Shown here: positions 1 to 34,922 of the stretch, piece after piece
Layout: every line of letters starts with the position of its first letter
How positions within the stretch are numbered: position 1 is the first letter of the stretch
IMG/VR virus record: IMGVR_UViG_3300044610_000068
Coordinates: 1 to 34,922 of that record
From: a virus
Reading direction: 5' to 3' (one strand)
DNA length: 34,922 nucleotides
The notes under the pieces: generated by a model
Database searches by the model: none
What the model saw: the letters and a program-made list of their open reading frames with translations, nothing else
Told to the model about the DNA's origin: nothing
Translations under genes and position numbers: made by a program

Positions 1-9
1 CACATAGGT

Positions 10-17
10 CAAAGATA
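10..17 (-). promoter_or_regulatory. Bacteroidota -7 promoter box (TATCTTTG)
   Basis: On the minus strand this reads TATCTTTG, matching the TAnnTTTG -7 element of Bacteroidota sigma-70-type promoters. It lies just beyond the terminator that closes the capsid operon, so it should start a new transcript running off the left edge. If the contig is circular, that transcript enters the gene cut at 34922. I see no clear -33 TTTG at the usual 19-21 nt spacing. Confidence 0.45.
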
Positions 18-22
18 TAAAT

Positions 23-50
23 AAAAAAAGGGTGAGCAGTTAGCCCACCC
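23..50 (-). terminator. Rho-independent terminator after the capsid gene
   Basis: The minus-strand RNA would fold GGGUGGGC with GCUCACCC (8 bp including one G-U pair) around a 5-nt loop, followed by seven U. It begins 7 nt after the stop of the in-frame capsid extension (57-131) and 82 nt after the capsid TGA. This spacing fits a coding region that really ends at 57. Confidence 0.88.
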
Positions 51-56
51 CTATTC

Positions 57-131
57 CTATACAAGTAGGTTAGTGTTATCCTCCGTGGTCAAATCGCTAC
101 CGTCTTCCGTTAGCAGATTCAACTCGGCTAT
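57..131 (-). other. In-frame readthrough extension of the capsid protein (24 codons)
   Basis: Directly after the capsid TGA (132-134) the same frame stays open for 24 codons and ends in TAG at 57-59. It encodes IAELNLLTEDGSDLTTED followed by NTNLLV. The core LLTEDGxxLTTE closely resembles the C terminus of the structural protein at 7397-9013, which ends in LLTESGERITTEGDENILW. Acidic TEDG-type tails of this kind are, from memory, common at the ends of phage structural proteins. The likeliest reading is occasional UGA readthrough giving a minor extended capsid protein, as in the A1 protein of phage Q-beta. Alternatives are a separate tiny gene starting at TTG (near 122) or a recent nonsense mutation. 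Confidence 0.55.
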
Positions 132-1175
132 TCAGGCATTGTTAATCAATACGCAATTCACGTAGTTAACGCCAGCCAACTTATCTGATGCCTCGTAGAT
201 GTCAGTTGGAAGAGTTACCAACTTACCGATAGCAGTCACGATAACAGAAAGGTTACCGCAGTCATCCTTCAACGTCAAGTCAACTGGAACACCAGCAGCC
301 GTGAAAGCGATCGTGCGAGAGTAACCAGCACCAGCAGAAGGTTGGAAACCGTTGTTCCACTCAGCAAGGTTATAAGATAACCATTGGATTGCTCCAGCAG
401 TAGTCACCAAAGCGTGAGATTGGTCACCTTGTGCAGCAGCAAGACGGCTGTCGTAAGCGAAGCCGAACCCGTTCTGCTGACTGATAGCCAACAAGTCAAG
501 TCCGTTCTGAGAGCAGCAACCAGCTTTAACAGCGTTTGCGTAGCGTTGCATAGCAGCACCACCGAAAGCTATTGGAGCAGATGGGTAGTTAGCCATCTGA
601 GTAGCCTGAGTGATGTCAGCAAGAGCGAACTCATTAACAGCACCACCTGAAGCTACCGTCTTAATCTGAAGACAGTCACCTGACATAGTGAAGAAACCTT
701 CAACGTCAGTACCCCATGATCCGATAGCAGCAACAGCTTGTGTAGCAGCAGCAGAAGCAACCTTACGGTCTACAACATCCATCAAGCGCATAACGCTTTC
801 TAAGAAGTAAACCGAGTTATCTTGACAATGACGAGCAATGTCAGCACCTGAGATTAACTGAGAAGCCTGATAGGTGTCAGTTGTTTCAAGTGTGTAAGTA
901 GTAGTTGAGTCACCGTACAGGTTAGTCGCAGTACAGTTGCTGATGTCAGCACCTTCTACAACTTCTGTTTCCGGTAGACGTTGAATCCAACGTGCTTCAA
1001 CTGTGCGAAGTTTACCGCCTCCGGGCGCAACTTGCATCTTAATCATCTTCACATTCTCAGGCGAGTTAAGATACTCAAGGAAAGGAAGGGCTTCACGTTG
1101 ACCAACTTCAATGAAGAGTTCGCCAAGCGGTGCTTGAATGTTTGGACATTCGGATAGTAATCGAGAGATAGACAT
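132..1175 (-). CDS. Major capsid protein (probable)
   Basis: This 347-residue protein is the likely shell subunit. I do not recognise a family-specific motif. The call rests on its size, on its position directly after portal, MuF-like and scaffold genes, and on its transcription arrangement: it has its own promoter-like box and about 100 nt of leader, set off by terminators on both sides, as expected for the most abundant virion protein. The chain is rich in Ala, Thr and Gly in its second half and has no signal peptide or membrane segment. The ATG at 1175 gives a sensible N terminus beginning MSISRLLSEC. It ends in TGA, with an in-frame coding-like extension beyond (57-131). Confidence 0.72.
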   Translation of the reverse strand: MSISRLLSECPNIQAPLGELFIEVGQREALPFLEYLNSPENVKMIKMQVAPGGGKLRTVEARWIQRLPETEVVEGADISNCTATNLYGDSTTTYTLETTDTYQASQLISGADIARHCQDNSVYFLESVMRLMDVVDRKVASAAATQAVAAIGSWGTDVEGFFTMSGDCLQIKTVASGGAVNEFALADITQATQMANYPSAPIAFGGAAMQRYANAVKAGCCSQNGLDLLAISQQNGFGFAYDSRLAAAQGDQSHALVTTAGAIQWLSYNLAEWNNGFQPSAGAGYSRTIAFTAAGVPVDLTLKDDCGNLSVIVTAIGKLVTLPTDIYEASDKLAGVNYVNCVLINNA

Positions 1176-1282
1176 TTTAGTTCGTCTTTAAGTTTGGATT
1201 TCCGCTCTGTTCAAGGTTGAGGGATTCACCTACTTGCTCATGTTAGAGTCATGAGTGACTACTTGCTGTCTTAATTGCGATG

Positions 1283-1290
1283 TAAAGATA
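1283..1290 (-). promoter_or_regulatory. Promoter-like -7 box for the capsid gene (TATCTTTA)
   Basis: The minus strand reads TATCTTTA, one base from the TAnnTTTG consensus. It lies between the terminator at 1306-1332 and the capsid ATG at 1175, leaving a leader of about 100 nt. No properly spaced -33 TTTG is visible, so the assignment rests on position as much as on sequence. Confidence 0.4.
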
Positions 1291-1305
1291 ATGAAAGTTT
1301 CAAAC

Positions 1306-1332
1306 AAAAAAAGGGTAACATTTCTGCTACCC
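1306..1332 (-). terminator. Terminator between scaffold and capsid genes
   Basis: On the minus strand GGGTAGC pairs with GTTACCC (7 bp, one G-U) around loop AGAAAT and is followed by seven T. It separates the scaffold gene from the capsid gene, so the capsid can be expressed at its own level. Confidence 0.85.
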
Positions 1333-1371
1333 TCTTCCGTCAACATAAACACACAAAGCAAATCAAATATA

Positions 1372-2196
1372 CTATAATCCTAAGAAACGAGGATTGACAC
1401 TCTTAACTTTTTGATTGTTTCCGTCAGCTTGTTGCTGAAAGGTAGGCTTGGCACTACTTCCAAATGTCTTCCCTGCATGGGGATTCTTCTGAATAATACC
1501 TGCATCGGTAGCCTCTTTTAATAACACCTCAGAGATGCCAAGAAACTGACCAGCCTTTGCGCTTGATTTAAGTCGTTCTCCTGACTTCTTATCCTTCATG
1601 ATAGGGCTGCCATCATCTTCGATGTCGATAACGTACTTATCGGCAATGACTGACTTGAAACCACGAATCGTTATTTCACTAACTGTCGGGTCAAGTTTAA
1701 TAGCAGATAGTTCTTTCTCAAATACCGAATTGATGGTAGATGCTTTTAGATCTGTTTTAACTTTCTCTTTGTACTGGTCAAACTGTGCGATGGCATCCTG
1801 TCTCGCTCCGTCAAGTTCTGCCGACTTCTTTTCAAGAGTCGTGTATTTCTTCTCCCATTCTTTTATCACCGCTTCAGAACCGTTGCCAGATGCTCTGCTC
1901 TCCCATTCTAACTTCTGTGCTTCGAATGCTTCTTTAGCCTTCTCTGATGCGCCACGGATAACATCCTCAATCTTCTTGTCCTTGAAATCATCCTCAGTCA
2001 ATACTACGCCGAATGGCTCAAATGACTTACGTGCTACGTTTGCAATGCTGCCCGTTACTCTTCCAATTTTAGAAGATAGTTCTTCAGACTTTATCCACGC
2101 TGCGGAGAACTTCTCCTTTGCCTCGTCTATTGATTCTGCTTCGTTTAGGTTTAGGAATTTCAACAACTCCTGTGCTTCGTTCTCTTTGAGTGCCAT
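1372..2196 (-). CDS. Putative scaffolding protein
   Basis: This 274-residue protein is highly charged. Its Glu/Lys-rich middle (roughly residues 20-140) should form long helices or coiled coil, and it has no membrane segment. Such a composition, directly between the head morphogenesis gene and the capsid gene, is typical of phage scaffolds, which guide capsid assembly inside the procapsid and then leave. No protease motif is obvious. The last third is more polar and ends in a short basic and hydrophobic tail (NPRFLGL), which could contact the shell. A terminator follows the gene. A capsid maturation role is the main alternative. Confidence 0.65.
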   Translation of the reverse strand: MALKENEAQELLKFLNLNEAESIDEAKEKFSAAWIKSEELSSKIGRVTGSIANVARKSFEPFGVVLTEDDFKDKKIEDVIRGASEKAKEAFEAQKLEWESRASGNGSEAVIKEWEKKYTTLEKKSAELDGARQDAIAQFDQYKEKVKTDLKASTINSVFEKELSAIKLDPTVSEITIRGFKSVIADKYVIDIEDDGSPIMKDKKSGERLKSSAKAGQFLGISEVLLKEATDAGIIQKNPHAGKTFGSSAKPTFQQQADGNNQKVKSVNPRFLGL

Positions 2197-2311
2197 AGTT
2201 TAATTCAATTGGTTTTAGTTCTAATTCACGACCGCCGTTCTTAATGAGCAGTTCAGCAACCATCGGGGATGCTCTCTTAATTGCGCCGTCAGGCATGACG
2301 ATTATCTTCAT
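2084..2311 (-). CDS. Small hypothetical protein overlapping the scaffold gene
   Basis: The frame from the ATG at 2311 gives 75 residues starting MKIIVMPDGAIKRASPM. A promoter-like TATCTTTG box lies 6 nt upstream. The first 38 codons fill the gap between the MuF-like gene and the scaffold and look coding, with a pattern seen in short head-operon proteins (MKII...IKNGG). The frame then overlaps the scaffold start by 113 nt, where it becomes basic (KPKRSRINRRGKG). Either this is a true overlapping gene or only the first half is meaningful. A TTG start at 2320 is possible but less likely. Function unknown. Confidence 0.5.
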   Translation of the reverse strand: MKIIVMPDGAIKRASPMVAELLIKNGGRELELKPIELNYGTQRERSTGVVEIPKPKRSRINRRGKGEVLRSVDKV

Positions 2312-2317
2312 CTTCAA

Positions 2318-2325
2318 CAAAGATA
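2318..2325 (-). promoter_or_regulatory. Promoter-like -7 box upstream of the scaffold region
   Basis: The minus strand reads TATCTTTG, a full match to TAnnTTTG, with the ATG at 2311 only 6 nt downstream. This implies a nearly leaderless message for the small protein and then the scaffold. No -33 TTTG is visible at standard spacing. Confidence 0.45.
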
Positions 2326-2345
2326 CAAATTAGTTTGATTCTGTA

Positions 2346-3260
2346 CTATTGTTGATAGTACCCTTCTGCCTTCGCTCTTTCAATGACTTCGGGTGGCACT
2401 CTTTTAAGTTCAAGAGGTATCAGTACGTGCCGACAGTTCCATCCACCAAGGAATGTAAATATAGTTCGTGAGTCCGTTCCTTCTATCTCTCCTGCCCACG
2501 TACCGTCTTTGATATCGGTCAATCCTCCTGAGTTCTTACCATCACCCCAAGCCTCAATCTCTTTACGATGAAATACCTCCCCTTCACGATGTTGGCAGAA
2601 AGGTCTTGTCGTAGGTATCTCACCGCCAGCGTAACGAAAGAACTCAATGTTTAGATTTTCAGCTACTACGACAGAATAAGAACGGTCAGAGATAGCCTGT
2701 GCCGTTGTTGCCGTTGTCTTGATGTTAGCCAATAGCCTACCATCAGCTTTATCAGTACCAAGCAGCACCGTCTCAAGCGATTTCACCGCTTCCCTTAGTG
2801 GCGCACGGGCTGCCACGTTAGAGGTCAACTGCTCAAGGAATGGAAGTGTGACTTCGTTGCGTAGTCCTGAGCCGATGAAGGCATCGATAGCGTTTGCCTT
2901 TGTGAGTTGAAGCAATGCCTTCTGAGCGGAGGTAGGTTCGAATGACTGGTCGAACTTCTTAGCGATGTCGTTAGTTAGTTGAATGCCTTCGTCAATACCA
3001 TTAAGAAACGACTTAACAGCATCTTGATACTCCGCTCCTGCGAGTAGCTTATTCAACCGTTCTCCTATCGCTCCGATTCGTTTGATGTTATCATCGGTCT
3101 GCAGGATGTTACCATCAGCATCGACATCAAAGGAGTTTAGCAATGGCGAAAGTTCACGCCATACTTTTAACTGAACCTTGACTGCATCGGTGGCAAGGTT
3201 CTCAGGTGTTGCCTCAAACAAGGCAATCTTCTTCTTTACGAGTTCATCAAATGATGCCAC
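2346..3260 (-). CDS. MuF-like head morphogenesis protein
   Basis: This 304-residue protein has a long helical N-terminal two thirds. Its C-terminal block (about residues 208-285) contains RYAGGEIPTTRPFCQHREGE, then conserved Trp/Gly residues, and ends with a GGWNCRH motif. This arrangement (R-x-C-x-x-R/H ... W-x-C-R-H) is the minor head protein signature of the Mu gpF / SPP1 gp7 family, which acts with the portal in head assembly and DNA ejection. It overlaps the portal stop by 14 nt, so the two are translationally coupled. No toxin or protease domain is fused to it. Confidence 0.8.
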   Translation of the reverse strand: MASFDELVKKKIALFEATPENLATDAVKVQLKVWRELSPLLNSFDVDADGNILQTDDNIKRIGAIGERLNKLLAGAEYQDAVKSFLNGIDEGIQLTNDIAKKFDQSFEPTSAQKALLQLTKANAIDAFIGSGLRNEVTLPFLEQLTSNVAARAPLREAVKSLETVLLGTDKADGRLLANIKTTATTAQAISDRSYSVVVAENLNIEFFRYAGGEIPTTRPFCQHREGEVFHRKEIEAWGDGKNSGGLTDIKDGTWAGEIEGTDSRTIFTFLGGWNCRHVLIPLELKRVPPEVIERAKAEGYYQQ

Positions 3261-5160
3261 CTAGTAGATTTTGTTGAGCCTGTTGGATAGGGTCTAATAC
3301 CTCACGCACCTTACTAACTGCCGCTTCACGAAGGAGAATGACTTGCTCCGACATCGGTAAGCTGATGAAGGTAGGGTTGTCCTCTGTTGGCACGTAGTCC
3401 CTCATCAACTCCATGATAAGCTGCGGTGCTGATTGATGGAGTACATCTTGCCATTTCTCAACCGTTCCGTTTCCTATCCTTGCCAGCACATCAGCACTAC
3501 TCATTAAGAGTAACTCATCAGCGTTGACAATCAATTCATAGATAGCAGAACTTTGGTCATCGGTGTAGTTGACCGCCTTGATGTAGTTGTACACATTGGC
3601 ATAGGTAACCGCAGGAGGTACGCCAGCCTTGATGCCTTCGCTGATTAGTGCGAGGTAGTCGGATGGTGTACTGATATCAAATGAAGTAGGATAGACAAGT
3701 GTCACCCCTCCGAAGTATTCACCGTATCGCATCTTCCCCATAGTGACAAGGCAGAACTCGTAGATGGAGAATAGCTGGTCAGAGATTGGCTTCACGAAAG
3801 CGTATAACGCCCTCATCTTATTGAGTGAGCCTGTCGCAGTAGAAGCCTCTCCTATCGTTCCTGACGAGTCAGAAGATGGAAGGTGAAGTATCTGTCTTGA
3901 CTTGGTAAGATGAGTGTCTATCTCTTTACGAAGGAAGTCGAGCGTATCCATCGGAGGACTCACGAACTTCATGTAGTCACCACTTAATCCGCTGTCACCT
4001 TCGCTCATTGATGTCTTTGGCTTAACGAGTAGCATCCCTGTTGGAGAGAATCGACTTTTCACACCAGCACCCGAACATGATGGGCAGGTACGGTAACCAC
4101 CTCCGATAGCATCGAAGATTTGACCTGAATCACATCTGTTACCTTCACGGTCTGTGAACTCACAAATCTCACCAAGGGCAACCATGAAAGGGAATGCCGA
4201 TGTAGCCTTGCTCATTTGAAGGTACGACTCATCGAGTACCACTTGGTCAAGCAAAGGAACGGCGGTCGTAAACGGTGATTGGAACAACAACTCACTACCT
4301 ATCATCTGCGGTGTACCCATCAGCTTCTTGCACGGTACATAGCCAAGGTCGTGAGCGAAGTAAAGCACAGGCTGACCGAATACCATATCCGACTTCTTAC
4401 CTACCTGCTCTATTCTCCAAATGTTAGTGTCATCGTACAGTTCGAGAATGATACCACTCTCTTCGTTCTTTGAGCCATTCTTAACGACTGACTTATCTTC
4501 ATCTAGGACTAAGTACCATTCATCCAATTCCTGCCCTACAATCCGCTTGCACGAGTAGTAAGATGGCATCGGCTTGATAAGGTTATTCGATAACGCTAAC
4601 TCTTCATCATCGCCCTCCACTAACTCCATGTCGAAGTTTTCCGGCTCGATGGCTATAATACCGTTAGGGTCAATCAGCTTTAGAGTTGGAAGTAACGACT
4701 TGATGAACGATTCCAAAGAGCCGAACTTCTCAATCTCGTTATTGACGAAGTGCTGGAAAGTATCCTGTCCGAACCTCTCGTCTGTTTCAGCGTTGTACTT
4801 GATGCTCCAATTCTGATCGGCAAAGGCACGGGATATAGTAGAGCGGAAGTCTTCAAACACATTCAGCGTTGATGGCTTGTAGTTCGCCTTGATGTACTCC
4901 GCTTGTGCGTCTGTCTGATTCGGCGCACGAACGGATAGAAGATGTTCGGGGTAGACATCAGCACGGGCATGGGGTAGGATAGAATCGTACAACAGGGCTG
5001 CGAAGTTATACCCTTCCCAATATTCGGGATATGGCAGCACTCCTACTCTTCGCTTACTGATATAGTTAGTCGCTGACTGTGCCTCTTCGTTCTTATGCGC
5101 CTTGGTCTTAGCTGCGAACTTCGCCACTATTCTATTGATCTCCTCTACCGATAGTGCCAT
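3247..5160 (-). CDS. Portal protein
   Basis: This 637-residue protein forms the ring through which DNA enters and leaves the capsid and docks the terminase. The call rests on size, on the following MuF-like gene, and on portal-like stretches such as the N-terminal YWEGYNFAALLYDS and a C-terminal helical region ending in VLDPIQQAQQNLLGG. Around residues 330-365 it carries a Cys cluster (CEFTDREGNRC, then CPSCSG) that looks like an inserted zinc-binding knuckle, also seen in some Bacteroidota phage portals as far as I recall. The ATG at 5160 overlaps the stop of a 26-residue ORF as TAATG, indicating coupling. Confidence 0.78.
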   Translation of the reverse strand: MALSVEEINRIVAKFAAKTKAHKNEEAQSATNYISKRRVGVLPYPEYWEGYNFAALLYDSILPHARADVYPEHLLSVRAPNQTDAQAEYIKANYKPSTLNVFEDFRSTISRAFADQNWSIKYNAETDERFGQDTFQHFVNNEIEKFGSLESFIKSLLPTLKLIDPNGIIAIEPENFDMELVEGDDEELALSNNLIKPMPSYYSCKRIVGQELDEWYLVLDEDKSVVKNGSKNEESGIILELYDDTNIWRIEQVGKKSDMVFGQPVLYFAHDLGYVPCKKLMGTPQMIGSELLFQSPFTTAVPLLDQVVLDESYLQMSKATSAFPFMVALGEICEFTDREGNRCDSGQIFDAIGGGYRTCPSCSGAGVKSRFSPTGMLLVKPKTSMSEGDSGLSGDYMKFVSPPMDTLDFLRKEIDTHLTKSRQILHLPSSDSSGTIGEASTATGSLNKMRALYAFVKPISDQLFSIYEFCLVTMGKMRYGEYFGGVTLVYPTSFDISTPSDYLALISEGIKAGVPPAVTYANVYNYIKAVNYTDDQSSAIYELIVNADELLLMSSADVLARIGNGTVEKWQDVLHQSAPQLIMELMRDYVPTEDNPTFISLPMSEQVILLREAAVSKVREVLDPIQQAQQNLLGGII

Positions 5161-5240
5161 TATGCTACTACTTTAGTTGTTGGCTTGTTGATGATGTTAG
5201 AGCCGCATTTCTTGCCGCCGCAAAGTTTTATCGTTTTCAT
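5160..5240 (-). CDS. 26-residue Cys-containing peptide upstream of the portal
   Basis: Starting ATG at 5240, one base after the methyltransferase TGA, a short frame encodes MKTIKLCGGKKCGSNIINKP plus TTKVVA. It ends in TAA whose last A is the first base of the portal ATG (TAATG). The gap between two real genes is filled exactly, and both junctions are typical of coupled translation. The CxxxxC pair, flanked by Gly and Lys, could bind metal or form a disulphide. Too short for standard gene calling. Function unknown; a pure leader peptide controlling portal translation is possible. Confidence 0.6.
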   Translation of the reverse strand: MKTIKLCGGKKCGSNIINKPTTKVVA

Positions 5241-5241
5241 G

Positions 5242-5871
5242 TCACGCAAAGTTACGATGTAAGATGGACAATCCCCGACCTTCGGGAGTGTTTAATGTGA
5301 CCGTGTTATAGCCGAATGCCTTGGCATATTCAACCAAGTGGCGAGGGTCATCTAAGTGAATAGTGTCATGGTACACGAACACACCGCCACGAGAGAGCAA
5401 CCGCTCCAATACCTTGAACTCAGGGAGGATGTTATCCCACGAATGGTCACCGTCAACGAAGATAAGGTCGAAGTGGTTCGGCATCATCTTAGAACACTTA
5501 TTGATTGAAGTACCTAAGACGAACTCAATCACCTTACCGTTGGCGTTCTCCATCATCGCCTTAGTATCTTCTACCCTGTAATCGTTGATATCAACTCCGA
5601 TATACTGACCGCCATTAGGTAGTGCCTCAATGATTGACTTCGTTGTCTCACCTTCGAATACACCTACTTCTAGCACGGTCATCACACGGCTCATCTTAAT
5701 CAACGACCCGATGAACTTACCTACCTCATCCTCCGAGTTCCATCCATGACGGGCTGGCTCATTGAATGTAGGGGTGGTGACAATTACTTCCTTCTTAGGT
5801 CTTCCGACCTTCTTCTTATCGTTTAGCATCAGCGTGTTTTTGTTCGGTGATTCGTACAATGGTAAACTCAT
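5242..5871 (-). CDS. Class I SAM-dependent methyltransferase
   Basis: The Rossmann motif I is VLEVGVFEGE (about residues 66-75), the acidic end of strand 2 is GVDIND, and a later motif FVDGDHSW (about 138-145) matches the Methyltransf_24/CmcI-like group, which methylates small molecules or sugars. VYHDT further on is the usual strand-5 motif. The start is uncertain: ATG 5871 overlaps the glycosyltransferase by 56 nt, whereas ATG 5829 (MLNDKKKVGRPKKE) overlaps by only 14 nt. The GRPKK stretch near the N terminus resembles an AT hook. Being coupled to a glycosyltransferase between tail and head genes suggests it modifies a glycan on the virion or host surface. Substrate unknown. Confidence 0.8.
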   Translation of the reverse strand: MSLPLYESPNKNTLMLNDKKKVGRPKKEVIVTTPTFNEPARHGWNSEDEVGKFIGSLIKMSRVMTVLEVGVFEGETTKSIIEALPNGGQYIGVDINDYRVEDTKAMMENANGKVIEFVLGTSINKCSKMMPNHFDLIFVDGDHSWDNILPEFKVLERLLSRGGVFVYHDTIHLDDPRHLVEYAKAFGYNTVTLNTPEGRGLSILHRNFA

Positions 5872-6766
5872 GGTGAAGATTAGCCTTCCTCATGTTAATC
5901 TTTAACAGCCTATCAAGCCACTCGGTATAAAACCGTGGTGTAAATCCTGCACCTCCGTAGTATGACTGAAGGTAGAAGTTATCTGTCACCTCTTGATATG
6001 ACATACCTCGTTGCATGGCGAAGTGAATGAATCCACTCTCTGAGCCATTAATCCTTCCTTCATTCTTATAGCTTGGGTCAATCCCTGCTATACAAAGAGC
6101 GATGTTCATGTATAACTCATCAGGCTGCCCACCGCCCCACTTCATACGTAGCTTCTCTGTTGGTATCTGATTGGTCGTGTATAGTGTCTTAGCTATGTCG
6201 TACAGCTTGGCAGCCTCCTTGCCCATCGTGATGAACTGAAGGCTGCTATTGATAGCTGGAAGGACTGCATCTGAGTCTAGTTTATACCGTTCCCAAATGT
6301 CATCTGCCCACGCCCATTGCATCGATGGTATCGCTCTCCCTTGGTCAATGGTATGATATCCTACGCAATGACTAAGGTAAGGCTTGCCCGTTGCTATCAG
6401 TTCGTGCAATAGTGGTGTGATATCCTTCAACGCCACCGCATCAACGTCAAGGTATAGATTATGTTTATACGGTAGGTAATCGTAGAGGCTCACTTTAAGT
6501 TTGCCAGGGTCGAACTTACCATCCGTGAAAAGGTCGTTAGTGTCAACCTCTCTTATCTCGTCAATGAAACGATGAAGGTCGCACGATGAAGTAGCGGTGA
6601 CGTAGTTGTCAACGAATAGCGTAATAGGTAGGCTAGGGTTGAATGACTTAATACTGAAAGCTAAGTTATAAGCAGCCCAATAGTAGCCCCGTTTACCGAA
6701 TGCAAATAGCACCACCCCTGCCGAAGTAGGAGTAGTGCCATCGTTAGTAGTTAGGTCGTTAGTCAT
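5816..6766 (-). CDS. GT-A fold glycosyltransferase
   Basis: A 316-residue protein with an N-terminal Rossmann-like start (VVLFAFGKRGYYWAAYNLAF), a LYLDVDAVALKD motif carrying the metal-binding DxD (D107, D109) and GGGQPDELYMN near residue 200, as in GT8-like nucleotide-sugar transferases. I infer that it transfers a sugar to a virion protein or host glycan. The ATG at 6766 shares its A with the tail tube stop (TGATG), so I prefer it over the TTG at 6769. The methyltransferase follows with overlap, so the two probably act in sequence on one substrate. Confidence 0.78.
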   Translation of the reverse strand: MTNDLTTNDGTTPTSAGVVLFAFGKRGYYWAAYNLAFSIKSFNPSLPITLFVDNYVTATSSCDLHRFIDEIREVDTNDLFTDGKFDPGKLKVSLYDYLPYKHNLYLDVDAVALKDITPLLHELIATGKPYLSHCVGYHTIDQGRAIPSMQWAWADDIWERYKLDSDAVLPAINSSLQFITMGKEAAKLYDIAKTLYTTNQIPTEKLRMKWGGGQPDELYMNIALCIAGIDPSYKNEGRINGSESGFIHFAMQRGMSYQEVTDNFYLQSYYGGAGFTPRFYTEWLDRLLKINMRKANLHHEFTIVRITEQKHADAKR

Positions 6767-7305
6767 CAAACGAAGATTCCAGCAGGTGCAGGTAACTGAG
6801 CAGGGATAGACTTAGAACGCCATGCGAAGGTTACCTCGTAGCGTTGTAGTTCGTTGTTCTGCTCAGGGATGATGAACTGTGCGGAGGTAGTGATACCAAC
6901 GGCAGGGTCAATCCATACAATCTTTCCTGAGTCGCAAGAGTAAGCCATTATCCAACCGATTCGTCTGTTGTTAACGTCATCCCAAAAGGTAGAGTTATCA
7001 TCAGTCACGTTAGCATCGTAGAGCGTAGCGGTACGGTCTTCGTTGATACGGATTGGAGTACCGCAACCGATAGGTGAGTCAACCGTTACTGGCGAGCCAG
7101 CAGGGAGAGCAAATCGGATGTCTTCGATAAGTTTAGCTGTTCCAGCATCAAGCAAAGCCTGTATCTCAACTGCTGAAGATGGGTCTGCTACGGTCGTTCC
7201 GCAAGCCCCGATGATGATAGCGGAGATACCGCCGAGTTTATACTCCCCACAGTTAACCAAATCATGGCTAAGTAGTGAGGAATCGCAATAAGATACGCAT
7301 CCCAT
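6766..7305 (-). CDS. Putative major tail tube protein
   Basis: This 179-residue protein lacks a signal peptide or membrane segment and has a mixed beta-rich composition ending in RYEVTFAWRSKSIPAQLPAP, resembling tube proteins with an exposed C-terminal arm. It has its own promoter-like box (7381-7388) and an untranslated leader, which fits a highly expressed structural subunit. It contains several Cys residues, including a cluster at its N terminus (MGCVSYCDSS) and CGEYKLGG. No family-specific motif is recognised. The alternative is another small tail protein. Confidence 0.5.
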   Translation of the reverse strand: MGCVSYCDSSLLSHDLVNCGEYKLGGISAIIIGACGTTVADPSSAVEIQALLDAGTAKLIEDIRFALPAGSPVTVDSPIGCGTPIRINEDRTATLYDANVTDDNSTFWDDVNNRRIGWIMAYSCDSGKIVWIDPAVGITTSAQFIIPEQNNELQRYEVTFAWRSKSIPAQLPAPAGIFV

Positions 7306-7380
7306 TGTTGTAGTTGTTTAATCGTTAGGTCGCTGTTGTACAGGTCGCTTCCTTGACACCTACGGGGCAATAAGACAGTT

Positions 7381-7388
7381 CAAAGATA
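7381..7388 (-). promoter_or_regulatory. Promoter-like -7 box for the tail tube operon
   Basis: The minus strand reads TATCTTTG just after the stop of the gene at 7397, in a T-rich gap. This would give a leader of about 70 nt before the ATG at 7305. A TTTTG lies only about 14 nt upstream, closer than the standard -33 spacing. Confidence 0.45.
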
Positions 7389-7396
7389 TTAATTTT

Positions 7397-9013
7397 TTAC
7401 CACAAAATATTCTCGTCTCCTTCGGTTGTGATTCTTTCACCCGATTCAGTTAGTAAGAAGTTCTCGATATCGTTATCGAGGATCGAAGGTAGGCAGTTAG
7501 CATCGGCGGCAGCACATAGCACCTTTGACACCTTCTCGTCTTTTAAATACATCTCAATCTCAACCGCTCCGAATCTGTTATCGGCAACCTCCCAAGTAAC
7601 GGATGGGAATTCACCCTCTGATGGGAAGTATAACTCATCGTTGATATAGCAGTTGTCGTAGTATATTACAGTTGACAAGAAGTCAAGCACACGCTCCGGC
7701 ACTCGCCCAAAGTTAAATGACCACTTCTTTCTACGGTCAACGTAAGATGCAGACCATCGTCCTGATGCGTAACGGAAAGTGTCAACATCGGTATCGTACT
7801 GAGGCTTGTACTTTATTCCCTCCAACCTGATAGAAGGCAAGAAAGAAGAACCGCCGAAAGCAAAGCCGAACTGGTCAGAGGCATTACATCCTCCGATGTT
7901 CAAGAACTTGCACGGATCGTCATAGTCACCAACCGATAGTGTATCTGAGAATTGAGTAAATGATAATGATGAAGGTGCTGTTCTTACTGACAATCCTTCG
8001 ACTGCTATAAGTCCTGCACCTACGATAGTGGCTAAGAATCCCATCACGGGAGAAGTGGCTACCAATGTCTCGGTGTATGTTCCTGCCGCAGTCCTTGTCA
8101 CTGGTGATGCAAAGCCATTCAATCGAAATGAGTTACCACCCTCGCAAGCCGTTAGCGTATAGGTCACCTCATACGATGACCCGATACAAATCTCAGTAGC
8201 GTTGACGAATACATAGTTCCCATTTATCACATCACCACCTTCGATAGTGGCTTGTCCGTTAGGGTATAGCTGCCAGTTATCACTACCGATAGCCTCCCAA
8301 CAGCCGCCGCCCGTTTCAAGTTCTTGGTTGCACACCCTTGAGATGTCGCAAGTATCGCAGTTGTCTGTTATCGCAAGTCGGTAACACCCCGCTCCGATTG
8401 CGTTGTCGGTCATGTCGATTGCCACCGTTAGTTTATTTTCAACAACAGTAGTTAGAAATGTTGCCTCTTCGATGAATGCTAACGTGTCAGGCTCAACCCA
8501 TGCCACTTGAATATTAGTCAGCACTCCTGCTGCGTAAACATTGAGTGAGAAGCATCCTACGTAAGTATTCGAAGTGAAGGATAGCAGTAGGCTCAAGTCA
8601 CCATTGATAGCAGCCTGAGTAGATAAGAACACCTCATACGTTCCAGCGGTGTAGAAGGTGAATGAATCGCCACCTTGTATCTGCATCGTTAAGCTACCCT
8701 CTTCCATCGTGTTGATAACGACAGAGAACCGAAACACCTCGTAAGGCTCAGTCATCGTTAAGGTAGTCGTTGCGTTAGCACCAACAGAGGCAATCGTAGA
8801 ACAAACCTCACGCCCACTTAACGTCCAACCAACAGCGGTAAAGCTAGAGAGAGGTAGCCTTTCGGTACAGTCTCCTGCTGCTAGTTGAAAGAATAGCTGG
8901 TCATCATAATCGACTAACTGCTTCCAAGTGTCGGGAGAGCATCCACAATCGGCAGATAGAGCCGATGAAGGTTGGAAGATAATAGGCTGGTTGGGTATTG
9001 AAGTGTAACTCAT
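7397..9013 (-). CDS. Tail structural protein with TEDG-type C-terminal tail
   Basis: A 538-residue protein with beta-rich, Thr/Ser/Cys-rich sequence. The middle holds repeated segments like VTYTLTACEGGNSFRLNG and FTFYTAGTYEVFLSTQ, resembling carbohydrate-binding or fibre-type beta sandwiches. A later block (about residues 395-470) resembles a tail-tip module with RWSASYVDRRKKWSFNFG. It ends with LLTESGERITTEGDENILW, the motif that reappears after the capsid stop codon. Located right after the tape measure and another large tail protein, it is probably part of the tail tip or baseplate. Its ATG overlaps the upstream stop (ATGA). Exact role unknown. Confidence 0.6.
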   Translation of the reverse strand: MSYTSIPNQPIIFQPSSALSADCGCSPDTWKQLVDYDDQLFFQLAAGDCTERLPLSSFTAVGWTLSGREVCSTIASVGANATTTLTMTEPYEVFRFSVVINTMEEGSLTMQIQGGDSFTFYTAGTYEVFLSTQAAINGDLSLLLSFTSNTYVGCFSLNVYAAGVLTNIQVAWVEPDTLAFIEEATFLTTVVENKLTVAIDMTDNAIGAGCYRLAITDNCDTCDISRVCNQELETGGGCWEAIGSDNWQLYPNGQATIEGGDVINGNYVFVNATEICIGSSYEVTYTLTACEGGNSFRLNGFASPVTRTAAGTYTETLVATSPVMGFLATIVGAGLIAVEGLSVRTAPSSLSFTQFSDTLSVGDYDDPCKFLNIGGCNASDQFGFAFGGSSFLPSIRLEGIKYKPQYDTDVDTFRYASGRWSASYVDRRKKWSFNFGRVPERVLDFLSTVIYYDNCYINDELYFPSEGEFPSVTWEVADNRFGAVEIEMYLKDEKVSKVLCAAADANCLPSILDNDIENFLLTESGERITTEGDENILW

Positions 9014-11022
9014 CTCAGTATCTTATTGCTCTTTAGTTCAATTCCTGCGTTCTGTTTGATAAGGCTGTTCACCGTTAACGTCTTGATGTAGCCGGGTATC
9101 ACCCTGAGTGGGTCATTGTGCCGCCCAAAGGTAATCGGTTTACTTGTATTGGACAGTATCGATTCAATCTCAGACATGGTTAATGGTCGCTCAAGCTTGT
9201 ACAAGTAAGCCCTTACGTCATCGATGTTGACGGGTTGAAGTTCAGGCTCGTCAGGGTTGCCCGGATTAAGAGGAACGCCACTACCTTCGAAGTAAGAATA
9301 AACACCATCGAATGATGGGTAGATTGTAATTGGGTGAGTTGTACCAAAATCATTCTGAACACTAGCAAACATATCCGTCTTGATGATATCGCCAGCGTTA
9401 CAAACAAAGGATGCAGTACAAGCAAACGGAGTGATGTCGTTGTAGTTATCTATCACGGCTGGTCCGACAACTTCTTCAATCATTACATCATCGCTATTGT
9501 ACCTCTGAATGATTGCCTTTAATGTACAAGTTCCCACCGGAGCATCGAACTCTGGTCCTTTAAGAAGGTTCAGAACGAAGCTGTATATTCCAACATAAGG
9601 AACAACATATTGAGTAGACAAGAAGTGATTCCCTGCATCTACAATCTCATCATTATATTGGATATAGAATCCATTAAACCCAAGGAAAGTTGTTCCTGCT
9701 GTATTTGTTCTGAAGAACTGAACAGTAGGAAGTTCGTCAAGTACACGGGATTCGAATACTGTCGTAGCAGGGTCAAATGGATTAGTCAGGAAGCTATAAA
9801 GCGAGTTAGGATATCCACTTATCCAATTATTTGAAACAAATATATTCCGAAGGCTACCGTTGTATACATCTTGCCCAATAGAATAAGGGTCGAACTGATT
9901 TGCCCTATATTGAGCAGGAGCGGAAGCATACCAATAGGAATCAACTATGACAGGGTTTAATTTATAATCTTCGGAATTGAATCTAAAGATGTCTTCAATC
10001 ACGTTGGTATCGAATACAACCTCGCTACTCTTTAGATCTAAAATTGTCGAAGTATTACACTCACCTGAGAATCCAAACTTTTCATCTCTAAAACCTCTGA
10101 ACGGTGTCTGAGTAAAAGTGCAAGCCGTATTCCCACCATCACAAGCCTCTTTCTCTAGCATCGGCTCACTACCGAAGTTGACAGCCTGATAGAGTCTTGA
10201 CCGGTCAAAGGTTAGGTCTATGCTCGGTTGGTCATAAAGATTAGCACTTGCTCCTGATTGGAAGTAGTATGTTGCTAATTCGATTCTCAATAACGGTCTT
10301 CCGTTGGATTGCTTCTCAAATGAAAGCCCAAGGTTTAGCTTCTTCTTTAGTGCGATGTATAGCGTTTCAAATGAAATTACTGTTTCTGAAGCCGACCTGT
10401 TCTTAATTGCATCACCATTGGTGAGCAGTAGAAAGGAGGGGTCTGATGTTGAGTACGAAAAGTAAAAGAGAGAACTTTCGAAGTCTATCAAGTTATCACT
10501 CATGCAGCTTACTAAATGCTTGAAGGCATCGTAAACTGATACTCCTGTAATAAATTCGCCATCATACCCTCCAGTAGCAGGATTGAAGAACTGACCAATC
10601 AAAGGGGTCGGAGGGCTTACTGCAAGTTGATTCTTAGTAAGACTAGCCGACATTGAGAACGGAATGCCTTTGTTGTTGTTTATCTTGGTGCTGAATGATT
10701 CATCGTAGACCTTAGTCTTAACTTGGCATTTATCTAAATCAAAGTTACACTCTGATAGGATGATATACCCGTCAACTAACTTCTTCCATGCTCCAGCACA
10801 AACATACTCAACACGAACATCGATAAGGTTACAGAATCCCGTTTGGTCAAGTTTGCCGAACAGGTAGCCATAGACTCCACCATCGAAGATAAGGTCATTG
10901 TCAAACGACACTATCCGTGCGTTGATTTCTACGTTCTCATTGATGGCGAAACCGAACTCATCAGCGTTCAATGGCTGCCCTCTATCCGCTCCGTCAATTA
11001 TGAATCTTATGTCTACTGCCAT
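9010..11022 (-). CDS. Large tail-tip/baseplate protein
   Basis: A 670-residue protein immediately after the tape measure gene, the usual place for distal tail or tail-associated proteins. It begins MAVDIRFIIDGADRGQPLNA and contains Cys-rich stretches (ECNFDLDKCQVK, CDGGNTACTF) but no lytic or peptidase motif I can name. The N terminus overlaps the tape measure stop by 10 nt and the C terminus overlaps the next gene, so all three should be co-translated. I infer a structural tail role and cannot assign the precise part. Confidence 0.55.
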   Translation of the reverse strand: MAVDIRFIIDGADRGQPLNADEFGFAINENVEINARIVSFDNDLIFDGGVYGYLFGKLDQTGFCNLIDVRVEYVCAGAWKKLVDGYIILSECNFDLDKCQVKTKVYDESFSTKINNNKGIPFSMSASLTKNQLAVSPPTPLIGQFFNPATGGYDGEFITGVSVYDAFKHLVSCMSDNLIDFESSLFYFSYSTSDPSFLLLTNGDAIKNRSASETVISFETLYIALKKKLNLGLSFEKQSNGRPLLRIELATYYFQSGASANLYDQPSIDLTFDRSRLYQAVNFGSEPMLEKEACDGGNTACTFTQTPFRGFRDEKFGFSGECNTSTILDLKSSEVVFDTNVIEDIFRFNSEDYKLNPVIVDSYWYASAPAQYRANQFDPYSIGQDVYNGSLRNIFVSNNWISGYPNSLYSFLTNPFDPATTVFESRVLDELPTVQFFRTNTAGTTFLGFNGFYIQYNDEIVDAGNHFLSTQYVVPYVGIYSFVLNLLKGPEFDAPVGTCTLKAIIQRYNSDDVMIEEVVGPAVIDNYNDITPFACTASFVCNAGDIIKTDMFASVQNDFGTTHPITIYPSFDGVYSYFEGSGVPLNPGNPDEPELQPVNIDDVRAYLYKLERPLTMSEIESILSNTSKPITFGRHNDPLRVIPGYIKTLTVNSLIKQNAGIELKSNKILR

Positions 11023-13697
11023 GAATAGCGTGTATCTGTGCTGTTGTTAATTCCTTTGCGCCCTGACTTACGAATATCTTTCCGCAATCCTTTTAATTCA
11101 CTCTCCATGCTTCGGCTGTCTAACTTAGCGTTGACCGTTACGCCATCGCTACGGCGTTTATCTTGCATCATGTAGGACATAACAGCAGGACGAACATAAC
11201 GCTCGTCTATCAGCTTCTTAAAGGCAGCAGACGAGGTATTCATAGCGTTGAGTTCTTGACGGTGTTTAACAGACTGCCCACGGTTGACGATGTACTCATC
11301 ACGCTCCGCTTCAATCATAGTACCTCCTTGGCTATGTCGTTGACCACCTACTACACCGCCTCGCTCGAACTTAGGAATCGGCTTGGCTGCTACGGCTGCT
11401 AATTGTAGCGCACCAATAATGCCAGCTGCAACCTGAAAAGGAATGGCGGCAGGGTAACCTAATTGCGCTCCCGTCTTTACAATAGAAGATGCTGTATTTA
11501 CTGCGATATCAAATAACGCCAATGCCTTGTCTTGCTTCGCTTGCTTAGTCTTTTCAGCTGATATAATCATAGCAGTACGTTTAGCTAGTGCAGCCCTTTG
11601 TCGTTCCTTCTGACGTTCTGTTTCTGTCGAAGCATTGATAGCATTCAACTCTGCTTCACTCCCTGCCGTGATGTCTGCTATTCGGTTCTCGCTTGCTTGC
11701 TTACTTAGGTCATTGATAGCTGAAAATGCAGAACCGATAGTATCAACGTATTTAAAAACTTCATCGGTTCGTTTCTGAAACTCGGTTTGCGTTTCTGCCG
11801 TTATCGCTTTCTGAGCATCCGCATTAATAATCTTTATTTGATTTTCAGCATCTTTAGTAAATCCTAAGTTCAATCGAATAGCTGCGACACGGGCTGCTGC
11901 TTCTGTTTGGATGATGTTAATACGGTTATCCAACCCACCTTGTCCGATTGCTTCTTCAGCCTTTAGGAAAGTAGCACGTTGGTTTAATGACTCTTCTTGT
12001 GACGTTAAATCAAGAGTGCTTTTCTTTACATTGAAGTCTTTTCTAAGCTGCAGTTCCTTATCTATTCTTTCCTTCTGAATAGCAAGTAAGGCATCATTAA
12101 AAGTAACCTCAAATTTTAATACGTCTTTGAATTGAGACTGAGTAAACTCTCGGAATCGCTTATCGTTATCCTTACGTTCTTCAAGTAATTTGTCGTTGAT
12201 GTCTTTCAATTTATCCGCTGCAACTTGGGCTGCTTCAATATCAATTAGCTGCTTAGACTGCTGAACGGTCTGAGTTGTTGATTCCTTTAATTTAAGAATG
12301 TTATCATCAATCTCACCTAGTGCATTGATTACTCCTTTTTTCTGTTCTTGAAGACTTAATATCTGAGACTTTGCTGCATTGGTAGATGCTATCGCCCCGT
12401 CATCGTATCTTCCTTTTAAATCTTCAATTATTAAATTTTGGTCGTAAATCTTTCCATTCAATTCATTTTGAATAGTTACAAGTTTTTGCTTCTGTGCATA
12501 CTCTTCTCGTAATGACTGATACAAGTCGGCTGCTCCCTCTCTTTCAATTTTGTTTTTATCCGCTTGCTCTTGAGTTATCTTTCCTGTTGCGACAAGTATC
12601 TTCTCATTAACATCTTCTCTTGCTTTTGATTCTTTCTCTAGCGTTTCAATTACTTTTTTATTCAGCTTCTCCTGATCCGCTAATACTTCATTGTATCTTT
12701 TAGCCGCTTCCTGATTGCGCTGGTAGATGTTATACAACGCCACCAATCCAATAACCAACAGACCTATTCCCGTTCCTGCAATAGCTAACTTTAGCAAGTT
12801 TAGACTCTTGACCGTTGTCAAGGTAGCAACGGCAGCACCTTCTTCAGCACCAGCCAATACCTCGGTGGCGGTAGCAGCGGCATAGGTAGTGACTACCTTC
12901 TCCTTCATGAAGATATTCTGAAACGCTATCTTAGTCGCACCTTGTCCGGTGATTAAGTTAGCAGCCTCTTGTAATCCTGTGAGTAACGCTATCGCTCCCT
13001 GAGTTTGAGAGATTACCTTCTGTAAGTCTTTGTTCTCTTCACCGAATATAGCAATAGCACCTTGAGCGATTGAGAAGCCAGCAGCCAGCCCTTTGATTGC
13101 ACCAACTGCCGCATCGAACTTAAACGTATCGGAAGCAAGTACCCGAACACGCTCGTTAGTATCGCCGATTTGGTCTTCTAGTCTTGCCGCTGCGAATGCC
13201 GTCTCTTGAAATGCCTTACTGTTCTCCTGACCCTGTGCTTCAAGGTTTGAGAGTTCAGCCTTTAGGTTCTTTAGTTGGGTCTTTAAACTTAACGCCGCCT
13301 TCTCTACCTTGCCCGTCTCGTTACCGTATACCGTTGTTCCTTTGGTTAGTTTATCAAGTTCGGCTCGTAGCTTGGCTGCATCCTCGATGTTCTTCTTGTA
13401 CGCCGCCGACTGCTTCTGCCCTGCACTAAGTAACTTAATCTCTTCATCGTATAGCTTCTTGATGCCAGCCTTCAACGAGTCGATACTCTTAACCTGACTA
13501 TCGATAGCAGCCTTTACCTGACCGCTACTGAACGCCGCCGCAGCAGACTTGCCAGCATCCTTAAATGAATCAGATGCCTTCTTCCCTGCTTCTGCTGCCT
13601 TATCACCAATGACGGCTATGTCTTTAGTGGCTTGCTTGACAGAAGCGTCTAACGAGTCGCTATCGGCGGTAAAGGTTACGAGTATATTAGCTGCCAC
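11013..13697 (-). CDS. Tail tape measure protein
   Basis: At 894 residues this is the longest gene in the window. It begins MAANILVTFTADSDSLDASV, a start typical of tape measures, then has long helical, Lys/Glu/Ala/Gln-rich coiled-coil stretches. A hydrophobic segment near residues 299-323 (LAIAGTGIGLLVIGLVALYN) is the probable membrane-insertion helix. The end carries the Gly-rich GGVVGGQRHSQGGTMIEAE motif followed by EYIVNRG, common in this family. It sets tail length (very roughly 0.15 nm per residue by the family rule, so about 130 nm) and aids DNA entry. It overlaps the upstream short frame at 13687-13911. Confidence 0.9.
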   Translation of the reverse strand: MAANILVTFTADSDSLDASVKQATKDIAVIGDKAAEAGKKASDSFKDAGKSAAAAFSSGQVKAAIDSQVKSIDSLKAGIKKLYDEEIKLLSAGQKQSAAYKKNIEDAAKLRAELDKLTKGTTVYGNETGKVEKAALSLKTQLKNLKAELSNLEAQGQENSKAFQETAFAAARLEDQIGDTNERVRVLASDTFKFDAAVGAIKGLAAGFSIAQGAIAIFGEENKDLQKVISQTQGAIALLTGLQEAANLITGQGATKIAFQNIFMKEKVVTTYAAATATEVLAGAEEGAAVATLTTVKSLNLLKLAIAGTGIGLLVIGLVALYNIYQRNQEAAKRYNEVLADQEKLNKKVIETLEKESKAREDVNEKILVATGKITQEQADKNKIEREGAADLYQSLREEYAQKQKLVTIQNELNGKIYDQNLIIEDLKGRYDDGAIASTNAAKSQILSLQEQKKGVINALGEIDDNILKLKESTTQTVQQSKQLIDIEAAQVAADKLKDINDKLLEERKDNDKRFREFTQSQFKDVLKFEVTFNDALLAIQKERIDKELQLRKDFNVKKSTLDLTSQEESLNQRATFLKAEEAIGQGGLDNRINIIQTEAAARVAAIRLNLGFTKDAENQIKIINADAQKAITAETQTEFQKRTDEVFKYVDTIGSAFSAINDLSKQASENRIADITAGSEAELNAINASTETERQKERQRAALAKRTAMIISAEKTKQAKQDKALALFDIAVNTASSIVKTGAQLGYPAAIPFQVAAGIIGALQLAAVAAKPIPKFERGGVVGGQRHSQGGTMIEAERDEYIVNRGQSVKHRQELNAMNTSSAAFKKLIDERYVRPAVMSYMMQDKRRSDGVTVNAKLDSRSMESELKGLRKDIRKSGRKGINNSTDTRYSWQ

Positions 13698-13911
13698 GGT
13701 TTAGAGTTTTAATGAACGATTCAAATTTAAGGATAAATACCTCAACATCATTACGCATCATCTGATTGTATGCCAGCACATCACCGTCACACATCGCCAT
13801 GACTTGCTCCTTTAGTCTCTCTTGGGCTTTGTTCGCCCTGTATCTCGGTGAGTATCCAGCAGGGTTAGTGCCGCTATAAGTTTGCGCTGCTGGTGTACGT
13901 TGTGTTCCCAT
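13687..13911 (-). CDS. Putative tail assembly chaperone, second frame
   Basis: This 74-residue frame (MGTQRTPAAQTYSGTNPAGY...) lies in the -1 frame relative to the 212-residue gene before it and overlaps it by 100 nt, just before the tape measure. Paired overlapping frames here are the hallmark of siphovirus tail assembly chaperones (lambda G/GT), where ribosomal slippage makes a longer fusion. I found no textbook X XXY YYZ heptamer in the overlap. The best single slip site is ACA AAG C near the end. Independent initiation at ATG 13911 is equally possible. Confidence 0.5.
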   Translation of the reverse strand: MGTQRTPAAQTYSGTNPAGYSPRYRANKAQERLKEQVMAMCDGDVLAYNQMMRNDVEVFILKFESFIKTLNRGS

Positions 13912-14450
13912 AACGTCTGAAAGTCTTCTGCTGACATAGACATTAAGGGAGTCAGCGGCTCGATACCCAAGCGAGTAAAAAAATCATGCGACCCCTCCTT
14001 GCACATCGCTTCAAACACTTCAAGTTTCTCCTTATGGATATCGGGGTTGATGATATACGGGTCTTCATCGTCACGCAGCACCCAAGTGGCAGCGATGTTA
14101 AGAAGCAAGTCACGATGTATAACCGTGTCCTGCCGTTCTCTTATGATGTGGATATAGGTAGCTATCAAGGCTGCGTTCTTCGGGTTGCCTAACCCTGCGC
14201 TGAGTGCCTTCTCCATCTCGGTGAGTATAGATTCCATCTCACTACCGGAAAGCCCACTACTCAACCGCTCAAGTAATGCCATCGACATACTGAACCGTTC
14301 AAGTGGCATATTGACTTCCTTTGGGAATCGTAGGTAGTTATGACCTTCGTGCGTGAATACCTTCACTAAGTTGAGCGTTGCCTGTTTGGCTTCCCACTTA
14401 TTGAATAGATGCCACCACTTGCGAGGCATTAATCTTCTGAATAACTTCAT
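13812..14450 (-). CDS. Putative tail assembly chaperone or tail protein, first frame
   Basis: A 212-residue, mostly helical, soluble protein (MKLFRRLMPRKWWHLFNKWE...) rich in Met, Leu, Glu and Lys. Its position directly before the tape measure, with a second overlapping frame at its end, fits the lambda G role of coating the tape measure during tail assembly. In its C-terminal part SAEDFQTLWEHNVHQQRKLI is the region overlapping the second frame. No domain is recognised by sequence alone. It overlaps the preceding 89-residue gene by 53 nt. Confidence 0.5.
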   Translation of the reverse strand: MKLFRRLMPRKWWHLFNKWEAKQATLNLVKVFTHEGHNYLRFPKEVNMPLERFSMSMALLERLSSGLSGSEMESILTEMEKALSAGLGNPKNAALIATYIHIIRERQDTVIHRDLLLNIAATWVLRDDEDPYIINPDIHKEKLEVFEAMCKEGSHDFFTRLGIEPLTPLMSMSAEDFQTLWEHNVHQQRKLIAALTLLDTHRDTGRTKPKRD

Positions 14451-14667
14451 CGAGTGTGTTTAAGCAATATATCTTCTCTTGTGATTTAGTCTTTATCATC
14501 GTCCTATTCTCGTCCACCACCTCAACAACCATTTCAATATTGGCGATGCTGATAAGTATCTTGCAGTAGCCTACCTCAACGGCACTAAGTTCACGAAGTT
14601 CTTCATCTTCGATTGTGCCGTCATATTGCATCAGCACCGATTTGACAACGATGAAGCTGCTCACCAT
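14398..14667 (-). CDS. Hypothetical protein (89 residues)
   Basis: A small soluble protein beginning MVSSFIVVKSVLMQYDGTIE. It alternates short hydrophobic strands with acidic residues and ends in a helical LDEVIQKINASQVVASIQ. It overlaps both neighbours (7 nt upstream, 53 nt downstream), which argues for a real coupled gene in the tail-assembly run. No recognisable motif. Confidence 0.6.
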   Translation of the reverse strand: MVSSFIVVKSVLMQYDGTIEDEELRELSAVEVGYCKILISIANIEMVVEVVDENRTMIKTKSQEKIYCLNTLDEVIQKINASQVVASIQ

Positions 14668-14867
14668 TTACCGATTGGGCATTGTGCATCTTCTACTCTT
14701 GTCTTCGCTGGTAGGAAGCATCCACAGTCTTTGCATAGGTTAAGCCTCTTGTCTTTTAGATTGCAAGTAGAACAGATATCCGTTCTCGGCTTGCTCCTTG
14801 CCCGTGCATCTCTGTTGCTAGTGAGATAGTACCACCATCCTTCTATGATTGCAAATAGTGTCTTCAT
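14661..14867 (-). CDS. Zinc-ribbon-like small protein
   Basis: A 68-residue protein with two Cys pairs, CSTCNLKDKRLNLCKDCGCF, followed by LPAKTRVEDAQCPIGKW. This CxxC...CxxCGC...KTR...CPxGKW pattern recurs in short phage proteins near packaging or tail genes (a DUF6171-like group, recalled and not verified) and should bind zinc. The basic and aromatic N terminus (EGWWYYLTSNRDARARSK) could contact membrane or nucleic acid. Its ATG sits at the stop of the upstream gene. Function not known. Confidence 0.65.
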   Translation of the reverse strand: MKTLFAIIEGWWYYLTSNRDARARSKPRTDICSTCNLKDKRLNLCKDCGCFLPAKTRVEDAQCPIGKW

Positions 14868-15211
14868 TAGTCCGTGAGTGTTATGATAGCAGGTTCTGTG
14901 TCTGACTGCACGATAGAGAACGAGATGCAGCTATACTCCACCGTATCTACTGTAATCGTCTCATGCGCTCCGTTAACCCCTCCAAGGGTGACGAATAGAG
15001 TATAGCCTTGTAACGGGTCTACCTCTATCCCTTCAACGGTTATGATACCTTCAGCATCGGACGTTGCAGGAAACGTCTGTACTCGCCCTGTTGCGTTGTG
15101 CTGAAGACAGACAAGGAACGAGGTGTCAGGTGTGACGGTCCAGAAGGTAAGCCCCGAAGCGCAGGACTCAATGTAAGTACCTGCATTGTAACATAGTGAA
15201 CATACGCTCAT
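14867..15211 (-). CDS. Hypothetical Cys-rich protein (114 residues)
   Basis: Begins MSVCSLCYNAGTYIESCASG, with three Cys in the first 17 residues, then a beta-rich body (TPDTSFLVCLQ, YTLFVTLGG) resembling a small immunoglobulin-like or fibre-type fold. It overlaps the gene before it by 4 nt (ATGA). Its Cys-rich N terminus resembles those of the other structural proteins here, so a minor virion role is plausible. I do not recognise a family. Confidence 0.55.
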   Translation of the reverse strand: MSVCSLCYNAGTYIESCASGLTFWTVTPDTSFLVCLQHNATGRVQTFPATSDAEGIITVEGIEVDPLQGYTLFVTLGGVNGAHETITVDTVEYSCISFSIVQSDTEPAIITLTD

Positions 15212-15549
15212 AAGAAAATTAGGTGTTTAATGTCACAATTGTATTTGTATCCAATTAGTATATCTCGACCAACGCTTACTGGACTTTCAACAGTAATATT
15301 CCCTATAAACTTTATTGATACTGGATCAATTGAATTTATAAATGATTCTGTCAGTTCATATTTACTTCGAAATGAAAAGGACAAACTACCATTCTTAGTA
15401 TGATTAAGCAATGAATCTTTAATCCAATCTTTTAAATAAATAAAATAAGCTTCTTTGTCTTGTGCTTGAATGTCCTTGAATTCATAAAAGTTATTTTGTA
15501 ATTGCCTTTCGAATTCGCTTTTCTCTGTAATTACTTTTTCGGTTGTCAT
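15208..15549 (-). CDS. Hypothetical AT-rich insert gene behind the terminase
   Basis: A 113-residue protein rich in Lys, Asn, Ile and Phe (ENFYEFK-type composition; QNNFYEFKDIQAQDKEAYFI is typical). Its DNA is visibly more AT-rich than the terminase gene before it and the gene after it, which suggests later acquisition (a moron). Even so, it overlaps both neighbours by 4 nt, so it is fully built into the operon. No motif is recognised; no signal peptide or membrane segment. Confidence 0.55.
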   Translation of the reverse strand: MTTEKVITEKSEFERQLQNNFYEFKDIQAQDKEAYFIYLKDWIKDSLLNHTKNGSLSFSFRSKYELTESFINSIDPVSIKFIGNITVESPVSVGRDILIGYKYNCDIKHLIFL

Positions 15550-16864
15550 AGGTATCGTTTAAGTATTGCGTTGACAAAGTAACGGAAACAGTCGAGAAAA
15601 TCGGCACGTTCCGCTAAGTTCTTTCTGTTGGATTTCATTATTCCCCCGTCTGAGTTGCATTGTACCTGCTTCGCATCGTAGACAAATCCCTTACACTTGA
15701 CTGAGTTAACCTTGATGTCTAACTTTCTTAGTGCGTTGTTGCAATCGATACGGCTATTAAAGTGAGTCGGGTTCGCTGGAATGATTATCTGACTATCTCC
15801 TAGCTTCAACCGTCTTTTGATTTGAGTATAAGCCGAACTGTTATCCCTCTGTTGGATGCTCCTACCGTTACCCATAGCATCACCCGTTATCCTCAGTAGC
15901 CCTATCGGGATTCCGTAAGACTCCACATGGTCACAGAAAGAGTCAACGCTCCCCTTCTCTATCTTGATCTCGTCTACCACCACGCAGCCCCTCGCCGTCT
16001 GTTGGATGACCAAGGCACAGAGTGGGTTGATATTGAAATCGACTGAGATAAACACAGGGATATGAGGATTGATGGCAAGGCTGTCATCTATGTGGTCGTT
16101 GTCATTCCAAGCGTGCAGGAACGGGTTGCTGATGTCATCCATCACATCCCAGTCACCTTCTACGAATCGAGCATACTGAATCGGTGGCAGTTCCTTCAAA
16201 CTCTCTAGGTACTCTTGACTGATATACGGGTTGTCTGTGATGCGTGAGTTGATGTACTCCCATCGTTCCGGTAGCGTTCCCGTTCTCCATCGTTCATAGA
16301 TAACAGACTTCACCCAGTTGTTAGCAGGGTTACAGGTGGCGAGGCAAACGATAGGAGGATTGCCAACCGCCTTGTTCCAGCTTCCTATCCTCTCCTGCAC
16401 CTTGTAGAAGGTAGCCTCTTGAAGTTCGTTCACTTCGTCCAGCCCTGCACCGTTCACCTCAAGACCTCTGAACCTATTCAAATCCTTATCGTCATCGAAT
16501 GATTCAGCCATGAAGATTAACTCACTACCGTTGATGAAGTGAACCACGTTGGTGTCCAAGTTCCATTTCTTGATAAACTTCTGCATCCCGTCATTGAGGA
16601 TAGAAGAGAATGATGGAAAGGTAGTTCGTTTTAAATCGGGTAGTGTCTTACGGATGATTACCCAACGTGAGCGAGGGTAGAGTAAACAAAGCGAACAAAG
16701 TGTGAGTAGCAACCAATAGGTTTTGCCACCACGTTATTATTTCCCCCTCACATTTCTATGAGGGGCAGCCATCGTATAGCACCACCGAATACAATAACTC
16801 GCTTGTATCCGTTGATTGCCATATCGTAGGCTGTCGTTTGTCTTTTAGTTAGCTTGAAACTCAT
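15546..16864 (-). CDS. terL: Terminase large subunit, interrupted within Walker A
   Basis: This is the ATP-driven packaging motor and nuclease. The true start is the ATG at 16864, overlapping the small subunit stop as ATGA. It encodes MSFKLTKRQTTAYDMAINGY, then KRVIVFGGAIR (residue 31). The expected continuation GGKTYW resumes only after 41 extra nt (16731-16771), out of frame and behind stops. Joining them gives about 425 residues with Walker A GGAIRGGKT, Walker B GLDEVNE (D129, E130), and nuclease motifs SVDFNINPL (D262), TGDAMGNG (D315) and ADFLDCFRY. All domains after the break are intact, so the gene appears to be under selection. Without rescue, translation stops after 39 residues at TGA 16748-16750, and re-initiation would lack Walker A. 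Confidence 0.85.
16731..16771 (-). other. 41-nt coding gap in terL with hairpin (bypass or mini-insert candidate)
   Basis: On the minus strand the gap begins after CGA (Arg31, 16772-16774) and ends with CGT (16731-16733), both read by tRNA-Arg(ICG). Next codon after CGT is GGT of GGKT. A perfect 7-bp hairpin (CCCCTCA / TGAGGGG, 8-nt loop; 16744-16750 with 16759-16765) starts 6 nt after CGA. Upstream-frame TGA lies at 16748-16750, and the downstream frame has TAA TAA right before CGT. The repeat ACG borders both edges, like a 3-bp target duplication. Inside lies a micro-ORF MAAPHRNVRGK. Length is not a multiple of 3. Confidence 0.7.
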
Positions 16865-17286
16865 CCTTCCTTATCTCCCTCCGTTCTAATAATTATTAAT
16901 GGTTCGGTAGTGGTGATGTTAGTATCTCCATTGCTTGCCCACTTGTCACGCTGTCTGTTTCCTAACCAATGTTTAGCAGCAGCGGTATCAGGTGGTAGTT
17001 CTTTTCTCAGGCTAACGACCTCACCATCCCTCGTCAATGCGTCTTCGGATATTGTCATCCCCATTGCTCGTTTGAATAATGCTTTGGCAATTATCCCGTC
17101 AGCAGGGACTTTCCCCCGTGTTATCGCCTCCGAAAATTCTGGGTGATCGTGTTGCCACTTGTAAAATGTTGAAGTCGCAATCGATAATACCTTCGCCATC
17201 TCTTCGTCATTCAATCCAAGCAAAGCCATGTTCTCTGCTATCTCACAATACTCTGCCTTATAAGGTGTCGGTCTACCTGCCGCCAT
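16861..17286 (-). CDS. terS: Terminase small subunit
   Basis: A 141-residue protein with an N-terminal helix-turn-helix (about residues 12-50: MALLGLNDEEMAKVLSIATS then FYKWQHDHPEF), as in DNA-recognising TerS proteins. The Pro/Ala-rich TAAAKHWLGNRQRDKW segment is the usual oligomerisation-to-tail part. It should bind the pac or cos site and hand DNA to the large subunit. Its TGA overlaps the terL ATG. The N-terminal MAAGRPTPY is typical of this family. Confidence 0.85.
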   Translation of the reverse strand: MAAGRPTPYKAEYCEIAENMALLGLNDEEMAKVLSIATSTFYKWQHDHPEFSEAITRGKVPADGIIAKALFKRAMGMTISEDALTRDGEVVSLRKELPPDTAAAKHWLGNRQRDKWASNGDTNITTTEPLIIIRTEGDKEG

Positions 17287-17386
17287 ATTGTTTATGTTTA
17301 GTTCGTTTATTTTGTTGCGAGTAAAATATCTCTAACGCTTCTGCATGAGAATAACCCAACTCTATCAACTGTTGAACGGTGTGCAT
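17273..17386 (-). CDS. 37-residue ORF before terS
   Basis: From ATG 17386 the frame reads MHTVQQLIELGYSHAEALEI, then FYSQQNKRTKHKQYGGR, and stops at TAG 17273. The first 24 residues look like a real amphipathic helical pair (LIELGYSHAEALEIF, reminiscent of UBA-like or TerS N-terminal helices), and the end is basic. It overlaps the terS start by 14 nt in another frame. A TAACTTTG box lies 5 nt upstream. Function unknown; a leader peptide for terS or a spurious frame cannot be excluded. Confidence 0.4.
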   Translation of the reverse strand: MHTVQQLIELGYSHAEALEIFYSQQNKRTKHKQYGGR

Positions 17387-17390
17387 GAAA

Positions 17391-17398
17391 CAAAGTTA
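17391..17398 (-). promoter_or_regulatory. Promoter-like -7 box upstream of terS
   Basis: The minus strand reads TAACTTTG, matching TAnnTTTG. It lies just before the 37-residue ORF and terS. TTTG copies upstream sit at 11 and 24 nt, off the ideal spacing. Likely a start point for the packaging operon. Confidence 0.35.
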
Positions 17399-17402
17399 TC
17401 GT

Positions 17403-17483
17403 TTAATTCAAATCATCTTCAACAAATCGAATAACCATGTTGATCCGGTGATGTTTTTTCGGTGGAATGGACTTGGTTGTCAT
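17403..17483 (-). CDS. 26-residue ORF after the VRR-NUC gene
   Basis: ATG 17483 to TAA 17403 encodes MTTKSIPPKKHHRINMVIRF followed by VEDDLN. A TACATTTG box ends 4 nt before the ATG, so a message from it would be almost leaderless. The composition (basic start, hydrophobic middle, acidic end) is not diagnostic. Coding status is uncertain; the region may simply be the leader of the packaging operon. Confidence 0.3.
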   Translation of the reverse strand: MTTKSIPPKKHHRINMVIRFVEDDLN

Positions 17484-17487
17484 TTCA

Positions 17488-17495
17488 CAAATGTA
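17488..17495 (-). promoter_or_regulatory. Promoter-like -7 box after the nuclease genes
   Basis: The minus strand reads TACATTTG (TAnnTTTG) just past the VRR-NUC stop, with a CTTG 18 nt further upstream that could serve as a weak -33 element. It would start transcription into the packaging and tail operon. Confidence 0.45.
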
Positions 17496-17499
17496 GCAA

Positions 17500-17823
17500 T
17501 TAATAGTTAATTACAAGCAAGAACTCATCTTCATTTCGGACAATCTTATATTCATGCCCAAGTTCCTGACAAACCTTTTCAAACTCTTTCTGCTCTTTTG
17601 ATTGCTCACCTATTTCAGTCTTCCATTCAATCCATACTACTTTTCCTTCCGGTCTCAAGTAACACATATCAGCAACACCAGCAACTACACCCATCGCTTT
17701 ATTCATTGCTCCTTTAATTCCGTTTTGCGAGTTGTTATTAATGGCAAATACTCTATATCTCAAGTCTGGTCTAGTATTCCAAAGATTTACAAATGCTTTG
17801 GATTGTAGTTGGATTTCGTTCAT
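17500..17823 (-). CDS. VRR-NUC type nuclease
   Basis: A 107-residue protein matching the VRR-NUC branch of PD-(D/E)XK nucleases: GIKGAMNKAMGVVAGVADMC (D52), then WIEWKTEIGEQSKEQKEF with E66-x-K68, the catalytic pair, followed by the Gln-rich helix that often follows in this family. Phage members are stand-alone nucleases linked to recombination or junction processing. The ATG at 17823 overlaps the HNH stop (ATGA), so I prefer it to the ATG at 17832. It sits between HNH and terminase genes. Confidence 0.85.
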   Translation of the reverse strand: MNEIQLQSKAFVNLWNTRPDLRYRVFAINNNSQNGIKGAMNKAMGVVAGVADMCYLRPEGKVVWIEWKTEIGEQSKEQKEFEKVCQELGHEYKIVRNEDEFLLVINY

Positions 17824-18200
17824 AGCCACCAATGTCTTAAATGATGCTGTAACTTATGGCATCTAGTGCAAAGTACAATTATATTTTTTTCGTCAAACTC
17901 ACCTCCTTCGGCATAATCAATTATGTGAGCGCATTCTAAAGTATTACCAGCAGGAAGGTTCTTTTTCTCAATACCGCAGAAAACACACATAATATAATTA
18001 TATTTTTCAATGAATAATCTATTATCTTTTTGAGATGCAGGTCTTTTATTCTCATTTTTTTCAAGTGGTATCCAACTAAACTTACCACAGCTTGGACAAT
18101 TACCGCCTAATTGATTAGATCCGTTTGGGTGTTGTTTAATGTTTATCAATTGCTGTTTATTATTGCATCCAGCAACTCTACAAATTAGTATTTCGCTCAT
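17820..18200 (-). CDS. HNH endonuclease
   Basis: A 126-residue protein with two zinc-binding Cys pairs (C35/C38 in NCPSCG, C72/C75 in CVFC), the AH dipeptide (residues 91-92 of ECAHIIDYAEGG), N106, and CTRCHKLQHH at the end, a complete HNH/beta-beta-alpha metal site. HNH genes beside terminase often take part in DNA packaging cleavage, but many are homing endonucleases. Given the odd insert in terL 1 kb downstream, either role is possible. The gene starts just downstream of the iteron region. Confidence 0.88.
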   Translation of the reverse strand: MSEILICRVAGCNNKQQLINIKQHPNGSNQLGGNCPSCGKFSWIPLEKNENKRPASQKDNRLFIEKYNYIMCVFCGIEKKNLPAGNTLECAHIIDYAEGGEFDEKNIIVLCTRCHKLQHHLRHWWL

Positions 18201-18232
18201 AATCAGTTATTTAATTGTTACCTATCTCAGAA

Positions 18233-18539
18233 AGGTTGCAGGCTTGAAAAAAGGTTGCAGGCTTGGTTTCGTTTTTAGCTTTCATTATTGTTTGGTTATC
18301 AGTTAGTTAATTGTAAAAGGTTGCAGGTTGCAGGCTAATAATGCAAAAACGAGTTAGGGGCTGGGTATAATATAATATGTGTGCGTATGTGTGTGTGTGC
18401 GTATAATATATTCTCATACCCTTTATTACTGTTTTTTTATTAGAGCCTGCAACCTTCTTCTGTATTGCTTGGTATTAGTGGAGTTGAGAGGTTGCAGGCT
18501 ATTGATACACAGCCTGCAACCAACCTGCAACCTGCAACC
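18233..18539. repeat. Iteron cluster and AT-rich element: candidate replication origin
   Basis: This is the only gene-free stretch over 300 bases. The 11-mer GGTTGCAGGCT occurs directly at 18234-18244, 18253-18263, 18326-18336 and 18490-18500, and inverted (AGCCTGCAACC) at 18444-18454 and 18511-18521. Truncated copies occur at 18319-18327, 18522-18532 and 18531-18539. Copies at 18490 and 18511 form a perfect 11-bp inverted repeat with a 10-bp loop. Between the direct and inverted sets lies an AT-rich segment with TATAATATAATA and a GT-rich tract (18364-18420), a natural unwinding element. It sits between the primase-helicase and HNH genes. Binding partner unknown; the DnaA-IV-like protein at 25864 is a candidate. 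Confidence 0.72.
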
Positions 18540-18541
18540 CG

Positions 18542-20689
18542 TTAAAATGCAGCACCGAATCCTTTGCGAACCAAGTAAACAGTAATAACAGCACCGTCTT
18601 TCTTAATTCTTTTGCTTGGGTAGTTTAGTTTCTTGAGAATTATTCCGACCTTCTGATTTGATAGTGTGTGAATTTTTGAATCGGCTATCAAGTATTGAAT
18701 TATTGCAGTTATGCTCATCCATTCGCCATTCATTTCGCTTCCGACTGAAATACGATCGTAAATAAGTTCTTCTTCGATGGATGACTGTTTGAATGATTCT
18801 GTATTGTCGTTTAGCTGACTTATTTCATGTTTGAGAATAGAATAATCAAAACCAGCCATGTAAAGTGAATATACTTCATGCCATAGTTCGGTTTTATTGC
18901 ATTGATTATATAAGTCGTGATTGATACCATTTATGTGAATTGGAATAATGCGCCTGTTGCCCGTAGGGTCATTTAATATCTGGGTTTCATTACTTGTACC
19001 ACAAAACACACTTAAACGTCTTAAATCAACTGAAACACGCCCGTAAGGCTCTCTTACGTTTATCCATGCCTTAGAAGTTATTTCTTTGAGCCTCTTTTCT
19101 TCTCGTTTTGATTTTCCGCCGTATTCATCATCAAGTATTATCAGCTTCTTTGTCATTAGGATTTCATCATCCTTGCCTGCATCCATTTTTGATTCGGCAA
19201 AAAGTGGCTGGAGTTGTTGAGGTAAAAGGTATCGAAACCAATGTGTCTTTCCCGTACCTTGTACTTCACCACAGAAAACAAGTACCAATGGGGAATGTTT
19301 TCCAAATGCTGAAGCAACAACCGAAACTAGCCATTTCTTAACCCAAGTATCGTAGTTTTCGGTATCTGTTTGGATTGAGTTAAGAAGTAGCGCAAGATTG
19401 GGAAGTAACTCATCTTGTGATAATATTTCACGTTGAGTAAAGAAGTCAATTGCTGGGTTGTATGAATCAATTCGATTGCTAAATAGTATTGAGCAAACTA
19501 AATCTTTTGAAGCATCTTTAAAAGCAACCTTTGAATCAAGATATAGTGAATTAATATCGCTATCATCTATCGGCTTACCGTTTAGTTCTACGTTTCTTGA
19601 AAGCAGATTCTTTCGAATTTTATAAGGACGAAGAAATGAAACAATGTCATCGACTATGTTTTCAGATTTATGCTTAATATCCTTTTCGAGTACCTGCTTA
19701 ATTATTTCTTCACTATCCGCTTCATCAATTCCTGAAAAGTCTTTTAGTGTTTTTTTGATTTGATCGGGTTTAACTCCAGCGGCTTTTTGTGATGCCGCGG
19801 AGCGTATTATCTCTTTCGTCTGAGCCGAATAAGTATCTATACCGTTAATCTTCGCAAGGTGGTAAATCGTTCCAATGGTAGAAAGTTTAGCTTTGCTTTC
19901 TGATGAGTTCTTTAGGCACGAATCGAACTGCTTATCAGTATCAGATGCATTGTACTTGGATGAAATAGAACTAAGCACATGAAAATACTCACGCCCTTGT
20001 TCACCAAACTGACTAATTAAAGAATATGCAATCGAAACCCATTCAGAGTATTCTTCACAAAGGTTTATTTGCCTTTCGTTAAACTGGTTGATTATTAAAT
20101 CAAAATCATTCTTAACGAAAACAACACGACTAACTTTTTTCGGTTTTTCTTTTGGCAAATACTTTTTGAATGTTATTGCCTTTTCATTGATGTGAATAAA
20201 CGGATCGAATGAAACAAACCTAGCACGGGAAACATTCTTTCCTGACTGGTCAACTATTATCTGATATGATTCATAAAGATATGCAGCTATTGATTCAAAT
20301 GCATCGGCGTGTCGTGAGCCGTCAATCTTGAACAGGCAGCATAAGCCATTTCCTGAAATTGAAACGAATGCAGCATAGATATAACTATCTTTTGAGAGTA
20401 GTTCTTTGGTTGTATTAGCATTTTCGATATTGTCAATATCAATAGCGATATAACCGGAATGCTTTCGCAAGGCTGCATCCTTTCGCTCTTGAAACGAACC
20501 TGAAATAGTTACTAATGGGCATTTCTGTTTTTCTGCCGCTCGTTCTTTCTTGTCTTTAATGGTACGAACTTTTAAAACGTTGTCTTGCCATGCACCGGAC
20601 TTAATACCATTTAGGAAAGAATCAAGTTCTACATCTTGGTCGATGTTATCATGCACATTTTTGTAAGCTGATATTAAAGTTTTCTCCAT
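18542..20689 (-). CDS. Primase-helicase (BT4734-like N domain, VirE-type P-loop)
   Basis: A 715-residue replication protein. The N-terminal half has the BT4734/VirE-N primase-like fold features (SGYIAIDIDNIENANTTKEL; YIYAAFVSISGNGLCCLFKI), with conserved acidic residues in DIDN. Next comes a PriCT-like helical segment. The C-terminal half is a VirE/D5-like P-loop ATPase: Walker A GEVQGTGKTHW (about residues 475-485) and Walker B LIILDDEYGG (about 518). It likely primes and unwinds the phage origin. It overlaps the SF2 helicase stop by 16 nt and ends 3 nt before the iteron cluster. This type is common in Bacteroidota phages and mobile elements. Confidence 0.85.
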   Translation of the reverse strand: MEKTLISAYKNVHDNIDQDVELDSFLNGIKSGAWQDNVLKVRTIKDKKERAAEKQKCPLVTISGSFQERKDAALRKHSGYIAIDIDNIENANTTKELLSKDSYIYAAFVSISGNGLCCLFKIDGSRHADAFESIAAYLYESYQIIVDQSGKNVSRARFVSFDPFIHINEKAITFKKYLPKEKPKKVSRVVFVKNDFDLIINQFNERQINLCEEYSEWVSIAYSLISQFGEQGREYFHVLSSISSKYNASDTDKQFDSCLKNSSESKAKLSTIGTIYHLAKINGIDTYSAQTKEIIRSAASQKAAGVKPDQIKKTLKDFSGIDEADSEEIIKQVLEKDIKHKSENIVDDIVSFLRPYKIRKNLLSRNVELNGKPIDDSDINSLYLDSKVAFKDASKDLVCSILFSNRIDSYNPAIDFFTQREILSQDELLPNLALLLNSIQTDTENYDTWVKKWLVSVVASAFGKHSPLVLVFCGEVQGTGKTHWFRYLLPQQLQPLFAESKMDAGKDDEILMTKKLIILDDEYGGKSKREEKRLKEITSKAWINVREPYGRVSVDLRRLSVFCGTSNETQILNDPTGNRRIIPIHINGINHDLYNQCNKTELWHEVYSLYMAGFDYSILKHEISQLNDNTESFKQSSIEEELIYDRISVGSEMNGEWMSITAIIQYLIADSKIHTLSNQKVGIILKKLNYPSKRIKKDGAVITVYLVRKGFGAAF

Positions 20690-22167
20690 GATGTATAATG
20701 TTTTTTAAGTTCTTCAGTTAGTGTTTCTTCAATCCTATCACCGTACCATTGGGAGTTCCATTTCTTTTTTTGTTCCTTACACCAGAGCCTCCCAAGTTCA
20801 ATATTTTTTGCCTTAATTATTTCGAAAGTTTCATCATCCATTGCAGTAATTGAGTTTGCCGCCTGATTTGCCAACTCTTTTGAGATAAGAAAAAATGAGT
20901 AAAATACTTTGTACTGCTCGTTTTTCTCAATCAATTTTTTCACATCAATCGAATCTGATATAAGTATAAACTCCGAAATCTGTTCTTCAGCTATTTGCCT
21001 TTCAGGAAATGGTGTTTCACAATACGGGCAAATCATAACTCTAGTGTGTACCATCGCATCACAATTACCGCACGACTTCATAGGAGCAACGCCATTACCT
21101 TTTTTTGGTGGGTGGTTAAAAATATATTTCCAATCCCTTTGCGCTGACCATTGACCGTGAGTAATGCAGTTACCGCCAAGGTCAATTATTGTAAAAGCCT
21201 GTTTAATGTAGTGAGTTCTTGCGCCACGTCCACACATCTGAAGCCAAAGGGGCATTGAAGCAGTAGCTTTGTTTACTATAACCGTTTCAATATCCGGCTG
21301 GTCAAATCCGGTAGTTGCAATTCCAACATTACAAAGTATCGCATCTGGTGTCGCATCAAACCATTCAAGAGTTCGTTCTCGATCTTTTGAATTAGCATCC
21401 AAGTGTTTGCAGTTGTAACCAGCCAATAGGAATGCATTACAAACTAAAATTGAGTGTTCAACATTACAATTGAAAATTATTGTCTTTCGATGAAGTGAAT
21501 ACTTTCGATATGCATTAACAGTTACCTCAACATATTTCGGGTTTGAAAATTCAGATGCCATTTGCCTTTCGTCAAATTCGCCCATCTTCATTTTTAACTT
21601 TGCCCTATCAACTGTTTCCTTTGCTCCGTAAGTAATTTCATTGCAAAGAAAACCTTGCTCAATTAAGTCGGGTATATCAACACCGCAAACAATGGAATCG
21701 AAATAATTGCGTAATGGATGGCTTTTTTTTGCTGCAAGTGGAGTCGCTGTAAATCCAATAATGTACTGACTAGTAAAATGGTCAATAACCTTTGTGAAAT
21801 TACCAAGATGGCATTCATCAATGATAACCATCCCGATATTACTAAACTGATCCAAACGCTTATAAGCCGTTTCAACCATTGCCACATAAACCGGAGCGTT
21901 AGGGATGTGCTTCATTCCAGCTATCACCGATTGAGCATAGATGCCATTACACTTTAGGATTGAAGCCGATGCTTGCTTTAAAAGTTCCTTTCGATGGACA
22001 AGTATTAAAACAGACTTTCCTGATTTCTTAATATACCTATCACAAATTGCAGAAAAGCAAACCGTTTTACCTCCACCCGTAGCGAGTTGAGCAAGTATCT
22101 TTCGATGTGTGATAAGTGATAGGGAAAGGTTACGTACAAATTTCTCTTGATATTCTCGTAGTTCCAT
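20674..22167 (-). CDS. SF2 DEAD/DEAH-box helicase with C-terminal zinc site
   Basis: A 497-residue helicase. Walker A is ATGGGKT (29-35), motif II is DECH (117-120), motif III is TATP (140-143) and motif VI is QMCGRGAR (310-317), all intact. A CxxC...CxxC zinc site follows (C366, C369, C380, C383), as in RadD-like DNA-repair helicases. It probably unwinds or remodels DNA at forks or recombination intermediates. Its ATG abuts the T run of a strong hairpin (22168-22219), so expression may be controlled at that point. Confidence 0.88.
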   Translation of the reverse strand: MELREYQEKFVRNLSLSLITHRKILAQLATGGGKTVCFSAICDRYIKKSGKSVLILVHRKELLKQASASILKCNGIYAQSVIAGMKHIPNAPVYVAMVETAYKRLDQFSNIGMVIIDECHLGNFTKVIDHFTSQYIIGFTATPLAAKKSHPLRNYFDSIVCGVDIPDLIEQGFLCNEITYGAKETVDRAKLKMKMGEFDERQMASEFSNPKYVEVTVNAYRKYSLHRKTIIFNCNVEHSILVCNAFLLAGYNCKHLDANSKDRERTLEWFDATPDAILCNVGIATTGFDQPDIETVIVNKATASMPLWLQMCGRGARTHYIKQAFTIIDLGGNCITHGQWSAQRDWKYIFNHPPKKGNGVAPMKSCGNCDAMVHTRVMICPYCETPFPERQIAEEQISEFILISDSIDVKKLIEKNEQYKVFYSFFLISKELANQAANSITAMDDETFEIIKAKNIELGRLWCKEQKKKWNSQWYGDRIEETLTEELKKHYTSWRKL

Positions 22168-22219
22168 AAAAAAATAATTCCGAACAGAGAAAGCCCGGCA
22201 GCCCTCCCTATTCGGAATT
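22168..22219 (-). terminator. Terminator-like hairpin with its T run directly before the helicase ATG
   Basis: The minus strand has AATTCCGAA pairing perfectly with TTCGGAATT (9 bp, 26-nt loop with internal GC-rich pairing), then A and seven T, with the ATG at 22167 next. It would terminate read-through from the lipoprotein gene. Because the helicase starts at its very end, it may instead act as an attenuator, or as a processing or translation-control element. Confidence 0.65.
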
Positions 22220-22266
22220 TAATAAGTTGTTAATCCAAGTCGTATGCCGGTACAACTGAATCTTTA

Positions 22267-22274
22267 CAAAGATA
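22267..22274 (-). promoter_or_regulatory. Promoter-like -7 box for the helicase-primase operon
   Basis: The minus strand reads TATCTTTG, overlapping the region just after the lipoprotein stop. A start a few bases later would leave a structured leader of about 95 nt, including an AGTTGT/ACAACT hairpin and the terminator-like stem. No TTTG is visible at -33. Confidence 0.45.
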
Positions 22275-22281
22275 AACTAAA

Positions 22282-22539
22282 TCACTTAATATAATAACTA
22301 CAAGTAGTTGTGACTGTTATCTTCTGACTGCCGACTCCTGTCGTCGCTGTGGTTTCCATCGACTCAGCTACCTTACGTGCCTGTCGTGCTGTTAGGTCGC
22401 ACTTCTTGACGTAGGTGATATCGGTCGATTCGTTGTACTTCGACACGGTGATTGTCTTGATGTTGAATTGGTAGCAGGACTTCTCGCAAGAGGTCAACGT
22501 AGCTACGATGATCGTTAGTAGGATTATTGCTTTTTTCAT
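22282..22539 (-). CDS. Small lipoprotein
   Basis: An 85-residue protein with a lipoprotein signal peptide: MKKAIILLTIIVATLTSC, whose lipobox LTSC would place a lipid on Cys18. The mature part is short and Thr-rich with extra Cys residues (EKSCYQFNIKTITV, TTTCSYYIK), suggesting a small periplasmic or outer-membrane-facing domain. Surface lipoproteins expressed early by phages often block superinfection, but nothing specific shows that here. It starts 5 nt after the previous stop. Confidence 0.65.
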   Translation of the reverse strand: MKKAIILLTIIVATLTSCEKSCYQFNIKTITVSKYNESTDITYVKKCDLTARQARKVAESMETTATTGVGSQKITVTTTCSYYIK

Positions 22540-22543
22540 TGGT

Positions 22544-23020
22544 TTATTTCTTGAATGTAAATACTGGTGTTGTGGTTGACTTTTTTGATGGAGGATAAAC
22601 AGTTACTTCTTCGCCACACGTTGATTCGTCAGCTATTGACATTGGTTTTTTCAATGCTTTGAGAAAGTTTTCAAGTTCCTTTCGTTCTTCGTTTAGCTTG
22701 TTAATTCCTGCAATAACTTCAATCAGTCGTGGATGGTTGCATTCTGAATAGTCGTACTTGACTCCCATTTCCGAAATCTTAACTTCATAGCCTCCAAGTG
22801 CGACAATCTGCTCACGACTATCATACTTCATGCATTCATCAATAACATAAGGCTTAATTTGCTCAGATGCTTCTTTGAAAGTGTCAGATAAGAACTTTAA
22901 TCTTGCAGCCGTGTTGATAGCTGTTTCTTCTCCATCAACAACCTTTTGAAATATTGAATGAGCAAATGAAAGTTGGTTTTCTTTTGACGGTATTACGTCA
23001 ATTACTTGTAGTGTTTCCAT
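22544..23020 (-). CDS. Hypothetical protein next to ERF
   Basis: A 158-residue soluble protein with two helical stretches (residues about 10-60 and 100-125) around a short beta segment (ALGGYEVKISEMGVKYDYSE). It overlaps the ERF gene by 23 nt, so it belongs to the recombination operon. Proteins of this type, short, helical and with DECMKYD-like segments, commonly sit beside ERF in Bacteroidota phages (from memory). Role unknown; an accessory to annealing is a reasonable guess. Confidence 0.6.
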   Translation of the reverse strand: METLQVIDVIPSKENQLSFAHSIFQKVVDGEETAINTAARLKFLSDTFKEASEQIKPYVIDECMKYDSREQIVALGGYEVKISEMGVKYDYSECNHPRLIEVIAGINKLNEERKELENFLKALKKPMSIADESTCGEEVTVYPPSKKSTTTPVFTFKK

Positions 23021-23591
23021 GTATTTTATTTTTTATGTATTCTAAATCTGATTTACTTATTCTGACTGACTTTTTTAATTCGTCAATCGTTTGACCTTCT
23101 GCAAAAACCTGTTGAAGCCTTGCAAGTATTTTCTCTTTCGGGTTTCCTTCTTTGTCTAACAGATTCAACCAAGGCAATTCAACTTCTTGCGATTGTGCTG
23201 GCTTTTGCGGTTGACTTGCTTTGTTCCCATCATCATCTTCGTCAATGTTCAACCCAAGTATTGCACCTAGAGCATATCTTCGAGCGTATGTGATTGCGCT
23301 GCCTATGCTTTGTGGATCTGTTTTAACCGGATTCATTTTGTAGGAAGAACTGATATACTCACCGCTTTCAAAATGGATAAGCAATGTGGTCAAAAATTCA
23401 CCGTCAGGAAGTTGAGTGAATACAAGGCCCGATTCTTCAAGTGGTATCTGAATAGCATCTAAGATAGACGGTAGTGCAGCATACTTACTTTTAAAAAACG
23501 GATTGCTATCTGTCTTTGGAATCTTAGCTACTTTGGTATGAAACAAACCAAGTGCTTTCCCTATTTCTTTGATTGATTCTGAACGCTCCAT
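22998..23591 (-). CDS. erf: ERF-family single-strand annealing protein
   Basis: A 197-residue recombinase. It shows the ERF-superfamily core: NPFFKSKYAALPSILDAI near the start, then GLVFTQLPDGEFLTTLLI, and the signature SIGSAITYARRYALGAILGL followed by NIDEDDDGN (about residues 95-120). The Pro/Gln-rich linker and a short C-terminal domain follow. It anneals complementary single strands in phage recombination and repair. I start it at ATG 23591; the frame could extend to a TTG at 23600, but that has no support. No exonuclease partner is seen in the window. Confidence 0.85.
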   Translation of the reverse strand: MERSESIKEIGKALGLFHTKVAKIPKTDSNPFFKSKYAALPSILDAIQIPLEESGLVFTQLPDGEFLTTLLIHFESGEYISSSYKMNPVKTDPQSIGSAITYARRYALGAILGLNIDEDDDGNKASQPQKPAQSQEVELPWLNLLDKEGNPKEKILARLQQVFAEGQTIDELKKSVRISKSDLEYIKNKIHGNTTSN

Positions 23592-23600
23592 AGTTCCCAA

Positions 23601-23981
23601 TTATTTACTAAAATCAAATTTATCGGATGCAAGATTGAACTGATTGATGAAGTCAACCTCATTGATTCGGGTGTAGCTGAAATAATTCTTGCTCACTCGT
23701 TCACGTAGGTATGTGTTCAGATGGTGGTTGATGTTGCAAGCACCATTCTCGTAACACGTAACGCAGCACTTAACCTCGTCAATGCTTACCGCTATCAATG
23801 TCTGAGTAACGGCATTGTAGGCAAAGAATAAAGCATCACGGTTTTTAGAAAAATAAACCCAGTTAGATGAGTTTTTTGTTTCCGGACGAAATTCTGACTT
23901 CCGTCCAACTTCTTTGAATTGTGTGTAGCAATAATAACCGAATCCGATTATTGCGCTTCCTACTAAAATTTGTGGTATCAT
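23601..23981 (-). CDS. Membrane-anchored hypothetical protein
   Basis: A 126-residue protein with an N-terminal hydrophobic anchor (QILVGSAIIGFGYYCYTQ) and a soluble remainder bearing a Cys cluster (VKCCVTCYENGACNINHH), a possible metal site or disulphide-linked loop. It is the first gene after the palindromic operator and -7 box at 24005-24024 and is placed at the head of the ERF operon, so it is probably made under repressor control. No known family. Confidence 0.55.
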   Translation of the reverse strand: MIPQILVGSAIIGFGYYCYTQFKEVGRKSEFRPETKNSSNWVYFSKNRDALFFAYNAVTQTLIAVSIDEVKCCVTCYENGACNINHHLNTYLRERVSKNYFSYTRINEVDFINQFNLASDKFDFSK

Positions 23982-24004
23982 AATATCGCTTTTTTAAGTT
24001 TCAA

Positions 24005-24012
24005 CAAAGATA
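24005..24012 (-). promoter_or_regulatory. Promoter -7 box overlapping operator (ERF operon)
   Basis: The minus strand reads TATCTTTG, a full TAnnTTTG match. It overlaps the palindrome at 24009-24024, so a bound repressor would block it. It lies between the terminator at 24049-24076 and the gene starting at 23981. Confidence 0.55.
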
Positions 24013-24024
24013 CATTATTGTATC
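24009..24024. promoter_or_regulatory. Palindromic operator, copy 1
   Basis: GATACATTATTGTATC has perfect 6-bp arms (GATACA/TGTATC), followed by AATACA. The same arms, spacing and flank recur at 26876-26891, and both overlap a TATCTTTG box at the same offset. The likely ligand is the XRE-type protein at 24622-24864. Confidence 0.6.
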
Positions 24025-24048
24025 AATACAAACCAAATTTATTTTAAT

Positions 24049-24076
24049 AAAAAAAGCCCTCCGATTTGGAAGGCTT
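24049..24076 (-). terminator. Terminator after the DUF3127-like gene
   Basis: The minus strand AAGCCTTCC pairs with GGAGGGCTT (9 bp, one T-G pair) around loop AAATC, followed by seven T. It closes the early operon just before the operator/promoter at 24005-24024. Confidence 0.88.
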
Positions 24077-24084
24077 GATTTGGC

Positions 24085-24348
24085 TCAGTTTATTTTCCAC
24101 GCTTTTACCTCAGTATACCACCGATCGTTATATTCACGCGATTCGACGTTAATTGAAACGGTGATATCTTCGCCTATGAATTTCTTTTTAAGCTGGTCTA
24201 TTACGTCCTGCTTGAAAAATGTTACCGCGATCTTCTTTGGATAATCTCCAGCGGTTTCAATTACCGCTACTTGTTTCACCCATCCACCATTAGCCGATTG
24301 ACCGGATTCAAGTTCGAGTATCTTAATTAGTTTGCCTGTTATTTCCAC
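24085..24348 (-). CDS. DUF3127-like (SSB-type) protein
   Basis: An 87-residue protein with the MEITGKLIKILELESGQSAN start and INVESREYNDRWYTEVKAWK end that I associate with the DUF3127 family of Bacteroidota, thought to be an OB-fold, single-strand-DNA-binding-like protein. The beta-rich central part (WVKQVAVIETAGDYPKKIAV) fits an OB fold. It is close to ERF, helicase and primase, so a single-strand binding role in phage replication is plausible. It overlaps the upstream gene by 26 nt and is followed by a strong terminator. Confidence 0.75.
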   Translation of the reverse strand: MEITGKLIKILELESGQSANGGWVKQVAVIETAGDYPKKIAVTFFKQDVIDQLKKKFIGEDITVSINVESREYNDRWYTEVKAWKIN

Positions 24349-24625
24349 GTTGTAAATGTTTAGTTCCGTTAAATTGTCTTTTGTCTTTTAGCTTGTCGAG
24401 TTCGTCAAGTGATTTGTGATATAATCTCTCGTACTTTTTACGAAGGATCATCTCTTTGCTAATCGCTTCATCTTTACTAAATCCCTTGTATTGCTTTTCC
24501 CAAAATTTAGCTTTCGATTCTTGTTCGATTAATTCAGATTTGAGCGTATTGATTAGCGAACCAGTATAAACCAATAACGCAAGCAATAAGATACTAACTA
24601 CAAGTAGAAGTCCTATAATTATCAT
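24323..24625 (-). CDS. Membrane-anchored coiled-coil protein
   Basis: A 100-residue protein with one N-terminal transmembrane helix (MIIIGLLLVVSILLLALLVY), then a long charged helix rich in Glu/Lys/Leu (residues about 30-85) likely to form a coiled coil in the cytoplasm. It overlaps the repressor stop by 4 nt. The function is unknown. Similar short membrane and coil proteins occur in early phage operons; I cannot say more. Confidence 0.55.
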   Translation of the reverse strand: MIIIGLLLVVSILLLALLVYTGSLINTLKSELIEQESKAKFWEKQYKGFSKDEAISKEMILRKKYERLYHKSLDELDKLKDKRQFNGTKHLQRGNNRQTN

Positions 24626-24864
24626 ACCTTATCTAGTTTTAGTTCTTTTTTAAACTTATCGAAGTACGCTTTCTTGAATGCTGCAACTAATTCGGCTTCA
24701 TTATCTTTTGGATAAGGTCGCTTGCCTGTTTCGATTTGGCTGAGGTATGAGTGAGGGACTTTAGTAAATCCCATTGCAATACCAACCTCTTTTAACGTAA
24801 GCCCGTTTCGCTTTCTTAGGTTACGGATTTTAGACCCGTCTATTTTATCAGATATTTTTCTCAT
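24622..24864 (-). CDS. XRE-family HTH transcription regulator
   Basis: An 80-residue protein with a helix-turn-helix: KIRNLRKRNGLTLKEVGIAM then GFTKVPHSYLSQIETGKRPYP (about residues 11-51), the classic Cro/CI-type pattern. The remaining C-terminal 25 residues are helical and basic. I start it at ATG 24864 because a -7 box and a candidate operator (24870-24889) lie where the longer 24891 start would put codons. It probably represses its own promoter and those at 24005 and 26872. Overlaps its downstream neighbour by 4 nt. Confidence 0.78.
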   Translation of the reverse strand: MRKISDKIDGSKIRNLRKRNGLTLKEVGIAMGFTKVPHSYLSQIETGKRPYPKDNEAELVAAFKKAYFDKFKKELKLDKV

Positions 24865-24869
24865 GGGCG

Positions 24870-24889
24870 TAAAGATACAAATTTGATTC
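24870..24889 (-). promoter_or_regulatory. Autoregulatory promoter/operator of the XRE gene (degenerate copy)
   Basis: The minus strand holds TATCTTTA (24870-24877), one base off the -7 consensus. The plus strand reads GATACAAATTTGATTC (24874-24889), a diverged version of the palindrome found at 24009 and 26876 with the same offset to the -7 box. The box lies 5 nt before the ATG at 24864. Confidence 0.45.
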
Positions 24890-25124
24890 AATCCCCATCT
24901 GAGTTAGTGCCGAAAGTTTGGGAGTAGTATTGTTCACCATTCTCATTTGGAGGTAGTATTGATTTGCCATTACTGTGCGCTTCAATTATTTGTTCCTTTT
25001 CGAGTTGCTTGGCTTGTTCTACAACTGAACGAATATCATCCCAATATCTCATTGGTATTAGTTGAGTCCTATCGTTCAATTCTTTAACTAGCCATTCAAC
25101 CGCCGTTTCTTTTTTCGCGCTCAT
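24888..25124 (-). CDS. Hypothetical protein (78 residues)
   Basis: A soluble protein with a helical ETAVEWLVKELNDRTQLIPM start and EQAKQLEKEQIIEAH in the middle, then a short acidic end containing GEQYYSQTF. This AVEWL...QAKxxEKxQII...QYYxxTF layout recurs in short proteins of Bacteroidota phages (recalled, not verified), but their function is not known. It overlaps the upstream coding sequence by 4 nt. Confidence 0.65.
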   Translation of the reverse strand: MSAKKETAVEWLVKELNDRTQLIPMRYWDDIRSVVEQAKQLEKEQIIEAHSNGKSILPPNENGEQYYSQTFGTNSDGD

Positions 25125-25639
25125 AGGGTTTGGATTGAATTAGCATCTATTTTCTTGCTTGACTTTCCTTTCTTCACCTTCTCCATCAATATCGGATGAG
25201 TGCCGGAAATAACGGATTGGATATGCCCAAGATTGCATTTTCTAACTACTCCATCAGTTCCACGTATTCCAGTACGCTCGATGCATTTGGTTAGATTGTC
25301 TTTGTCTTGCTCTAGTTCTTTGATGATATCAACTTGCCTTTGTATTCTTTCTTCAAGTAGTTTAATCTCACCGTCTTTAAATTCGATAATCTGCTTATTT
25401 GTTTCGTAAAGAGATTCATAAGTTTCCAGCGACTTATTAACGCTTTTTAAATCATACTCCAAATTATGAATCTTAGTAAGTAGTTCTAAGTTGGCTTTGA
25501 TTGAAGTGTCGCGTTCTTTCTCAATCCTTATCCGATTAATCCTTTCCGCTCGTAAGCGAATTGATACCCAAGCTAAGAAGCAAACCATTAAAGCAATTAT
25601 GCCCATGAAGTAGATGTAAATTCGTGTTAGTGTTTCCAT
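25121..25639 (-). CDS. Membrane-anchored coiled-coil protein (172 residues)
   Basis: One N-terminal transmembrane helix (IYFMGIIALMVCFLAWVSIR) is followed by a long coiled coil (about residues 30-120, rich in Glu, Leu, Lys and Ile) and a short basic tail (KVKKGKSSKK). I prefer ATG 25639, directly after the previous stop, to the start at 25669. No known domain. The overall plan, anchor plus coil, resembles the other early membrane protein at 24323 and may mark a membrane-tethered replication or exclusion factor. Confidence 0.6.
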   Translation of the reverse strand: METLTRIYIYFMGIIALMVCFLAWVSIRLRAERINRIRIEKERDTSIKANLELLTKIHNLEYDLKSVNKSLETYESLYETNKQIIEFKDGEIKLLEERIQRQVDIIKELEQDKDNLTKCIERTGIRGTDGVVRKCNLGHIQSVISGTHPILMEKVKKGKSSKKIDANSIQTL

Positions 25640-25640
25640 G

Positions 25641-25898
25641 TTAAAGTTCTTGTGTATAAGGTTCGACAATTTTATTTGATTCTAGTTCTTCGATGTTGGT
25701 TTGAATTTCACCCAGTTGATCCGAATTAAGAATGTGAGTTACATCAAACCCATTCATCTTAACTTTGACAATATCGATTTCGAAGTCATCAGGGAAATCT
25801 ATCATTCCAGGCACTTCAGTTCTGATATATTCAACATCGAATGTTGGTTCTACAAGAATGCTCTTAGCCTCTAGTGTAGGTGTGTTTATTTTTGCCAT
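25641..25898 (-). CDS. Hypothetical acidic protein (85 residues)
   Basis: A soluble, strongly acidic protein (e.g. EVPGMIDFPDDFEIDIVKVK, then HILNSDQLGEIQTNIEELES). It overlaps the DnaA-IV-like gene upstream by 35 nt and ends one base before the next ATG. The acidic charge and small size recall DNA mimics or adaptor proteins in phage early regions, but that is only a guess. No motif. Confidence 0.55.
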   Translation of the reverse strand: MAKINTPTLEAKSILVEPTFDVEYIRTEVPGMIDFPDDFEIDIVKVKMNGFDVTHILNSDQLGEIQTNIEELESNKIVEPYTQEL

Positions 25899-26346
25899 TG
25901 ATTTGTTCGTTAGTGATGAAACCTCTGTTAATTAGTATTGATTCAAAATGCCTGTACATTGATACATATTCAGCATATCCCTTATTCTCGTTAGCCAATG
26001 CTAGTATGTGTAATTTGTTCCCATTAATTATTGTCGCATGATTATAAGGCTGCTTGCGAGATTCAGCAAGAGAGATTGAATGCCCGATTCTTTCAAGTGA
26101 GACATATCCATGATTGCCACTTAGCCCGTTAAACTTCTTACAAGTCAGGTAGGTAATCATTCGGCGTAGTTCAACTGCCTTTCTTAGCCTGTTTCCGTTT
26201 GGCTCGATGTTGAATGTTTCGGTTGCGATTTTAAATAACTTCTGCACCCATTCCGAGATAGGTAAATCGTAATTTCCAAAGCCACCACCTAATTCGAATA
26301 TCTGAATTGTTTTTAGCGTTACTTCGCCCATTGATGTCATTTTCAT
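25864..26346 (-). CDS. DnaA-domain-IV-like DNA-binding protein
   Basis: A 160-residue protein whose middle and C-terminal parts resemble the DNA-binding domain of DnaA. RKAVELRRMITYLTCKKFNG aligns with the R..RQIAMYL-type helix, YVSLERIGHSISLAESRK with the SL..IG... turn, and QPYNHATIINGNKLHILA with the DHTTVxHAxxKI box (about residues 55-115). No AAA+ ATPase part is present. This may be a phage-coded origin binder for the iterons at 18233-18539. Alternative: an unrelated helix-turn-helix regulator with a similar motif. Confidence 0.6.
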   Translation of the reverse strand: MKMTSMGEVTLKTIQIFELGGGFGNYDLPISEWVQKLFKIATETFNIEPNGNRLRKAVELRRMITYLTCKKFNGLSGNHGYVSLERIGHSISLAESRKQPYNHATIINGNKLHILALANENKGYAEYVSMYRHFESILINRGFITNEQINGKNKHTYTRG

Positions 26347-26386
26347 GGTTTAGATATTATGGGCGGTTGTTAGCCGCCCGTGTGAG

Positions 26387-26848
26387 TTAAACTGAAAGTG
26401 AGAATTTTCTAACTGAATATTTAGAGCCGTAACATTCAAAGCAGATGCCGTTACAGTAATATGAAAAAGCAGGAATAACACCTTTACCGTAACAACGACT
26501 ACACTCGCAAATCTCCAAGCCAGATGCAGTAATTGACTTAATGTGCTTTTCTGATATCTCAGGAGATTGAATGAATTCGCCAATAACCTTTAGTAAGTCG
26601 GTAGCTGAAAAACTGCCTCGATATACTCTTGCAGTATAACCGTAACCTTTTATCTCGATGTCAAACTTCTTAAGTTGACCGTTTGAATCTACGTATTTAG
26701 GATTTGTCCAAACACGACCTTTATCTTGTATGGAAACTTTGATGAATCCATCAGATAATACTTTGTTTAAAGCCTTTACAAAATAGCTTCTATTATCACC
26801 TTGTTCAGGTCTGCCACTATTGACAAATAATTGATTAACCAGATTCAT
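26387..26848 (-). CDS. Zinc-finger protein with DnaJ-like CxxCxGxG motif
   Basis: A 153-residue protein that ends with CECSRCYGKG and CNGICFECYG (about residues 115-145), two CxxC pairs as in the DnaJ zinc-binding repeat, so it should bind zinc. The N-terminal part (FVKALNKVLSDGFIKVSIQD...) looks like a small mixed alpha/beta domain. I start at ATG 26848, preceded by GGAAG (a rare Shine-Dalgarno in this genome), because the -7 box and palindrome fall inside the longer 26905 frame. It is the first gene downstream of operator copy 2. Confidence 0.65.
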   Translation of the reverse strand: MNLVNQLFVNSGRPEQGDNRSYFVKALNKVLSDGFIKVSIQDKGRVWTNPKYVDSNGQLKKFDIEIKGYGYTARVYRGSFSATDLLKVIGEFIQSPEISEKHIKSITASGLEICECSRCYGKGVIPAFSYYCNGICFECYGSKYSVRKFSLSV

Positions 26849-26871
26849 ATCACTTCCTTTTTTGGTATACG

Positions 26872-26879
26872 CAAAGATA
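26872..26879 (-). promoter_or_regulatory. Promoter -7 box overlapping operator (early operon)
   Basis: The minus strand reads TATCTTTG. It overlaps the palindrome at 26876-26891 at the same offset as copy 1, and the ATG at 26848 follows 23 nt later. It likely starts the early operon through the repressor gene. Confidence 0.55.
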
Positions 26880-26891
26880 CATAAATGTATC
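26876..26891. promoter_or_regulatory. Palindromic operator, copy 2
   Basis: GATACATAAATGTATC is a perfect 7-bp inverted repeat (GATACAT/ATGTATC) with a 2-base centre, followed by AATACA. It matches copy 1 at 24009 in arms, centre and flank. Confidence 0.65.
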
Positions 26892-26926
26892 AATACACCC
26901 GACAAGAGAACGAAAATAAATTTTGC

Positions 26927-27130
26927 TTAAGCGATAATTTTTGAACTTTCACCTATCACACTTGCCGAAAACAGGGCATCACAGAACTTTGATAGGTTTG
27001 ATTTTTGTTTAATTTCCTTTTCTAATATTTCCCGTGCTACCTTTTCGGGCATATCCTTTTTCAAATAGAACCGAATCTTAACAAGCAATAACTCATCGCA
27101 TTCTCTATCCGTTATAGGTAGCTTATTCAT
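26927..27130 (-). CDS. Hypothetical protein (67 residues)
   Basis: A small helical protein (ITDRECDELLLVKIRFYLKK, then PEKVAREILEKEIKQ) coupled to the kinase-like gene upstream by a 4-nt overlap. Its close linkage suggests it partners with that protein. No motif is visible; the helical composition could suit a dimerising adaptor. Confidence 0.5.
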   Translation of the reverse strand: MNKLPITDRECDELLLVKIRFYLKKDMPEKVAREILEKEIKQKSNLSKFCDALFSASVIGESSKIIA

Positions 27131-27678
27131 AATTCTCTCGCTGCTTTTTTAACCAACAAATGAAAGCTGTTCTTCAACTTCTGCACACATTCATCCATTA
27201 GCTTAAACTCATTCGATTCAGGGTCATCCTGAATGGCTAATTTAACTAATCCATCAATACTTGACAATGGAGAAAGTAATTCATGGGAGAGCATAAATCG
27301 AAAGTCATCAAGTAGCTTCTTTTGCCTTTCGTATTCATGGCTGGAAATGCTTGTTACATCAGTCATTTGAATACCGACAAAATGTAAACTACCTAAGATG
27401 CAGTAGATATTCCAAAGAATCCAATGGTTAGAGCCGTTCTTTTGCCGTGTTTTTGAGTATAGCCTAATTGGAGATGGGCTTTTCTCTTTCGCCTTCTTAA
27501 CCCTAATAACGTATTCATCCAAGTCCGAATCTTCACTCATTAGATCGGAAAGTTTCTTAGGCTTAATATGACTGCAATACTCGTTGAATAGGTCGTTACT
27601 GTTGATAATTTGCCCGTCTAAGTCTGTAATTGAATACAGCAAATCGGGCGAATCACTCAGAATGTAACGGACTGACAT
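27127..27678 (-). CDS. PAS-HisKA protein lacking a kinase ATPase domain
   Basis: A 183-residue protein. Residues 1-105 look like a PAS sensor domain (SDSPDLLYSITDLDGQIINS then the DLMSEDS and HFVGIQMTDVTS strands). Residues 115-183 form a HisKA-type helical hairpin with the H-box FMLSHELLSPLSSIDGLVKL, where H132 would be phosphorylated. It stops there: no HATPase_c domain with N, G1 or G2 boxes follows in this frame, and the next gene has none. It may sequester or be phosphorylated by host kinases, or titrate a host response regulator. Truncation of a host gene is an alternative, but the operon context argues for a settled function. Confidence 0.72.
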   Translation of the reverse strand: MSVRYILSDSPDLLYSITDLDGQIINSNDLFNEYCSHIKPKKLSDLMSEDSDLDEYVIRVKKAKEKSPSPIRLYSKTRQKNGSNHWILWNIYCILGSLHFVGIQMTDVTSISSHEYERQKKLLDDFRFMLSHELLSPLSSIDGLVKLAIQDDPESNEFKLMDECVQKLKNSFHLLVKKAAREL

Positions 27679-27746
27679 TGGTAGTTTTGTTTCGCAATTT
27701 ACGGCAAAGAAAACAAAATAGCCCTAATCATTTTGGGTGGTATTAC

Positions 27747-28208
27747 CTACTTCAAATAAGTTCGTTCAATGTAACGCCAGCCAATCCTTACGGCAATGAT
27801 GATAAGGAATATCCAAAATGCCACCACTTGGAAGTTCTGCCAGCGAGTTAAGTAGTTCTCGTAGCGTATCTCAGTCGAATGAGTTGCTTTGCGTTCTTTA
27901 GTATCGTAAACAGTAACGTGAACGGTATCTTGAACCGTCCCTGACCGAACCGTCAAGATACCATCATTCACAAAGATTTGAGGTGTTGTGCTTCGATTAC
28001 CGTGATATTCTGCAATGGTTCGACCTATTGTAATCTTTCCATCGATAACGTCCAATTGAACGGCCTTAAAAGCTGAATCAGCTGGAAAGATTATAGCAGT
28101 ATCACGGGGTAAGATTGAAACCGTTAACGAATCGGTGTACGTTGTTTTCGACTTATGTGATTTACAACTAGATAGAGCGATTAACAGGAGTAGGATTATT
28201 CCACGCAT
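27747..28208 (-). CDS. Putative unimolecular spanin
   Basis: Starting at ATG 28208, the 153-residue protein has an N-terminal lipoprotein signal (MRGIILLLLIALSSC, lipobox LSSC), a periplasmic middle of about 110 residues rich in beta-type Thr/Val, and a C-terminal transmembrane helix (FQVVAFWIFLIIIAVRIGWR). Outer-membrane lipid at one end and inner-membrane helix at the other is the plan of phage u-spanins, which fuse the two membranes in the last step of lysis. It follows the holin candidate and two genes downstream of the secreted protein. A plain membrane lipoprotein is the alternative. Confidence 0.72.
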   Translation of the reverse strand: MRGIILLLLIALSSCKSHKSKTTYTDSLTVSILPRDTAIIFPADSAFKAVQLDVIDGKITIGRTIAEYHGNRSTTPQIFVNDGILTVRSGTVQDTVHVTVYDTKERKATHSTEIRYENYLTRWQNFQVVAFWIFLIIIAVRIGWRYIERTYLK

Positions 28209-28674
28209 TACGAAGGTCTTTGAATAAGTTAGCCCAAGCATTAGTTTTTGAGCATCGCACAATGTAGGCGAGTGTGATTAGGAATATCAATACCGGTGCA
28301 GCCGCATCAAATTCATTGTTCAATGAAGTGTCAACAGGGTGAATATGGATAGGGTAGTATGGATCAAATGACTGAACCGTTCCATGTAAGTAATCACTCG
28401 GCCGTATCGTATCGCTCGCTCTGAAGGGATGCGCTAACATGATTGGTAATTCATACTCAAAGGTAGTCAGTTCGTGGCTAAGTGCAACTGTGTCACCATT
28501 TATTCCGATGTACCAATATAACAAGCCACTACCGTCAGGGTCGATGGTTGGCTTAAGTGCGACTAGGTCGTGAGATTCAACTTCGATGAAGTGCTTGCGA
28601 ATAAACGTATCCTGCCCTGCCGCTCTCCATGCGCCTTCGTTAACGAGCAAAGTGTCTTTAGGCTGGTTCATCAT
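28168..28674 (-). CDS. Membrane protein of the lysis cassette (hypothetical)
   Basis: A roughly 168-residue protein (start MMNQPKDTLLVNEG at 28674 or 28671). Most of the chain is soluble and likely outside the cytoplasm, with one C-terminal helix (AAPVLIFLITLAYIVRCSKT) and a short cytoplasmic tail. It overlaps holin by 17 nt and the spanin start by 41 nt, placing it tightly in the lysis unit. It may regulate or assist lysis (an antiholin is possible), but I recognise no family. Confidence 0.5.
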   Translation of the reverse strand: MMNQPKDTLLVNEGAWRAAGQDTFIRKHFIEVESHDLVALKPTIDPDGSGLLYWYIGINGDTVALSHELTTFEYELPIMLAHPFRASDTIRPSDYLHGTVQSFDPYYPIHIHPVDTSLNNEFDAAAPVLIFLITLAYIVRCSKTNAWANLFKDLRNAWNNPTPVNRSI

Positions 28675-28912
28675 TGCCTCCTCCCTTCTTGTAGTTTCCA
28701 ATGTATTTGAATAGCCCTATAAAGTCGAATGTGTTATTGATAAATCCACCAGCGACAAGTAGCACAATTCCGAAGATAGCCTTTTCTTGTGTTATCTTAT
28801 CGAGATACCATAGTACCACCGTGCCTAATATCGCAGCCGAACCGATTGTTTCTTTCCAGTTCTTGCCTATTGCAATAAGTACACGCAGCCATCTAGGGTA
28901 GTCGGGATTCAT
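28658..28912 (-). CDS. Putative holin
   Basis: An 84-residue protein (from ATG 28912) with two hydrophobic helices (about IGSAAILGTVVLWYL and AIFGIVLLVAGGFI) and a short basic and Gly-rich C-terminal tail (YKKGGGNDEP). Size, two helices and charged tail match class II holins, which form the holes that release endolysin. A -7 box (28918-28925) sits 6 nt upstream. The endolysin gene lies about 1.6 kb upstream. Confidence 0.6.
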   Translation of the reverse strand: MNPDYPRWLRVLIAIGKNWKETIGSAAILGTVVLWYLDKITQEKAIFGIVLLVAGGFINNTFDFIGLFKYIGNYKKGGGNDEPA

Positions 28913-28917
28913 TAGTA

Positions 28918-28925
28918 CAAATATA
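28918..28925 (-). promoter_or_regulatory. Promoter-like -7 box before the holin
   Basis: The minus strand reads TATATTTG (TAnnTTTG), immediately after the stop of the secreted-protein gene and just before the holin ATG. It would give a nearly leaderless message and separate lysis timing. Confidence 0.4.
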
Positions 28926-28928
28926 GTG

Positions 28929-29693
28929 TTAGTTACCACCTACGTAATACATGAATTTATTATCCGTCACCCTGCGACCTAGCAAATCAAATCCGCTGCC
29001 GTCATTCGATGGATAAGGGATTTCGCAGAATACTATGTCAGAAACATGAACGCCACCGTTGAGGTCATATTCTCTGACTGCGAAGTAATTCATGCCGCCC
29101 CGATTAAAAGGAATACAGACGTTGTAATGACTTTCGGTTGACTTGGTTTCGACTTCGGGGATTACCTTACCTAGTGAAGTCCAACTGACAGCATCGGTTG
29201 AGGTAATTATATCGTAGTACATAGTTCCCGAATTAGAGCAAGTGGAGAATCGCATCTTTAGATTGCCCTCTGAGTGATAAGCATAGATGCCACACCAATC
29301 AACAGCAAGCCCACCTGCTAAAATCGCATAAGGGCAAAAGTTATCAATGAGTTGTGCTTGTATCGTATAGCAAACCGATACCGTGTCATTACCTGCTTGT
29401 ATTAGCGTTCCGTTCTCAATGAAGATACACGCACCGTTGTACTGCTTAACCGCTGTTACAAACGCTGGTTGACCGCTTGGGGATGAATAACTAAACGCTG
29501 CTATCTGTCCCTGATTTGTTCGGGGTATCTTAACGCAAATAGTTGTATCTCGAATTGATCCCGAAATACATTGGTTCGCAAAGTACAACCCGAAGAAACT
29601 TGGGAGCGCAAGATACGGCTGCATGAATCGGTTCGTGTTACATTGACCGAATGATGCGGTTGATAGCAATAAAAAAAGCATGAGTGGTTTCAT
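28929..29693 (-). CDS. Exported protein with a T9SS-like C-terminal motif
   Basis: A 254-residue protein with a clear signal peptide (MKPLMLFLLLSTASFGQ, cleavage near Gln17). The mature part is Cys-rich (10 or more Cys) and beta-strand-like. The last 22 residues contain SGFDLLGRRVTDNKFMYYVG. FDLLGRRV closely resembles the motif (VYDLLGRxV) that ends type A sorting domains of the type IX secretion system of Bacteroidota, though the rest of that domain is shorter than usual. This suggests export by host machinery, or borrowing of host secretion sequence. Function unknown; possibly host-surface modification. Confidence 0.6.
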   Translation of the reverse strand: MKPLMLFLLLSTASFGQCNTNRFMQPYLALPSFFGLYFANQCISGSIRDTTICVKIPRTNQGQIAAFSYSSPSGQPAFVTAVKQYNGACIFIENGTLIQAGNDTVSVCYTIQAQLIDNFCPYAILAGGLAVDWCGIYAYHSEGNLKMRFSTCSNSGTMYYDIITSTDAVSWTSLGKVIPEVETKSTESHYNVCIPFNRGGMNYFAVREYDLNGGVHVSDIVFCEIPYPSNDGSGFDLLGRRVTDNKFMYYVGGN

Positions 29694-29701
29694 GCTTTGG
29701 T

Positions 29702-30064
29702 TTACGTGAGAATCCGATAGTTGTTACTTGGATTCTTAACAAACCACTCTAAGAACTCATCATCAATAGCTTGAACACCATCTGCGATAAGGTCGGTGTC
29801 TGTGGTGAGGATAATTTTTTTGCAGTCTTCTCTTTTTGCTTTTGTGCCATTTATAAAAAACAATGTGTTCTTATCAAACATCATTACTTTTATTGCAACA
29901 CCATAAGCAATAACATAATCTTCTTCAATCTCCGAATCATCGGTAATGTAGATGTTTTTACCTGTTTTAAATGTAGTTTTTGGGTAACCTGCAAGTATTA
30001 GTTCTGAATCAGAAGTAAATAATCTTGTTTTTTTATCTGTTGGTAATATGTGTACGTTTTTCAT
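29702..30064 (-). CDS. Conserved-looking small protein of Bacteroidota phages
   Basis: A 120-residue soluble protein (MKNVHILPTDKKTRLFTSDS...). Its C-terminal block KIILTTDTDLIADGVQAIDD followed by EFLEWFVKNPS is a motif I recall from many small proteins of Bacteroidota phages and mobile elements. Its biochemical role is not known. It has no membrane segment. It is not coupled to its neighbours, with a 68-nt gap upstream. Confidence 0.65.
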   Translation of the reverse strand: MKNVHILPTDKKTRLFTSDSELILAGYPKTTFKTGKNIYITDDSEIEEDYVIAYGVAIKVMMFDKNTLFFINGTKAKREDCKKIILTTDTDLIADGVQAIDDEFLEWFVKNPSNNYRILT

Positions 30065-30132
30065 TTGTCTTTGTGTTTAGTTTTGTGTATGCGAAAGTTT
30101 GTTGCGGGTATAAGTAAGTTATCGGTAATGCC

Positions 30133-30396
30133 TTACGACATCTCACAAGACTTTAATACATACTTCATTTTTGATATTAAGTCTGGTTTTGATAATCCAT
30201 CTTTTACGTGTTTATTGATAAAGCGATAGAGTTCCACTTCAAAAATAGTGGCACTACTGCTAACAGCACCTAAAAGCAATACTTGGTTTATCTTTTCAAT
30301 TATCGTGTGGTACATTTCAGCATCGCTTACTTTGTCATTTTCGCTTTTTGGGTATCTGTTATCTATTACCCATTGTGCTAATTCTTCTGGTCCCAT
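30133..30396 (-). CDS. Hypothetical protein (87 residues)
   Basis: A soluble helical protein (GPEELAQWVIDNRYPKSEND, then helices around INQVLLLGAVSSS and ELYRFINKHVKDG). It starts 11 nt after a terminator T run, so it must be read from a promoter located close to its ATG or by read-through. No motif is recognised. Confidence 0.5.
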   Translation of the reverse strand: MGPEELAQWVIDNRYPKSENDKVSDAEMYHTIIEKINQVLLLGAVSSSATIFEVELYRFINKHVKDGLSKPDLISKMKYVLKSCEMS

Positions 30397-30406
30397 ATCA
30401 TCAAAT

Positions 30407-30441
30407 AAAAAAGCCCCTCATAGTTGCGGCTATTCGGGGCT
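30407..30441 (-). terminator. Terminator after the endolysin region
   Basis: The minus strand AGCCCC pairs with GGGGCT across an 18-nt loop that can pair further internally, followed by a T6 run. It is the downstream end of a short unit that starts at the promoter at 30492-30524. Confidence 0.75.
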
Positions 30442-30491
30442 ATGGTTGATTGAGAACCAATTCTTTTCACACCGCCGCAAACAGTATGAGG

Positions 30492-30524
30492 CAAATGTAG
30501 CAATATTATTTCGACATAAACAAA
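30492..30524 (-). promoter_or_regulatory. Complete Bacteroidota promoter (TTTG-21-TACATTTG)
   Basis: Here both elements are seen: TTTG (30521-30524), a 21-nt spacer, and TACATTTG (30492-30499), the canonical -33 and -7 boxes with correct spacing. The -33 element lies within the last codons of the endolysin gene. It would drive a transcript of only about 80 nt before the terminator at 30407-30441. Confidence 0.65.
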
Positions 30525-30934
30525 TCGAACTCAGCTTTTCTTCTACGAACTAATCCAGCTAACACTTTACCATCGGCTTGAATATAACGAGTAGTCCACC
30601 ATTGGTGAACATCACGCCCTTCATTTACCAACTTGAATAAAGTATCACTCCCTCCCGTGTTGAAGGCATGAGAAACGAGCGCATCGAATTGGTTTTGGGT
30701 AAGTGGTACTTTTACTCGCTTGCTTACGATTGATTCAAATGATTTCAAAGTAAGTAGTAACAATTCATCAGCTTGTTGTTGAGTTATTACATCGCCAATC
30801 TTAACCTTTGAGCCGTTAGAATAGAAGGTATTGCCGTAGCCTATCGTAGCTACGGAAGCTGGACAGAGGTAGGCACTAAGTCTGAGTCCTTCAAAGTGTT
30901 TTATCAGCGCAACTCCGACTACTGAGGTGGTCAT
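30506..30934 (-). CDS. Endolysin, GH24-type lysozyme
   Basis: A 142-residue muramidase. The catalytic pattern E-x8-C-x5-T is present (E15, C24, T30, in HFEGLRLSAYLCPASVATIG), the E-D/C-T triad of T4/P22-like lysozymes. LTQNQFDALVSHAFNTGG and VRRRKAEFDLF match the later conserved segments. It cuts peptidoglycan once the holin opens. There is no signal peptide. I use ATG 30934, which overlaps the previous stop as TAATG; an upstream start at 30964 is less likely. Confidence 0.9.
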   Translation of the reverse strand: MTTSVVGVALIKHFEGLRLSAYLCPASVATIGYGNTFYSNGSKVKIGDVITQQQADELLLLTLKSFESIVSKRVKVPLTQNQFDALVSHAFNTGGSDTLFKLVNEGRDVHQWWTTRYIQADGKVLAGLVRRRKAEFDLFMSK

Positions 30935-31446
30935 TAAACGGTGTATTGATAGGTACGTTGACAAACGAAAGTTATTAGTAAAGCCGTTCCGTTTCCAAAT
31001 ATTGGAATTGATGTTAACTTACTTCCAGTAAACGATTGAATGTTAATAGCATCAACTTCGGGGATTGAACTTGTAATTGAATAAATAGCCGTTACCTGAC
31101 GAGCATTGATGAAGTTAGCCGCAGGAGGGATAGCTAAATCAAGGTTAAAAGTTTCAGAACTTTGCCCCGTGTCCAATTGAACACTAATGCGACACGTATC
31201 AGTTATTAAGTTTCCGATTCTCTGATAAGTAGATATTCCTAATATCTCCACAGTAGCAGCACCATCAATATCTGATACTGTTGGTGTCCATGTGCCACTC
31301 AACGGAATAGCCAAATCAAAATCAACTTGCTTCGTAGTTCCCGTTGGTGCTTCTGATGTGTCCGAAACGTCAACAATCACTAACTTATCACCGCTAACGG
31401 GTGCTGTTAGTAGTTCCGGTAATGCTGTAATCTTAACTCCTGCCAT
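30934..31446 (-). CDS. Putative tail fibre/structural protein
   Basis: A 170-residue protein beginning MAGVKITALPELLTAPVSGD, an N-terminal block I recall as common in phage tail fibre or collar proteins (KITALPELTTP...DxLxIVDVSD). The C-terminal part is beta-rich. Its stop overlaps the endolysin ATG. Together with the long fibre gene upstream it is likely part of the host-binding apparatus or its base. Confidence 0.55.
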   Translation of the reverse strand: MAGVKITALPELLTAPVSGDKLVIVDVSDTSEAPTGTTKQVDFDLAIPLSGTWTPTVSDIDGAATVEILGISTYQRIGNLITDTCRISVQLDTGQSSETFNLDLAIPPAANFINARQVTAIYSITSSIPEVDAINIQSFTGSKLTSIPIFGNGTALLITFVCQRTYQYTV

Positions 31447-31448
31447 GA

Positions 31449-31658
31449 TTAAGTTGTTGTTAGTTGGTTAATTGCATCAATGAACAATTCAGTTGATGCG
31501 TATGCTACGTTGTTGATTGTCGTATCGCTAGGTGTAATTCCGAGTACCATTCCCCCGATTGTAATGTGAACGAAGTCATCATCCACTAATTCAATCAGAT
31601 CAAAATAGCCTTCGAATCCATTAACCTTTAAGATGTTGTTTTCAATTTCTATATTCAT
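31449..31658 (-). CDS. Small hypothetical protein (69 residues)
   Basis: From ATG 31658, which shares its A with the fibre gene TGA (TGATG), the frame encodes MNIEIENNILKVNGFEGYFD and an acidic, beta-like remainder ending in LFIDAINQLTTT. Small proteins of this kind (short strand pair, acidic, next to fibres) may act as fibre chaperones. No motif is recognised. The longer start at 31724 would lie inside the fibre gene and is unlikely. Confidence 0.55.
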   Translation of the reverse strand: MNIEIENNILKVNGFEGYFDLIELVDDDFVHITIGGMVLGITPSDTTINNVAYASTELFIDAINQLTTT

Positions 31659-33964
31659 CACGTTTTCATTATTCGGTAATATGAAACTGCTGTGCTGTCT
31701 GCTCCCGATGTGTTTTGAACACAAAATACAAAGTATTTATCTACTGCCCAATTGATGTTGTAATTGGTTAGCGGATTTAACCCGATATCAGTAGCTAGTA
31801 AACTTGTTGCAGTTGGTATTTCTGTAACCGTTGCAGATTTAATGTTTAATCTTCTCTCTAGCCTTGCTCCTGATGTTTGATTCGATGCCGTATAAGTTGC
31901 AACCAACTGAGGCGAACCAACTAAGTCAGCCGTTCCGTTCACGTACACACGATAAACAACAGCACCACCAGCACCAGTCTTATTCACCGTACCCCAATCG
32001 AGTTGAATGATGTCATTTCCAAAAGTTCCTGCTGGAATTAGTTGCGTTTTTGAAACTGTGTTAGTGTTACTTACCGAAGCCGTTCCGGTTGTGGTGTCTT
32101 TGAATATTGAAATGCTAGGGATTGTCCAAGAGCGGTCAGCGGATAAGTCTTGCGCCGTTCCGTTGATGGTGATAGTTCGTGCATTGGTTACGGGGGTGAA
32201 TCCTAACCATCCTGCAATAGTCTTATTCACCCATAACGTACCATCGAAGCCTAGCAGATGCCCATTGACAGGTGTTACTGTGATGATGTCTACATCGTGA
32301 ATCTCTTTTAACTCAAAACCGTTCTGCACCTTAACGAATATCTCACCATTGCCAGCACTAACTTTAGTGACAATACCAATAAAGACCAAATGAGCAGGAG
32401 CATAAGGCTTATTGATTAGCCCATAAATCAATGCTCCATTAACACCAAGCCAAACCGGATCACCAGCCGTTGTTCCTGCCGTGTTCAGATTACCAAGTAA
32501 GCCCTCTGTGACAACAAATCCCGTCTGAGTGCTGCCTGTGGTTGTGATGTCTGATTGCATCAAGCCCATCGTCTTACTCGATGTCGGCTCACTTGCGTTG
32601 CTTGCTCGTCCGACAAGCATATTCGTACCGTTGCTGCCTGTTACGTATACAGCCGTTCCTTTTGTTATCGTTCCCGATGCCCCGTTATTCTTAACGATGT
32701 GCTTGACAACAGAAGTCCAATCTGCGTAGTTCTCCTGCCAAGCGGCATTGTAATCTGTTGCATCTACTTTGGTCAGAATTTGTCCAGCCGTTCCTCCTGC
32801 GGGCAATCCTCCTGCCGGAATAGTTGGCTTATTCTTTATGAAGTCAAGTGCTGCATTGTTCGCCTGTGTCCAATCAGACTGAATCTGAGCAGCGGGGATT
32901 GATGGCTTGTTGAGAATCTCACTAAGTCCAGCGACAGAGTTCCAGTCAGCATTGACAGGAGCGGTGATAGTTGGCTTGTTGAGAATCTCTTCAACTCCGC
33001 TAACTGCATTCCAATCGCTGTTTACCTGTGCTGCTGGTATTGATGGTTTGTTAAGTATCTGATTGTTCCCACTCGTAGCGTCCCAATCAGTAGGTCTTTC
33101 GATAGTCTGAAGCCCTGCTCCAAGGTTTGTCCAGTACGTTGCGTTGGTAGGTAGTATAGAATCGTTGTTTGCGATACATCGGTAGATATTCCCGTTGTAC
33201 CATACCGTGTTCCCTATCACATAACCGTTGCCTGTTACTGTAAGGTGGTCGGTTGAGAAAGCAATGGCTGTTACTACGCCACCACCCCCACCGCCACCGA
33301 TAGCAACAAGGGGGTCGGCTACCGTTCCGTTTCCTGTTATCGTAACACCGTCAACAGCTACTTCGGTAAGGCAAGGAGTACACGGTTCGTAGTTCGGAGG
33401 TAGTGGTATCTCGCCCGTTTCGCAGGTGTCGTAGCATCCATCATCGGCACTACTTACTATCTGAACATCAATGTCAATACTCACGCAAGCCCACTCGTAG
33501 TTCTGAGTCAATGACTTAATCTCGTTGGCATATCCGTTAGGTATCACCTCGTATGACATGACCCCGATAGAAGCCTTGAACCCGAAGTCCATGCCCGATG
33601 TCAGCTTGAACACACGGGAAGCAATCCAATCCTGAGCATCTTCTGAGTCGCATGGAAGGTGTGACTTGCGGACAACAGCGTAAGCCGTCAGAGGGAAGGT
33701 TGTTTGATACATCTTCTTGCAGCCTGACACTTTCAAAGAGTCAATGATGCTGATGTTTACCTTGCCTCTTTTTGCCCAGAAGATTGTTCCCTGCTTCGCA
33801 TCGAAGTTCGTCACTACCTCACCTTGTCCATCACCGATGTAGTGAATCCATGCCTTGTCGTTTCCGTTGGCATTGAGTTCACATAGCCCGAACTGCTTAT
33901 CGAAGATATTAGCAACACCAATCCGTTGATTTAATCGTCTTATTATCTCAGATAGTAGATTCAT
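31658..33964 (-). CDS. Long tail fibre/host-recognition protein with ILNKP repeats
   Basis: A 768-residue protein in three parts. Residues 1-195 are a mixed domain ending in a Cys-rich linker (SSADDGCYDTCETGEIPLPP...CTPC) that may attach to the virion. A Gly run (about residue 225) follows. Then four repeats of the form W(D/N/T)..(S/A/N)(G/N)...ILNKP(S/T)I (about residues 290-382), a pattern common in phage head or tail fibres. The rest (390-768) is beta-rich and includes a TGGLL-type trimer segment. It likely recognises the host surface. It overlaps the preceding gene by 4 nt. Confidence 0.75.
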   Translation of the reverse strand: MNLLSEIIRRLNQRIGVANIFDKQFGLCELNANGNDKAWIHYIGDGQGEVVTNFDAKQGTIFWAKRGKVNISIIDSLKVSGCKKMYQTTFPLTAYAVVRKSHLPCDSEDAQDWIASRVFKLTSGMDFGFKASIGVMSYEVIPNGYANEIKSLTQNYEWACVSIDIDVQIVSSADDGCYDTCETGEIPLPPNYEPCTPCLTEVAVDGVTITGNGTVADPLVAIGGGGGGGVVTAIAFSTDHLTVTGNGYVIGNTVWYNGNIYRCIANNDSILPTNATYWTNLGAGLQTIERPTDWDATSGNNQILNKPSIPAAQVNSDWNAVSGVEEILNKPTITAPVNADWNSVAGLSEILNKPSIPAAQIQSDWTQANNAALDFIKNKPTIPAGGLPAGGTAGQILTKVDATDYNAAWQENYADWTSVVKHIVKNNGASGTITKGTAVYVTGSNGTNMLVGRASNASEPTSSKTMGLMQSDITTTGSTQTGFVVTEGLLGNLNTAGTTAGDPVWLGVNGALIYGLINKPYAPAHLVFIGIVTKVSAGNGEIFVKVQNGFELKEIHDVDIITVTPVNGHLLGFDGTLWVNKTIAGWLGFTPVTNARTITINGTAQDLSADRSWTIPSISIFKDTTTGTASVSNTNTVSKTQLIPAGTFGNDIIQLDWGTVNKTGAGGAVVYRVYVNGTADLVGSPQLVATYTASNQTSGARLERRLNIKSATVTEIPTATSLLATDIGLNPLTNYNINWAVDKYFVFCVQNTSGADSTAVSYYRIMKT

Positions 33965-34539
33965 TGCAGACCTTTGTTGAACGCCTCTGTGATGAACTCA
34001 GATAGCGATGTTTCGAACTCTTTTATCTCTTCGTTAGTCGGCTCGAAGATAGCACCGTATTTGATTTCCAATCCTTCAACTTTGCCTTCTTCAGAAGACT
34101 GAATTGTTATTGATGATTCAAGCCCGTTGTTCTCTATTCCGCTACTCTGAAACCCGATCATCAATGCTCCTGTTAGTTGAAGTGGAAGGTTTGCCGATGT
34201 CTGACTTTTTAACTGAGCATAGCCGTTAGGAAAGTATAGTGACTCGATAGGTTCCCCTTTCTTTTTTTTACCCTTTGAATCAGTAGTTGATTTACCAAAC
34301 TTAAATGATGCTGGTGCATTTTTAACAGAAGATGGCGAAACGTAGATAGGAGTCTTAGAATATCCAACAGTAGGAAGTTTATCCCCTGCCGAATTACTAC
34401 CACCCGTTGTTCCCGTACCGAAGATTCTAAGAAACATAAGCCCCTTCAAATCTTCAACAGCACGGTACAATGGGATGAAGTTACTTCTCCACGCCTCTGT
34501 TATCGCCTCTGACTTCTGTTCGAACTCCTTAACTGTCAT
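33961..34539 (-). CDS. Putative head-tail connector/neck protein
   Basis: A 192-residue protein with helical ends (MTVKEFEQKSEAITEAWRSN; EIKEFETSLSEFITEAFNK) around a beta-rich middle containing QLTGALMIGFQSSG and AIFEPTNEE. The LTG-x-L...GAIFEP...(helix) layout resembles phage virion-morphogenesis or tail-completion proteins (gpG/gp10-like), which often sit next to the capsid genes. A Lys-rich loop (DSKGKKKKGE) is unusual. It overlaps both neighbours. The role is inferred from pattern and place. Confidence 0.5.
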   Translation of the reverse strand: MTVKEFEQKSEAITEAWRSNFIPLYRAVEDLKGLMFLRIFGTGTTGGSNSAGDKLPTVGYSKTPIYVSPSSVKNAPASFKFGKSTTDSKGKKKKGEPIESLYFPNGYAQLKSQTSANLPLQLTGALMIGFQSSGIENNGLESSITIQSSEEGKVEGLEIKYGAIFEPTNEEIKEFETSLSEFITEAFNKGLQ

Positions 34540-34922
34540 GGCAGGGCTGTTACGTATTTCATGTTCCGGTTACAGTCGAAGCAATGGCGGTCATCAGGTA
34601 GCCTCATGTTCTGAAGCATAGCACTAACCTCGTCCATGTAACGAGTTTCGGCAATGTCACGAGCGGTAGTTAATGCCTCAGCCGTTACACTTACCGCCGT
34701 GTTAACTCTCTTTGATTGACTTGCCGTTAATCCGTAGTTGTATATCTCAACAGCCGTAGCGTAGGCAAGCGGCAAGGCCATCAAGCCACCGATAGAACAT
34801 AGCCACCCTTCACGATCACAGTTAACATTATACACAATGCTCATTCCTTGCGTGTACTTCTTCGATGTTGAGGTAAGCACATTTGTTCCGTCTGTCGTTA
34901 ACTCAATGCCGATAGCATCCAC
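34536..34922 (-). CDS. Putative head-tail junction protein, cut by the window edge
   Basis: At least 128 residues, running off the right edge. It may begin exactly at or just past the edge: the edge codon is GTG. It is soluble with a helical C-terminal half and a Cys pair near the end (DRHCFDCNRNMKY). If the contig is circular, the sequence at 1-17 supplies a TATCTTTG box just upstream and an in-frame TAA inside the terminator, so translation would begin at TTG or GTG near the join. Its role is inferred from its place after the capsid operon and before the connector-like gene. Confidence 0.45.
   Translation of the reverse strand: MDAIGIELTTDGTNVLTSTSKKYTQGMSIVYNVNCDREGWLCSIGGLMALPLAYATAVEIYNYGLTASQSKRVNTAVSVTAEALTTARDIAETRYMDEVSAMLQNMRLPDDRHCFDCNRNMKYVTALP

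Follow-up and report, generated by a model that had tools for sequence, protein, structure and literature searches.

What purpose is served by a cluster of short repeats in the largest gene-free stretch of an uncultured phage, and which phage protein, if any, reads them? The stretch of DNA analysed (the window), a virus record of 34,922 bp from IMG/VR, carries nearly all of its genes on the minus strand, and the repeats occupy a gap of 341 bp (18201-18541), which is larger than any other in the window between open reading frames of at least 80 amino acids. Comparison of the locus with that of about 80 relatives, and covariation between the repeated word and one domain of a neighboring protein, led to the interpretation that the gap is a phage replication origin, with iterons that are read by the C-terminal winged helix of the adjacent primase-helicase, and that the word and the residues reading it evolve as a matched pair. 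The probability of this reading is put at roughly 0.87. The repeats thus very probably mark the start site of phage DNA replication, although neither replication nor binding data are available.

Nine exact copies of GGTTGCAGG are present within 18234-18539, and none elsewhere in the window. Six of the nine are the full 11-mer GGTTGCAGGCT, beginning at 18234, 18253, 18326 and 18490 on the plus strand and at 18444 and 18511 on the minus strand; the three additional GGTTGCAGG sites are at 18319 (+), 18524 (-) and 18531 (-). With up to one mismatch allowed, 16 matches to GGTTGCAGG occur in the window against 4.7 expected, a number reached by no shuffle. Between the repeats, at approximately 18365-18410, is a TATAATATAATA/GT core in which purines and pyrimidines alternate for 30 bp at 18375, the only long run of this kind in the window. 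A first-pass annotation made from the sequence alone had described at least six full and several partial 11-mers in both orientations around a GT/AT-rich element, a perfect inverted pair at the primase end, and the largest gene-free stretch of the window, all of which were borne out. Its judgment that this is no CRISPR array also stands; orientation is mixed and spacing irregular (7-110 bp), and regular direct repeats with spacers of constant length are absent. The core of the window (18375-18404), like that of the relatives, is of the alternating, Z-DNA-capable type and not a plain A+T-rich opening element, and duplex stability calculations place less stable DNA elsewhere in the window. Cumulative GC skew, proposed earlier as a check, gave no support to an origin, the curve falling through the 18234-18539 region without a turning point; however, in a genome whose genes lie almost entirely on one strand, the lack of a turning point does not refute an origin either. 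Table 1 gives the coordinates of the features.

Table 1. Features of the repeat locus and flanking genes (window positions).
Feature	Position	Strand	Basis
VRR-NUC nuclease, the usual gene past the origin in relatives	17500-17832	-	Pfam/PHROGs; relatives' neighborhoods
HNH endonuclease gene, accessory insertion beside the putative origin	17820-18200	-	Pfam; relatives' neighborhoods
Distal iteron pair, GGTTGCAGGCT	18234-18244, 18253-18263	+	Repeat and site search
Overlapping iterons, GGTTGCAGGTTGCAGGCT, 7-bp step	18319-18336	+	Repeat and site search
Alternating TATAATATAATATGTGTGCG...TGTGTGTGCGTATAATATA core (also given as TATAATATAATATGTGTGCG...GTGTGTGCGTATAATATA); candidate unwinding element, opening inferred	18362-18412	.	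Longest Pu/Py run; kept in relatives
Iteron separating core from primase end	18444-18454	-	Repeat and site search
Inverted iteron pair, 18490-18500 (+) / 18511-18521 (-)	18490-18521	.	Repeat search
Overlapping iterons adjoining the primase stop codon	18524-18539	-	Repeat/site search; layout in relatives
Primase-helicase, 715 aa, proposed initiator; BT4734-like_N, PriCT_2, VapE-like	18542-20689	-	Pfam/PHROGs; 7pds match
C-terminal winged-helix domain (~residues 639-715), proposed iteron reader; recognition helix 678-687, wing strands 692-697 and 700-709	18545-18775	-	AlphaFold2; covariation

The cluster does lie between the primase-helicase and HNH genes, as the first-pass annotation had it, but not on the start side of the primase; 18542 is the end of that gene and not its start, which places the site 3' to the primase gene and 5' to HNH. 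In the primase-helicase, Pfam recognized a VapE-like domain (3e-31) and, in the primase region, BT4734-like_N and PriCT_2, with no Toprim domain found. The DnaA-IV-like protein earlier suggested as the reader could not be recovered, no such protein being present among the open reading frames scanned with Pfam and PHROGs. VRR-NUC directly follows the origin region in 63 of 69 relatives, and HNH is missing there in most, which excludes HNH as reader; from these neighborhoods the HNH gene appears to be an incidental insertion. Nuclease genes were seen at these sites elsewhere too, HNH in a few relatives as well as the window, and another splitting the repeat array of Muminvirus mymlan6-1 (locus L144, 5756-6319), which suggests that homing-type nucleases insert at such origins repeatedly.

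A search of IMG/VR with the primase yielded 80 loci (numbered here with an L) at 57-86% identity, and a common arrangement of sites 3' of the primase stop was found in all of them except two truncated loci and one outlier, L080. In the primase sense, sites stand at about +1, +11, (-) +33 to +35, and +78, followed between about +115 and +155 by a (CA)n/TATA core (the alternating core of the relatives has a median length of 44 bp) and then by (-) sites at about +185 to +200, with further sites in many relatives at +250 and (-) +275. In the whole records of 12 relatives, the sites cluster at one place, plus single strays. The outlier L080 has GTTGCA/GGTGCA-rich repeats but lacks both a (CA)n core and a clear word; it lies off the residue-word map described below and was excluded from the tests. 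Two other loci, L038 and L078, belong to one contig (IMGVR_UViG_3300008259_000070, 40,001 bp) that has two primase-plus-origin copies with different words near its opposite ends, and is possibly a chimeric assembly.

Geometry is thus conserved while the word is not. Sixteen words of 11 bp were found in one register (TTGGACAACTT, TTGGACAGCTT, TTGGACTACTT, TTGGACCACTT, TGTTGCAACTT, TGTTGCAGCTT, TGTTGCCACTT, TGTATCAACTT, TGCATCATCTT, TGCACCACCTT, TTGGACAGGCA, TGCATCAGGCA, GTGGACAGGGT, GTGTAGGGGTT, GGTTGCAGGTT, and, in the window and L003, GGTTGCAGGCT), and a tree built on primase residues 1-620 requires at least 31 changes of word. The absence of the repeats from close relatives with the same primase had been offered as grounds for rejecting an origin; most relatives indeed lack the 11-mer of the window, yet another word occupies the same positions, and that test is therefore misleading.

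Outside this group the layout becomes patchy. Phage isolates related to the primase were found only at 35% identity or less, and a scan of genome contigs with a primase profile added only L243 and a distant Chitinophaga prophage; the winged-helix segment alone, used as query, found no isolate phage. The array of Muminvirus mymlan6-1 that the nuclease gene interrupts follows the primase and is made of AGGTTACCT repeats; contig L241 (37% identity) has GAACAGAT repeats flanking a TATATATA core, also after the primase; and P12024S has weaker ATTACATT-like repeats in that place. In contrast, the AAGTTATC repeats of phi46:1 precede the primase and follow the helicase, with none directly after the primase, and the Chitinophaga prophage has no iterons after its primase. 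The layout therefore reaches past the close clade without being universal. Since the isolate relatives are Cellulophaga, Nonlabens and Flavobacterium phages, the lineage is inferred to be of Bacteroidota type.

The identity of the reader was approached through primase pairs of 97-99% identity that are followed by different words, and their differences fall in a small C-terminal patch. Between L043 (TTGGACAGCTT) and L040 (TGTTGCAGCTT), 9 of about 707 primase residues differ, T696R, N699S and K701I among them; the changes at 696 and 701 recur in L076/L041, L079/L020, L023/L017 and L033/L028. A word with TGTTGCA as opposed to TGTTGCC is accompanied by Q691T, K692Q, T703R and F706L. When pairs with core identity of 85% or more were contrasted at each of the 715 residues, the top ranks went to residues 679 and 683 for word positions 9-11 (differing in 100% of different-word pairs and 0% of the others), residues 703 (100% vs 7%) and 692 (92% vs 0%) for position 7, and residues 701 (77% vs 5%), 696 and 699 for the left half. 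In the resulting map, positions 9-11 of the word go with residues 679/683 of the recognition helix; position 7 goes with 692/703 and positions 2-5 with 696-701, all of them in the wing. Sign tests on phylogenetically independent pairs agree with it: for GTTGC vs TGGAC at the left (n = 10), residue 696 changed in the same way in 9.5 and in the opposite way in 0, and residue 701 in 8 and 0; for GCA vs CTT at the right end, 3 of 3 pairs agreed at both 679 and 683; and for GCATC vs TGGAC, 4 of 4 agreed at 696, 698, 700 and 701. Some of these tests use just 3-4 independent pairs. The last 70 residues predicted the full word better than the first 620 (0.52 vs 0.25, core neighbors at 93% or above excluded), and four held-out loci (L215, L216, L240, L242) had the words expected from their residues, although three are near loci already used and L240 is the more informative.

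With a predicted structure available, the covarying residues could be placed in the two DNA-reading elements of a winged-helix fold, the recognition helix and the wing. AlphaFold2 modeled the isolated C-terminal domain with a pLDDT of 86.8 and the full protein with an overall pLDDT of only 67, the winged helix being present in both. The nearest solved structure to the full protein is PriRep1 on double-stranded DNA (7pds; Foldseek 4e-7, hmmsearch 2e-6). For the isolated domain the top fold matches are RFX1/RFX5 at Z 6-7, a level common among winged helices, and the origin-binding domain of P4 (1ka8) gave a VIA Z of 5.6, which many winged helices reach, and a Foldseek E of 0.5.

These findings identify a likely binder but not, by themselves, its purpose, and binding of the primase-helicase to the repeats could serve chiefly to control transcription of its own operon or of the nuclease/terminase operon downstream. 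Initiators frequently autoregulate, and the site does separate two co-directional gene blocks. Nevertheless, 8-10 sites across some 300 bp, in two arms around a conserved alternating core, are typical of an origin and too much for an operator; a location 3' of the primase is poorly suited to repressing it; and the equivalent anatomy in SaPIs is an origin (PMC7581432). An operator as the main function is thus considered improbable.

A packaging (pac or cos) site, with the small terminase reading the repeats and the neighboring HNH protein aiding cleavage, is held to be very improbable. TerS, TerL and HNH are encoded within 1-2 kb of the repeats, and certain pac and cos sites include short repeats; but no TerS residue tracks the word (at best 2.2 of 7 pairs, vs 6 of 7 for primase residues), most relatives have no HNH gene at this spot, the word follows the primase winged helix, and the conserved core looks like an opening element. 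In neighbor controls VRR-NUC and the DEAD helicase, like TerS, showed no tracking of the word, and all three were ruled out as readers.

Covariation might also be produced by linkage alone, if a block of wing and origin recombines as a unit and some other protein reads the sites. Part of the covariation is in fact linkage, as the reading residues and the origin are physically joined and sometimes swapped together: in L043/L040 the wing codons (the last ~60 bp of the primase gene) and the origin resemble an exchanged block, with conserved flanks and otherwise near-identical genomes, and synonymous changes at residues 691-710 are also raised (0.223 in different-word vs 0.093 in same-word pairs). 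Yet nonsynonymous changes over the same residues are about 30-fold in excess (0.289 vs 0.009 per codon, at 95% core identity or above), distinct residues follow distinct word positions across backgrounds, and VRR-NUC shows no covariation despite equal linkage on the opposite flank of the origin. In L079/L018, moreover, the sites were changed in place with the spacers conserved. Linkage as the whole explanation is accordingly given very little credence. Finally, chance or functionless expansion of a (CTGCAAC)n microsatellite, to which tandem GGTTGCAGG heptamers forming simple satellites in unrelated contigs might point, is practically dismissed by a geometry that stays fixed while words differ in ~80 relatives, by a top 6-mer count that none of 100 shuffles matched in 76 of 79 regions, and by the residue covariation. 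When all of IMG/VR was searched with GGTTGCAGGTTGCAGG, the hits were for the most part simple heptamer satellites lacking the architecture, and the word by itself is therefore no marker.

The iteron-type origin that the first-pass annotation had favored therefore remains the best supported reading, on the architecture in relatives and the covariation with the primase-helicase winged helix, and the type it resembles is that of SaPI PriRep and P4 alpha. A module of the SaPI type is expected to carry its iterons immediately 3' of the gene for the initiator, in arms around an A+T-rich or easily opened core, and the locus agrees; that a C-terminal domain sets iteron specificity is borne out through covariation only, with binding inferred. 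In the proposed mechanism, the primase-helicase, encoded immediately upstream, would bind two arms of 11-bp iterons through its winged helix, the recognition helix reading the right end of the word and the wing its middle and left; the alternating TATA/CACA core between the arms would likely be opened; and, by analogy with related initiators, the VapE-type AAA+ helicase might then load on the core and the primase domain start synthesis. Word and reading residues would co-evolve by two routes, the exchange of a short cassette of wing and origin in some cases and coordinated change in place in others. Of this scheme, the sites, their conserved geometry and the tracking of the word by residues come from the computed comparisons, and physical binding, core opening, helicase loading and origin activity are inferred. 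A broader proposal is only tentative, and is held at somewhat less than even odds: that the origin word is a fast-evolving replication address, read through the three-part residue map; that swapping or mutation of a ~400-bp cassette of wing and origin allows phages within a single population to re-key their origins, the probable selective advantage being avoidance of cross-replication or interference by co-infecting relatives or satellites; and that the protein sequence of a phage not yet seen suffices to tell its specificity. Avoidance of cross-replication as the cause of word drift is a guess.

An initiator and its origin must change jointly, and how they do so without a dead intermediate is hard to study. 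Natural pairs in which initiators 97-99% identical serve different words, with changes concentrated in one small domain, make both this co-evolution and the rules of winged-helix recognition directly testable. For locating origins in uncultured phages, the results indicate that a fixed geometry 3' of a VapE-type primase should be sought and not a fixed sequence. An iteron origin with its initiator encoded next door is a known class. The novelty lies in a phage lineage of Bacteroidota type that keeps the geometry fixed while the address drifts, with a natural map from residue to base and an unusual natural record of specificity switching; within the collection searched, no paper was found on such origins in Bacteroidetes or Flavobacterium phages.

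Several known systems share parts of this arrangement. RFX proteins read DNA largely through the wing, and the residue map suggests wing-based reading here as well, but RFX1/RFX5 are eukaryotic transcription factors and the likeness of their DNA-binding domain, although the best match, is in fold only. Plasmid iteron origins also have repeats beside an opening element, bound by winged-helix initiators, as is proposed here with a candidate element; plasmid Reps, however, are not helicases and the host DnaB is recruited, whereas the initiator of the window has its own helicase and primase. P4 alpha is a primase-helicase with a C-terminal winged-helix origin-binding domain; in the window a C-terminal winged helix is predicted, and its binding to the origin is inferred. 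P4 has a second, distant cluster of sites, crr, unlike the single cluster of the window and its relatives. P4 alpha also carries a Toprim primase (PMC4234260), which the BT4734-type primase of the window is not. In SaPIs, the C-terminal domain of Rep recognizes an iteron origin directly downstream of its own gene (PMC7581432), an arrangement matched here with recognition inferred by covariation, and SaPI PriRep/Rep (and SCCmec Cch2) similarly have a VapE/D5-type self-loading helicase, joined in PriRep to a primase. The present system differs in its BT4734-type primase domain, in 11-bp words with many natural variants, and in a long alternating (CA)n core. By this analogy the element would work like a SaPI Rep-ori but is not itself a SaPI satellite, as the window encodes its own TerS, TerL and tail genes.
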